Positions 1 through 64,000 of a stretch of DNA of 64,000 bases are shown one piece after another. The translations under genes and the position numbers were made by a program. Origin of the DNA: an uncultured Pelagibacteraceae bacterium (GTDB taxonomy: Bacteria; Pseudomonadota; Alphaproteobacteria; Pelagibacterales; Pelagibacteraceae); assembly GCA_902566775.1 (NCBI GenBank), contig CACFKF010000002.1:1-64000 (forward strand), written 5' to 3'. Position 1 is the first letter of the stretch. The number at the start of each line of letters is the position of its first letter. Under the pieces are notes generated by a model. That model was not told where the DNA came from. It saw only the letters and a program-made list of their open reading frames with translations, and searched no databases.

Positions 1-1
1 A

Positions 2-664
2 GATTTATTTCCAGGCCCTTTGAGTAATGGTTTGTATGGCAAAGCTATGGAAAAAAAAATATGGAATATAGAAACTGTGAATATTAGAGATTATGCTACT
101 GATAAACATAAAACTGTTGATGACACACCTTATGGAGGTGGCTTCGGAATGTTAATTAAGCCAGACATTCTTGCAAAAGCCCTAGATAAAAAAATAAAAA
201 CTGAAGAAAAGATTTATTATTTAAGCCCAAAGGGTAAATTGTTTGATCAAAGTTTGGCTAAAGAACTTTCTAAAGAAAAAACAATTAATTTGATTTGTGG
301 TCATTTCGAGGGGGTTGATCAAAGAGTAATAGATTCAAGAAATATTACTGAATTAAGTATTGGTGATTTTGTTTTATCTGGGGGTGAATCTGCAGCATTT
401 GTAGTTATGGATACAATTTTGAGATTAATACCTGGAGTTATTGGAAACAATAATTCAATCGATGAGGAGACTTTTGAAAATGGCCTATTAGAGTATCCAC
501 AGTACACAAAACCTCAAATTTGGGAGAAAAAAAGTGTTCCTAATGTCCTTTTATCAGGAGATCATGCAAAAATTAAAGACTGGCGTTTATCCAAATCTGA
601 GGCTATAACACGCGACCGAAGACCAGATTTGTGGCAAAAATATAAAAAATATAAAAAGAATTAA
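2..664 (+). CDS. trmD: tRNA (guanine37-N1)-methyltransferase TrmD, 5' end truncated by the window
   Basis: Frame is open from base 2 ([21 protein letters not shown]); motifs [44 protein letters not shown]; followed by rplS. Confidence 0.96.
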
Positions 665-680
665 ATTGATAAATATCAAC

Positions 681-1247
681 ATGAAAACAATTGAGGAAAT
701 AAACCAAGCAAATGTAAAAAAAATTGCTTCTGAAAAAAAACTTCCTGATTTTTTTCCTGGAGATATAGTTAAGATTGGAGTTAGAATTACTGAAGGCAAA
801 AGAGATAGAATTCAGTATTTTGAAGGCGTTTGCATTGCAAAAAAAAATAGAGATTTAAACTCATCTTTTACAGTTAGAAAAATATCATTTGGAGAGGGAG
901 TTGAAAGAACATTTGCACTATACAGTCCAATTGTAGATTCAATTAAAGTAATTAGATCTGGAAAAGTAAGAAGGGCAAAACTATATTTTTTAAGAGACAG
1001 AACTGGTAAATCGGCAAGAATTGCTGAAAAAATTAAGAAGAAAATAGGCATAGATGTAGAGATTAAATCTGAAAATGTAACTGAAGAAACCACAGAGTTA
1101 GTAACAGAGAAAATAAAAAACAAAGATATTGTAAAAGAAGAAAAGAAAGTAGAAGCTTCAAAGGAAGAAAATAAAAAAGCTAAGGATCCAAAAGTTGAAT
1201 CAAAAACAAAAGAGAAAAAAAAAGAAGATCCAAAAAAGAAAAAATAA
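681..1247 (+). CDS. rplS: 50S ribosomal protein L19 with long Lys/Glu-rich C-terminal tail
   Basis: L19 core [45 protein letters not shown] at 681 preferred over the TTG at 666 in the ORF track. Confidence 0.95.
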
Positions 1248-1258
1248 TTTTTTTCTAA

Positions 1259-2662
1259 ATGTCTAAAACAATCTACGATAAAATTTGGAATGAACATCTT
1301 GTTCATGAACAAGAAGATGGAACATCTTTATTGTTTGTAGATAGACATTTGATTCATGAAGTTACAAGCCCCCAAGCATTTGAGAGTTTGAGAAATTCAA
1401 AAAGAAAAGTAAGGCAACCTAGATTAACTTTAGCAGTTGCCGATCATAATGTTCCTACAACAGATAGATCTAAAGGAATTTCAGATAAGGAATCTAAAAT
1501 TCAGGTAGATACTTTAGATACAAATTGTAAAGAATTCGGTGTTCAGCTGTTTGGTATGGAAGATAAAAGACAAGGTATAGTTCATATAATTGGACCAGAA
1601 CAAGGATTTACTCAGCCTGGAACAATAATTGTATGTGGAGATAGTCATACAGCAACTCACGGTGCCTTTGGTGCGCTTGCTTTTGGAATTGGAACTTCCG
1701 AAGTAGAACATGTGCTAGCAACACAAACTTTAGTTCAAAAAAAATCAAAAAATTTTAGAATAAATGTTAATGGAAATTTATCAGTTGGAGTTACATCTAA
1801 GGATGTAATTCTTCAAATAATTGGAAAAATAGGAACTGCTGGTGGAACAGGATATGTCATTGAATATGCTGGAAATTTAATTTCCTCATTAAGCGTGGAA
1901 CAAAGAATGACAATTTGTAATATGACAATTGAAGGAGGAGCTAGGGCTGGATTAATTCAACCAGATCAAAAAATATTTGATTATTTAAAAAATAAACCTA
2001 TGTCCCCAAAAAAAGATAACTGGAATAAAGCTTTAGAATATTGGGATACACTTAAAACTGATGGAGATGCAAAATTTGATAAAGAAATTACTTTAGATGG
2101 TGGAGAAATTAAACCGATGGTAACATGGGGAACATCTCCCCAAGATGTAGTAACAATTGATGGCAAAGTTCCAAATCCAATTGATGAGAGCGATCCAGAT
2201 AAAAAAAACTCAATTGAAAGATCTTTAAAGTATATGGGCTTAAAACCTGGTACTTCCATGAAAGATATAAAGATTGATAAAGTTTTTATTGGTAGTTGCA
2301 CTAATGGTAGAATTGAAGATCTTAGGGATGCTGCAAAAATATTAAAAGATAAAAAAATATCAAGCAATGTAGAGGCATTTGTTGTACCAGGATCAGGTTT
2401 AGTTAAAGAGCAGGCTGAACAAGAAGGATTAGATAAAATATTTATAAATTCAGGCTTCGAATGGAGAGCGCCTGGTTGTTCCATGTGTCTTGCTATGAAT
2501 GCAGATAAGTTAAAACCAGGAGAAAGATGTGCATCAACTTCAAACAGAAATTTTGAAGGAAGACAAGGTAGAGGAGGCAGAACTCATTTAGTGAGCCCAG
2601 CAATGGCAGCTAGCGCAGCAATAGCTGGAAATTTAGATGATGTTAGAAAGTATCAAAATTAA
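1259..2662 (+). CDS. leuC: 3-isopropylmalate dehydratase large subunit
   Basis: Aconitase-family motifs [55 protein letters not shown]; followed by leuD. Confidence 0.97.
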
Positions 2663-3268
2663 ATGAATAAGTTTACAACATTAAAAAGCATACCCGCATA
2701 TCTTCCTATAGTTAATATAGATACAGATATGATTATTCCAAAGCAGTTTTTAAAAACTATAAAAAGAACTGGACTAGGAAAAAATCTTTTTTATGAAATG
2801 AGATACGACAATAGTGGAAAAGAAATAAAAGAATTTATTCTTAACCAAAGTCCGTTTAATAAATCTAAAATTTTGATAGCAGGAAAAAATTTTGGTTGTG
2901 GTTCATCAAGAGAGCATGCTCCTTGGGCACTATTAGATTTTGGCATTACATGCATTATAAGTTCCAGTTATGCAGACATCTTTTATAACAATTGTTTTAA
3001 AAATGGAATATTGCCAATAGAAATTATGGAGGAAGAAATTAAAGATATATCAGATTATTCAAAGCGAAAAGAAGAAATATCCGTCAATCTAATTGATCAA
3101 AAAATTTTTTTTGGAAATAAAGAAATTAAATTTGAAATTGATCCATTTAAAAAAAAATGTTTAATTGAAGGTTTAGATGATATTGCTTTATCCTTAGAAA
3201 AATCAGAAAAAATTTCTACATATGAAAATAAGTTGAAAATAAACAAACCATGGATTTTTAATGATTAA
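2663..3268 (+). CDS. leuD: 3-isopropylmalate dehydratase small subunit
   Basis: [43 protein letters not shown]. Confidence 0.97.
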
Positions 3269-4370
3269 GGTAAAAAAAAGAAAAATATTATTATTACCAG
3301 GTGATGGAATTGGGCCAGAAGTAATTACTGAAGTAAAAAAAATAATTGAATGGTTTAACAAAAATAAGTCTTTAGATTTTGAGATAGATGAAGACCTAGT
3401 TGGTGGTGCTGCTTATGACAAGCATGGAACACCAATAACTGATGAAGTTTTTTATAAAGCTCTAGAAAGCGAGGCAGTTATTTTGGGTGCTGTGGGAGGA
3501 CCTAAATGGGATGACTTAGAATTTTCGAAAAAGCCTGAAAGAGCTTTATTAAAATTAAGAAAAGAGTTGAAATTATTTGCTAATCTGAGACCAGCAATTT
3601 GTTTTAAACAGTTAGTAGAAGCTTCAAGTTTAAAACCAGAAATAGTTTCAGGACTTGATATAATGATAGTGAGAGAATTAACAGGAGGTATTTATTTTGG
3701 TGAACCGAGAGGAATTAAGCCAATTGATAACGGCGAACGTAAAGGAATTAACACACACACTTATACTTCAAGTGAAATTGAAAGAGTTGCCAGAATAGCT
3801 TTTGATTTAGCTAAAAAAAGGAAAAATAAAGTTACTTCTTGTGAAAAATCAAATGTAATGGAGGCAGGTCAATTATGGAAAGAAGAAGTCCAATCTCTTC
3901 ATGAAAAAGAATATAAAGAAGTTGAGTTAAAACATATGCTAGCAGACAACTGTGCTATGCAGTTGCTAAGAAATCCAAAACAATTTGATGTGATAGTAAC
4001 TGATAATCTTTTTGGAGATATTCTTTCAGATGAAGCTGCAATGCTCACTGGTTCGCTAGGATTATTGCCATCAGCTTCACTTGGTGCAAAAGATAAAAAT
4101 GGCAATATAAGATCTATGTATGAACCAATTCATGGCTCAGCACCTGATATTGCTGGCAAAAGAATAGCTAATCCTATCGCATCAATCTTAAGTTTTTCTA
4201 TGGCTTTAAGATATTCTTTAAATTTAGAAAAAGAAGCAGATGATTTAGATAATGCAGTACAAAACGTTTTGGATGATGGTTTAAGAACCAAAGATATTTT
4301 GTCTAAGGGCAAAAAAGAAGTTTCTACAGAAACTATGGGAAATGCTATTATTGCGTGTTTGCAAAAATAA
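3261..4370 (+). CDS. leuB: 3-isopropylmalate dehydrogenase
   Basis: [67 protein letters not shown]. Confidence 0.97.
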
Positions 4371-4401
4371 GTAATATAAATTATTTTATTCTCTAATAAT
4401 T

Positions 4402-6165
4402 ATGACCACTTATACAGCTCCCTTAGAAGATATGATGTTTCTTTATGAAAAATTAAGAAACAATAAGCATTACAATGAGTTAGAAAAATATAAAGACATA
4501 ACTTCTGATTTAGTAAAAGACATTTTACAAGAGGCTTCAAAAATTAATCAAAATATTATCCTTCCTTTAGCTAAAGTTGGTGACGAGAATCCAGCAGTTT
4601 TAGAAAATGGTATTGTTAGAACACCACCAGGCTACAAAGAAGCATATAACAAATTTATAGAAGATGGATGGCAATCTTTATCATGCGACCCAAAGTATGG
4701 TGGACAAGGAATGCCAAAAACAGTTAGTGCTTTTTTTGATGAGATGCTGTCTTCATCTAGTCTTGCTTTTAAGCTTTATACCGAACTAAGTATAGGAGCA
4801 TATAATTGTATTCACCGCCATGCGTCAGATATTATAAAAGATAAATTTTTACCAAAAATGGTAGAGGGAAAATGGAGCGGCACAATGTGTTTGACAGAAC
4901 CTGTGTGTGGGACTGATTTAGGTTTGTTGAAAACAAAAGCGATGGAACAACCAGACGGAACTTTTAAGTTAACTGGCCAAAAAATATTTATTACTTCAGG
5001 AGATCATGATCTTACTGAAAATATTATTCACTTAGTTATTGCACGAGCTTCCGACTCACCTTCTGGTACAAAAGGAATAAGTTTGTTCTTGGTTCCTAAA
5101 TTTATCGTTAAAGAAGACGGATCTATTGGACAAAGAAATGGAGTATCTACAGGTTCTATAGAAAGTAAAATGGGAATAAAAGGATCAGCAACTTGTGTAT
5201 TAAATTTTGATAATTCAATTGGCTATATGATTGGACCAAAAAATAAAGGATTAAATTCAATGTTCACTATGATGAATTTAGAAAGAATAGTAGTTGGAAT
5301 TCAGGGTTTGGGAATCTCTGAAATTGCATACCAAAATTCTTTAGCCTATTCGAAAGAAAGAAAACAAGGAAAAAGCAATAAAAGTCAAACAGATAATGAA
5401 GCCAATTTTATTATAGAGCATGCTGATATTAGAAGATCATTATTAAATATGAAATCAATTATTGAAGGAGAGCGAGCTTTATGCTTTTGGCTATCTCAAC
5501 AAACAGAAGTAAGTCTTTACCATAAAGATGAAAAAATTAGAGAAGAAGCTTCTGATTTTGTTTCTTTAATGACACCAGTAGTTAAATCTTTTTTTACAGA
5601 TATGGGCATGGAAATTACTAGTGATGCTATGCAAGTGTTTGGAGGCTATGGATATACAAAAGATCAAGGAATTGAACAATTATATAGGGATAATAGAATA
5701 ACCCCAATTTATGAAGGCACAAATTCTGTTCAAGCAATTGATTTGGTATTTAGAAAGTTAGTAAATAAAAATGGCAATATAATTGATAAATATATTTCTT
5801 TAATAAAAAAAGAGACTGCAATAAATGAAAATAAAATCAAACCGTTTATTGAAAAATTAAATAAAAATATAGAAATATTAGTAAAATTTACTCAATGGAT
5901 AGATGAAAAAATGAATAACTCCAAAGATGATGTTAGTGCTGCCTGTAATGATTATTTAAAGGTACTTGGTTTAATAGCTATTGCATATTCATGGGTTAAG
6001 GTTTTAGAGGTGAGTTTTAGAGATTATGAAAAAAATAAAAAATTTTATGAAGAAAAAATTCAGACAGCAATTTTTTTCTTTAATAGAGTCCTTCCAAGAA
6101 TAGAAAGTTATTATTTGACGGCAACTAGCGGAAGTAAGTATATTATGGATTTTAAATTTAACTAG
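4402..6165 (+). CDS. dmdC: Acyl-CoA dehydrogenase, probable methylmercaptopropionyl-CoA dehydrogenase DmdC
   Basis: Acyl-CoA dehydrogenase motifs CLTEPVCGTDLG, MQVFGGYGYTKDQGIEQLYRDNRITPIYEGTNSVQA; 587 aa; clustered with dmdB and dmdA. Confidence 0.85.
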   Translation: MTTYTAPLEDMMFLYEKLRNNKHYNELEKYKDITSDLVKDILQEASKINQNIILPLAKVGDENPAVLENGIVRTPPGYKEAYNKFIEDGWQSLSCDPKYGGQGMPKTVSAFFDEMLSSSSLAFKLYTELSIGAYNCIHRHASDIIKDKFLPKMVEGKWSGTMCLTEPVCGTDLGLLKTKAMEQPDGTFKLTGQKIFITSGDHDLTENIIHLVIARASDSPSGTKGISLFLVPKFIVKEDGSIGQRNGVSTGSIESKMGIKGSATCVLNFDNSIGYMIGPKNKGLNSMFTMMNLERIVVGIQGLGISEIAYQNSLAYSKERKQGKSNKSQTDNEANFIIEHADIRRSLLNMKSIIEGERALCFWLSQQTEVSLYHKDEKIREEASDFVSLMTPVVKSFFTDMGMEITSDAMQVFGGYGYTKDQGIEQLYRDNRITPIYEGTNSVQAIDLVFRKLVNKNGNIIDKYISLIKKETAINENKIKPFIEKLNKNIEILVKFTQWIDEKMNNSKDDVSAACNDYLKVLGLIAIAYSWVKVLEVSFRDYEKNKKFYEEKIQTAIFFFNRVLPRIESYYLTATSGSKYIMDFKFN

Positions 6166-6166
6166 T

Positions 6167-7795
6167 ATGAGCCATTACGATACAAATTTAGATAAAAACA
6201 AAGCAAATTTTGTTCCATTAACACCTCTTTCTTTTTTACAGAGAGCGAAAGATATTTATCCAAATTATGAAGCAATAGTTTATGAAGATAGAAAATATAC
6301 ATGGAGTGAGGTCTATAAAAGATGTGTTAAATTTGCAAGCGCACTAGAAAAAATTGGTATTGCTAAAGGAGATACAGTTTCATTTTTAGCTTTCAATACT
6401 CCTGAAATTTTTGAGGCTCATTATTCTGTCCCAATGACTGGAGGAGTATTAAATACAATTAATATTAGATTAGATGCTAAAACTATTGCCTACATTTTAG
6501 AACACAGTGATGCTAAGGTTTTAGTTGTGGATAGACAACTTCATGTAGAAGTTAAAAAAGCACTAAGCTCAATAAATAAAAAAATTATAGTAATTGACAT
6601 AAATGATAAGCATGCAGACCAATCAAAATTAGAAAAAATAGGTGATTTAGAGTATGAAGAATTTTTAAGTACAGGTGATGAAAATTATCTTTGGAAATTT
6701 CCAGAAGATGAGTGGCAAGCTATTTCATTAAGCTATACTTCAGGAACAACAGGAAATCCTAAAGGAGTTGTTTATCATCACAGAGGATCATATTTAATGT
6801 CAACAGGTAGTGCGGTAGCTTGGAATATGCCTAATAGATTAAATTTTTTAACTATTGTGCCAATGTTTCATTGTAATGGGTGGTGTTACCCCTGGACTAT
6901 TCCTATGTTAAATGGAAGAACAATTTGTCTTCGAAATATAGATATTAAAAAAATTTTTGAATTAATCGATAAATATAATGTAACTCATTTTGGAGGAGCT
7001 CCTATTGTATTAAACATGATTACTGGGGCACCTGAAAGTGATCGAAAAAAATTAAAACAAAAAGTTTATGTATTAACTGCTGGAGCCCCGCCACCAAGTA
7101 TTATTTTTAAAAAAATGAAAAGCCTTGGTTTTGAAGTTATGCATGTGTATGGATTAACAGAAACTTACGGACATGTAACACAATGCGCCTGGAATGAAGC
7201 GTGGAATGAATTTGAAGAGGAAAAACAAAATGAGATTAAAGCTAGGCAAGGAGTAAGATATCCTAATACAGAAGGTGTAACAATTATGGACCCAGAGACA
7301 ATGAAGGAAGTTCCTAAGGATGGAAAAACAATTGGGGAAATAATGATAAGAGGAAATGTAGTTATGAAAGGTTATTTTAAAGATAAAGATGCTACTGATA
7401 AAGCAATGAAAGGCGGATGGTTTCATACTGGAGATTTAGCGGTAATGTACCCTGATGGGTATGTAAAGATTCAAGACAGGTCTAAAGATATAATTATTTC
7501 AGGTGGCGAAAATATATCATCAATAGAAATAGAAAATACATTAGCAAAACATCCTTCAGTTTCTATTGCTGCAGTAGTTGCAAAACCTGATGAAAAATGG
7601 GGAGAGGTACCTTGTGCATTTGTTGAATCAGTAAAAGATAAACCTGTTACAGAGAAAGAGTTAATTGATTTTTGCAAAGAGACTTTAGCTAAGTTTAAAG
7701 TTCCAAAAAAAATAGAATTTTGTGAACTACCAAAAACATCAACTGGAAAAATACAAAAATTTGAATTAAGGAAAAAAGCCAAGGAGCTAAACTGA
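6167..7795 (+). CDS. dmdB: Acyl-CoA ligase, probable methylmercaptopropionate-CoA ligase DmdB
   Basis: AMP-binding motif SYTSGTTGNPKGVVYHHRG, HTGDLAVMYPDGYVKIQDRSKDIIISGGENIS; clustered with dmdC and dmdA. Confidence 0.85.
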   Translation: MSHYDTNLDKNKANFVPLTPLSFLQRAKDIYPNYEAIVYEDRKYTWSEVYKRCVKFASALEKIGIAKGDTVSFLAFNTPEIFEAHYSVPMTGGVLNTINIRLDAKTIAYILEHSDAKVLVVDRQLHVEVKKALSSINKKIIVIDINDKHADQSKLEKIGDLEYEEFLSTGDENYLWKFPEDEWQAISLSYTSGTTGNPKGVVYHHRGSYLMSTGSAVAWNMPNRLNFLTIVPMFHCNGWCYPWTIPMLNGRTICLRNIDIKKIFELIDKYNVTHFGGAPIVLNMITGAPESDRKKLKQKVYVLTAGAPPPSIIFKKMKSLGFEVMHVYGLTETYGHVTQCAWNEAWNEFEEEKQNEIKARQGVRYPNTEGVTIMDPETMKEVPKDGKTIGEIMIRGNVVMKGYFKDKDATDKAMKGGWFHTGDLAVMYPDGYVKIQDRSKDIIISGGENISSIEIENTLAKHPSVSIAAVVAKPDEKWGEVPCAFVESVKDKPVTEKELIDFCKETLAKFKVPKKIEFCELPKTSTGKIQKFELRKKAKELN

Positions 7796-7818
7796 ATTTA
7801 GACGTTAACGATAAAAAC

Positions 7819-8570
7819 GTGTTCATCTCAACTGGTGGCATGGAATTTGATAAAGAAAAATCAACAATATTATTGATGCATGGGAGTGGCTTAACTCATA
7901 TTGTTTGGTCATTTCATGAACAATTTTATGCTACAAATGGATTTAATGTTTTGTCAGTTGACTTACCAGGACATGGAAATTCTGAGGGCCCATCCTTAAA
8001 ATCTATTGAGGAAATATCTGATTGGATAAAATTTTTAATGAACAACCTCAGTATTGAAAAAATTATTATTGTAGGTCATTCACAAGGGTCTCTTGTGGGA
8101 ATAGATTTTGCCGCAAGATACCCTGAATTAATTTCAAGTTTAGTACTTGTGGCAGGATCATACAAAATGCCTGTCAATAAAGATCTTATTGATTATGCAG
8201 AGGCAGGTGATGAAAAGGCAGTTTTGCTTATGATGAAGTGGGGATATGAAGGATCTAGAGCATTTATAGGTGGAAATCCTGTAAAAAAAATTATTAATTC
8301 TTCACGCGATATTAGGGAAATTTTAGCTGTAGACTTAAATGCTTGCAACAACTACAAAGGCGGAAAAGAATCTTTAGAGAAAATTAATTGTCCAACATTA
8401 TGTATTTTTGGAGATCTAGATAAAATGGTTCCATTGGAAGTTGGAAATAAAATGGCTTCAATGATAAAAAATTCCGAAAAAAAATAATTAATAATTGCGG
8501 GCATATGATAATTTTTGAAAAAGCATTTGAAATGAGAAATCTTGTAAAAGAATTTTTAACCAGACAATAA
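7819..8570 (+). CDS. Alpha/beta hydrolase, interrupted: frame-0 ORF 7819-8487, catalytic-His C-terminus in the -1 frame to 8570
   Basis: Oxyanion region [12 protein letters not shown], nucleophile GHSQGS, acidic region [11 protein letters not shown]. Frame 0 stops at UAA (8485-8487) after an A8 run (8477-8484); the -1 frame continues [30 protein letters not shown] start uncertain. Confidence 0.8.
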
Positions 8571-8572
8571 AA

Positions 8573-9682
8573 ATGAAAAATTATTTTGTTGCCAAATCAA
8601 GGAGAGTTAGAAGCACTCCCTACACTTCAAGAATTGAAAAACAAGGTGTGACGGCTTATTCAGTTTATAATCATATGCTTTTGCCCGCCGCATTTGGATC
8701 TTTAGAGGATTCTTATCATCATTTAAAAAAAAATGTCCAAATCTGGGATGTTGCAGGCGAAAGACAAGTTGAAATATCTGGAAAAGACTCTGCAAAATTA
8801 GTTCAATTAATGACTTGCAGAGATCTTTCAAAATCTAAAGCAGGAAGATGTTATTACTGCCCAATTATAGATGACAAAGCAGGATTAATAAATGATCCAG
8901 TTATATTAAAACTTGATGAGAAACGTTGGTGGATTTCCATAGCAGATTCAGATGTAATTTTATTTGCAAAAGGCTTAGCCATTGGAAACAAGTTTGATGT
9001 TAAAATATTTGAACCTAATGTGGATATATTAGCAGTACAAGGACCAAAATCTTTTGAACTAATGGAAAAAATTTTTGGAAAAAAAATTTCTGAAATGAAA
9101 TTTTTTGGTTTTGATTATTTTGAATTTTCTGGATCAAAACACTTAATTGCAAGATCAGGCTGGTCAAAACAAGGAGGTTACGAAATTTATGTGGAAGATA
9201 AAAAATCTGGACTTGAATTATATGATAAACTTTTTGAACTTGGTAAAGAATTTGATGTAAAACCTGGATGTCCAAATTTAATTGAGAGAATTGAAAGTGC
9301 CTTACTGTCATATGGTAATGATATGGACAATGACGACAACCCACTTGAGTGTGGTTTGGATAAATATGTAAATTTAGATACAGATGCAAATTTTCTTGGA
9401 AAAGAAAAACTAAAAGAAGTTAAAAGAAAAGGAATTACAAGAAAGTTAATGGGAGTAATAATTGAAACAAAAGAAATAAATGTATCAAAATCAATCAATC
9501 TTACTAACGACAAAAATTTAAAAATTGGTGAACTAAGATCAGGGGTTTATTCACCACATTTTAAAAAAGTAATAGGAATTGCAATGTTGGATAAGCCATA
9601 CTGCGAAGTTTCACAAACATTTAAAATATCAATAAATGATGATGTTTTTGAGGGAAAAGTTTGCGATTTACCTTTCATTTAG
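8573..9682 (+). CDS. dmdA: Dimethylsulfoniopropionate demethylase DmdA (GcvT-like)
   Basis: GcvT-fold protein; [54 protein letters not shown] as recalled for Pelagibacter DmdA; adjacent to dmdB/dmdC. Confidence 0.9.
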
Positions 9683-9697
9683 TATAACTAAATCATC

Positions 9698-10693
9698 ATG
9701 GATATAGCAATAGTAGGCGCAACAGGTAATGTTGGAAGGAAAATAATAGAAGTTTTAGAAAAAAAAAATTTTCCTGTTTCTCAATTATATTTTGTTGCAT
9801 CTTCTAAAAGTGCTGGTTCAAAACTCAAATTTAAAGGTAAAGAAATTGAAGTTGAAAATTTAGAAACTTTTGATTTTTCAAAAGCCAAAATTACTTTTTT
9901 TTCAGCCGGAGGAAAAATTTCTGAAAAATATGTACCAATAGCTGCAAAGCACTCAACAGTTATAGATAATTCAAGTTATTTTAGAATGGACCCTGATGTT
10001 CCTTTGATTGTTCCTCAGGTTAATTCAAATGATTTAAAAAATATAAAAAAAAATATAATAGCAAACCCAAATTGTTCAACTGCTCAACTTGTAATAATTT
10101 TAAAACCTTTACATGATTTGTTTAAAATAAAAAGAGTTGTAATTTCAACCTACCAATCTACATCTGGCGCAGGGAAAGCCCCGATGGATGAATTGCTAGA
10201 GCAAACTAAACTATCTTTAGAAAATAAAAAAATTAATTCAAAAAATTTTACTAAACAAATTGCGTTTAATGCAATTCCCCATATTGATTCATTTGTTGAC
10301 GATGGATACACGAAAGAGGAGTTAAAAATGGTAAATGAAACAAAAAAGATTTTGGATAATAAAATAGAATTAACAGCAACATGTGTAAGAATTCCAGTAT
10401 TAGTTTCTCATGCAGAGTCTTTGAATATAGAATTTGAAAAGCCATTCACTTTAGAAAAAATTGTTGAAACTTTAGATGGTGCTGATGGATGTAAAGTTAT
10501 TGATGATAGAAAAGATGGTGGATATGTTACTCCTGTAGAGGCTGAAGGAAAAAATGAAACTTTCATTTCAAGAATTAGAATAGATAATAGCAACAAAAAT
10601 GCTGTTAATCTTTGGTGTGTATCTGATAATTTGCTAAGAGGAGCGGCTTTAAATGCTGTAGAAATAGCGGAGGCTTTTTGCAATAATAGTTAA
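9698..10693 (+). CDS. asd: Aspartate-semialdehyde dehydrogenase
   Basis: VGATGNVGRKIIEVLE, FFSAGGKISEKY, ANPNCSTAQLV, STYQSTSGAGK. Confidence 0.96.
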   Translation: MDIAIVGATGNVGRKIIEVLEKKNFPVSQLYFVASSKSAGSKLKFKGKEIEVENLETFDFSKAKITFFSAGGKISEKYVPIAAKHSTVIDNSSYFRMDPDVPLIVPQVNSNDLKNIKKNIIANPNCSTAQLVIILKPLHDLFKIKRVVISTYQSTSGAGKAPMDELLEQTKLSLENKKINSKNFTKQIAFNAIPHIDSFVDDGYTKEELKMVNETKKILDNKIELTATCVRIPVLVSHAESLNIEFEKPFTLEKIVETLDGADGCKVIDDRKDGGYVTPVEAEGKNETFISRIRIDNSNKNAVNLWCVSDNLLRGAALNAVEIAEAFCNNS

Positions 10694-11077
10694 ATGGATA
10701 ATAATAAACCTCTCTCTCCGCATATCCAAATTTATAGCTGGAATATTTCTTCATTAATTTCAATTTCTCATAGAATTACAGGCGTAATAAATATTGTTGT
10801 ATTAACAATAATATGTTTTTGGATAGCTTCATTTTTGTTTGGTAACTCTATTTATGTTATTGTTCAAAATATATTAAATTCTTTTTTTGGAAAATTTTTA
10901 GTTATAGGAATAACTTGGTCATTTAGTTTTCAAATATTAAGTGAGATAAGACATTTATTTTGGGATTTGGGTTATGGTTTTGAGCTTAAAACATCAAATA
11001 TAAGTGGTGCTATAGTAATTTTTGGGTCATTTATAATGACAGTACTAATTTATATTCTGGGGAGACAATTAATTTAA
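10694..11077 (+). CDS. sdhC: Succinate dehydrogenase cytochrome b subunit SdhC
   Basis: SPHIQIY..ISHRITGV, IRHLFWDLGYGF; directly followed by sdhD, sdhA, sdhB. Confidence 0.93.
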   Translation: MDNNKPLSPHIQIYSWNISSLISISHRITGVINIVVLTIICFWIASFLFGNSIYVIVQNILNSFFGKFLVIGITWSFSFQILSEIRHLFWDLGYGFELKTSNISGAIVIFGSFIMTVLIYILGRQLI

Positions 11078-11407
11078 ATGGTAACAGCAACAAAAAAGTG
11101 GATTTTTCTTAAAATAAGCTCAGTTATTTTAATTCCATTAATGCTTTGGTTTATAATAAATTTTGTATTAATTTATGATAAAAATTTTGATGAAGTTTTA
11201 TTTTTTTTAACTAAAGAATCTTCTAAATTGTTATTATCGACTTTAATGATTGTAGCTTTTTTCTTCTCAGCACTAAGCATAAGTGAAATATTTGAAGATT
11301 ATGTGCATGATGAAAAAATTAAGAATATTTCTATAAAGCTTCTTTATTCATCTGCAATAATAATTCCATTTTTGACTATAATTGTAATTTACAATTTAAA
11401 TATATGA
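11078..11407 (+). CDS. sdhD: Succinate dehydrogenase membrane anchor SdhD (divergent)
   Basis: Small membrane protein between sdhC and sdh[14 protein letters not shown] corresponds to the SdhD EDYVH motif. Confidence 0.88.
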
Positions 11408-13179
11408 GCAAATATAAAGTTATAGAACATGAATATGATGTAGTCGTATTAGGAGCAGGCGGAGCAGGTTTAAGAGCCGCAGTTGGTCTTAGTGAAGTTG
11501 GGTTAAAAACAGCATGTATATCAAAGGTTTTTCCAACTAGAAGTCATACTTCTGCTGCGCAAGGAGGCATTTCTGCGGCCCTAGGAAATATGGGAGAAGA
11601 TGATTGGCGTTGGCATATGTATGATACAGTTAAGGGATCAGACTGGCTTGGTGATCAAGATTGTATTGAATATTTGTGTAAAGAAGCTCCAAGAGCCGTT
11701 TTAGAACTAGAAAGATATGGAGTTCCATTTAGTCGTACAGAGGATGGAAAAATTTATCAAAGGCCCTTTGGTGGAATGACTAAAAACTATGGAAATGAAA
11801 CTGTTCAAAGAACTTGTGCAGCGGCAGATAGAACAGGTCATGCAATACTACATACTATGTATGGACAAGCATTAAAACATAATACAAAATTTTTTATTGA
11901 ATACTTTGCATTAGATTTATTAATGAAAAATGGAGAGTGCAAAGGTTTAATAGCTTGGAATTTAAATGATGGAACCATTCATAGATTTAGATCTCATATT
12001 ACAATAATAGCTACTGGTGGATATGGAAAAACATATTACTCATCTACGTCTGCACACACTTGTACAGGAGATGGGAATGCTATGGTTTTAAGAGCTGGAC
12101 TACCTTTACAAGATATGGAGTTTGTTCAATTTCATCCAACAGGAATTTATGGTCATGGAACATTAATTTCAGAAGGTGTTAGAGGCGAAGGAGGTTACTT
12201 ATTGAATTCTAAAGGAGAAAGATTCATGGAGCGATATGCACCAAAAGCTAAAGATCTTGCATCAAGAGATGTAGTTAGTAGGTCGATAGCTATTGAAATT
12301 AATGAAGGAAGAGGAATTGGCAAAGAAAAAGATCATGTACATCTTCACTTAAATCACTTAGATCCAGAAGTGATTGAAAAAAGACTTCCAGGTATTTCAG
12401 AGTCCTCAAGATTATTTGCAGATGTTGATGTAACTAAAGAGCCAATACCAGTTGTTCCAACAGTACATTATAATATGGGTGGTATTCCAACTAATTATAA
12501 AGCCGAAGTTATAACTGTTAATGGTTCTGAAAAAGTTGTACCTGGGTTAATGGCAATAGGAGAAGCAGCATGCGTTTCTGTTCATGGTGCCAACAGATTA
12601 GGATCAAATTCGTTGATTGATCTAGTAGTTTTTGGAAGAGCAGCAGCAAAAAGAGCAGCAGAACTTTTAAAACCAGGGACTTCTCATGAGGAAATTTCTG
12701 AAAGTGAAACAGATAAATGTTTAGATAGATTCGAAAAATTAAGAAATGGCAATGGAACTAACAGGACAGCCGATCTAAGATTAGCTATGCAAAAAACTAT
12801 GCAGTCAAAATGTGCAGTTTTTAGAACTGAAAAAACTTTAAAAGAAGGTGTGGAAGAAATAAGAAAACCATTTGAAGGAATGGACTCAATATCGGTAAAA
12901 GATAAATCCTTGATTTTTAATACAGATTTAGTTGAAACTTTGGAATTTGATAATTTAATAAGACAGGCTATGGTTACTATAGATTCAGCTTATGAACGTA
13001 AAGAAAGTAGAGGAGCTCACGCAAGGGAAGACTATCCAAAAAGAGATGATGATAAATTTATGAAGCATACTTTGACTTGGTGTAAAGAAAGTAAAACAAA
13101 AATTTCTTATAAAGAAGTGCATAAATCAACATTATCAAATGATGTGCAATATTTTCCTCCTCAAGAAAGGGTTTATTAA
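11404..13179 (+). CDS. sdhA: Succinate dehydrogenase flavoprotein subunit
   Basis: [16 protein letters not shown], covalent-FAD motif [32 protein letters not shown]. Confidence 0.98.
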
Positions 13180-13952
13180 TGGTCCAAATAAATTTACCTA
13201 AAAACTCAAAAGTACAAAAAGGAGAATATTACAAGGACAAAACTGGATCAAAGAATATTAGAAAAGTTAATATTTATAGGTGGGATCCTTCTAGCGGTAA
13301 AAATCCAAGAATAGATACTTATGAAGTTGATATGGATAATTGTCCATCAAAAGTATTAGATTTACTAAATAAAATTAAAAATGAAATAGATCCATCAATT
13401 GCTTATAGAAGATCTTGTGCTCATGGAGTATGTGGTTCTTGTGCAATGAATATGGATGGAAAAAATGGGTTAGCTTGTACTAAACCCCATTCAGAAATAA
13501 AAGGAGATATTAATATTTATCCTTTACCTCATTTAAAAGTTGAAAAAGATTTAATTGGAGATCTAAGCACGTTGTATAAACAATATCATTCGGTTGAACC
13601 ATGGTTAAAAAATTCTAAAAAAGATGATGGAAAAGAAAATTTACAATCTATTGCTGATAGAGCAAAATTAGATGGTCTTTATGAATGTATAATGTGTGCT
13701 TGTTGTTCAACATCTTGTCCTAGCTATTGGTGGAATGGTGACAAATATCTTGGTCCAGCTGTTTTATTACAAGCTTATAGATGGATAATAGATAGTAGAG
13801 ATGAAGAAAGAAAAGAAAGGTTAGAGAAAGTTGCAGATGAATTAAAACTTTATAGATGCCATACTATTATGAATTGTACAAATGCTTGTCCGAAAGGGTT
13901 AAATCCCGCAAAAGCAATTGCATCTATAAAGAAAATGCTTGCAACAACTTGA
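13179..13952 (+). CDS. sdhB: Succinate dehydrogenase iron-sulfur subunit
   Basis: Fe-S clusters [53 protein letters not shown]. Confidence 0.98.
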
Positions 13953-13976
13953 TTACTTAATTAAATAATTTCAGCT

Positions 13977-15470
13977 ATGAATTTAATTCAACACTTTGTA
14001 AACGGAAAAACAGTACCTGGAAAATCTGATAGAAAAGGTAAAATATTTAATCCTGCTACTGGAGAACAAAAATCTGAAGTTAAGTTGGGTTCAAAATCAG
14101 ATTTAGATGATGCTGTAAATATTGCAAAAAAAGCTTTTGAAACTTGGTCATTAAAACCGCCAATTCAAAGAGCTAGGATAATGTTTAAATTTAAAGAGTT
14201 GATTGAAAAAAACTCTGATGAATTGGCTAAAATGATAGTTTCTGAACATGGAAAAGTTTATGAAGATGCAAAAGGTTCACTTACAAGAGGTCTTGAAGTA
14301 GTAGAATTTACATGTGGCATTCCCCAAGTTTTAAAAGGAGAATTTACTGAAAATGTTGGGACCGATATTGATAGTTGGTCAATAAGACAACCACTTGGTG
14401 TTTGTGCAGGCATAACTCCGTTTAATTTTCCAGCAATGGTTCCAATGTGGATGTTTCCTATGGCTATTGCATGTGGAAATACTTTTATATTAAAACCTTC
14501 AGAAAAAGACCCTTCTTGTTCAATTAAATTAGCAGAATTATTAAAAGAGGCTGGACTACCAGATGGCGTATTTAATGTAATCAACGGAGATAAAGAAGTG
14601 GTAGACGCAATTTTAGTTAACAAAGATATTAAAGCCGTAAGCTTTGTAGGTTCAACTCCCATTGCAAAATATATTTATGAAAATGCAGCTAAAAATGAAA
14701 AAAGAGTTCAAGCTTTGGGAGGAGCAAAAAATCATTGCGTTGTAATGCCAGATTGTGATTTAGATCAGGCAGTGAATGGTTTAATGGGAGCGGCCTATGG
14801 GTCTGCAGGAGAAAGATGTATGGCACAGTCGGTTGCAGTTGCGGTTGGTAATGTTGGAGATCATTTAGTAAGCAAATTAAGTAAAAAAGTTGAAGCATTA
14901 AAAATTGGGCCTGGTATGGATAAAGCATCAGAAATGGGACCATTAGTTACAAAAGAGCATTTAGAAAAAGTAAAAGGTTACGTTGATCTAGGAGTGAAAG
15001 AAGGAGCAAAATTAGTAGTTGATGGAAGAAATTTGAAATTACAAGGATATGAAAATGGTTTTTATATAGGAGGATGTTTATTTGATCATGTTAAAAAAGA
15101 CATGCGTATTTATAAAGAAGAAATTTTTGGTCCAGTACTTTCAGTAGTTAGAGTTAAAGATTTTGAAGAAGCTACTCAAATAATTAATGATCATGAATTT
15201 GGTAATGGAACAAGTATTTACACCAGAGATGGAGATGTTGGTAGAACATTTGCTAGCAAAATTAAAATTGGAATGGTTGGTATAAATATACCTATACCTG
15301 TGCCCGTAGCGTTCCATAGTTTTGGTGGATGGAAAAGATCTTTATTTGGTGATCAACATATGCATGGGATAGAAGGTGTAAGATTTTATACAAAACTTAA
15401 GACAATAACTTCAAGGTGGCCATCTGGCATAAGATCAAATCCTGAATTTATTATGCCAACAATGAAATAA
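13977..15470 (+). CDS. mmsA: Methylmalonate-semialdehyde dehydrogenase (CoA-acylating)
   Basis: ALDH family with MMSDH features: [69 protein letters not shown]. Confidence 0.93.
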
Positions 15471-15475
15471 TAAAT

Positions 15476-16441
15476 ATGTCAAAAAAAATATCATTAATTG
15501 GTGCCGGTCAGATCGGTGGTACTTTAGCACATTTGATTGGATTAAAAGAATTAGCAGATGAAGTTGTAGTTTTTGATATTGAAAGCGGTATTGCAAAAGG
15601 AAAAGCCCTTGATATTGCTCAATCTTCATCAGTTGATGGTTTTAATGTTAATTTTATTGGTACAGATAATTATGAAGACATAAAAAATTCAGATGTAATT
15701 ATTATTACCGCGGGGGTTCCAAGAAAACCTGGAATGAGTAGAGATGATTTACTTGGAATTAATCTAAAAATTATCAAACAAGTTGCGGATGGTGTGCAAA
15801 AACATTCTCCAAATGCTTTTGTTATATGTATTACAAACCCTTTGGATGTTATGGTTATGGCATTTCAAAAATATTCATCTCTACCAACTAATAAAGTAGT
15901 TGGAATGGCAGGCATTCTTGATAGTGCAAGATTTAAATTATTTTTGTCTCAAGAACTAATAATTCCAGTAAGAGAGATTGAAGCAATGGTTATGGGAGGT
16001 CATGGAGATACAATGGTTCCATTACCAAGATTTACAAAAGTTTCAGGCAAGCCATTATTAGATTTAATTAAAGAGGGAAAACTATCATTAGAAAGATTAG
16101 AAGAAATCAATCAAAGAACTAGAGATGGAGGAGCTGAAATTGTTAAATATTTAGAAAAAGGTTCAGCATTTTATGCACCGGCAGCATCAGGAGTTCAAAT
16201 GGCTGAAGCATATTTAAAAGATGAAAAAAAGCTACTTCCTTGTGCTGTACATCTTAATGGAGAATATGGAGTTAAAAATATTTTCGCAGGAGTTCCGGTA
16301 ATAATTGGAAAGAATGGTGTAGAAAAAATAGAAGAAATAAGCTTAGATGAAAAAGAAAAAAGTCAATTTATGCATTCAATAGATGCAGTTAAAAAATTAT
16401 GGGATGCAGCTTCGGTAATTGATAATGATCTTTCCAAATAA
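15476..16441 (+). CDS. mdh: Malate dehydrogenase
   Basis: [49 protein letters not shown]. Confidence 0.97.
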
Positions 16442-16443
16442 AA

Positions 16444-17604
16444 ATGAATATTCACGAGCACCAAGCTAAACAAATTTTAAAGGAATTTGGTATAGAAGTA
16501 CCAAATGGCGTTTTTGCTCTTTCAGTTGAGGATCTTATAAAAAAAGCTAAGCAATTAAATACTGAAAAATATGTACTTAAAGCACAAATCCATGCTGGGG
16601 GAAGAGGCAAAGCTGGTGGTGTAAAAATACTTAACAATATTGATGAATTAACCAAAGCTTCCAAAGAATTATTGGGCAAGAAATTGATAACTCCTCAAAC
16701 AGGCTCAGAAGGTAAAGAAGTAAAAAGATTATATGTGGAAGAATCTTCTAGTATTGAAAAAGAATTTTATCTTTCCTGTTTAGTAGATAGAGAAAGTTCA
16801 AAGATTGCTTTTATTTCAAGTGATCAAGGTGGAATGGATATAGAAGAAGTGGCAAAAAATAATCCAGACAAAATAATTACCACAAAGCTAAATATTGGAG
16901 AAGATATTTCAGAAAGTGATTGTAAAAAAATAATTAAAATTTTTAATCTTAAAGATAATTCTAAGATAGCAGCTATTTCTTTGATTAAATCAATTTATAA
17001 AATGTTTTTAAGTACTGATGCTAGTCTCGTAGAAATAAATCCACTTATTTTAACCAAGGATAAAAAAATTGTTTGCCTGGATGCAAAAATTAATTTTGAT
17101 GATAATTCACTATATAGACATCCAGAAATTTTAAAATTAAGAGATTTAAATGAAGAAAATCCTACTGAAATTGAAGCTAGCAAACATAATTTGTCTTATA
17201 TAAAACTCAACGGAAACATTGGTTGTATGGTTAATGGAGCAGGACTTGCTATGGCTACTATGGATATAATAAAACTTTATGGCAAAGAACCTGCAAATTT
17301 TTTAGATGTTGGTGGGGGTGCTTCAAAAGAAAAAGTATCTGCTGCTTTAAAAATAATTCTTTCAGATAAAAACGTAAAAGGTATTTTAATAAATATTTTT
17401 GGAGGGATAATGAAGTGCGATGTACTTGCCCATGGTGTTGTTGATGCTGCTAAAGAAATAAAAATAGAAGTACCTTTAGTTGTAAGACTTGCAGGTACAA
17501 ATTTTAAAGAAGGAAAAAATATTTTGGATAATTCTGGTTTAAAAATTATTTCAGCAGAAAATTTGGATGATGCTGCAAAAAAAATTGTAGAAGCTATAAA
17601 ATAA
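16444..17604 (+). CDS. sucC: Succinyl-CoA synthetase beta subunit
   Basis: MNIHEHQAKQIL, AQIHAGGRGKAGGVK, LDVGGGASKEKV, GGIMKCDVLAHGVV. Confidence 0.97.
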   Translation: MNIHEHQAKQILKEFGIEVPNGVFALSVEDLIKKAKQLNTEKYVLKAQIHAGGRGKAGGVKILNNIDELTKASKELLGKKLITPQTGSEGKEVKRLYVEESSSIEKEFYLSCLVDRESSKIAFISSDQGGMDIEEVAKNNPDKIITTKLNIGEDISESDCKKIIKIFNLKDNSKIAAISLIKSIYKMFLSTDASLVEINPLILTKDKKIVCLDAKINFDDNSLYRHPEILKLRDLNEENPTEIEASKHNLSYIKLNGNIGCMVNGAGLAMATMDIIKLYGKEPANFLDVGGGASKEKVSAALKIILSDKNVKGILINIFGGIMKCDVLAHGVVDAAKEIKIEVPLVVRLAGTNFKEGKNILDNSGLKIISAENLDDAAKKIVEAIK

Positions 17605-17610
17605 ATATTT

Positions 17611-18486
17611 ATGTCAATTTTAATTAATAAAAATACAAAAGTTATTTGTCAGGGTTTTACGGGATCTCATGGAACATTTCATTCTGAACAAGCAATAAAA
17701 TATGGAACGAGTTTAGTAGGAGGAGTAACGCCAAAAAAAGGTGGTCAAAAACATTTAAACAAACCTGTTTTTAATACAGTCCAAGAAGCAAAAAAAGAAA
17801 CCGGTGCTACAGCAACCATGATATATGTTCCTGCAAAGTTTGCTTCTAGTGCAATCATTGAAGCAATAGAATCATCAATGGAGCTGATTGTGTGTATTAC
17901 TGAAGGTATACCAGTATTAGATATGCTTAAGGTAAAGAAAAAGTTAAATGGGTCAACAAGTAGATTAATTGGCCCAAATTGTCCTGGAATAATAACGCCA
18001 GATGAATGCAAAATAGGAATAATGCCAGGAAATATTCATAAAAAAGGATCTGTTGGAATTGTTTCAAGATCTGGAACATTAACATATGAAGCTGTCGCTC
18101 AAACTACAGAAAATGGTCTTGGACAATCTACGTGTATAGGTATTGGCGGTGACCCAATTAATGGGACAAATTTTATTGATTGTTTAGACTTATTTTTAAA
18201 AGATGATGAGACAAAGTCTATATTAATGATAGGAGAAATAGGCGGAACTGCAGAAGAAGAAGCTTCAGAATTTTTAAAAAATCATAAAATTAAAAAACCA
18301 GTAGTTGGATTTATAGCAGGAATAACAGCACCTAAAGGAAGAAGAATGGGGCATGCAGGTGCAATTATTTCTAGAGGCAAAGGAGGAGCAAAAGACAAGA
18401 TAAAAAAAATGGAGGAATGTGGCATAACTATAGCCCATTCTCCAGCTGAAATAGGAAAAACTTTATTAAATAAATTGTCTAATTGA
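17611..18486 (+). CDS. sucD: Succinyl-CoA synthetase alpha subunit
   Basis: [53 protein letters not shown]. Confidence 0.97.
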
Positions 18487-18520
18487 AAAATACTTTTCAA
18501 ATACTATACTAATAGTATTA
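18483..18520 (+). promoter_or_regulatory. Predicted sigma70-type promoter overlapping an 8-bp inverted repeat just before sucA
   Basis: TTGAAA (18483-18488), 16-nt spacer, TATACT (18505-18510); inverted repeat AATACTAT-ACTA-ATAGTATT (18500-18519). Confidence 0.55.
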
Positions 18521-21409
18521 ATGTCTTCTTCAAAAAATCTAGATAATAAGAAAACTTCATTTTTAAACAAATCTAACAGCGAATTTATTGAGCAGATGTA
18601 TATCAAATTTATTAATAATGATGCAGCATTACCACAAAGCTGGAAAGACTACTTTAAAGATTTAAATGAAGAATCAAGCTTGGTTATAAAAGAAATAAAT
18701 GGTCCTTCGTGGCAGCGTACAAAAAAAATTCATCAGAAAGAAATTTTTCAAAAATTTGAAAATGAAAATACTTCCAAAAAACAAATAGAATTTAGTGAAA
18801 ATATTGAAAGATCAGGGAAGGACTCTGTAAGAGCAGTTACATTAATTAGAGCTTATAGAACTCAAGGAAATCTTTTAGCAAAACTTGATCCGTTAGGACT
18901 TAAAACTTCAGAATATATAGACGAATTACATCCAGAGTATCATGGTTTTAAAAAAGGTGATTATGATCATAAAGTTTTTCTAGATGGTATTTTAAATAGG
19001 GATTATGGGACTATAAGGGAAATATTATCCTTTTTAAGAAAAACTTATTGTGGACCAATTGGTTATGAATTTATGCATATTTCGAATCCTAAAGAAAGAA
19101 AATGGTTTAGAGATAGAATAGAAAAAGATGAAAACGCTCTTAAATTTACAAAAAATGGAAAGCTTGCAATACTAAGTAGATTAATTTATGCGGAAGGATT
19201 TGAAAAATTTTTGCATACAAAATATATTGGCACAAAACGTTTTGGCCTAGATGGCGGAGAAAGTTTAATTCCAGCTTTGGAACAAATCATAAAAGTAGGT
19301 GGTCAAAGCAAAATTAAGGAAGTTAAAATTGGAATGTCCCATAGGGGCAGATTAAATGTTCTCGCTAATTTATTACAAAAATCATACAAAAGAATTTTTA
19401 ATGAATTTACAGGTGAACCTGATGTTTCTGCAGAAGAAAGCGCAGGAGATGTTAAATATCATTTAGGAGCATCTTCAAATAGAGAATTTGATGGAAACTC
19501 GGTTCATATTAGTTTAACTGACAACCCTTCTCACTTAGAAGCAGTTAGTCCAGTTGTTTTGGGACAAACAAGGGCAAAACAATATTTTCACCAAGATTAT
19601 GAAAGAAATAAAGTTATACCAATCTTAATTCATGGAGATGCTGCTTTTTCTGCACAAGGTGTAGTGGCCGAATGTTTTGCAATGTCAGGACTTCCAGGAC
19701 ATAACACGGGTGGAACAATTCACATTATTATTAATAATCAGATTGGATTTACCACAAGCCCTAGATTTGCAAGATCATCTCCATATCCTTCAGATATTGC
19801 AAAAATGGTTGAAGCACCAATATTACATGTAAATGGCGACGACCCTGAAGCAACAGTTTATGCCGCAAGGATCGCAACAGAATTTAGATTAAAATTTAAT
19901 AGAGATGTAGTAATTGACATGTTTTGTTACAGAAGGTTTGGTCATAATGAAGGAGATGAGCCTTCTTTTACTCAACCATTAATGTATAAAAAAATTAGAT
20001 CTCATCCCACAACTTTAAAAATATATGGAGAAAAACTTATTAATGAAGGCGTTATAACTAAAGAAGATTATATTAATCAAAATAAAGAATTTAGAGAATT
20101 GCTTGATGAGCAGTATAAAACTTCAAAAGATTATAAACCAAAATTAGAATGGTTTGAAGGAGCCTGGTCTCGATATAAACCCGAAAAAGGAAAAGATAAA
20201 AGAGGCAAAAGTGGAGTAAAAGAAGAAAAATTATTAGCAATATCCGAAAGAATTAACTTAATTCCTGAAAATTCAAATATACATAAAACAATTAAAAAAA
20301 TTTTTAATACGAGATATCAAGCAGTCAAACTTAGAAAAAATATAGATTGGTCAACAGCAGAAGCGTTAGCTTTTGGCTCATTGTTGGAAGAAGGTTTTCC
20401 AGTTCGATTAGTTGGGCAAGACTCGGGAAGAGGCACTTTTAGTCAAAGACACTCGGTTTTAAGGAACCAAATTGATAATTCTCGTTATATACCTCTAAAT
20501 AATATTTCAAAAAAACAAAAAAGATTTGAAATAGTAGATAGTTTACTATCTGAATTAGCAGTTTTAGGTTTTGAATATGGATATAGTTTGGTAGAGCCCA
20601 ACACATTAACAATTTGGGAGGCACAATTTGGCGATTTTGCTAATGGTGCTCAAATTGTAATAGATCAGTTCATTGCTTCTGGGGAAAGGAAGTGGTCCAG
20701 AGCTTCTGGTTTGGTAATGTTACTACCTCATGGATATGAAGGTCAAGGACCCGAACATTCATCTGGTAGATTAGAAAGATTTTTACAATTGTGCGCTAAA
20801 GAAAATTTACAAGTTATGAATTGTACTACTCCATCAAATTATTTTCATGCTTTAAGGCGTCAAATACATAGAGATTTCAGAAAACCCCTGATTATTATGA
20901 CACCAAAATCTTTATTAAGAAATAAGCTTTGTGTATCTAATTTAGAAGATTTTGGAAAAAATAATTCTTTTCATAGAATTTTATGGGACCATGCGGTAGA
21001 AAAGAAAAATGGTTTTATAAAACTTAAAAAAGACAAAGAAATTAAAAAAGTTATTTTATGTTCTGGAAAAGTGTACTTTGATTTATTAGATGCTCGTGAA
21101 AAGTTAAAAAAAAATGATGTTCTTCTACTAAGAATTGAACAACTTTATCCATTTCCTATAAAATCTTTGGTAAAAGAAATTAAAGCATATAAAAATAATG
21201 CCAAATTTTATTGGTGTCAGGAAGAACCTAAAAATATGGGTGCATGGTTTTCTGTGCGAGATTATATCCAATGGACTTTGGATTATATTAAGGCTAAATA
21301 TAATAAGATTTCTTATATAGGAAGAAATACGGCCGCAACACCTGCTACAGGTTATGCAAAAAGACATCTTTCTCAACAAAAAGAAATTATAGAAAAAGTT
21401 TTTAAATAA
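18521..21409 (+). CDS. sucA: 2-oxoglutarate dehydrogenase E1
   Basis: [71 protein letters not shown]. Confidence 0.98.
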
Positions 21410-22707
21410 TGTCTGAAAAAATTTTAGTACCAGCTCTAGGCGAGAGTATTACCGAAGCTACTGTTGTAAAATGGCTGAAAAGCAAGGGAGAGTCCGTAGA
21501 AACAGATGAGCCTATAGTTGAATTGGAAACAGATAAAGTAAATTTAGAAGTTCCATCGCCAATAGATGGAATATTATCAGAAATTAATGCAAATAATGGA
21601 CAAGTAGTTGAAGTAGGCACAGTATTAGGATTAATAGATAATGGAAAAATTGAAACACCAAAAAAAGTCGCTACAAAAGAAAAACAGACGATAAAAAAAC
21701 CAGAAAAAATTACCAAAAGTGATCCAGAACTTTTTGATAATAATGTTGTTAAGTTAGAAAAAAAACCAGTTTCAGAAAAGATTGAAGAAGAACCTCTAGT
21801 TTTGAGCAAAGAAATAGGAACAACAGCTAAAACAAATAATAAAGAATTAAACCAAACACTGTCACCAGCTGTAAGAAAAATAGTAGAAGAAAAAAATATT
21901 GATACAAAAAATATCACTGGTTCAGGAAAAGAAGGAAGAATACTTAAAGGTGATTTAATCAATTTAATGGCCTCAACCCCCAAGCCTTCAGACAGAAAAG
22001 CTCAGTATGGACAAGAAGAACGAATTAGAATGACAAGATTGAGAATGACAATAGCAAAAAGATTAAAGCAGGCCCAAGAGACTGCTGCAATTCTTACAAC
22101 TTTTAATGAAGTGGATATGAATAATATTATTCAGATGAGACAAGATCACCAGGAAGATTTTAAAAACAGATTTGGAATAAAATTAGGTTTTATGTCATTT
22201 TTTGTTAAAGCTTGCATTGTTGGTTTGAAGAATTTCCCAGCAATTAATGCCGAAATAGATAATGAAGAAATTGTATATAAAAATTATTACAACATTAGCT
22301 TTGCAGTTGGCACTGATAGAGGTTTAGTAGTACCAGTCTTAAAAAATGCAGATGAATTATCTTTTGCTGATATAGAAAAAAACATTAAAATTATATCTGA
22401 AAAAGCAAGACAAGGAAAATTAACAGTTGAAGACCTTCAAGGGGGAACTTTTACAATTAGCAATGGGGGAGTTTATGGTTCGATGCTCTCAACACCAATT
22501 TTAAACACACCACAATCTGGCGTGCTAGGAATGCATAATGTTATTGAAAGACCAGTAGTAATTAAAGGTGAGATTTTGATAAGGCCTATGATGTACTTAG
22601 CTTTGTCGTATGATCACAGAATAATTGATGGAAAAGATTCTGTTTCATTTTTAAAATGTATTAAGGAAAATTTAGAAGATCCAAGAAGACTTTTTTTAGA
22701 TCTTTAA
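21409..22707 (+). CDS. sucB: Dihydrolipoamide succinyltransferase E2
   Basis: Lipoyl motif [13 protein letters not shown], catalytic [14 protein letters not shown]. Confidence 0.97.
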
Positions 22708-22713
22708 AAAAAT

Positions 22714-24114
22714 ATGTCAGAAAAATTTCAAGTAGTTGTAGTAGGTGGTGGACCTGGAGGCTATGTATGTTCTATTAGATTAGCTCAACTAGGATATAAA
22801 ACAGCATGCATAGATTCAAGGGGTGTTCTAGGTGGCACATGTTTGAACGTAGGATGTATTCCATCAAAAAGTTTACTGAATCTTTCTGAGAAATTTTATA
22901 GTGCAAAAAATTTGTCAGACAAAGGTATAGAAGTTGGTTCTGTAAAATTAAATTTAGCAAAAATGATGCAAAATAAAGAAAAGGCGATCTCAGAATTAAC
23001 TAAAGGAGTAGAGTTTCTATTAAAGAAAAATAAAGTTACCTACATAAAAGGGTATGCAAACTTCAAGTCAACCAACAAAATAATAGTAACAGATAACAAA
23101 AAGAAAGAAATAATTATAGAGACTGAAAAAACAGTTATATGTACTGGTTCAGAGCCAGTATCTTTACCCAAAGTTGATTTTGATGAAGAAAAAATTATTT
23201 CATCTACTGGAGCACTATCTTTAAAATCAGTACCAAAAAAAATGGTAGTGATTGGGGGAGGATATATAGGCTTAGAAATGGGATCTGTATGGCATAGACT
23301 TGGTAGTAAAATTGAAGTGGTAGAATTTCTTGATCATATAACTCCTGGAATGGATGGAGAGATTTCAAAAGAATTATTAAAAATTTTACAAAAACAGGGA
23401 ATTAAATTTCACTTAGAAAGTAATGTAAAAAGTATAAAAAAAGGAACAAAAGGAATTATAATAAATACATCAAATAAAGAAGGCAAAAAAATAGATATTG
23501 AATGTGATGTTGCATTAGTTGCTGTTGGAAGAAAACCCAATACAGCAAAATTAAATTTAGACAAAGTTGGAATTGAGCTAGATAATAAAAAAAGAATAAA
23601 AGTAGATAATAAATATCAAACTAATATAAAAAATATTTTTGCAATAGGGGATGTTATAGAAGGACCTATGCTTGCCCATAAAGCTGAAGATGAAGGTATT
23701 GCAGTGGCAGAAATAATAGATGGACAAGCAGGACATGTAAATTATGATGTGATACCAGGAGTAATTTACACATCGCCAGAAGTTGCGACAGTTGGAAAAA
23801 CAGAACAGCAATTAAAGAAAGATCAAGTGAACTATAAAGTTGGTAAGTTTTCATTAATGGCAAACTCAAGAGCTAAAACAATTAATGAGACAGACGGGTT
23901 TGTTAAGATATTAGCCGACAGTAAAACTGATAAGGTATTGGGAGTTCACATGATTGGTGCTAATGCAGGGGAATTAATAGCTGAAATGGCATTGGCTATG
24001 GAATTTGGAGCAAGTTCAGAAGATATTGCAAGAACATGCCATGCTCATCCAACTTTTTCAGAAGCTTTAAAAGAATCAGCTTTAGCAGTAGATAAAAGAG
24101 CAATACACTCTTAA
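22714..24114 (+). CDS. lpdA: Dihydrolipoamide dehydrogenase E3
   Basis: GGGPGGYVCSIRLAQLG, GGTCLNVGCIPSKSLL, AIGDVIEGPMLAHKAEDEG, HAHPTFSEALKESAL. Confidence 0.97.
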   Translation: MSEKFQVVVVGGGPGGYVCSIRLAQLGYKTACIDSRGVLGGTCLNVGCIPSKSLLNLSEKFYSAKNLSDKGIEVGSVKLNLAKMMQNKEKAISELTKGVEFLLKKNKVTYIKGYANFKSTNKIIVTDNKKKEIIIETEKTVICTGSEPVSLPKVDFDEEKIISSTGALSLKSVPKKMVVIGGGYIGLEMGSVWHRLGSKIEVVEFLDHITPGMDGEISKELLKILQKQGIKFHLESNVKSIKKGTKGIIINTSNKEGKKIDIECDVALVAVGRKPNTAKLNLDKVGIELDNKKRIKVDNKYQTNIKNIFAIGDVIEGPMLAHKAEDEGIAVAEIIDGQAGHVNYDVIPGVIYTSPEVATVGKTEQQLKKDQVNYKVGKFSLMANSRAKTINETDGFVKILADSKTDKVLGVHMIGANAGELIAEMALAMEFGASSEDIARTCHAHPTFSEALKESALAVDKRAIHS

Positions 24115-24136
24115 TAAATTTTCATATTATACATAT

Positions 24137-26095
24137 ATGAGAGTTCCGATTCTTGTACCTAATATTTTTGATCATCCTTTTACCTATGAAAGTGGTGTAA
24201 TTGATGTAAAACTTGGAGACTATGTTTTAATTCCTTTTGGAAAATCTCAAGCAACTGGAGTAGTTTGGGACAAGTTTGAAAAAAAAAATAAGAAAAAATT
24301 TGTAATAAAAAAAATTATTTCAAAATTAAATGTTCCTTCGTTAAACAGAAACACTATCAATTTTCTGAATTGGTTTTCAAAATATAATTTAATTCCAAAA
24401 GGAATTGCATTAAAACTTTTATTACTTAGCAATGAGGCTATAGAAGATCTAAAATTAGAGGAATTCAAAAAATTTGAACTAAAATTCAAAAGAAAAAAAT
24501 TTTTTTTAACAGCGGAGCAAACAAATGCTTTAAATAATTTAAACAGTCAAATTGATAAATTTAGAGTTCATGTATTACAAGGAACAACAGGGTCAGGAAA
24601 AACGATTGTATATTTTGAAACTATAAAAACTATAATCGATAAAGGTTTTCAGGGTTTGATTATGTTACCTGAGATTGGTTTAACTAAACAATTTGAGGAA
24701 AAGTTTATAGAATTTTTTGGTTATAGCCCAGCAATATGGCATTCAGGAATTACAAAAAAAAATAAAAAAATAATTTGGAATGGAATTTCTACTGGTAAAA
24801 TAAAAGTAGTTATTGGTGCAAGATCATCATTATTTTTACCTTTTAAAAATTTAGGTTTAATAATAGTAGATGAAGAACACGACCAATCTTACAAACAAGA
24901 CGAAGGAGCAATATATAATGCAAGGGACATGGCGATATCTAGAGCTTACTTTCAAAATATTCCTATAAATTTAATAACATCAGTTCCATCCATAGAAACA
25001 TATGAAAATATAAAATCTAAAAAATATAAAATTTCTAAAATATTTAATAGATTTAAAAAAGCATCATTACCTAATTATGAAATTATTGATTTAAATAAAT
25101 CAAAATTGAAACCCAAATATTGGATTTCGCAAAATGTAATTGAAAAAGTTAGAAAACATCTAAAAAAAAATGATCAGGTACTTTTTTTTTTAAATAGAAG
25201 AGGATTTGCTCCATTTGTATTTTGTAAAAAATGTTTTAATAATTATATTTGTCCTAACTGTTCAATTAATTTGGTTTATCATAAACATTATGAGAATTTA
25301 TTATGTCATTACTGTGGTTACAAAGGAAATTTGAATAGAAAATGTAACGATAATGATATTTGTGATTTTATATTTAGTGGACCAGGAGTTGAGAGAATAT
25401 CTGAAGAATTAAAAAAAATCTTTCCAAATGAAAAACATATTATTTTTTCAAGCGATACGATGAATAAAAAAAAATCATCAAAAATTTTAGAAAAAATTGT
25501 AAATAATGAAATTTCAATATTAGTAGGAACTCAGCTAATATCCAAAGGTTTTCATTTTCCTAATTTAAATTGCATTGTAGTAGTTGATATAGATTTATCT
25601 TCCCATGGACATGATTTAAGAGGAGCAGAAAAAAACCTTCAATTATATCACCAGCTATCAGGAAGAGCAGGAAGGACAGGAAAACCAGCTACTGTTTATT
25701 TTCAAACTTATAATTTGAACAAAAATATGATCGTTGATATTGCTAATAAAAATCCAGATATTTTTCTTGAAAAAGAATTAAAAATTAGAAAAAAAAATAG
25801 CTTACCACCCTTTCAAAGATTTATTTCATTAATTTTATTATCGAGTGAAGAAAAAAAATTACAAAAGAACTCTCTTGAATTTAAAAATTACATAAGTAGC
25901 AAACTAAGCTCTCGTGTATTGGGCCCAGTAAATGCACCAATCTATAAAATTAGAAAAAAATTTAGAGTTAGATTATTAATCAGAGGAGAAAAAAATTTAA
26001 AGATACAAGACTCTTTATCTTCAGCAATAAAAAATTTTAAGTTTGAAAAAGGAATAAAACTGTCAGTTGATGTTGATCCAATAAGCTTCAATTAG
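24137..26095 (+). CDS. priA: Primosomal protein N' (PriA helicase)
   Basis: Helicase motifs GTTGSGKTIVYFE, VDEEHDQSYKQDEG, GTQLISKGFHFPNL, LSGRAGRTGKPA; Cys-rich zinc region 25215-25365. Confidence 0.95.
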   Translation: MRVPILVPNIFDHPFTYESGVIDVKLGDYVLIPFGKSQATGVVWDKFEKKNKKKFVIKKIISKLNVPSLNRNTINFLNWFSKYNLIPKGIALKLLLLSNEAIEDLKLEEFKKFELKFKRKKFFLTAEQTNALNNLNSQIDKFRVHVLQGTTGSGKTIVYFETIKTIIDKGFQGLIMLPEIGLTKQFEEKFIEFFGYSPAIWHSGITKKNKKIIWNGISTGKIKVVIGARSSLFLPFKNLGLIIVDEEHDQSYKQDEGAIYNARDMAISRAYFQNIPINLITSVPSIETYENIKSKKYKISKIFNRFKKASLPNYEIIDLNKSKLKPKYWISQNVIEKVRKHLKKNDQVLFFLNRRGFAPFVFCKKCFNNYICPNCSINLVYHKHYENLLCHYCGYKGNLNRKCNDNDICDFIFSGPGVERISEELKKIFPNEKHIIFSSDTMNKKKSSKILEKIVNNEISILVGTQLISKGFHFPNLNCIVVVDIDLSSHGHDLRGAEKNLQLYHQLSGRAGRTGKPATVYFQTYNLNKNMIVDIANKNPDIFLEKELKIRKKNSLPPFQRFISLILLSSEEKKLQKNSLEFKNYISSKLSSRVLGPVNAPIYKIRKKFRVRLLIRGEKNLKIQDSLSSAIKNFKFEKGIKLSVDVDPISFN

Positions 26096-26172
26096 TGGTA
26101 AAAAACGAGATTTTTTTGCATTATGTCTCACTTGAAGACACAAGATTCATGTGCTAATTAAATTCAACTTTA

Positions 26173-26205
26173 TATAATTCATCTACTATAACTAGGGGAT
26201 CTAAA
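26173..26205 (+). promoter_or_regulatory. Possible promoter -10 and ribosome binding site upstream of atpH
   Basis: Consensus TATAAT at 26173-26178 with no strong -35; AGGGG upstream of the TTG start at 26206. Confidence 0.35.
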
Positions 26206-26763
26206 TTGAGTAAAAACAAAAATTTTTCTGATACAGCAGCAAGCAGGTATTCTCTTGCTCTTTATGAGCTTGCTGAAGAAAACAAGTGTATCCAAGAAAT
26301 TGAAAGTCAATCCACTGCATTGATTAAACTTATTGATCAAAGCAAGGATTTTAAATTCATAATAAGCAACCCTACAAATAAAAAAGAAGACCAAATAAAT
26401 ATATTAAATAAAATTTCGGAACATTATAATTTTAATATTTTTTTAAAAAAGTTTTTATGTTTTTTAGTAGAAAAAAGAAGGTTATTTTTTTTACAAAATA
26501 TTTTAAGAAACTTTGTTGATATTTGTTCTAAAAAAAAAGGCGAAGTAAAAGCGAAATTGATTGCTGCAAAACAACTTAATAATGATGAAGTAAACAAAAT
26601 TAAAGATGAACTATCAAAAGATTTTAGCAACAAAATAAAATTAGATTATAGACATGATCCTAGCTTAGTAGGAGGATTAATAATTCAAGTTGGAAGTGTG
26701 ATGATAGATACATCAATAAAAAGTAAATTAAGACAATTAGAAAATAAAATGATAGGAAATTAA
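26206..26763 (+). CDS. atpH: ATP synthase F1 delta subunit
   Basis: SRYSLALYELAEE, RYDHDPSLVGG-like tail (DYRHDPSLVGGLIIQVGSVMIDTSIKSKLRQLE); first gene of the F1 operon; TTG start. Confidence 0.95.
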   Translation: MSKNKNFSDTAASRYSLALYELAEENKCIQEIESQSTALIKLIDQSKDFKFIISNPTNKKEDQINILNKISEHYNFNIFLKKFLCFLVEKRRLFFLQNILRNFVDICSKKKGEVKAKLIAAKQLNNDEVNKIKDELSKDFSNKIKLDYRHDPSLVGGLIIQVGSVMIDTSIKSKLRQLENKMIGN

Positions 26764-28299
26764 ATGGATATAAATCCTTCAGAAGTTACAAAAATATTAA
26801 AAGAACAAATAAAAAAATATGGAGATAAAGCTGAAGTAACTGAAGTTGGGCAAGTTTTATCCGTAGGAGATGGTATTGCTAGAATTTATGGATTAGACAA
26901 TGTGCAAGCTGGAGAAATGGTTGAGTTTGCGGATAGCTCTAAAGGAATGGCTCTGAACTTAGAAAATGACAATGTTGGTGTTGTAATTTTTGGAGATGAT
27001 AAAAATATTAAAGAAGGTGATACTGTTAAGAGAACAGGTTCGATAGTTGATGTACCAGTTGGTAAAGAATTATTAGGTAGAGTAGTTGATGCTTTAGGTA
27101 ATCCAATAGATGGTAAGGGGGCATTAGACAAGGGTTTAAAAAGAAACAGAGTAGAAGTTAAGGCTCCAGGTATTATTCCAAGGCAATCAGTTTCAGAACC
27201 AATGCAAAGTGGATTAAAAGCAATCGATAGTTTAATTCCGGTTGGTAGAGGACAACGTGAATTAATTATTGGTGATAGACAAACTGGAAAAACAGCAGTT
27301 GCTATTGATACAATTATTAATCAAAAAGAAATAAACCAGTCAGGAGATGAAAAACAAAAGTTATATTGTATATATGTTGCTGTAGGTCAAAAAAGATCTA
27401 CCGTTGCTCAAATTGTAAAAACTTTAGAAGATTCTGGAGCAATGGAATATACAACAATTGTTTCTGCAACAGCATCTGATCCTGCTCCACTTCAATTTCT
27501 TGCCCCATATACGGGATGTACAATGGGAGAATACTTTAGAGATAATGGTATGCATGCTTTAATTATATATGATGATTTATCAAAACAAGCAGTAGCTTAT
27601 AGACAAATGTCCCTTTTATTAAGAAGACCTCCTGGAAGAGAAGCTTACCCAGGTGATGTATTTTATTTACATAGTCGATTGTTAGAAAGAGCAGCAAAAT
27701 TAAGTGATGAAAATGGGGGTGGATCTTTAACTGCATTACCAATTATAGAAACTCAAGCCGGAGATGTATCAGCCTATATACCCACTAATGTAATTTCTAT
27801 TACTGATGGTCAAATATTTTTGGAAACAGAGCTATTCAATCAAGGTATTAGACCTGCTGTAAATGTTGGATTATCTGTCTCAAGGGTTGGTTCTGCGGCA
27901 CAAACAAAGGCAATGAAAAAAGTTGCAGGTTCAATAAAGTTAGAACTTGCACAGTACAGAGAAATGGCTGCTTTTGCTCAGTTTGGTTCTGATTTAGATG
28001 CGTCTACACAAAGATTATTAAACAGAGGTTCAAAACTAACTGAATTGTTAAAACAAAAACAGTATTCTCCAATGTCAGTAGCAGAACAAGTAATATCAGT
28101 ATTTTGTGGAGTTAAAGGTTATTTGGATGACATTGAATTGAAAGATATAAATGAATTTGAAAGTAAAATTTTATCAAAATGCAAAACTGAAAATCCAGAA
28201 ATTTTAGAAGCAATCAAAAAGTCAGGTAAACTAGAAGAAGAAACGGAAAAATCTTTAATAAAATTAATCGAAGAATTAAAAAAAGAATTTAAATCTTAA
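26764..28299 (+). CDS. atpA: ATP synthase F1 alpha subunit
   Basis: [44 protein letters not shown]. Confidence 0.99.
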
Positions 28300-28303
28300 A
28301 TAT

Positions 28304-30602
<2,299 letters not shown>

Positions 30603-30603
<1 letters not shown>

Positions 30604-31004
30604 TGAGTGAAGTTTTTAAACTTGAAATAGTAAACCCAGAAAAATCATTTTTATTAAAAGATAAAGTATCCGAGGTGGTAATCCCTGCTTATGAAGGTGA
30701 AATGGGAATATTAAAAGACCACATATCAATAATATCTTTTTTAAAGCCTGGACTAGTAAAAGTTTTTGAAACTGGTTCTAATCAAGAAACTTATTATGTA
30801 GAAGATGGAATAATTGAATTTAAGGATAACTGTTTATCAATATTAACAAGCAAAATTTTTGATATAAAAAAAATAGATAAAAATGCTTTAAGAGAAGATT
30901 TGGCTAAAGCAGAAAAAGACACAAAAAATAATGATATTTCTGACCAAAAAAAATACTTACTTGACCAAAAGATTGAAGTACTAAAATCGTTAACTCTGAA
31001 TTAG
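30603..31004 (+). CDS. atpC: ATP synthase F1 epsilon subunit
   Basis: EVVIPAYEGEMGILKDHISIISFLKPGLV; last gene of the atp operon. Confidence 0.96.
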
Positions 31005-31477
31005 TTTAATATTTTTTTTATTTCATGTTTAATATTTTTATAAACTTCAAGTTTAAAATTTACAGCTATTTTTGTTAAATCATCTAAGTTAATCCATTTC
31101 CAGTCCAGAAATTCTGGGTGTTTAGTATTTATATTAATTTCTGATTCATTTCCAATAAATCGCATAACAAACCATTTTTGTATTTGACCTTTAAATTTAC
31201 CTTTCCAAATAATCCCAATTAAGTGATCAGGTAATATATATGTAAATTTTCTATCAATTTCTTGAATAAGTTTTACACTTTTAATGCTAGTTTCTTCTTT
31301 TAACTCTCTTAAAGCGGCTTCATAATAATTTTCACCATTATCAATACCTCCCTGCGGCATTTGCCAGAAATTTTTTGGATTATCAATTCTTTTTGCAACA
31401 AATACTTTATTTTCATTGTTTAATACAACAATACCTACACCATTTCGTAATGGTAAATTCTTGTATTTTTTTCTCAC
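31001..31477 (-). CDS. rppH: RNA pyrophosphohydrolase (Nudix)
   Basis: YKNLPLRNGVGIVVLN, WQMPQGGIDNGENYYEAALRELKEETSI Nudix box. Confidence 0.92.
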   Translation of the reverse strand: MRKKYKNLPLRNGVGIVVLNNENKVFVAKRIDNPKNFWQMPQGGIDNGENYYEAALRELKEETSIKSVKLIQEIDRKFTYILPDHLIGIIWKGKFKGQIQKWFVMRFIGNESEININTKHPEFLDWKWINLDDLTKIAVNFKLEVYKNIKHEIKKILN

Positions 31478-31479
31478 GA

Positions 31480-32607
31480 TTATCCGTTGAAAAGTTTTAC
31501 TGCAAAGTTTAACTGGTTATCAGTCTTAGTATTAATTACAAAAGCATCTGAACTCTCTTCAATTTGAATATCAGGATTTACACCAACTTCTGAAATAGAC
31601 TCACCCGATGGCAAATAGTATTTTGAAATTGTTAGTCTAATTGCTCCCTCATTTTTCAAAGGAATTATTGATTGTACTGAACCTTTTCCATAACTACTTT
31701 CTCCTACAAGAATTGCTCTTTTGTGTTGTTTTAGTGCACCAGCGACGATTTCTGAAGCTGAAGCAGAACCATAATTAATCAAAATTATTAAACTTTTTCC
31801 ATTTGTTAAATCTCCTTTTTTTGCAAACCATTTTTTATTTTCAGATTTTTTTCTTCCTTTTGTCGAAACTATTTCTCCATCTTCAAGAAAAAAATCAGTA
31901 ATTTTTATTGCTTGCGATAATAGTCCACCAGGATTGTTTCTTAAGTCTAAAATATATCCTTTAAGATCTTTTTTGTTGAATTCTCTAATTTTTTTTTTAA
32001 TCTGATCAGAACTATTTTCGTTAAAAGATGTCAGTCTTAAATATCCAATATTACCATCTATATATTTTGATTTTACTGATTCAATTTTTATTATTTCTCT
32101 TGTGATATTAAAAATAATTGCTTTTTTTGTACCTATTCTTCTAATAGTAATTTCAATATCTGATCCTACTGGTCCTCTCATCAATTCAACAGCTTCAGTT
32201 AACGATTTACCTTGAACTTGAATATCATTTATTTTTACTATGTAATCTCCCGCTTTTACTCCAACTCGTGATGCTGGAGAATTATCGATTGGAGAAATAA
32301 CTTTTACCACACCATGCTCCATACCAACTTCAATTCCCAGTCCTCCAAATTGACCACTAGTTTCTGTTTGCATGTCATCAAGCATTTTAGGAGACATGTA
32401 AGCCGAATATGGATCCAAAGATTGCAAAACCCCATTAATTGCGGCGTCCATTACTTCGCTTTGATTAATTTCTTCCACATATTCTTCGTCAATTTTACTC
32501 AGAACTTCACTAAATAGATCTATTTTTTGATAAATATTTTTTTCTGTTTCAGCAAAACTTTTTCCAATTAAAAATAAATAAAACAATAATGCTATTATTA
32601 ACTTCAT
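31480..32607 (-). CDS. ctpA: Carboxyl-terminal processing protease (S41)
   Basis: Signal-like N-terminus; PDZ region QFGGLGIEVGMEHGVVKVISPIDNSPASRVGVKAGD; LRNNPGGLL; GSASASEIVAGAL; GKGSVQ. Confidence 0.94.
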   Translation of the reverse strand: MKLIIALLFYLFLIGKSFAETEKNIYQKIDLFSEVLSKIDEEYVEEINQSEVMDAAINGVLQSLDPYSAYMSPKMLDDMQTETSGQFGGLGIEVGMEHGVVKVISPIDNSPASRVGVKAGDYIVKINDIQVQGKSLTEAVELMRGPVGSDIEITIRRIGTKKAIIFNITREIIKIESVKSKYIDGNIGYLRLTSFNENSSDQIKKKIREFNKKDLKGYILDLRNNPGGLLSQAIKITDFFLEDGEIVSTKGRKKSENKKWFAKKGDLTNGKSLIILINYGSASASEIVAGALKQHKRAILVGESSYGKGSVQSIIPLKNEGAIRLTISKYYLPSGESISEVGVNPDIQIEESSDAFVINTKTDNQLNFAVKLFNG

Positions 32608-32954
32608 ATTAAAATTTTTTCTTTTGGAATTAGTTCAGACCACATTTTTTCCAAATCATAAAACTTTCTTTTTTCTGGATTAAAAATATGTACAACAACA
32701 TCGATTCCATCAATTAATTTCCAGTCATTGCTATTGATGCCTTCAATTTTGCAATTTGAAATTCCATTGGTTTTAAATTTTTCTAATACAATTTCTGATA
32801 ATGCTTGTATGTGTCTGGAAGACGTACCACTAGCAATTATTAAATGATCTGCCATTGAACTTTTATTTTCTAAATTTATAGATACTATATCTAATGCTTT
32901 GTTTGAATCTAAAGTGTTTATTATTATTTTTTTTAAATCAAATATTTTATCCAT
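32604..32954 (-). CDS. rsfS: Ribosomal silencing factor RsfS
   Basis: SMADHLIIASGTSSRHIQAL, DWKLIDGIDVVVHIFNPEKRKFYDLEKMW. Confidence 0.95.
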   Translation of the reverse strand: MDKIFDLKKIIINTLDSNKALDIVSINLENKSSMADHLIIASGTSSRHIQALSEIVLEKFKTNGISNCKIEGINSNDWKLIDGIDVVVHIFNPEKRKFYDLEKMWSELIPKEKILI

Positions 32955-32972
32955 TTAATTATAAAAATCTTA

Positions 32973-33494
32973 TCAAATTTTTCTTAATTGAGAAGATGAA
33001 ATATTTACCTTTTTAAACTTAACAAAGCTCAAACTTCTCTTATTTAATTGTTTATAAGCAATTGATTTTAGAGATTTAGCTCTATAACCTTTTCTATCAA
33101 ATACTAAAATATTACACTTTTTTAAAATGGATTTCCATTTATGCCATTTATGAAAATTAATAAGATTATCAGCCCCCATAATAAAAAAAATATCTAGTTT
33201 TTTATTATTTTTTTTTACATAATTAATAAGATTTATAGTTTTATTTGATTTTATTTTTTTTTCATAAAACTTAATTTTAATAAATTTTTTTTTTTTTGTA
33301 ATTTTTTTTGCAAAATTAATTCTTGATTTTAAATTTAAACTGCTTTTCCTTTTAAAAGGATTTTTTTGTGTTATTGCCCAAATTATATAATTTAATTTAA
33401 ATCTTTTTTTTGACTCCTTAGATATTTCCACATGTCCTTTATGAGCAGGATCAAATGTTCCACCTAAAATTCCAATTTTTAATTTTTTACTCAA
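32973..33494 (-). CDS. nadD: Nicotinate-nucleotide adenylyltransferase
   Basis: LSKKLKIGILGGTFDPAHKGHVEIS; FFIMGADNLINFHKWHKW; ISSSQLRKI. TTG start at 33494 sits 1 nt after the proA stop; the longer ORF to 33635 would run into proA. Confidence 0.9.
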   Translation of the reverse strand: MSKKLKIGILGGTFDPAHKGHVEISKESKKRFKLNYIIWAITQKNPFKRKSSLNLKSRINFAKKITKKKKFIKIKFYEKKIKSNKTINLINYVKKNNKKLDIFFIMGADNLINFHKWHKWKSILKKCNILVFDRKGYRAKSLKSIAYKQLNKRSLSFVKFKKVNISSSQLRKI

Positions 33495-33495
33495 T

Positions 33496-34746
33496 TTATT
33501 TCCTAGTTTGTCCTTGTCCCAAAACCTCATATTTATATGAAACCAATTGTTCCAATCCCACAGGACCTCTTGGGGGAAGTTTGTTAGTTGATATGCCAAC
33601 TTCACCACCAAATCCAAACTCGCCACCATCTGCAAATTGTGTTGAGGAATTATGAATCGCTATTGAGCTTTTGACATTTTTTAAGAATTTATTTGCTGAT
33701 TTTTTATTTTTTGTAATAATACTATCTGTATGCATTGTTCCATATTTATTCACATGTTCAATAGCACTTTCTAAGTTTTTTACACATTTTACTGAAACGG
33801 TTGCACTTAAATATTCAGTTGACCAATCCTTTTCTTTAGCTAAAAAAAACTTTCCCTTATAATATTTTTTCAAATAACTATCTCCAATAATTTTACAATT
33901 ATTTATTGCAAGTTTATTTAGTATTGGATTACAAAATTTTTTTACAATTTTTTTATGCATAAGTATAGTTTCGGTAGCACCACAAATACTAGTATTTCGA
34001 AGTTTTGCGTTATGTACAACTTTAATAGCCATTTTTAAATCAACATCTTTATCTAGATAAGTGTGACAGACACCTTCTAAGTGACCTATTATAGGAATTT
34101 TTGAAAATTTTTGAACTTTAGTTACTAAACTTTTGCCACCTCTTGGAATAATTATATCAATATATTTAGACATATTTGAAAGCATAAAATTTACATAACT
34201 TCTCTCTTTCTTTTCAATTAATTGTACATAATTAGGATCAATTTTATTTGCTTTTAACGCTTTTCGAAATAATGAAACCAGTATTTTATTTGAATTTAAC
34301 GCTTCCTTTCCACCTCTTAAAATTACGGCATTTCCAGATTTAAAACATAAACTAGAGATATCAGAAACAACATTAGGTCTACTTTCAAAAATAATTCCAA
34401 CAACACCCAAGGGTATTGAAACTCTTTTGATTAACAATTTATTTGGTCTTTTCCATTTTCCTAAAGTAACATCAATTGGATCTTTTAATTTTCTAACATT
34501 TTTTATTGCTACACACATATTATCTAATTTTTTTTGATTAATAGATAGTCTTTCAATTAAATTAGCTTTGAGTTTTTTTCTTAGAGCCAACTTAATATCT
34601 ATTCTATTTTTATTAATTATTAATTTTTTATTTTTTTTAATTAAATTTATATATCGGTCTAATACTTTATTTTTTTCTTTAGAATTAATTTTATTTTTAG
34701 AAGCAATAATTGCTTTTTTCCCAATTAAATTCATGAAATTTTTCAT
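33496..34746 (-). CDS. proA: Gamma-glutamyl phosphate reductase
   Basis: PLGVVGIIFESRPNVVSDISSLCFKSGNAVILRGGKEAL, DSIITKN, SIAIHNSSTQFADGGEFGFGGEVGISTNKLPPRGPVGLEQLVSYKY. Confidence 0.97.
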   Translation of the reverse strand: MKNFMNLIGKKAIIASKNKINSKEKNKVLDRYINLIKKNKKLIINKNRIDIKLALRKKLKANLIERLSINQKKLDNMCVAIKNVRKLKDPIDVTLGKWKRPNKLLIKRVSIPLGVVGIIFESRPNVVSDISSLCFKSGNAVILRGGKEALNSNKILVSLFRKALKANKIDPNYVQLIEKKERSYVNFMLSNMSKYIDIIIPRGGKSLVTKVQKFSKIPIIGHLEGVCHTYLDKDVDLKMAIKVVHNAKLRNTSICGATETILMHKKIVKKFCNPILNKLAINNCKIIGDSYLKKYYKGKFFLAKEKDWSTEYLSATVSVKCVKNLESAIEHVNKYGTMHTDSIITKNKKSANKFLKNVKSSIAIHNSSTQFADGGEFGFGGEVGISTNKLPPRGPVGLEQLVSYKYEVLGQGQTRK

Positions 34747-34749
34747 TTT

Positions 34750-35856
34750 TTATACTTCCACCATATCATCTTTATGAACGACTTCAGATTTTGCAATGTA
34801 ACCAAGTAGCTCTCTAATATTACTTGAATGATGTCCTTTAATTTTATTAATTTCATCTGAAGAAAACGAGCTTAATCCTCTTGCACATTCTTCATTATTT
34901 TTATCAACAATTTTAATATGATCTCCTTTATTAAATTTTCCAAAAACATTTATGATGCCAGCAGCTAATAAACTTTTCCCTTTTTTTAATGCTTGTTTAG
35001 CACCATCATCAATTACCAACTTTCCCCTTGGAGCAATTGAACCAACTATCCATTTTTTTCTAGCATCTAACTTGGAAATTTTTGGTAAAAACCACGTACA
35101 ATTATTTTTTTTTATTATTTGTTGAATAGGTCTTTCTAGCAATCCGTTAGCAATAGCCATAACACATCCTGATAATTGACATATTTTTGCTGCATCAATT
35201 TTTGTTTTCATTCCACCTGTACCATGTTCGCTAATGCTATTAGTTGAAATTTTTTCAATTTTATTATCAATATTGTTTATTTCTTTTATTAGTTTTACAT
35301 TTTTATCCAGTTTTGGGTTTTTGGTGTATAGTCCATCTACATCTGACAACAAAATTAAACAATCAGCGCCAGATATTTGAGCTACTCTTGAAGCTAACCG
35401 GTCGTTATCTCCATATTTTATTTCTGTAGTTGCTGTACTATCATTTTCATTTACAATGGGAACAAAACCTAATTCAAATAAGTTTTCAAAAGTTCTTTTT
35501 GCATTCATTGACCTTCTTCGTTGTTCAGTATCCTCTAAAGTTAATAATATTTGAGATATATTAATTTTATTTTTAGAAAATGTTTTGTTAAAAAGATTCA
35601 TTAATTCTATTTGACCAATAGAAGCAATAGCTTGACTTTTATCTAATTTTAAATTTTTTTTATTTATATTAAGTTTTTTGCAACCAATTGCAATTGCTCC
35701 CGAGCTAACAATAATTACTTTTTTATTTTTTTCTAATAATTTTTTTATATCTTTTGAAAATTCTGATAACCATTTTACTCTAACTTTTTTTGATTTATCT
35801 ATAAGTAAAGATGAACCAATTTTAATAACAATTTTTTTTGAATTATTAAGATACAT
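34750..35856 (-). CDS. proB: Glutamate 5-kinase with PUA domain
   Basis: IVIKIGSSLL, VSSGAIAIG, NENDSTATTEIKYGDNDRLASRVAQISGADCLILLSDVDGLYT, GTGGMKTKIDAA. Confidence 0.97.
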   Translation of the reverse strand: MYLNNSKKIVIKIGSSLLIDKSKKVRVKWLSEFSKDIKKLLEKNKKVIIVSSGAIAIGCKKLNINKKNLKLDKSQAIASIGQIELMNLFNKTFSKNKINISQILLTLEDTEQRRRSMNAKRTFENLFELGFVPIVNENDSTATTEIKYGDNDRLASRVAQISGADCLILLSDVDGLYTKNPKLDKNVKLIKEINNIDNKIEKISTNSISEHGTGGMKTKIDAAKICQLSGCVMAIANGLLERPIQQIIKKNNCTWFLPKISKLDARKKWIVGSIAPRGKLVIDDGAKQALKKGKSLLAAGIINVFGKFNKGDHIKIVDKNNEECARGLSSFSSDEINKIKGHHSSNIRELLGYIAKSEVVHKDDMVEV

Positions 35857-36829
35857 AATTTAATAGTTTTGATTTAATTTTTTTTACAGAATCTTTATTA
35901 AAAGTAGATAAAGCTATCACCTCACTTTTTTTGTTTTTCGAAAAGTTTTTAACAATCTTTTTTACAGTTTTTTTATCCAATAAATCAATTTTATTTAACA
36001 CTATTACTTCTTTTTTTTTTAACAATTCCTTACTATAATTCCCTAATTCTTTTTTAATTTGATTATATGATTTTTCTAAATTTTCCTCAGTTATGTCAAT
36101 CAAATGAAGTAACGTTTTGCATCTTTCAATATGTTTTAAAAATTTAATTCCTAAGCCTACTCCAGTATGAGCACCTTCAATTAACCCAGGTATATCTGCT
36201 AAAGTGATTTCTTTATCACTATAAGTGGCAACACCCAAATTAGGATTAAGAGTTGTAAATTTATAATTTGCAATTTTAGGATTTGCATTTGTAATTGCAG
36301 CAAGCAAACTTGATTTTCCCGCATTGGGCAAACCTAAAATACCTATATCAGCAATTGTTTTTAATTGTAGCCATATCCAATATTCTTCCCCCAAAGTTCC
36401 TTTTGTAAATTTTCTCGGGGCACGATTCGTGGAACTTTTAAAATTTGTATTTCCCAATCCACCCTTCCCACCATTGGCTACAACAAATTCTTCTTTTTCT
36501 TTTTTAAAATCAAACAGTAAAGTTTTATTATCTTCTTCTAAAATTTGGGTTCCTAAAGGAACTCTTAAATATAAATCTTTTCCATTTCTTCCAGTTTTAT
36601 TTTTGCCCATTCCATTTTGACCTTTTTCTGCTTTAAAATGTTGTGTGTATCGATAATCTATCAAAGTGTTTAAATTTCTTTCAGCTATAAGAATTATTGA
36701 GGCGCCCTTACCTCCATTTCCGCCATCAGGTCCGCCAAATTCTATAAATTTTTCTCTTCTCATGCTGGCAGAACCTGAGCCACCATCACCTGCTTTTACA
36801 AAAATTTTTACTTGATCTAAGAATTTCAT
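35846..36829 (-). CDS. obgE: Obg-family GTPase
   Basis: MKFLDQVKIFVKAGDGGSGSASMRREKFIEFGGPDGGNGGKG; GLPNAGKSSLLAAIT; DIPGLIEGAHTGVGLG. Confidence 0.97.
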   Translation of the reverse strand: MKFLDQVKIFVKAGDGGSGSASMRREKFIEFGGPDGGNGGKGASIILIAERNLNTLIDYRYTQHFKAEKGQNGMGKNKTGRNGKDLYLRVPLGTQILEEDNKTLLFDFKKEKEEFVVANGGKGGLGNTNFKSSTNRAPRKFTKGTLGEEYWIWLQLKTIADIGILGLPNAGKSSLLAAITNANPKIANYKFTTLNPNLGVATYSDKEITLADIPGLIEGAHTGVGLGIKFLKHIERCKTLLHLIDITEENLEKSYNQIKKELGNYSKELLKKKEVIVLNKIDLLDKKTVKKIVKNFSKNKKSEVIALSTFNKDSVKKIKSKLLNYVS

Positions 36830-36860
36830 AATACAACTCTGTTTAATTTCTTGTTGTATT
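36830..36860. repeat. 8-bp inverted repeat directly upstream of the obgE start
   Basis: AATACAAC (36830-36837) and GTTGTATT (36853-36860), perfect arms, 15-nt loop, abutting the obgE ATG (36829). Confidence 0.6.
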
Positions 36861-36862
36861 GA

Positions 36863-37117
36863 TTAATTGGGTTTTACTGAAACAAATGTTCTGTCTGATT
36901 TGCTTTTTTTAAATTCTACTTTTCCTTTAATTAAGGAAAAAATTGAATGATCTTTTCCCATTGCAACATGCTGCCCAGGGAAAATTTTAGTTCCTCTCTG
37001 TCTAACAATTATATTTCCAGGATTTACAAACTGACCACCATATTTTTTTACTCCAAGCCTACGACCGGCACTATCACGTCCATTTCTTGATGATCCACCT
37101 GCTTTTTTTGTTGCCAT
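36863..37117 (-). CDS. rpmA: 50S ribosomal protein L27
   Basis: [44 protein letters not shown]. Confidence 0.98.
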
Positions 37118-37131
37118 AATAATTTACCTAA

Positions 37132-37524
37132 TTATTTTTTTTTTGACTTAATTTCCTTTTTCTCTGATTTTTTTTCTTCTTTGGCTTCAGACAACACACT
37201 ACCATCTTTAGAAAAAATTTTTTTTATTTTTACAAGAGAAAAAAGTTGTCTGTGTCCATTTTTTCTTCGTGAATTTTTTCTTCTTCTTTTTTTAAATACT
37301 AATATTGTTCTATTTTTTCCATTTTTTATTAATTCTGCTTCAACTTTAGCGCCTTTAACAAGAGGTGAGCCAACTTCAATGTTTTTGTCATCTCCATACG
37401 CTAAAATTTCATTGAATTCAATTTTACTTTCAGGTTTTAAACTTTCTAGCTGTTCAATTTTTAGTATTTCACTAGCTTTAACCTTATATTGTTTTCCACC
37501 TGTTTGTATTATTGCAAAAGACAT
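37132..37524 (-). CDS. rplU: 50S ribosomal protein L21 with basic/acidic C-terminal extension
   Basis: MSFAIIQTGGKQYKVKASEILKIEQL; FKKRRRKNSRRKNGHRQLFSLVKI; tail KEEKKSEKKEIKSKKK. Confidence 0.96.
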   Translation of the reverse strand: MSFAIIQTGGKQYKVKASEILKIEQLESLKPESKIEFNEILAYGDDKNIEVGSPLVKGAKVEAELIKNGKNRTILVFKKRRRKNSRRKNGHRQLFSLVKIKKIFSKDGSVLSEAKEEKKSEKKEIKSKKK

Positions 37525-37550
37525 TTTGTATCCTAATTTTTATACGGTGA

Positions 37551-37578
37551 AATATAGACTTAGGTTAATTATAGTCAA
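37551..37578 (-). promoter_or_regulatory. Predicted sigma70-type promoter for the rplU-rpmA-obgE block
   Basis: On the minus strand: TTGACT (37578-37573), 16-nt spacer, TATATT (37556-37551), about 27 nt upstream of the rplU ATG. Confidence 0.65.
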
Positions 37579-37588
37579 GTCGAATAAA

Positions 37589-38350
37589 TTAAAAATTATC
37601 CTTTAAATCTCTTAATTTTGAAAAAGTTGCAAGGGAAGAACTAGTAACAATGTTTAAATTAGTTTTAATATTCTCATTGTCACTTCTTAAAAAAATATTA
37701 TTTTTTAGTTCATCCTCTATAGTGGAAGGTATTGTTGGTTTATTGTTTTTTAATTTTTCATTTATCTCTTGAATTTTTTTAATTAAATTTTGGTTTTCCT
37801 TGTCATACTGAATACAAAACTTTGAATTCTGCAATGTATACTCATGTCCACAATAGATTTTTGTTTTAGGAGGTAATTTTTTAATCTTTTCTAATGAAGA
37901 AAACATTTGTTCATAAGTTCCTTCAAAAATTCGTCCACAGCCTAATGAAAATAAAGTGTCACCAGTAAATAAATTATTATCTTTGTAAAAATAGAAGCAA
38001 ATATGCCCTAAGGTGTGTCCAGGTATATGTATTACCTTTGCTTCAAAATTATCTTCTTTCCAAGTTTCTCCATCTTTTAACTTAATGTCAATTTCTGGAA
38101 TCCTTTTATAATCTTCCTTAAAACCAACTACTTTCGCTTTGTATTTTTTCTTTAATTCACTATTTCCTCCAACATGATCATAATGATGATGAGTATTCAA
38201 AATGTAATTTAATTTTAAATTATTTTTTTCTAAAAAATTTATTATTGGTTTTGACTCACTTGGATCAACCACGCATGTTTTATTGTTTCTTTCATCAATA
38301 ACAACGTAAGAATAATTATCTTTTAAGCAAGGTATAATTTCAACTTTCAT
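37589..38350 (-). CDS. gloB: Hydroxyacylglutathione hydrolase (glyoxalase II)
   Basis: LNTHHHYDHVGGN, HIPGHTLGHICFYF, LFTGDTLFSLGCGRIFEGTYEQMFSSL, YCGHEYTLQN. Confidence 0.95.
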   Translation of the reverse strand: MKVEIIPCLKDNYSYVVIDERNNKTCVVDPSESKPIINFLEKNNLKLNYILNTHHHYDHVGGNSELKKKYKAKVVGFKEDYKRIPEIDIKLKDGETWKEDNFEAKVIHIPGHTLGHICFYFYKDNNLFTGDTLFSLGCGRIFEGTYEQMFSSLEKIKKLPPKTKIYCGHEYTLQNSKFCIQYDKENQNLIKKIQEINEKLKNNKPTIPSTIEDELKNNIFLRSDNENIKTNLNIVTSSSLATFSKLRDLKDNF

Positions 38351-38351
38351 T

Positions 38352-38948
38352 TTATTTTTGTATTAAAAATATTCCTAATTCAGAACTAAGATTTTTTATA
38401 TTTATATTTTTTTTATTTATTTTAGAAGTTTTATCACCATTTAAAGCAATTGATTTAGTTAAATCGATTTTTTTTTTAAAACAAAAATTGTAAAAATCTT
38501 TTATTGAACACATATGTAAATTTGGTGTATCATACCACTCGTTTGGCAGAGCATCAGTTACAGGCATTGTTCCTTTTAAAAGCAAATGTATTCTAACTTT
38601 CCAATATCCAAAATTAGGAATAGTTACTATTGCTTTTTTCGCTACTCTTAAAAGATCATCTATTACTTTTTCAGGATTATAGAAAGCTTGCAAGGTTTGA
38701 CTCAAAACAACATAATCAAAGCTCAAATTTGGAAATTGATGTAAATCTTTTTCGGCATTTCCCTCAATTATTGAAAGACCTTTACTTATACAATTCTGAA
38801 CGTTTTCTTTTGATATTTCTAAACCTCTTGTATCAACATTTTTTTCATCTTTTAAAAATTTCATTAGAGTCCCATCACCACAACCTACATCTAGTACTTT
38901 AGTGTTATTTTCAATTAGTTCAGAAATTATTTGAAATTCTTTTTTCAT
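38352..38948 (-). CDS. metW: Methionine biosynthesis protein MetW
   Basis: VLDVGCGDGTLMKFL, FDYVVLSQTLQAFYNPEKVIDDLLRVAKKAIVTIPNFGYWKVR; next to metX. Confidence 0.94.
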   Translation of the reverse strand: MKKEFQIISELIENNTKVLDVGCGDGTLMKFLKDEKNVDTRGLEISKENVQNCISKGLSIIEGNAEKDLHQFPNLSFDYVVLSQTLQAFYNPEKVIDDLLRVAKKAIVTIPNFGYWKVRIHLLLKGTMPVTDALPNEWYDTPNLHMCSIKDFYNFCFKKKIDLTKSIALNGDKTSKINKKNINIKNLSSELGIFLIQK

Positions 38949-38955
38949 ACTTAAT

Positions 38956-40065
38956 TTAATAGTTTGCTTCTAAAAAGTTTTTTATTGTTTTTAAAAATTC
39001 TGGAATATCTAGTAAAAAAGAATCATGTCCTTTGTCACTATTTATTTCTATAAAACCAACATTCGCACCTGAAGAATTTAAAGCAATTACAATTTCTTTA
39101 TTTTCTGAAGTTGGGTAAAGCCAATCAGAAGTAAATGAAATAATAAAAAATTTAGTTTTTGTTTTTTCAAATGCTTTAGATAAATTTCCATTAAATTGTT
39201 TAACAAGATCAAAATAATCCATTGCCCTTGTAATATATAAGTAGCTATTTGCATCAAATCTATCAACGAATATTGAGCCTTGATATCTTAGATAGCTTTC
39301 TATTTGAAAGTCGGCATCAAAACTAAAATTTAAATTATCTTTTTCTTGAAGTTTTCTTCCAAATTTTTCTTGAAGTCCTTTTTTTGAAAGATAAGTAATA
39401 TGTGCTGCCATTCTAGCAACAGCCAATCCTTTGTCAGGAGATAAATTTAATTTTGAATAATCGCCTTCTTTCCAGTTGGTGTCGGCCATTATTGACTGTC
39501 TTCCAAGCTCATTAAAAGCAATATTTTGTGCAGAGTGGCTTGCTGTACAAGCAATTGGAATTGCAGTTTTAGTTTTGTTAGGAAAATTTGCAACAAATTG
39601 TAATACTTGCATACCACCCATTGACCCGCCAAGAATACTGTATAACTTTTCAATTTTGAAAAATTCTAACAAATTATATTGTGCATTAACCATGTCATTA
39701 ATTGTTATGATAGGAAAATTTGTCCCATATATTTTTTTTGTTTCAGGATCAATACTTAAAGGTCCACAAGAGCCCATGCATCCCCCAATTACATTTGCAC
39801 AAATTACAAAAAATTTATTTGTATCGATTGCTTTAGAAGGCCCAACCAAATACGACCACCATCCAGCTTTATTAGTTATTGGATTAATGCCTGTAACAAA
39901 TTGGTCGCCTGTTAGAGCATGAAAGGCTAAAATTGCATTATCTTTTTTTTCATTAAGTTTTCCATAAGTTTCATAGGCTACGGGATAATCACATATAGTT
40001 TTTCCACAATCTAACTTAAGTGGTTTTTTAACAATTATTTTTTTTAAGTTTTCTTTAGCATTCAT
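38956..40065 (-). CDS. metX: Homoserine O-acetyltransferase
   Basis: AFHALTGDQFV, NVIGGCMGSCGPLSIDP, LGGSMGGMQVLQF, DKGHDSFLLD. Confidence 0.95.
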   Translation of the reverse strand: MNAKENLKKIIVKKPLKLDCGKTICDYPVAYETYGKLNEKKDNAILAFHALTGDQFVTGINPITNKAGWWSYLVGPSKAIDTNKFFVICANVIGGCMGSCGPLSIDPETKKIYGTNFPIITINDMVNAQYNLLEFFKIEKLYSILGGSMGGMQVLQFVANFPNKTKTAIPIACTASHSAQNIAFNELGRQSIMADTNWKEGDYSKLNLSPDKGLAVARMAAHITYLSKKGLQEKFGRKLQEKDNLNFSFDADFQIESYLRYQGSIFVDRFDANSYLYITRAMDYFDLVKQFNGNLSKAFEKTKTKFFIISFTSDWLYPTSENKEIVIALNSSGANVGFIEINSDKGHDSFLLDIPEFLKTIKNFLEANY

Positions 40066-40099
40066 AATATTGCTCTGAAGATGAATTGTGAGAAAAAAA

Positions 40100-40150
40100 C
40101 TTATTTAGCGGTTTTTTTTTAAGCGCTCGCAATTCAGATAAATCAGCGCG
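40100..40150 (-). ncRNA. SAM-II (metA-type) riboswitch aptamer in the metX leader
   Basis: Minus-strand CGCGCTGATTTATCTGAATTGCGAGCGCTTAAAAAAAAACCGCTAAATAAG: conserved CGCGCTGATTTA, ATTGCnAGCGC and GCTAAA blocks with GCGCT/AGCGC stem; upstream of metX. Confidence 0.9.
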
Positions 40151-40154
40151 TTTT

Positions 40155-40183
40155 TTTGTACAAGATCAGATTCAATATGTCAA
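40155..40183 (-). promoter_or_regulatory. Predicted promoter for metX; transcription would begin at about the first base of the SAM-II aptamer
   Basis: Minus strand TTGACA (40183-40178), 17-nt spacer, TACAAA (40160-40155). Confidence 0.6.
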
Positions 40184-40260
40184 TTTTTTTGTGTTAATTC
40201 ATAATTCTCAATAAATCTTGATTAATTTATTTATAAGGATAGGTATATAAAATAATAAAA

Positions 40261-41343
40261 ATGACTTTACCAAAATTTAAAAGAATTGGCTTAGAATCTT
40301 ACAAACCTGGTGCATCCAAATTGTCGAGATTTAGGAATATTATTAAACTTTCAGCGAATGAGTCTGCATTAGGCACAAGTCCAAAAGCTAAGAGAGAAAT
40401 TAATAAAAAAATCAATCTTTCCAAATATCCAGATAGCAAATCAAAAGATTTAAGACTTAATATTTCAAAAAAATTTAACTGTGATTTTAAAAAAATTATT
40501 TGTGGTGCTGGATCTGATGAAATTATTCAAATTATTTGCCAGCTATTTTTAAAACCAAGAGACGAGGTAATAGTACCTCAGTTTAGTTTTTTAATGTACA
40601 GAATCTATTCAAAAAACGTTGGAGCTAATGTTGTATATGCAAAGGAAAAAAATTATAAAATATCTGTTTCAGAGGTTATAAAAAAAGTATCAAAAAAAAC
40701 GAAAATAGTTTTTTTGGCCAACCCAAACAATCCAACAGGAACTTATTTAGAAAAAAGTGAATTATTAAAACTAAGAAAAAAGCTTAGAGGTAATATTTTG
40801 TTAGTTGTTGATGATGCTTATGTCGAATATATGAAAAGCAAAAATTATACGCCAGGTTTAAAGCTTTTTAAAAATAGCAACAACGTTATAGTTTTAAGAA
40901 CTTTTTCTAAAATATATGGATTAGCATCGTTGAGAATAGGCTGGGGATATGGCCCTAAAAAAATTATTGAAGCTATGAGTAGAATTAAACCACCATTTAA
41001 TACAAATTCAGCAGCGCAGTTAGCAGCAGTGGCAGCTTTGCATGATAAAAGTTTTATCAATAAATCGGTGAAACATAATTTTTTTTGGGCCAATAAACTC
41101 AAAAAAATATTAAATAATTTTAATATAACTACAAATGAGGTTACTGCTAATTTTTTATTATTAAATTTTAATAAATGCAAATATTCAGCAAACTATGTTC
41201 AAAAAAAATTAGAGAACAAAGGTATTATTTTAAGAGGAATGCAATCTTATAAAATTAAAAATGCTTTAAGGTTAACTATTGGTAACAATTTAGAAAATAA
41301 GTTATTTTTAAAAAGTATAAATAGGATATTTAAAAATGTTTAA
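40261..41343 (+). CDS. hisC: Histidinol-phosphate / aromatic aminotransferase
   Basis: KLSANESALGTSPKA, ICGAGSDEIIQIICQLFL, FLANPNNPTGTYL, VLRTFSKIYGLASLRIGWGYG. Confidence 0.93.
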   Translation: MTLPKFKRIGLESYKPGASKLSRFRNIIKLSANESALGTSPKAKREINKKINLSKYPDSKSKDLRLNISKKFNCDFKKIICGAGSDEIIQIICQLFLKPRDEVIVPQFSFLMYRIYSKNVGANVVYAKEKNYKISVSEVIKKVSKKTKIVFLANPNNPTGTYLEKSELLKLRKKLRGNILLVVDDAYVEYMKSKNYTPGLKLFKNSNNVIVLRTFSKIYGLASLRIGWGYGPKKIIEAMSRIKPPFNTNSAAQLAAVAALHDKSFINKSVKHNFFWANKLKKILNNFNITTNEVTANFLLLNFNKCKYSANYVQKKLENKGIILRGMQSYKIKNALRLTIGNNLENKLFLKSINRIFKNV

Positions 41344-42235
41344 AAATATTTTGATCATTGGATGTGGTATGATTGGATCCTCAATTCTTAGAGGAGCCAT
41401 TAGCCAAAAGTTGTGTAAAAAAGCTTATGTATATGAAAAAAATATTAAATACCAAAAGCAAATAAAAAAAATAAATAAGAAAATTATTTTAATCAAAAAA
41501 CTTGATAAAAAAATAAGGGATATGGATTTAGTTGTTATTTCAACTCCAATGAGCGAATACCAAAAAATAATTATTAAACTAAATAAAAATTTGAATAATA
41601 AAACTTTAATTACTGATGTTGGGTCAACTAGAGAAAATGTTGCAAAATTAATTAAAAAAAAATTATCAAAAAAATTAAATTGGGTAATGAGCCATCCCAT
41701 ATCTGGTTCTGAAGCTAGCGGACCAAAATATGGCAGTAAAAATTTATTTAAAAATAAATGGTGCATTTTGATAAAAAGCAAGAAAAACAAATTACTAGAA
41801 AACAAATTGTCTAGGTTTTGGAAAAAATTAGGTTCTAGAATTTTGTTTATGCAAGAACAGGAGCATGACAAAATTTTTGCAGTTACAAGTCATCTACCAC
41901 ACTTGGTTGCATACAATTTAATTAAAACTGCTCAAGATTTTCAAAAAACCCATAAAAAAAATATAATTAAATACAGCGCAGGCGGTTTAAGAGATTTTTC
42001 TAGGATAGCGGCATCCAATGAAATTATGTGGAGAGATGTATTTTTTAATAATAGTAAAAATATTTCTAAAATAATCGATTTATTCATTAGAAACTTAAAG
42101 AAATTTAAGATGGATATTAATAAAAAAAGAAATTCTTTATTACTTGATAAGCTTAAAAAATCAAAAAAAGCCAGACAACAAATCTTGTTATTAAAACAAG
42201 ATATTAGTAAACCAGATTTCGGTAGAGAAAATTAA
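41336..42235 (+). CDS. tyrC: Prephenate/arogenate (cyclohexadienyl) dehydrogenase
   Basis: ILIIGCGMIGSSILRGA, VVISTPMSEY, TDVGSTRENV, SHPISGSEASGPKYG, VTSHLPHLVAYNL. Confidence 0.88.
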   Translation: MFKNILIIGCGMIGSSILRGAISQKLCKKAYVYEKNIKYQKQIKKINKKIILIKKLDKKIRDMDLVVISTPMSEYQKIIIKLNKNLNNKTLITDVGSTRENVAKLIKKKLSKKLNWVMSHPISGSEASGPKYGSKNLFKNKWCILIKSKKNKLLENKLSRFWKKLGSRILFMQEQEHDKIFAVTSHLPHLVAYNLIKTAQDFQKTHKKNIIKYSAGGLRDFSRIAASNEIMWRDVFFNNSKNISKIIDLFIRNLKKFKMDINKKRNSLLLDKLKKSKKARQQILLLKQDISKPDFGREN

Positions 42236-42957
42236 ATTCTAAATACTTTTTTTACCTTTAATTTGGCAGTTATTCCTATCCTTTTTATTGTTTTGTGAAT
42301 TGGCATTATAATAACTTTTTTCTCTGGACCATAAGCATGTATTAGTTTTTTTGAATCTATACAAACTGCAACATGTCCCTTCCAAAAAATTATGTCACCT
42401 TTTTTAAATTTTTTTTTTATTATGCTTACTTTTTTATATTTTATTTGATCAACAGTATCTCTTGGAAAAAATTTATTATTAAATTTATAAAAAATTTGAA
42501 CTAAGGCTGAACAGTCGATACCTTGGTAAGTTTTACCTCCCCACTTATATTTGCAATTTGTAAATAATTTAAAAATTTTGATAAAATTTTTTTCTTTTTT
42601 ATTTATTAAAGTAATATCTTTTAGTTTTATCCATCTATTTTTTTTAAACATAACATAACTTTTTCTCTTCTTTAAAATTTCAATTTCACTTGAAAATGGT
42701 AAAAATTTATTTGATTTGTAAATTTTAGTCTTTAAAACCTTGACTTTGTGGGTGGGTTTAAATTTTTTAATAAAATTTTTGTTTTTTATATAACCAGGAT
42801 ATTTATCATAAAATGTTCTTATTTTTATAAAATTTTTTATATTTTTTAAAATTTTAAATTTTTCACCATAAATAATTTGTGAGCTAATTTTAGAATTAAT
42901 CGAAGGTCTTTCGTAAATATTGATATACGGATTATTACAATAAAAATTAGCTTGCAC
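42232..42957 (-). CDS. NlpC/P60 peptidase with N-terminal SH3-like region
   Basis: GGKTYQGIDCSALVQIFYKF, GDIIFWKGHVAVCID, LIHAYGPEKKV (Cys/His catalytic residues). Confidence 0.88.
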   Translation of the reverse strand: MQANFYCNNPYINIYERPSINSKISSQIIYGEKFKILKNIKNFIKIRTFYDKYPGYIKNKNFIKKFKPTHKVKVLKTKIYKSNKFLPFSSEIEILKKRKSYVMFKKNRWIKLKDITLINKKEKNFIKIFKLFTNCKYKWGGKTYQGIDCSALVQIFYKFNNKFFPRDTVDQIKYKKVSIIKKKFKKGDIIFWKGHVAVCIDSKKLIHAYGPEKKVIIMPIHKTIKRIGITAKLKVKKVFRI

Positions 42958-44320
42958 CTATTTTTACTTTATGCCTTATAAGCCATAGACATATTAAAGA
43001 TGGAATAACCATTATTGTAGTTAACACAAAGAATGTTCCCCAATCTCCATTTAGCCAGTCAACAAGGGCTCCCGAAGATGAAGCAAGAGTTGTTCTACCA
43101 GCAGTTCCTATAGAAGCAAGTAGTGCATATTGTGTTGCTGTGTAAGTTCTATCAACTAACAATGAAATAAATGCAACAAATGCAACTGTTGCAAACGCGG
43201 CTGTAATATCATCAGCTATTACAGCAATTGCAAATAATAATTCAGATTTTCCTGTCCAAGCTAAAACTGCAAATAGAAGGTTTGTTAAAGCCATTAATCC
43301 TCCTGCAAAGAACATTGTTTTGATAGTCCCTGCTCTCATTGCCATTACACCTCCTAACAAAGTAAAAACTACAGTAGTAATCCATCCTAGCCCTTTTGAA
43401 TAAATTGCAATCTGTCCTTTAGAAAATCCAATTTCTTTATAAAAAACAATAGACATTCTTCCAAGAAACGCTTCTCCAATTTTAAATAAGAATACAAACC
43501 CTAATATTCCTACTGCAATAGCAAATCCGTTTTTCCTAAAAAAACTAATTATAGGTCCACCTATAGTTCCAGTAATGTATGCAATAAAATTAGTTATAAT
43601 ATTGCTAGATCCAAGCTTTCCTTCTATCATTTTGTCAGTTTCTCTTTGTTTCGCTTGTCTATCAGTTTCAATTGGTTCATGAACAAACATTAAACCAATG
43701 TTCATTAAAATTATTACAACTCCTAAAACTAAAAAAGTAGTTTGCCAGTAATCTGCTACGCCCATATTTTCAAAAAATTCTGCTGTAAATAAAGCAATTA
43801 CGCCTCCTAGTTTATATCCAGTCCACCAACCAACCACTGCCATTGCGGCACCAGCTGCCATAGATTTTCCTTCATTCTCATTAATTTGTTCAATTCTTAA
43901 AGCATCTACAGTTATATCTTGAGTAGCTGATGCTATTGCAATAATTAATCCTACGGTAATTAATAGAGCCAAATTTTCTGTTGGGTTTATAAAACTCCAA
44001 ACTACCAAGCTTAGTAAAATTGTAATTTGCATTAAAACTATCCATCCTCTTCTGTGGCCTAGTTTTTTTGTTAAAAATGGTATTTGAATTCTATCTATTA
44101 TTGGTGCCCATAAATAATTAAATGCATACACACCAAAAATTAAACCTGCCCATCCTATTGTTGATCTACTAAGTCCTTCTTCTTTTAGCCAAAGGCTTAA
44201 ACTGCTTGCAATTAAGACCCATGGAAAACCACTTATTGCTCCTAGCAGCAGTATTCTGACCATTCTTATGTCTTTATAAACTTTAAGAGAATCCAACCAA
44301 CTTTGTTTTGTTTCAGTCAT
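42947..44320 (-). CDS. MFS transporter, AmpG-like muropeptide permease family
   Basis: LGAISGFPWVLIASSLSLWLKEEGLSRSTIGWAGL, NYLWAPIIDRIQIPFLTKKLGHRRGWIVLMQ, SATQDITVDALRIE. ATG at 44320 preferred over 44335. Confidence 0.8.
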   Translation of the reverse strand: MTETKQSWLDSLKVYKDIRMVRILLLGAISGFPWVLIASSLSLWLKEEGLSRSTIGWAGLIFGVYAFNYLWAPIIDRIQIPFLTKKLGHRRGWIVLMQITILLSLVVWSFINPTENLALLITVGLIIAIASATQDITVDALRIEQINENEGKSMAAGAAMAVVGWWTGYKLGGVIALFTAEFFENMGVADYWQTTFLVLGVVIILMNIGLMFVHEPIETDRQAKQRETDKMIEGKLGSSNIITNFIAYITGTIGGPIISFFRKNGFAIAVGILGFVFLFKIGEAFLGRMSIVFYKEIGFSKGQIAIYSKGLGWITTVVFTLLGGVMAMRAGTIKTMFFAGGLMALTNLLFAVLAWTGKSELLFAIAVIADDITAAFATVAFVAFISLLVDRTYTATQYALLASIGTAGRTTLASSSGALVDWLNGDWGTFFVLTTIMVIPSLICLWLIRHKVKIGAS

Positions 44321-44322
44321 AA

Positions 44323-45768
44323 TTATTTTTGCCAAAATGAAGGCAAGAACAGGACTAGTATAGCAAATAATTCCAATCTACCCAAGATCATTCCGAGGCT
44401 TAATATCCACTTTGAAAAGTCAGGTAATTGAGAAAAATTGCCATTTGGGCCTATTAAATCTCCAAGTCCAGGTCCAACATTTGAAATTGAAGTTGCTGCG
44501 CCAGAAATCGAAGTAGTAAAATCTAATCCGCTTAGAGATAATAAAGCAGCAATTATAAAAAAAATAATTATGTAAAGATATATAAACGAAATTATTGAAG
44601 CCATAAATTTATCATTAACATTACTATTATCATACTTGATCACGAATATTCCCCTAGGGTATATAATTTTTTTTAATTGGTTCTTTAAAAATAGATACAA
44701 AATTTGAACTCTAAAAATTTTAATTCCACAAGTTGTTGAGCCCGCGCAGCCACCAATAAACATTAAAAACAAAAAATAAACTAACGGAAAATTTCCCCAA
44801 CTATCAAAATTTGTCGTTACATATCCAGTTCCAGTTAAAATTGAAATCACATTAAATGAAACAGATCTTAGACTAACAGTAGAAAAACTTTTATTAAATA
44901 ATGTTAAATATATAAATAAAATTAATATTGAAAAAAAAATGATTTTGATAAATGATTTAATTTGTATGTCAGTGTAAAAAATGTTTTTTTTACCACTTAA
45001 ATATTTAATATATGCGATGAAGGGTATACTTCCTAAAATAATAAAGATCATCGAAGTAATTTCAATATTAAAATTATTAAAATGGCCAATTGAATTATTA
45101 TAATTTGAAAAACCACCAGTAGCTATTGTTGTCATTGAATGTGTAAGACTATCAAAAAACTTCATCCCAAAAATTTTATAAAAAAATGCACAAAGAAAAG
45201 TCAAAACTAGATATATTATTATTATTCTTACAGTTATTTCTTTTGTTTTGGGCAGTATTTTTTCTGAAGCATCACTGCTAGATACTTTTAATAATTGCAT
45301 ACCTCCAACATTCATAATTGGCATCAAAGTAATTGCCATTATTATTATGCCAATACCCCCAAGCCACTGGAGAATTGCTCTCCAAATAAGAATTGCTTTG
45401 GGAGCTGAATTTAAATCAGTAATTATTGTTGAGCCAGTAGTTGTAATGCCTGACATACTCTCAAAAAATGAGTCGGTAAAACTTAAATTTAGATCTGAAA
45501 AAACAAATGGAAGCGAACCAAATAGTGCAACACTAACCCATGATAGAGAAGTTAATAAAAATGCATTTTGCAAATTCAATTTTTTATCATTTTCAAGGTT
45601 AGATAACAAAAATAACGTTCCAAATATAATTGTAATTATTGAAGAACTTATGAAAGAAGAATCTAATTCTTCAAATATAAACTGAGTAATAATTGGAAAG
45701 ATCATTGATAGACCAAGTATGATTTGTAAAATACCTAGTATAAAAAAGACTGTTTTGTAATTAGACAT
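44323..45768 (-). CDS. trkH: Trk-type potassium uptake protein TrkH
   Basis: ESMSGITTTGSTIITDL, MTTIATGGFSNYN, MFIGGCAGSTTCGIKIFRVQIL. Confidence 0.92.
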   Translation of the reverse strand: MSNYKTVFFILGILQIILGLSMIFPIITQFIFEELDSSFISSSIITIIFGTLFLLSNLENDKKLNLQNAFLLTSLSWVSVALFGSLPFVFSDLNLSFTDSFFESMSGITTTGSTIITDLNSAPKAILIWRAILQWLGGIGIIIMAITLMPIMNVGGMQLLKVSSSDASEKILPKTKEITVRIIIIYLVLTFLCAFFYKIFGMKFFDSLTHSMTTIATGGFSNYNNSIGHFNNFNIEITSMIFIILGSIPFIAYIKYLSGKKNIFYTDIQIKSFIKIIFFSILILFIYLTLFNKSFSTVSLRSVSFNVISILTGTGYVTTNFDSWGNFPLVYFLFLMFIGGCAGSTTCGIKIFRVQILYLFLKNQLKKIIYPRGIFVIKYDNSNVNDKFMASIISFIYLYIIIFFIIAALLSLSGLDFTTSISGAATSISNVGPGLGDLIGPNGNFSQLPDFSKWILSLGMILGRLELFAILVLFLPSFWQK

Positions 45769-45859
45769 TTTGAATGAACATTATTTTATGGTAAATAAAT
45801 TTCAACTCTATATGAATTGATAAAAACAAGAATTATTTGACTTTTTACTATTAAAACAC

Positions 45860-47422
45860 GTGATTGAAAAAACAAATTTAGAAAAAACCAATGCCTGGCC
45901 ATTTATAGAGGCAAAAAAAATTTTAAAAGACAGAAAAGAATTTATAGAAAAAAAAGGTAAAATAATTTTACAGACAGGTTATGGCCCAAGTGGATTGCCC
46001 CACATAGGCACTTTTGGAGAAGTTGCAAGGACAACAATGGTTGTTAATGCATTAAATCATCTAACTGATTTACCAAAAGAAATAATTACTTTTTCTGATG
46101 ATTTAGATGGTTTAAGAAAAATACCAGACAATGTTCCAAAAAAAGAAATATTAAACAGCAATTTGCACAAACCTTTGACATCAATTCCAGATCCATTTGG
46201 GAAATATAAAAGTTTTGGAGAACATAATAATGAAATGCTAAAAAAATTTTTAAATAAATTTAATTTTAAATATAATTTTAAAAGTTCTAGTGAACTTTAT
46301 AAATCAGGATTTTTTAATCCAACTCTTAAATTAATTTTGGGACAATATCAGTCCATTGTTGAAATAATATTACCAACTCTGGGGAAGGAAAGACAAAAAA
46401 CTTATAGTCCTTTTTTGCCAATATGTCCGGAAACTGGAATTGTTTTAGAAATTCCAGTAATAGAAATCGACAAAAAAAATTCAAAAATTGTTTTTGATAA
46501 TAATGGCAAGAAACTCGAAACTAGTATTTTGGATGGAAATTGTAAATTACAATGGAAAGTTGATTGGGCTATGAGATGGTATGCACTTGATGTAGATTTT
46601 GAAATGTATGGAAAAGATTTAATCGAAAGCGCAATTTTATCAACTAAGATATTAAAAATATTAGGAAAAACTAATCCATCAGGATTTGCTTACGAGCTAT
46701 TTTTAGACGAGAAAGGAGAAAAAATTTCTAAATCAAAAGGAAATGGAATTACAATAGACCAGTGGTTAGAATATGCCTCTCCTGAAAGTTTGTCGCTTTT
46801 TATGTACCAAAACCCTAAAAGAGCAAAAAAATTATATAAAGAAATTGTCCCAAAGGCAGTTGATGAATATTTAGATTTTATAGAAAAAGGGAATAAACAA
46901 GAAGAATTAGAACTATTAATGAATCCTGTCTGGCATGTGCATAATGGCAAGATGCCAAAAGAAAAAATTATTATGACTTTTTCAATGCTTCTCAATTTAG
47001 TTGAGGCAAGCAACGCAGATTCAAAGGAACTCCTATGGAAATTTGTAAAAAAATATAAACATAACATATCAGAAAAAAACGTCCCTATTTTTGATAAACT
47101 TATTGGTTATGCGATTAAATATTTTAATGATGTAATTAAAAAAAATAAAAAATATAAAAAACCAAATGTTCAAGAAAAGAAAGCCCTTGAAGCATTAATA
47201 AGTGCTTTAGAAAAATGTAATGATAATATGCAACCCGAGGATATACAGACCCAAATTTATACTGTTGGAAAAGAAAATGGCTATAAAGAAAATTTGAGAG
47301 ATTGGTTTAAACTGATTTACGAAGTAGTTTTTGGAGATGAAAATGGTCCAAGGTTGGGTTTCTTTATTAGTTTTTTTGGAGTTAATGAGACAAAGCAATT
47401 AATAAACGATAAAATTAACTGA
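45860..47422 (+). CDS. lysS: Class I lysyl-tRNA synthetase
   Basis: TGYGPSGLPHIGTFGEVARTTMV (HIGH), DDLDGLRKIPDN, KISKSKG; GTG start. Confidence 0.93.
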   Translation: MIEKTNLEKTNAWPFIEAKKILKDRKEFIEKKGKIILQTGYGPSGLPHIGTFGEVARTTMVVNALNHLTDLPKEIITFSDDLDGLRKIPDNVPKKEILNSNLHKPLTSIPDPFGKYKSFGEHNNEMLKKFLNKFNFKYNFKSSSELYKSGFFNPTLKLILGQYQSIVEIILPTLGKERQKTYSPFLPICPETGIVLEIPVIEIDKKNSKIVFDNNGKKLETSILDGNCKLQWKVDWAMRWYALDVDFEMYGKDLIESAILSTKILKILGKTNPSGFAYELFLDEKGEKISKSKGNGITIDQWLEYASPESLSLFMYQNPKRAKKLYKEIVPKAVDEYLDFIEKGNKQEELELLMNPVWHVHNGKMPKEKIIMTFSMLLNLVEASNADSKELLWKFVKKYKHNISEKNVPIFDKLIGYAIKYFNDVIKKNKKYKKPNVQEKKALEALISALEKCNDNMQPEDIQTQIYTVGKENGYKENLRDWFKLIYEVVFGDENGPRLGFFISFFGVNETKQLINDKIN

Positions 47423-48462
47423 TGTTTTCTAAAATAAGATCTTTATTATTTAAACTAGATCCTGAATTAGCTCATACTTTAGCAATTAAAGCTTTAAAGT
47501 TTAATTACAAACCAATTGATAATATTAAAAAAGATAGCTCTATTGAAACTAGTGTATTTGGAAAAACAATTATTAATCCCATTGGTATAGCAGCAGGTTT
47601 TGATAAAGATGCTGAAGTTTATAATTCTTTATTTGGATTAGGTTTTGGTTTTGTAGAAGTGGGAACTATTACGCCTTTAAAACAATATGGAAATCCAAAA
47701 CCAAGAATATTTCGTTTAGAGGAAGACGAAGCATTAATTAATAGATTGGGTTTTAATAATTCTGGAGCCGATATAGTAAGTTCTAGAATTAGATTAAATA
47801 ATCCAAAAGGATTATTTGGAATAAATATTGGGCCTAATAAGGATACAAAAAATAGGTTAGAAGATTATTTAATTTGTTTACGCAAATTTAATGAACTTAG
47901 CGATTATTTAACAATAAATATTTCTTCACCAAATACTGAAAATTTAAGAAGTTTCCATAATCAAAATGAATTAGATGAATTATTAAATGCAATACAAGAA
48001 GAAAAACAGACTTTAAAATCTAAAATATTAATTGGAATAAAAATTTCGCCAGATATTGAAGAATCTAATATCGAAAAAATTTCTGAACTGCTTCTTAAAT
48101 ATAATATATTTGCAGTTATAATTTCAAATACTACAGATAGAAACAGGGAAAATTTAAAAAATATTAATAAACTCGAAAAAGGAGGGTTGTCTGGAAAACC
48201 TTTAGAAAAAAAATCTAACATATTAATTAATAAATTTTATAAAATTTTAAAACAAAAGGTAAAAATAATTGGCGTAGGAGGTGTTGACTCTGGCAAAAGT
48301 GCATATGAAAAAATTATTAATGGAGCTAGTTTAATTCAGTTATATACAGGCATGATATATAAAGGCCCAAATGTTGCTTCAATTATTAGTAATGAATTAA
48401 TAGATATTTTAAAAAAAGAAGGAATAAAAAATATATCAGAAGCAATAGGCACCAAAAATTAA
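47422..48462 (+). CDS. pyrD: Dihydroorotate dehydrogenase (class 2)
   Basis: NPIGIAAGFDKDAEVYN, FVEVGTITPLKQYGNPKPRIFRL, NISSPNTENLR, GVGGVDSGKSAYEKI. Confidence 0.96.
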   Translation: MFSKIRSLLFKLDPELAHTLAIKALKFNYKPIDNIKKDSSIETSVFGKTIINPIGIAAGFDKDAEVYNSLFGLGFGFVEVGTITPLKQYGNPKPRIFRLEEDEALINRLGFNNSGADIVSSRIRLNNPKGLFGINIGPNKDTKNRLEDYLICLRKFNELSDYLTINISSPNTENLRSFHNQNELDELLNAIQEEKQTLKSKILIGIKISPDIEESNIEKISELLLKYNIFAVIISNTTDRNRENLKNINKLEKGGLSGKPLEKKSNILINKFYKILKQKVKIIGVGGVDSGKSAYEKIINGASLIQLYTGMIYKGPNVASIISNELIDILKKEGIKNISEAIGTKN

Positions 48463-48464
48463 TC

Positions 48465-48493
48465 TTGACGGAGAAGTTTCGAGCGCCTATACA
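48465..48493 (+). promoter_or_regulatory. Predicted sigma70-type promoter for rpmB
   Basis: TTGACG (48465-48470), 17-nt spacer, TATACA (48488-48493); expected start site about 5-6 nt before the ATG. Confidence 0.65.
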
Positions 48494-48505
48494 GTCATTA
48501 ATTTT

Positions 48506-48787
48506 ATGTCTAAAAAATGTGAACTTACAGGAAAAATACCACTTAAGGGTCATAAAGTTAGTCACGCTAACAATAAGACTAAAAGAAAATTTTTACCAAA
48601 TCTTAAAAAAGTAAAATTTAAAAGTGAAATATTAAATAAAAGTCTTAGATTAAGAGTATCAAATGCTGCAGTAAGATCTGTAGACAAAAAAGGTAGTTTA
48701 GATCAGTATATAAAATCTGCTAAAACAAGACATTTATCTTTAAGGCTTAGAAAAATAAAAAAGTCTTTGCTTAACAAATCTGCGTAA
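48506..48787 (+). CDS. rpmB: 50S ribosomal protein L28
   Basis: MSKKCELTGKIPLKGHKVSHANNKTKRKFLPNLKKVKFKSE. Confidence 0.97.
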   Translation: MSKKCELTGKIPLKGHKVSHANNKTKRKFLPNLKKVKFKSEILNKSLRLRVSNAAVRSVDKKGSLDQYIKSAKTRHLSLRLRKIKKSLLNKSA

Positions 48788-49335
48788 TGAATCGTCTATT
48801 TCTTATCCTATCATTTTTGATGGGAGTGATCGTGTTAGGTTCAAATTATTTGGTTAAGTTTCCAGTTAAATACTATGGTTTAGAAGAAATATTAACTTAT
48901 GGAGCATTTAGTTACCCAATTGCTTTTTTAATTACAGATTTAGCTAATAGATCTTACGGCAAAACTATAGCTAGAAAAATTGTTTATATAGGATTTTTTA
49001 TAGGAGTTTCTTTTACTATTTTATTTTCAACAAATTTTTCAGAATTAATTTCGATAAGAATTGCTATTGGATCTGGCACAGCTTTTATAATTGCTCAGTT
49101 ATTAGATGTACAAATTTTTGATAAACTAAGAAGAAAAAAATGGTTTGTGGCTCCTTTAACATCTTCATTTATTGGATCTACTATTGATACTTTTTTATTC
49201 TTTTCAATTTCATTTTATGGAACTGAAATACCGTGGATTACTTTAGCACTAGGAGATTTAGTAATAAAAATTTTAGTAGCTTTTTTGATGTTAATACCTT
49301 TTAAGCTATTATTAGGAACTCTTAAAGCTGCTTAA
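48787..49335 (+). CDS. Queuosine precursor transporter family (VUT/YhhQ)
   Basis: SYPIAFLITDLANRSYGKTIARKIVYIGF; SSFIGSTIDTFLFFSISF. Confidence 0.85.
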   Translation: MNRLFLILSFLMGVIVLGSNYLVKFPVKYYGLEEILTYGAFSYPIAFLITDLANRSYGKTIARKIVYIGFFIGVSFTILFSTNFSELISIRIAIGSGTAFIIAQLLDVQIFDKLRRKKWFVAPLTSSFIGSTIDTFLFFSISFYGTEIPWITLALGDLVIKILVAFLMLIPFKLLLGTLKAA

Positions 49336-50205
49336 CAAAAATTTATAAGATAAAATTTTATAAGCTAATTTAGCCACCAAAAAATTGTAAGAATTAAATC
49401 CTTTAATTGGAGACAATTCATTTATATCAGCACCAACAATAATTGAATTTTTTGCCGCTATTCTTATAATATTTAATGTTTCATTCCAGAATAAACCTCC
49501 AGGTTCAGGTGTTCCAGTTGCGGGCATAATGCTAGAATCTAATCCGTCAACATCAAATGTTAGATAAACAATTTTATTTTTTATCATTTTCTTAAATTTG
49601 TTTAAATTCCACTTAGCTTTATCTTTTGCCCAAAATATTTTAATTCTAGAAGAATTTTTTTTTAGATATAGAATTTCGCTCTGAGATATATTTCTTATAC
49701 CAAAAGATATTACAGATACATTTTTATGATCAAGACATCTTCTAATTGCTGATGCATGTGAAAATTTTTCACCATTATAACTTTGCCTTAAATCCGCATG
49801 GGCATCAAAATGCAACAAGCATAATTTTTTATGTTTTTTAATAAATGGAGCAATGCATCCTGGTGTAATAGAGTGTTCTCCACCAAAAGTTATTGGAAAA
49901 AGTTTTTTATTTAAAATTTTTTCATTAATATCTGACATTTTTTTTAAAGCTATATTAATATTTTTGTTAATTTTAAATGGTTTTAGAGTTTTTATTCCAA
50001 TTTCTTTGTATGGTTCACAATTTAATTCTTCATCATACAGCTCTACTTGATGAGATGCTTTGATAATTTCTTTTGGTCCATTTTTTGTGCCTCCACCATA
50101 ACTAACAGTTTTTTCTAGACCAAAAGGAACAACAACCACCTTTTCTTTAAAATTAAATTTATTATCAATTCCAAGAAATCCTTTTTTATTTGATAAATAG
50201 TTCAA
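49312..50205 (-). CDS. speB: Agmatinase-family ureohydrolase
   Basis: Mn-binding motifs GGEHSITPG, LHFDAHADLR, TFDVDGLDSSIMPATGTPEPGG. Confidence 0.9.
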   Translation of the reverse strand: MNYLSNKKGFLGIDNKFNFKEKVVVVPFGLEKTVSYGGGTKNGPKEIIKASHQVELYDEELNCEPYKEIGIKTLKPFKINKNINIALKKMSDINEKILNKKLFPITFGGEHSITPGCIAPFIKKHKKLCLLHFDAHADLRQSYNGEKFSHASAIRRCLDHKNVSVISFGIRNISQSEILYLKKNSSRIKIFWAKDKAKWNLNKFKKMIKNKIVYLTFDVDGLDSSIMPATGTPEPGGLFWNETLNIIRIAAKNSIIVGADINELSPIKGFNSYNFLVAKLAYKILSYKFLLSSFKSS

Positions 50206-50208
50206 TTT

Positions 50209-51252
50209 TTATCCAAATATTTTTGAAAAGTTTTTTCTGATTCTTTTTTTCCAATTACTCTTGTGGTAGGCATCGCTTGTAATTAAAGGTAAAACACTTG
50301 TTGCTTCAGCAAAAACCATTTGTTCTTTAGTTATATCAACTTTACCCCATGAGCTTGCTTCTTTTAAAGTAGAACTACTACAAGCCCCATCTCTTGAATC
50401 AGCAACAGTTATTTGAATGGCATATTTATGCATACTTACATTTTTGCCTAAAAGTTCAGCACAAATAACAGTGTCTTGTATGAAATTTTTTGGAACACCT
50501 CCACCAATCATAAATAATCCAGAATCTTTTGATTTAATTTTTATTTCTGTAAGTTCACGAAACTCTCTTACCGAATCTATTGTTATATGTTTTTTAGGGT
50601 TTTTCTCTTGGTGCATTACTAAACCAAATCCTGCGCTAGAATCAGTAAAGGCTGGACAAAAAATTGGAACTCCATTGTCATAAGCAGTTTCAATCAAAGA
50701 ATTTTTTTTTTTGGCATTAGTTTTTAAGTATTTGCCTATTTCGTTAATAAATTCTCTTGAAGTGTAACTTCTTGGCTCTAATTTGTCTGCAATATCACAT
50801 ATCGTTTTGTCACACATTTGCAATTCATCTTCATCAATATATGTATCATATATTCTGTCGATATAATTTTTTCTTAATTCTGTATCATTTTGAAACTGCG
50901 AACCTTGATAATGTTTAAAACCAAGTGCTTCAAATAAATCCATATCAATAATTGAAGCTCCAGTAGCAACAACAGCATCTACCATATTATATTTAATCAT
51001 ATCTCTATAAACATGCATACATCCAGCAGCAGAAGTAGAGCCGGCTAAAGTTAGGAAAATTGTACAATTTTTGTCCTCAATCATTTGATTAAATATATTT
51101 GTAGCATTTGCAATTTCTCTTGAAACAAAAGACATTTTTGCCATAGAGGAGATTATTTTTCTTGCATCAAATGATGTAATATCTATGTGTTCGACTTCTT
51201 TATTAAGAAAATCTTTTTTGCTGTTATGACCTAGATTTTTTTTATCTGACAT
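50209..51252 (-). CDS. Deoxyhypusine synthase-like protein
   Basis: FLTLAGSTSAAGCMHVYRDMI; SLIETAYDNGVPIFCPAFTDSSAGF; EASSWGKVD (region of the DHS active-site Lys). Confidence 0.85.
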   Translation of the reverse strand: MSDKKNLGHNSKKDFLNKEVEHIDITSFDARKIISSMAKMSFVSREIANATNIFNQMIEDKNCTIFLTLAGSTSAAGCMHVYRDMIKYNMVDAVVATGASIIDMDLFEALGFKHYQGSQFQNDTELRKNYIDRIYDTYIDEDELQMCDKTICDIADKLEPRSYTSREFINEIGKYLKTNAKKKNSLIETAYDNGVPIFCPAFTDSSAGFGLVMHQEKNPKKHITIDSVREFRELTEIKIKSKDSGLFMIGGGVPKNFIQDTVICAELLGKNVSMHKYAIQITVADSRDGACSSSTLKEASSWGKVDITKEQMVFAEATSVLPLITSDAYHKSNWKKRIRKNFSKIFG

Positions 51253-52431
51253 TTAAGCAACAAGAAACTCTCTACTAGTTTCTTTGTTGTACATAGTCAT
51301 TATTGGATTATCTTCGACTTCATAAATTTCATCGGAATAAAAACCATTAAACTCTGTCCTAAAAGTTAAACCATACGCTCCAAGTTGACCTAATTCTATA
51401 TAATCATTTTCTTTAATATTATTTGGAAGGATAAAAGGACCTTTCATATAATCCATACCATCACAGGTAGGTCCATAAAAATCGAAAGAGGTTAATTTTT
51501 TTGATACTACTCTTCCATTTGTAATTAGACGAGAAGGATAAACTATATTTGGCACTCCAGCATCAAAAAGAGTTCCATATGTGCCATCATTAATATAAAG
51601 TTTTTGTTTCTTTCTCAAATTTACCCTAACAATTGTTGATCCACTTTCTGCTACTATTGCTCTTCCTGGTTCACAAAGAATTGTTGGCAATTTACTTAAT
51701 TTTAAATTTTTTAGACTCTTTTTAATTTCTTCGAAATAATTTTCCAAGGGCTGTGGAACTAAGTCAGGATATATTGTAGGAAAACCCCCACCTACATTTA
51801 TGTAGTCAGGAACTATTTTAGTTTTTTTAATTATATTTCCTATTTCTGTAATTCCTTTAACGTATGAAATCGGATGCATGCATTGAGATCCGACATGAAA
51901 ACTTAAACCAATTCTTTTAGCATACTGCTTAGTTAATCTTAGTAGACCATTAGCTTCTGAACTTAAAGCCCCAAATTTTTTTGATAAATCTACTTCAGCA
52001 TGTTCGTTTGAAACAAACACTCTCACAAATAATTCTAAATCTTTTGCATGATTTGTAGATTCAATAATTTTTATCAATTCATCTTTTGAATCTAATGCAA
52101 AAGTTTTAACCCCATATTTAAAATAAGCTTCATTTATGTCCTCTCGGCTTTTTACAGTATGCATGTATGAACACTTAGCAGTAGGGTTTATTTTTTTTAT
52201 ATCTTTAATTTCTTTTATTGAGGCTACATCAAAATCTTCAATTCCACTTTGTAAAATTATTTTTAATACTTCAGGGTTAGGATTAGTTTTTACGGCGTAT
52301 AATATTTTTCCTGGAAACAATTTTTGAAAAATTTTTGAGGCCACTTGTATCGACTTTTTCCTGATACAATAAACTGGCTTTACTGGTCTTAGTTGACTTA
52401 TTAGTTCGTCAACTGTTTTAAATTTTTGCAT
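51253..52431 (-). CDS. Ornithine/diamino-acid decarboxylase (alanine-racemase-fold PLP enzyme)
   Basis: LYAVKTNPNPEVL PLP-Lys motif, SFHVGSQC, NVGGGFP, EPGRAIVAESG, YGPTCDGMDYM. Confidence 0.88.
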   Translation of the reverse strand: MQKFKTVDELISQLRPVKPVYCIRKKSIQVASKIFQKLFPGKILYAVKTNPNPEVLKIILQSGIEDFDVASIKEIKDIKKINPTAKCSYMHTVKSREDINEAYFKYGVKTFALDSKDELIKIIESTNHAKDLELFVRVFVSNEHAEVDLSKKFGALSSEANGLLRLTKQYAKRIGLSFHVGSQCMHPISYVKGITEIGNIIKKTKIVPDYINVGGGFPTIYPDLVPQPLENYFEEIKKSLKNLKLSKLPTILCEPGRAIVAESGSTIVRVNLRKKQKLYINDGTYGTLFDAGVPNIVYPSRLITNGRVVSKKLTSFDFYGPTCDGMDYMKGPFILPNNIKENDYIELGQLGAYGLTFRTEFNGFYSDEIYEVEDNPIMTMYNKETSREFLVA

Positions 52432-52546
52432 TTCATATGCCCCCTAAAAAAATTTAACAAAAAAAATTTCTCAACAAATTATTGAAAAACTTTATATGAT
52501 TCAGCAGTTAAGGCAATAAATTATTAATGTAAAGTAAATAATTTGC

Positions 52547-52576
52547 TTGAAATGTGGAAAACAGTTACCATATGAT
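52547..52576 (+). promoter_or_regulatory. Predicted promoter for regA
   Basis: TTGAAA (52547-52552), 18-nt spacer, TATGAT (52571-52576); expected start site next to ATG 52584. Confidence 0.55.
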
Positions 52577-52583
52577 AACCATT

Positions 52584-53147
52584 ATGGCTGAGCCGGTTTC
52601 AATAAAAAACATCAAAGATTACAAGGAAAAATCGCTACTCATAGTTGATGATGACAATCCATTTAGGGAGAGACTTGCAAGAGCAATGGAAAAAAAAGGC
52701 TTTAGCGTAACTCAAGCGGTAGGTGTAAAAAAAGGCATAGAATCTTTAAAAATAATAAATCCCGCATTTGCTGTGGTTGATTTAAGGCTAAATGATGGAA
52801 ATGGACTTGAGGTTGTAAAAGAGATCCAAAATTTAAATAACAATAGCAAAATTATAATGCTTACAGGTTATGGAAATATTCCAACAGCTGTTGCTGCTAT
52901 AAAACATGGTGCGATCGATTATCTTGCAAAACCTGCTGATGCAGATGACGTAGAAAAAGCACTTTTAGCAGATCCAAAGTCTAAAGCACAACCTCCAGAA
53001 AATCCAATGACAGCTGATAGGGTAAAATGGGAGCACATTCATAGAGTATTTGAGTTATGCAATAGAAATGTATCTGAAACAGCCAGAAGACTGAAGATGC
53101 ACAGAAGAACTCTCCAAAGAATACTATCAAAAAGATCACCAAGATAG
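52584..53147 (+). CDS. regA: RegA/PrrA/ActR-type response regulator with Fis-type HTH
   Basis: SLLIVDDDNPFRERLARAMEKKGF, AVVDLRLNDGNGLEVV, DYLAKPADADDVEKAL, tail DRVKWEHIHRVFELCNRNVSETARRLKMHRRTLQRIL. ATG 52584 preferred over GTG 52554. Confidence 0.93.
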   Translation: MAEPVSIKNIKDYKEKSLLIVDDDNPFRERLARAMEKKGFSVTQAVGVKKGIESLKIINPAFAVVDLRLNDGNGLEVVKEIQNLNNNSKIIMLTGYGNIPTAVAAIKHGAIDYLAKPADADDVEKALLADPKSKAQPPENPMTADRVKWEHIHRVFELCNRNVSETARRLKMHRRTLQRILSKRSPR

Positions 53148-53166
53148 TTTTAGTATAAAATTTTAT

Positions 53167-54099
53167 CTATTGTTTATTAGTTACTCCTAAAAAAACATCT
53201 TCTAGATCACCTTCATCAGTTGATATATCTAGTATTTTTACATTATTATTATGTAATAAATTGATTATTTCTTCCATTTTTATTTTATTTTTTTCATATG
53301 AAAAACTAATCTCATTTTCTTTAAAAGATAAAACTTTTAGAGAGCCCAATTTATTATTGTCAATTTTGATAGGACTGTCCAATTTAAATGTGACTTTTTT
53401 TGTTTGAATTTTATTTAAAAGATTTTTAGTACTATCAAGAGCAACGAGATTTCCTTTGCTTAGTATTCCAATTCTGTTACACATTTTCTCAGCTTCTTCT
53501 ATATAATGTGTAGTTAATATTATTGTAACACCTTGGTTGTGTAGTAATTTTAAATTTTCCCAAAGATTTTTTCTTAGTTCAACATCTACTCCCGCAGTGG
53601 GTTCGTCTAAAATTACTATAGGAGGCTGGTGAACTAAAGATTTTGCTATCAATAATCTTCTTTTCATACCTCCGGATAAACTTCTAGCATAACTGTTAGC
53701 ATGCTTTTCAAGTGATACAAGTTTTAAGATTGTATCAGTAATTCTATCTTTTTTTTTAACTCCATAAAGACCCGCTTGTAAATCTAATTGTTTTTTAGGA
53801 GTAAAAAAAGGATCAAGATTGATTTCTTGAGGCACAATACCAATAGACGCACGAACTTGTCTTGGATTTTTATCAAGATCAAAACCCCATACATTAACTT
53901 TGCCAGAAGTTTTTACTACAATACCAGCCAAAATATTTATAAAAGTTGTTTTTCCTGCGCCGTTCGGACCTAGCAATCCAAAAATCTCACTTTTTTGCAC
54001 GTCTAAGTTTAAATTATTTATAGCATGTATTGGCTTGCCACTTTTTTTTGAATAAATTTTATTTAAATTTTTAACAGAAATTACGTTTTTTTTGTCCAT
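53167..54099 (-). CDS. ABC transporter ATP-binding protein (ABC-2/YadG type)
   Basis: GLLGPNGAGKTTFINIL Walker A, YARSLSGGMKRRLLIAKSL signature, VILDEPTAGVD Walker B. Confidence 0.93.
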   Translation of the reverse strand: MDKKNVISVKNLNKIYSKKSGKPIHAINNLNLDVQKSEIFGLLGPNGAGKTTFINILAGIVVKTSGKVNVWGFDLDKNPRQVRASIGIVPQEINLDPFFTPKKQLDLQAGLYGVKKKDRITDTILKLVSLEKHANSYARSLSGGMKRRLLIAKSLVHQPPIVILDEPTAGVDVELRKNLWENLKLLHNQGVTIILTTHYIEEAEKMCNRIGILSKGNLVALDSTKNLLNKIQTKKVTFKLDSPIKIDNNKLGSLKVLSFKENEISFSYEKNKIKMEEIINLLHNNNVKILDISTDEGDLEDVFLGVTNKQ

Positions 54100-54150
54100 A
54101 AGAAATTATACATTTATAACATTCGTGAGAATTAAGATAACATTATTTAA

Positions 54151-56934
54151 ATGGATAAAATAAAAAAAACAGATCATTTTTATTTGATTGACGGCTCAGG
54201 CTATATTTTTAGAGCATATTACGCACTACCACCTCTAAGCAGAAAAAGTGATGGTTTGCCGACTGGTGCTGTAAGTGGTTTTTGCAATATGCTTTTCAAG
54301 TTATTGGAAGATTCAAAATCAGATGACAACAATCAAAAACCAACTCATTTTGCAGTAATTTTTGATTCAGCAAGAAAAAATTTTAGAAATGAAATTTATT
54401 CAGAATATAAAGCCAATAGATCAGAGGCTCCTGAAGATTTGGTTCCCCAATTTGAATATATAAGAAAATCCGTTAATGCATTTAATTTACCTTCAGTAGA
54501 ACTAATAAATTATGAGGCTGATGATTTAATAGCAACCTATGTTGAACAAATTTTAAAAGAAGGTGCAAAAGTTACAATAATTTCATCAGATAAAGATTTA
54601 ATGCAATTGTATAAAAAAAATGTTCGTATCTATGATCCAATGAAAAACAAATTTATTTTAGAAAAAGATGTTTCAAGTAAATTTGGAGTGACACCAGATA
54701 AAATTATTGATGTCCAGGCACTTGCTGGAGATAGTAGTGATAATGTTCCAGGAGTTCCTGGGATAGGTATAAAAACTGCAGCTGAATTGATTAACAAATA
54801 CGGATCATTGGAAAAATTATTGAAAAAAGCAGAAGAAATAAAACAAAATAAAAGAAGAGAAACTATAATTGAAAATAAAAATAAGGCCTTATTAAGTAAA
54901 AAATTAGTTACTTTAAAAAAAAATGTGCCAGTTGAAAAAAAGATTGAAGAATTTGTTTTAAAAAAAATAGATAAAAACAAGCTATATAGTTATTTAAGGG
55001 AAATGGAATTTAATAGATTATTAAGTTCGGCAATCTCAACATATGGAGATCAAGATTTTGCAGATGATTTAAACAATAAAAGTTTAACAAAAAAAATTGG
55101 TAGACAAGAAAGTATAAATAAAAAAAATTATTTCTTAATAAGAAAAGAAAAAGAACTTGATGAGTGGATTGAAGAAGCGGAAGAGCATGGAGAAATTGCA
55201 ATAGATACAGAAACAAGTTCAATTGATCCTCACCAAGCAAAATTGATAGGAATTTCACTCAGCACAAAAATTGGGAAAGCATGCTATATACCAATTGGCC
55301 ATAAAAATGATTCTTGTTTAAATAAAACAAGTGTTATCAAAAAACTAAAAACTATTTTAGAAGATAAAAGCATAAAGAAAATAGGCCAAAATATTAAATT
55401 TGATTTTATTATTTTATATAAACTAGGAGTTAAAATGAACTCTATGGAAGACACAATGTTAATGTCTTATGTTTTAGATGCTGGAAAGAATAGACATAAT
55501 ATGGATACATTATCTGAAATTCATTTAAATCATAAGACAATAGCATTTAAAGATTTAGTTGGTTCGGGAAAAAAGCAAATAAATTTTAGTGAAGTTGAAA
55601 TAATAAAAGCAATGGAATATGCAGCTGAGGATGCTGATATCACATTTAGATTATATAAAATATTTACAGAAAGTTTAAAAGACCAAAAACTTACTAATAT
55701 TTATGAAATTTTTGAAAAACCAATGATAAAAATTTTGGCTTTTATGGAAATTTATGGAGTTAAAATAGATAACAAGTTCTTAAAAAATTTGTCTGAAAAG
55801 TTTGAAAAAAGAATAATGGAATTAGAGAAAAAGATTTTTAAAATTTCTAAAAAAGAATTTAACATAGGTTCAACAAAGCAACTTGGCGAAATAATGTACA
55901 ATGAACTTAAAATTTCATCTTTAAAAAAAACAAAAAAAGGTAGTTTTGCAACAAGTGCGAATGTATTAGAAGATCTTGCTTATAAAGGTCTTGAGCTTCC
56001 AAGGTTAGTTTTAGATTGGAGACAAGTGTCAAAGTTAAAAAATACTTACTCGGATTCTTTGCCAGAATACATAAATTCTCACACAGGAAGAGTTCATACT
56101 TCTTTTTTACTTGCTGCTACAACAACAGGCAGATTGGCATCTAGTAACCCAAATCTACAAAATATCCCAATCAAATCAGAGGAAGGAAAAGATATAAGAA
56201 AAGCTTTTATTGCTGAAAAAGGAAATATATTAGTTTCAGCAGATTATAACCAGATAGAAATGAGAATTCTTGCAGATTTAGCAGATGTCAAAGATCTAAA
56301 AAAAGCTTTTAAAAACAATGAAGATATACACACTCTTACTGCCAGCCAAGTATTTAATATAGATATTAAAAAAGTAAATCGAGATACCAGAAGAAAAGCC
56401 AAGGCAATTAATTTTGGAATTATTTACGGGATCTCTCAATATGGTCTAGCTAAACAAATTATGGTTTCAAATAATGAAGCTGTAGAATTTTTAAATTCAT
56501 ATTTTTTAAAATTTCCAGAAATAAAAGAATATATGAATTCTACAATTAAGTTTTGTAGAAAAAGTGGATATGTTCAAAATATTTTTGGAAGAAGAACTCA
56601 TCTTAGGGGAATTAATGACAAAAATTATAATGTAAGAAACTTTCAAGAAAGGGCAGCAATTAATGCACCAATCCAAGGATCTGCTTCAGAGTTAATGAGA
56701 CTTGCTATGATAAGATTAAATAAGAGATTTAATGCTATAAAAGATATTAGGACAAAAATGTTATTACAAATTCATGATGAGTTAATTTTTGAAGTTCCAA
56801 AAAATGAATTAAAAAAAGTTAATAATATAATTAATGAAGAAATGACAAGTATAATAAAAAGTGATTTGCACTCCTTTTCTATACCTTTAACTGTAGATAT
56901 AAATTTTGGAGAAAACTGGGGAATACTTCATTAA
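54151..56934 (+). CDS. polA: DNA polymerase I
   Basis: 5' nuclease region AGDSSDNVPGVPGIGIKTAAELI; exonuclease DTETSSIDPHQAKLIGISL; polymerase ADYNQIEMRILADL, RRKAKAINFGIIYGIS, QIHDELIFEVP. Confidence 0.98.
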   Translation: MDKIKKTDHFYLIDGSGYIFRAYYALPPLSRKSDGLPTGAVSGFCNMLFKLLEDSKSDDNNQKPTHFAVIFDSARKNFRNEIYSEYKANRSEAPEDLVPQFEYIRKSVNAFNLPSVELINYEADDLIATYVEQILKEGAKVTIISSDKDLMQLYKKNVRIYDPMKNKFILEKDVSSKFGVTPDKIIDVQALAGDSSDNVPGVPGIGIKTAAELINKYGSLEKLLKKAEEIKQNKRRETIIENKNKALLSKKLVTLKKNVPVEKKIEEFVLKKIDKNKLYSYLREMEFNRLLSSAISTYGDQDFADDLNNKSLTKKIGRQESINKKNYFLIRKEKELDEWIEEAEEHGEIAIDTETSSIDPHQAKLIGISLSTKIGKACYIPIGHKNDSCLNKTSVIKKLKTILEDKSIKKIGQNIKFDFIILYKLGVKMNSMEDTMLMSYVLDAGKNRHNMDTLSEIHLNHKTIAFKDLVGSGKKQINFSEVEIIKAMEYAAEDADITFRLYKIFTESLKDQKLTNIYEIFEKPMIKILAFMEIYGVKIDNKFLKNLSEKFEKRIMELEKKIFKISKKEFNIGSTKQLGEIMYNELKISSLKKTKKGSFATSANVLEDLAYKGLELPRLVLDWRQVSKLKNTYSDSLPEYINSHTGRVHTSFLLAATTTGRLASSNPNLQNIPIKSEEGKDIRKAFIAEKGNILVSADYNQIEMRILADLADVKDLKKAFKNNEDIHTLTASQVFNIDIKKVNRDTRRKAKAINFGIIYGISQYGLAKQIMVSNNEAVEFLNSYFLKFPEIKEYMNSTIKFCRKSGYVQNIFGRRTHLRGINDKNYNVRNFQERAAINAPIQGSASELMRLAMIRLNKRFNAIKDIRTKMLLQIHDELIFEVPKNELKKVNNIINEEMTSIIKSDLHSFSIPLTVDINFGENWGILH

Positions 56935-56990
56935 TTATTAGTAGTACTTGCCCAATTGATGACAATTTAGTATTTTTATATTTATTGAAA

Positions 56991-57689
56991 ATGAATCAAA
57001 CAATTGCATTAATCGATGATGATAGAAACATACTTACGAGCATAAGTATGGCATTAGAAAAAGAAGGATTTAAAGTGCAAACTTATCTTGATGGCGAAAG
57101 TGCATTAATTGGTTTGTCTAGAATGCCACCCGATTTGGCTATTATTGATATCAAAATGCCAAAAATGGATGGGGAAGAGCTTCTAAAAAAATTAAGAAAA
57201 AAAACAACTTTGCCAGTAATTTTTTTGACATCGAAAGATGAAGAAGTTGATGAGTTGCTTGGTTTAAAGTTAGGAGCAGATGATTTTATCAAAAAATCTG
57301 GAGGTTTTTCAACTAAGGTATTAATTGAAAGAATCAGAGTCCAATTAAGGAAAAAAAATATAAATATAGAAGATACAAAAAATATTATTCAACATGGCAA
57401 ATTAAAACTAGATCCTTCGCAATTGGAATGTGAATGGGATGGAAAACAGTTACCAGATAAATTAACAACCACAGAATTTTTGATAGTTAAGGAACTGGCA
57501 AAAAGACCAGGCATTATTAAAGAAAGATCTCAACTAATGGATATTGCTTATAGAGAAGATACAGAAATTGAAGACAGAACTATCGATAGTCATGTAAAGA
57601 GAATAAGAAAGAAGTTTAAAAAAATTGATAACAATTTTTCCGCAATCGAAACTAGATATGGCAGTGGGTATAGATGGAATGTTAGTTAA
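56991..57689 (+). CDS. chvI: ChvI-like response regulator (OmpR family)
   Basis: IALIDDDRNILTSISMALEKEGF, IDIKMPKMDGEELL, FLTSKDEEVDELLGLKLGADDF, winged-helix C-terminus; followed by the kinase gene. Confidence 0.9.
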   Translation: MNQTIALIDDDRNILTSISMALEKEGFKVQTYLDGESALIGLSRMPPDLAIIDIKMPKMDGEELLKKLRKKTTLPVIFLTSKDEEVDELLGLKLGADDFIKKSGGFSTKVLIERIRVQLRKKNINIEDTKNIIQHGKLKLDPSQLECEWDGKQLPDKLTTTEFLIVKELAKRPGIIKERSQLMDIAYREDTEIEDRTIDSHVKRIRKKFKKIDNNFSAIETRYGSGYRWNVS

Positions 57690-59218
57690 TGTTAAGTTCT
57701 GTTTTAAAAAATTTATCGATATTAAAAAAATTTTTATTTATTAACTCAGTAGTTTTTATAATTATTGGCCTTGGTACTATCTTTTATCTTAAAACTGTTC
57801 AGCCTAATTTAATTAAAAAAAAAATAGCAAATCACATTCAAATAATTGATAATACAATAAATCATATACAAAGATTAAATGTTAAATTTACTGAGGATGA
57901 TCTTAGGAGGTTTTTATTTTCAACAAGATTTTTATTCCAGAATCTAGACAGGGTATTATTTTTTGATGAAGAATTTAATTTAATCGCTGACACTGATACA
58001 TTGGATCTAGACCCTAGATCATTTTCTAAAAAAGCTGATATTGTTGAACAAGAAAACTTGGCAGAAGATAAAAAAGATAAAAAAAAAATAAAAATAAAAC
58101 AAAAAAAAAATAATTTAAAACTAGTTTTAAGTAATTATTCAAATTCCAAAGATTATGGTAAGCCTTATACTTATACAGAAGAAACTTATAACCGGTTTCT
58201 TCTAACCACTGTAAAAAATGTAAATCTAGATGGAAAAAATCTTGGTTTTTTAGCAATCTCTGAAAATGCCAATGAAATAAGAACAGCGATAAATGAAAGA
58301 AAAAATTTTGTAATTAGAACGGCCATTCTTGTTGTTGTCGCAATATTAATTTTTTCTTTAGTATTAAACAAGTATTTTTTAAAACCTATTAAAAATTTAG
58401 TTAATTATACAAAAATTATTAAGGAAAAAAGTAAAGAAAAATCAAATATTGAAATTTTAAAGAAAAGAAATGATGAGATTGGAGTTTTATCAAAATCTTT
58501 AGATGATATGACCAACGATTTATATAAAAGAATAAATGTAGCTGAAAACTTTTCTAGGGATTTGGTTCATGAAATAAGAAATCCATTAGCATCGTTAAAA
58601 AGTGCTTCTGAAATAATTATTGAAACTGAGGATAAAAATAAAAGAGAAAAATTAGTAAAAATTTTATCTCATGATGTAGAACGTGTTGAAAGACTTATAA
58701 CAGATTATTCACAAATGTTAAAAGATGAAGTGGCATTAAGCACTGAACAAATGAATAAAATAGATTTAAAATCTATTGTTCAATCGGTTGTAGAAGATTT
58801 TAATAATATTTATGTAGAAAAAAGGGGAATTAAAATTGATTTAAAAATCGAAGAAACAAAAAATGGTTTTATTATTTTAGGGATTGAGAATAGAATTGAA
58901 CAAATATTAGCAAATCTTTTAGATAATGCTATTTCATTTAGCAAAGACAATCAAAAAGTTATAGTGGAAGTTCAAGAAAAACAAAGTGATAAAATAGCTT
59001 TAAGAGTTATTGATCAAGGCCAAGGCTTTAAGGAGAAAAAATTAAATAAGATTTTTGATCGATTTTATAGTAACAGGCCTGATAAATTTGGAGAACATTC
59101 GGGACTAGGATTAAATATAGTTAAAAATTTAGTTGAATTGCATGACGGAATAATAGCAGCTTCAAATAATCCAAACAATATTGGAGCTAGAATAGAGATT
59201 TATTTTCCAAGAGTTTAA
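57689..59218 (+). CDS. chvG: ChvG-like sensor histidine kinase
   Basis: HAMP region, H-box FSRDLVHEIRNPLASLKSASE, N-box NLLDNAISFS, G-boxes VIDQGQGF, GLGLNIVKNLVELHDG. Confidence 0.92.
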   Translation: MLSSVLKNLSILKKFLFINSVVFIIIGLGTIFYLKTVQPNLIKKKIANHIQIIDNTINHIQRLNVKFTEDDLRRFLFSTRFLFQNLDRVLFFDEEFNLIADTDTLDLDPRSFSKKADIVEQENLAEDKKDKKKIKIKQKKNNLKLVLSNYSNSKDYGKPYTYTEETYNRFLLTTVKNVNLDGKNLGFLAISENANEIRTAINERKNFVIRTAILVVVAILIFSLVLNKYFLKPIKNLVNYTKIIKEKSKEKSNIEILKKRNDEIGVLSKSLDDMTNDLYKRINVAENFSRDLVHEIRNPLASLKSASEIIIETEDKNKREKLVKILSHDVERVERLITDYSQMLKDEVALSTEQMNKIDLKSIVQSVVEDFNNIYVEKRGIKIDLKIEETKNGFIILGIENRIEQILANLLDNAISFSKDNQKVIVEVQEKQSDKIALRVIDQGQGFKEKKLNKIFDRFYSNRPDKFGEHSGLGLNIVKNLVELHDGIIAASNNPNNIGARIEIYFPRV

Positions 59219-59258
59219 AGGTTGATTAATTTGATTTAAGTTGTTAAAAAACTTTTTC

Positions 59259-60545
59259 ATGAATGATTATAAAGTAAAAGATATTTCGCAAGCGGAATTT
59301 GGAAGAAAAGAAATTTCTTTAGCAGAAACCGAAATGCCAGGATTGATGGCACTTAGAAAAGAATATAAAGGAAAAAATCCTCTTAAAGGAGCAAAAATTA
59401 TTGGGTGTTTACATATGACTATTCAAACTGCAGTACTTATAGAGACTCTTGTTGAATTAGGTGCAGAAGTAAGATGGTCTTCATGTAATATATTTTCGAC
59501 ACAAGACCATGCTGCAGCTGCAATTGCTAAAGCAGGCATACCCGTATTTGCATGGAAAGGTGAAACTGAAGAAGAATACTGGTGGTGTATTAAACAAACT
59601 ATTGAAGGGAAAAAAGATTGGAAAGCAAATATGCTTTTAGATGATGGTGGAGATTTAACTGCTCTAATGCATAAGGATTATAAAGAGATGTTAAAATCAA
59701 TAAAAGGTGTTTCTGAAGAAACAACTACAGGGGTTAAAGCTTTAATAAAAATGCAGTCGCAAAATAAACTATTAATTCCAGCTATTAATGTTAATGATTC
59801 GGTAACAAAATCAAAATTTGATAATTTGTATGGTTGCAGAGAAAGTTTGGTAGATGGCATTAAAAGAGCAACAGATGTTATGATGTCAGGAAAGGTTGCA
59901 ATAGTTGCAGGTTTTGGAGATGTTGGAAAAGGTAGCGCTGCGTCTTTAAGACAAAGCGGAGCAAGAGTTATGGTAACAGAGACAGACCCAATTTGTGCAC
60001 TTCAAGCGGCAATGGAAGGATATGAAGTTGTGTTAATGGATGAAGTGATTGAAAATGTTGATATAGTTGTTACAGCAACTGGCAATAAAGACATTGTGAC
60101 AGCTGATCATATGAGAAAAATGAAAGATAGAGCAATTCTATGTAACATTGGGCATTTTGATAATGAGATACAGGTTGAGGCATTAAAAAATTATAAATGG
60201 ACAGAAATAAAACCTCAGGTACACGAAATAGAATTTCCTGATAAGAAAAGAATTATTTTGCTGGCAGAAGGAAGGTTAGTAAATTTAGGATGTGCTACAG
60301 GACACCCAAGTTTTGTAATGAGCGCTTCATTTACTAATCAAGTAACGGCCCAAATAGAATTATGGAACAATTCTGATAAATATGAAAAAAAAGTATATGT
60401 ATTGCCAAAACATCTTGATGAAAAAGTAGCAAGACTACATTTGGACAAAGTTGGAGCTAAATTAACAAAACTATCAAAAGAACAAGCTGATTATATCAGT
60501 GTAACACCTGAGGGACCTTATAAGCCAGATACATATAGATATTAA
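59259..60545 (+). CDS. ahcY: S-adenosylhomocysteine hydrolase
   Basis: [79 protein letters not shown] 59259 preferred. Confidence 0.98.
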
Positions 60546-60557
60546 ACTGGCAGGCGG

Positions 60558-61007
60558 ATGAAAATTCCATCTATTCGTGAATTAGAAAAAATAGCAGATA
60601 AGATAAATAAAATATTATCACTTGGAGATGTAGTTTTTCTATATGGGGCAATAGGAGTAGGAAAAACTACTTTTGCAAGACTTTTAATACATAGGTTTGA
60701 AGACAAAAAAAAAATAAAAAAAAGTGAAGTTTTAAGTCCAACTTTTAATATTGTTTTTGAATATGAAATTAAAAAAATTAAGATAAAACATTATGATTTA
60801 TATCGCATAAAAAATTATGACGATATTAAAAATATTGGATTATTTGATAATTTAGAGCAAAATATCACTTTAATTGAATGGCCTGAATTAATAAAAAATA
60901 AACCACTAAATCGTATTGATCTATTTTTTGAATATACAGAAGATTATAAGGAAAGATCTTTAATTATAAAAACTAATGGAAGATTAAAAAAACATGAATT
61001 TTGGTAA
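60558..61007 (+). CDS. tsaE: tRNA threonylcarbamoyladenosine biosynthesis ATPase TsaE
   Basis: FLYGAIGVGKTTFARLLI, SPTFNIVFEYE, HYDLYRIKNYDDIKNIGLFD, LIEWPEL. Confidence 0.94.
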   Translation: MKIPSIRELEKIADKINKILSLGDVVFLYGAIGVGKTTFARLLIHRFEDKKKIKKSEVLSPTFNIVFEYEIKKIKIKHYDLYRIKNYDDIKNIGLFDNLEQNITLIEWPELIKNKPLNRIDLFFEYTEDYKERSLIIKTNGRLKKHEFW

Positions 61008-61959
61008 AGGGAAAATAATACAAGTCAGAGGCGATGCATCTTTTAGAAAATTTTATAGAAAAAAGTTCAATAATAAAAGGTCAATAATTATATATTCAAA
61101 AAAAGAAAAAAATAAAAACTTATTAAATTATGAAGCAATAAACAAACTTTTAAATAAAAATAAAATTTCAGCACCTAGTCTTATTTTAGAAAATTTTAGA
61201 AAAAATTTTATTGAAGTAGAAGATGTTGGTAAAAAATCAGTTTTGGATATTTTAAATAAAAAAAATAGTAGCAAAATAATAATATACAATAAAATATTAA
61301 AAATATTAATTAAATTGCAAAAAATTAAATCAAAAAAAGTTAAAAATTTTCAAAATAAATTTTACAAAATTCCAAAATATTCTAAAAAATTAATTTTTAA
61401 TGAGGCAAATTTATTTTTGGATTGGTATGTTCCACAAGTTATAAATAAAAATAAAATATCTATAATAAAAAAAGATCTTAAAAAAATCATAGCTTCATTA
61501 ACCAAAAAAATTCAATTACCAAATAACACCTTTGTACATAGAGATTTTCACGTATCAAATTTAATGATTGATAAAAAAAAATTTTCAGTAATAGATTCAC
61601 AAGATGCTGTTTATGGAAATATTGCTTATGACTTAGTATCTTTAATTGACGATGTTAGGATAAAAACTTCAAAAAATTTAAAGAAAACTATTTATAAAAA
61701 TTATTTATATTTAAATAAAAAAAAAATAAACAATAAAAAATTCAAAAACGATTTTGATATTTTATCTGTGTTAAGAAATTTAAAAGTTATAGGTATTTTT
61801 TCTCGCTTAGCCAAAAGAGATAATAAAAAAAAATATTTAAAATTAATACCTTATGCATGGAAATTAATAGAATATAGAGTAGATAATAATAATTTGTTTG
61901 TCGATTTAAAAAAAAAATTAAAAGATAATTTTCCAAATAAAATTAGAATAAAAAAATGA
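60994..61959 (+). CDS. amgK: Aminoglycoside phosphotransferase-fold sugar kinase, AmgK-like
   Basis: HRDFHVSNLMIDKKKFSVIDSQDAVYGNIAYDLVSLIDD; between tsaE and a MurU-like gene. Confidence 0.75.
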   Translation: MNFGKGKIIQVRGDASFRKFYRKKFNNKRSIIIYSKKEKNKNLLNYEAINKLLNKNKISAPSLILENFRKNFIEVEDVGKKSVLDILNKKNSSKIIIYNKILKILIKLQKIKSKKVKNFQNKFYKIPKYSKKLIFNEANLFLDWYVPQVINKNKISIIKKDLKKIIASLTKKIQLPNNTFVHRDFHVSNLMIDKKKFSVIDSQDAVYGNIAYDLVSLIDDVRIKTSKNLKKTIYKNYLYLNKKKINNKKFKNDFDILSVLRNLKVIGIFSRLAKRDNKKKYLKLIPYAWKLIEYRVDNNNLFVDLKKKLKDNFPNKIRIKK

Positions 61960-62645
61960 AAGTTAAAACAGCATTAATTTTGTGTGCAGGATTAGGCAAA
62001 AGACTTAATCCATTAACTCTTAAAAAGCCTAAACCACTTTTAGAATTAAATAATATAACTCTTTTAGAAAATACAATTAATTTAATTAAAGAAATAGGAA
62101 TAAAAAAAATTTTTTTGAACACTTTTCATCTTGAAAATCAAATTTACGATTATTTAAAAGAGAAAAATTTTAATGTTTCAATTAATATAATTTCTGACGG
62201 TCATGAAATTCTTAATACAGGAGGTGGTATTAAAAATATGATGTGTAACTCAGATGAAAAAAATTTTTTTGTCTTTAACTCAGACACTGTTTGGGATTTA
62301 AATTATTTGAAATATATTAAAGAAATGGAAAAATTTTTTGAAAATAACAACATCAGCAACACGCTGTTAGTTGTAAATAAAAAACTAAGCTTTGACAAAA
62401 AACTTAATGGTGATTTTAACTTAGAGAAAAATTTGTTAACCAAAAATAAAGAAAATCAATATATTTACACTGGCTGTCAAATAATTAGTAAAGTATTATT
62501 GGATAATACGAAAAATTCTTTTTCTATCACAGAAATATGGAACGAATTAATTAAGAAAAATAATTTATTTGGTATTGATTGTAAAAATAAATTTTACCAT
62601 ATAAAGGATTTAGAAATTTATAATAAATTAAAAAATAAAGTTTGA
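61956..62645 (+). CDS. murU: Nucleotidyltransferase, MurU-like
   Basis: LILCAGLGKRLNPLTLKKPKPLLEL; NTGGGIKNM; FNSDTVWDLNYL. Confidence 0.78.
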   Translation: MKVKTALILCAGLGKRLNPLTLKKPKPLLELNNITLLENTINLIKEIGIKKIFLNTFHLENQIYDYLKEKNFNVSINIISDGHEILNTGGGIKNMMCNSDEKNFFVFNSDTVWDLNYLKYIKEMEKFFENNNISNTLLVVNKKLSFDKKLNGDFNLEKNLLTKNKENQYIYTGCQIISKVLLDNTKNSFSITEIWNELIKKNNLFGIDCKNKFYHIKDLEIYNKLKNKV

Positions 62646-62781
62646 TTTTAATTATAATTTTTATATCAGTTAATGAATTTGTGATGCCAGTACAAAAAAA
62701 TACGAAAATGTCTTATGTGGATAATTTAAAAAAATTATTATTATTAGTTGCAATAAAACTATTTATTTATATATAGAAGCT

Positions 62782-63102
62782 ATGGCGACAGTTAGTGTTA
62801 CAGATGAAAATTTTGATTCGGAAGTAATTAAAGCATCCAAACCAGTTATAGTTGACTTTTGGGCCGAATGGTGTGGTCCATGTAAAATGATTGGCCCTGT
62901 ATTAGAGGAGATCTCAGGCGAGATGTCGGATCAGGTAATAATTGCTAAACACAATATTGATAATGAACCTAATACTCCAGTTAAATATGGAATTAGAGGA
63001 ATACCAACAATGTTACTATTTAAAGAAGGAGAATTAAAAGCTACAAAAGTTGGAGCAACAACTAAATCTAATATTGTTTCCTGGATAAAAGAAAATATTT
63101 AA
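62782..63102 (+). CDS. trxA: Thioredoxin
   Basis: VDFWAEWCGPCKMIGPVLEEIS; RGIPTMLLFKEG. Confidence 0.98.
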   Translation: MATVSVTDENFDSEVIKASKPVIVDFWAEWCGPCKMIGPVLEEISGEMSDQVIIAKHNIDNEPNTPVKYGIRGIPTMLLFKEGELKATKVGATTKSNIVSWIKENI

Positions 63103-64000
63103 TTTAAATTTAGAACTTCACCTACCAAATATAAACTTCCAACAATTAAACAGATATTATTTTGATATTTATTAATTGATTGAATACTTTCCTCAATACT
63201 GTTGCACAAATTAATTTTTTTTTTAATTCCGTTTAATTTGTTTTTAAAGTCTTCCTTTGGAATTGATCCTGCTTGGTTAGGTATGTCTATTAATGTAATA
63301 GATTTTACATTGTTTTTAAAACATTCAATAAAACCTTGATGATCTTTGTCTTTCATCATCCCAATCACTAAATGTACGTCTTGATTTTGTTGTTTTATCC
63401 ATTTTGTAATTGCTTTTGCTGCATTAATATTATGGCCTCCATCACAAACCAATCTATTTGATCCTATAATTTTTTTAAGTTTACCAAACTTAATTTCTTG
63501 AAGTCTTCCTTTAAGATCAATTTTTATTATTGCATTTTTAATATCCTTATCTTTTATATTAAATAATTTTCTTGATGCAGAAATAGATGTACTTATATTC
63601 GAAAGTTGATGATCACCCAATATATTGGGCTCAGGTAAGATTATTGATCCATCTTTGTCTTCATATTGAATGAAAGAATTTTCTGCTTTTAAAATATTAA
63701 AGTCTGTTCCAAAAAAGTATTTTTTAGATTGATTATTTATCAAGGCTTTTTCTATTTTTGATTTTATTTTTTTATTATCTTGCTTATTAACAAATATATT
63801 TGAGTCTAATAGATTTGCTGTTTTTTCATGAATTATTCCTTCAATTGTTTTATTTTCAATCCATTGTAAGTGATCTAGTCCAACAGAGCCTATTATAGAA
63901 GCCAAATTTTTTTTAAAAACATTGGTGCTATCAAATTTATGAAAAAGACCCGCCTCAATTAATGTTATGTTTTCTTTAAATTGTTCACAGTATTTTAAAT
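63099..64000 (-). CDS. folC: Folylpolyglutamate/dihydrofolate synthase, 5' end truncated by the window
   Basis: Frame is open to the window edge: EAGLFHKFDSTNVFKKNLASIIGSVGLDHLQW; LKGRLQEIKFGK; VCDGGHNINAAKAI. Confidence 0.92.
   Translation of the reverse strand, partial: LKYCEQFKENITLIEAGLFHKFDSTNVFKKNLASIIGSVGLDHLQWIENKTIEGIIHEKTANLLDSNIFVNKQDNKKIKSKIEKALINNQSKKYFFGTDFNILKAENSFIQYEDKDGSIILPEPNILGDHQLSNISTSISASRKLFNIKDKDIKNAIIKIDLKGRLQEIKFGKLKKIIGSNRLVCDGGHNINAAKAITKWIKQQNQDVHLVIGMMKDKDHQGFIECFKNNVKSITLIDIPNQAGSIPKEDFKNKLNGIKKKINLCNSIEESIQSINKYQNNICLIVGSLYLVGEVLNLN

Follow-up and report, generated by a model that had tools for sequence, protein, structure and literature searches.

The sdhCDAB operon and its catalytic sites

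The window, a 64,000-nucleotide stretch of a contig from an uncultured Pelagibacteraceae bacterium, contains a complete sdhCDAB operon on the forward strand (10694–13952). Its first gene, sdhC (10694–11077, forward strand), encodes a membrane anchor subunit of 127 amino acids with three transmembrane helices, which scored 116.9 bits against the cytochrome b556 subunit model TIGR02970 (cut-off 52.3) and also matched PF01127. The second gene, sdhD (11078–11407, forward strand), encodes another three-helix anchor of 109 amino acids, which scored 43.4 bits against the membrane anchor model TIGR02968 (cut-off 41.8) and whose profile matched 1NEK_D at 8e-24. The operon is completed on the same strand by the flavoprotein gene sdhA (11404–13179; 956.6 bits against TIGR01816, cut-off 727) and the iron-sulfur subunit gene sdhB (13179–13952). 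Two genes upstream of the operon, the window carries dmdA, encoding dimethylsulfoniopropionate demethylase (8573–9682, forward strand; 568 bits against a cut-off of 410).

The presence of two separate three-helix anchor subunits was indicated by the family models, AF2 models, and Foldseek matches. Among the E. coli and mycobacterial enzymes, the AF2 models (pLDDT 80 and 91) best matched E. coli SdhC and SdhD, and the SdhD model aligned to 2WU5_D with a TM-score of 0.81; being models of single subunits, they have no bearing on heme or on the contact between SdhC Glu84 and SdhD Lys12 discussed below. The two anchors are homologous to each other, with the SdhD rows stacking on SdhC in a joint alignment.

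The preliminary description of this locus had listed an intact FAD histidine in SdhA, a full set of Fe-S cysteines in SdhB, and a retained quinone site. All three points were borne out when the subunits were aligned with their E. coli K-12 counterparts (NC_000913; residue numbers confirmed for SdhC H84 and for SdhD H71, R20, and D82). SdhA keeps the position of the covalent FAD histidine (H48, E. coli H45) together with the catalytic residues H244, R288, H355, and R398, while SdhB has a cysteine at every ligand position of the 2Fe-2S, 4Fe-4S, and 3Fe-4S clusters. At the quinone site, all of SdhB P181, W184, W185, H228, and I230 are kept (E. coli P160, W163, W164, H207, and I209), as are SdhC S23 and R27 (E. 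coli S27 and R31) and SdhD Asp74-Tyr75 (11297–11302, forward strand; E. coli Asp82-Tyr83).

Heme-ligand positions of SdhC and SdhD

Heme b is nearly universal in the type C line of complex II, where it lies off the electron path, and its purpose has long been debated. In the window, the motif region of SdhC reads ...SFSFQILSEIRHLFWDLG, which puts Gln80 (codon CAA, 10931–10933, forward strand) at the position of the E. coli heme ligand His84. The position of the SdhD ligand, E. coli His71, is occupied by Phe63 (codon TTC, 11264–11266, forward strand). Alignments with E. coli and of the family profile with the solved chains C and D of 1NEK, gapless across either motif, placed both replacements and their codons where the preliminary description had put them. 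It was likewise right that the conserved SdhD glycine, Gly75 in E. coli, aligns with a serine (Ser67, codon AGC, 11276–11278, forward strand). The strongest sign at the site was absent from that description: the conserved Gly88 of SdhC is replaced by Glu84 (codon GAG, 10943–10945, forward strand), one helical turn from the ligand position. Thus, the glycine four residues past the ligand (+4) is replaced in both anchors. A classical type C enzyme holds one heme b between histidines of SdhC and SdhD, positions that here carry Q80 and F63; we would therefore class the operon, from its sequence, as descended from the type C line but heme-less, rather than as classical type C.

A misplaced ligand would have offered another explanation, but no other histidine fits. 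Besides the ligand position, the only SdhC histidines near the site are H26 and H87, which correspond to E. coli H30 and H91; in E. coli, these touch the heme face and a propionate and are not iron ligands. The histidine of the SdhD DYVH motif was rejected as a ligand, because it is not part of the pocket and relatives do not conserve it. Nor do the two ligand positions themselves conserve a residue that could serve instead: relatives have phenylalanine, tyrosine, histidine, or asparagine in SdhD and glutamine or histidine in SdhC.

The residues that anchor the heme propionates in E. coli have counterparts in the window in H87, H228, K12, R27, and E70. SdhC Arg27 (10772–10774, forward strand) is the equivalent of E. 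coli Arg31, which serves both the quinone site and the anchoring of the proximal propionate (PMC3290573), and is retained. SdhD Lys12 (11111–11113, forward strand) stands at the position of Arg20, the distal-propionate anchor; this position is basic in all 153 loci of the clade described below that have a residue there (149 lysines, 4 arginines), and lysine is not specific to the clade, since it is also found in the apparently heme-binding genus g8. SdhD Glu70 (11285–11287, forward strand) corresponds to Gln78, a proximal-propionate anchor. Wherever SdhD could be read at this position, the sampled members of the order had glutamate, including those of the heme type, whereas most other Alphaproteobacteria have valine or threonine. 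By already facing SdhC Arg27, this glutamate may have eased the loss of heme.

The same genome encodes ferrochelatase and a heme-copper oxidase (COX1), and its bc1 cytochrome b has all four heme histidines (pairs 97/111 and 198/212). A general loss of heme is thus ruled out, and the loss would be specific to complex II.

Distribution and history of the replacements

We compared loci drawn from the window's genus, order, class, and phylum, together with 80 named Pelagibacteraceae records (GTDB species genomes). A total of 157 loci, referred to here as the Glu clade, came from the window's genus (g1), the named records, and two sister genera, g5 and g6. Its SdhC ligand position carries glutamine in 143 loci and histidine in 14, while the SdhD position carries phenylalanine (122), tyrosine (25), histidine (7), or asparagine (1). 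After removal of identical pairs, 131 distinct combinations of SdhC and SdhD remained; 111 have neither histidine, 20 have one, and none has both. SdhC Glu84, invariant in 157/157 loci, is accordingly present at +4 in 131/131 pairs, and glycine at the SdhD +4 position in 0/131. Across the clade, the loss thus extends to the SdhC glycine as well as to both ligands.

Seven loci from the Pelagibacteraceae genera g2, g3, and g4 show the canonical histidine and glycine in both subunits. Genus g8, from the second family of the order, is also canonical (five loci, one without a readable SdhD motif). In genera g7, g9, and g10 of that family (12 loci, L071–L082), the SdhC ligand histidine is replaced by tyrosine (11) or asparagine (1) and the SdhC +4 position holds cysteine, serine, or aspartate, with the SdhD histidine and glycine kept.

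Outside the order, 111 of the 119 sampled loci have the canonical pattern, a figure that is not a random rate, because an even alphaproteobacterial draw was combined with overweighting of the lowest-scoring SdhC and with the best phylum matches. A profile built from the heme-less SdhC of SAR11 was run against 398 genomes of the phylum; among the best 30 loci, none outside the order showed the signature. In the sampled loci, four from small-genome Alphaproteobacteria (L231, L232, L236, and L238) have tyrosine at the SdhC ligand position and glutamate in place of the SdhD +4 glycine, and L236 and L238 have glutamate at the SdhC +4 position as well. An acidic residue or glutamine at a +4 glycine thus accompanied ligand loss in 4/4 loci outside the order, as compared to 3/115 of the others (Fisher p = 4e-6, an optimistic value because related genomes were counted, L236 and L238 belonging to one genus). 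We regard these four as further candidates for a heme-free complex II outside SAR11. The association is not absolute, since L302, one of the three loci among those 115, keeps both histidines with arginine (SdhC) and glutamate (SdhD) in place of the +4 glycines, a pair that could possibly form a direct salt bridge.

The SdhA tree, which is independent of the trait, united g1, g5, and g6 with an SH-aLRT support of 99 and placed the canonical g2–g4 clade as their sister group, with the second family as a separate clade (support 100); it was built quickly from a single gene, and some inner branches have supports of 82–93. This topology supports a single origin of the Gly88-to-Glu change. In the ancestor of g1, g5, and g6, the SdhD ligand histidine would have been replaced and SdhC Gly88 changed to glutamate, and the SdhC ligand histidine would have drifted to glutamine only later in most descendants. 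This order is likely, given that the SdhC histidine is still present in most of g5 and g6. Within g1, the SdhD ligand position drifts among phenylalanine, tyrosine, asparagine, and histidine. A nested g1 group (L083, L087, L101, L028, L193, and L206) has histidine there again, with the SdhC glutamine and the +4 glutamate unchanged. This looks like a drift back, as would be expected of a position free of ligand constraint.

Proposed function and alternative explanations

We infer, with a probability of roughly 85%, that the operon encodes a working type C succinate:ubiquinone oxidoreductase lacking heme b. The estimate applies equally to the absence of heme from the protein in clade members with neither histidine; for members with a single histidine and for the second family it is lower. 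The preliminary description had proposed such an enzyme, and its proposal is now supported by the SdhC Gly88-to-Glu replacement, by catalytic and quinone sites that remain intact, and by a yeast analogue. In such an enzyme, FAD would pass its electrons to the chain of three iron-sulfur clusters, which would reduce ubiquinone directly at the quinone site, itself intact, with no need of the heme. Since electron transfer between the 3Fe-4S cluster and quinone does not run through the heme, and since E. coli complex II engineered to lack heme is active (PMC3290573), the enzyme should work, and SAR11 complex II presumably turns over normally.

SdhC Glu84 most likely stands in structurally for a heme propionate. 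As the pocket is pseudo-symmetric, Glu84 should face the distal-propionate anchor and would pair with SdhD Lys12, the counterpart of E. coli Arg20. The remaining cavity would be filled by the bulky phenylalanine or tyrosine at the SdhD ligand position and by SdhC Gln80. E. coli SdhCDAB (1NEK) resembles the SAR11 enzyme in operon order, in its four subunits, in catalytic, cluster, and quinone residues, and in the fold of SdhC and SdhD, but has one heme b with His84/His71 and Gly88/Gly75, where SAR11 has Gln/Phe and Glu/Ser. The engineered heme-free variant of this enzyme is described in PMC3290573, with reference to Tran 2007, as having significant activity and supporting growth on succinate. 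It likewise combines a ligand-less anchor with activity; however, it is engineered and less active or stable, whereas the SAR11 form is natural and has a fixed glutamate that would compensate for the heme.

The closest natural parallel is complex II of Saccharomyces cerevisiae, which is heme-free by cryo-EM (9QDL/9QDM) and by spectra (PMC13066397). In yeast Sdh4, Tyr108 occupies the ligand position and the conserved glycine is replaced by Glu112, whose salt bridge with Sdh3 Arg97 substitutes for a propionate (PMC13066397). The yeast and SAR11 enzymes share a type C quinone site, a replaced axial histidine, glutamate instead of glycine four residues past the ligand, and a core richer in phenylalanine. 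The yeast combination of ligand loss with a +4 glutamate is thus found throughout the Glu clade. In contrast to SAR11, which usually lacks both histidines, yeast keeps that of Sdh3, the SdhC-type anchor, paired with Tyr108. Furthermore, the yeast glutamate lies in Sdh4, the SdhD-type anchor, and the SAR11 glutamate in SdhC, so that the two are parallel and not shared by descent. The membrane heme is also naturally absent from complex II of Tetrahymena and Perkinsus, as cited in PMC13066397; these are highly divergent eukaryotic anchors in supercomplexes, likened here by description rather than by sequence.

It is about an even bet that the SAR11 clade followed the structural route of yeast, with glutamate for propionate but in the opposite anchor, that small-genome Alphaproteobacteria took it again, that histidine loss with a +4 glutamate is a general signature of heme-free complex II, and that the second family represents a further loss. 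In that family, the SdhC histidine was possibly lost separately, with a Tyr-His contact as in yeast.

An unlikely alternative is that one heme b is still bound through propionate contacts and packing, with no histidine or with a weak substitute such as glutamine, glutamate, or tyrosine. The propionate anchors SdhC R27 and H87 and SdhB H228 are indeed kept. In addition, heme can persist in E. coli mutants in which one of the axial ligands has been exchanged, according to the title of Maklashina 2001 as cited in PMC3290573, and axial-ligand methionine mutants have been crystallised (2WU2 and 2WU5); the single-histidine members of the clade (20/131) could therefore still bind heme. Nevertheless, both ligands are missing in the other 111 distinct pairs and their substitutes vary freely, glutamate is fixed where glycine normally gives the porphyrin room, and yeast, the nearest natural analogue with a +4 glutamate, is heme-free.

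A degenerate anchor that reduces membrane quinone inefficiently, in an operon that is decaying or in another role, would fit the fast drift of the anchor sequences and the mere ~9% identity of SdhD to its E. coli counterpart. However, median pairwise dN/dS was 0.21 for SdhC and 0.22 for SdhD (simple counting on non-independent pairs, with one SdhC outlier above 3), which indicates purifying selection on both anchor genes. SdhA and SdhB are intact, SdhC S23, R27, and H87 are invariant in the 157 clade loci, and SdhD D74/Y75 is kept in all but one gapped locus. The genome, ~79% complete, contained a single Sdh_cyt locus and no second one. Decay is thus very unlikely.

In a subunit as short and divergent as SdhD, the pattern might be suspected to stem from misalignment, a frameshift, or an assembly error, but the probability of such an artefact is negligible: the profile alignment with 1NEK_D is gapless with the invariant DY 12 residues downstream, the pattern recurs in independent single-cell and metagenome assemblies, and the same replacements in more than 130 distinct pairs from many genomes exclude sequencing error or chance. 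Acquisition from a fumarate-reductase-like source of type D, whose members, such as E. coli FrdABCD with its two anchors, are without heme (PMC3290573), would require no loss in place but is practically ruled out, since SdhA passes sdhA_forward and falls far below the cut-offs of the FrdA models TIGR01176 and NF006686, the SdhA tree sets the clade beside heme-type SAR11 relatives, and SdhC is 51–53% identical to the canonical SdhC of g2–g4.

Heme-free complex II as such is already known, naturally in yeast, Tetrahymena, and Perkinsus and by engineering in E. coli. For SAR11, we found no earlier report of a heme-less complex II in the open-access literature that was searched, and a paper on iron limitation in Pelagibacter does not mention succinate dehydrogenase. 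The fixed glutamate would make it simple to screen any genome for heme-free complex II by sequence. If our reading of the Glu clade is correct, each complex would need one iron atom fewer out of about ten, a saving in iron-poor water whose advantage is speculative. Heme would also be dispensable in a free-living aerobe that is under strong selection and runs the citric acid cycle. SAR11 ranks among the ocean's most abundant groups of bacteria, and a heme-free complex II in it would be a natural experiment on the purpose of the heme, for which the heme-keeping sister genera offer a clean comparison with the Glu clade.
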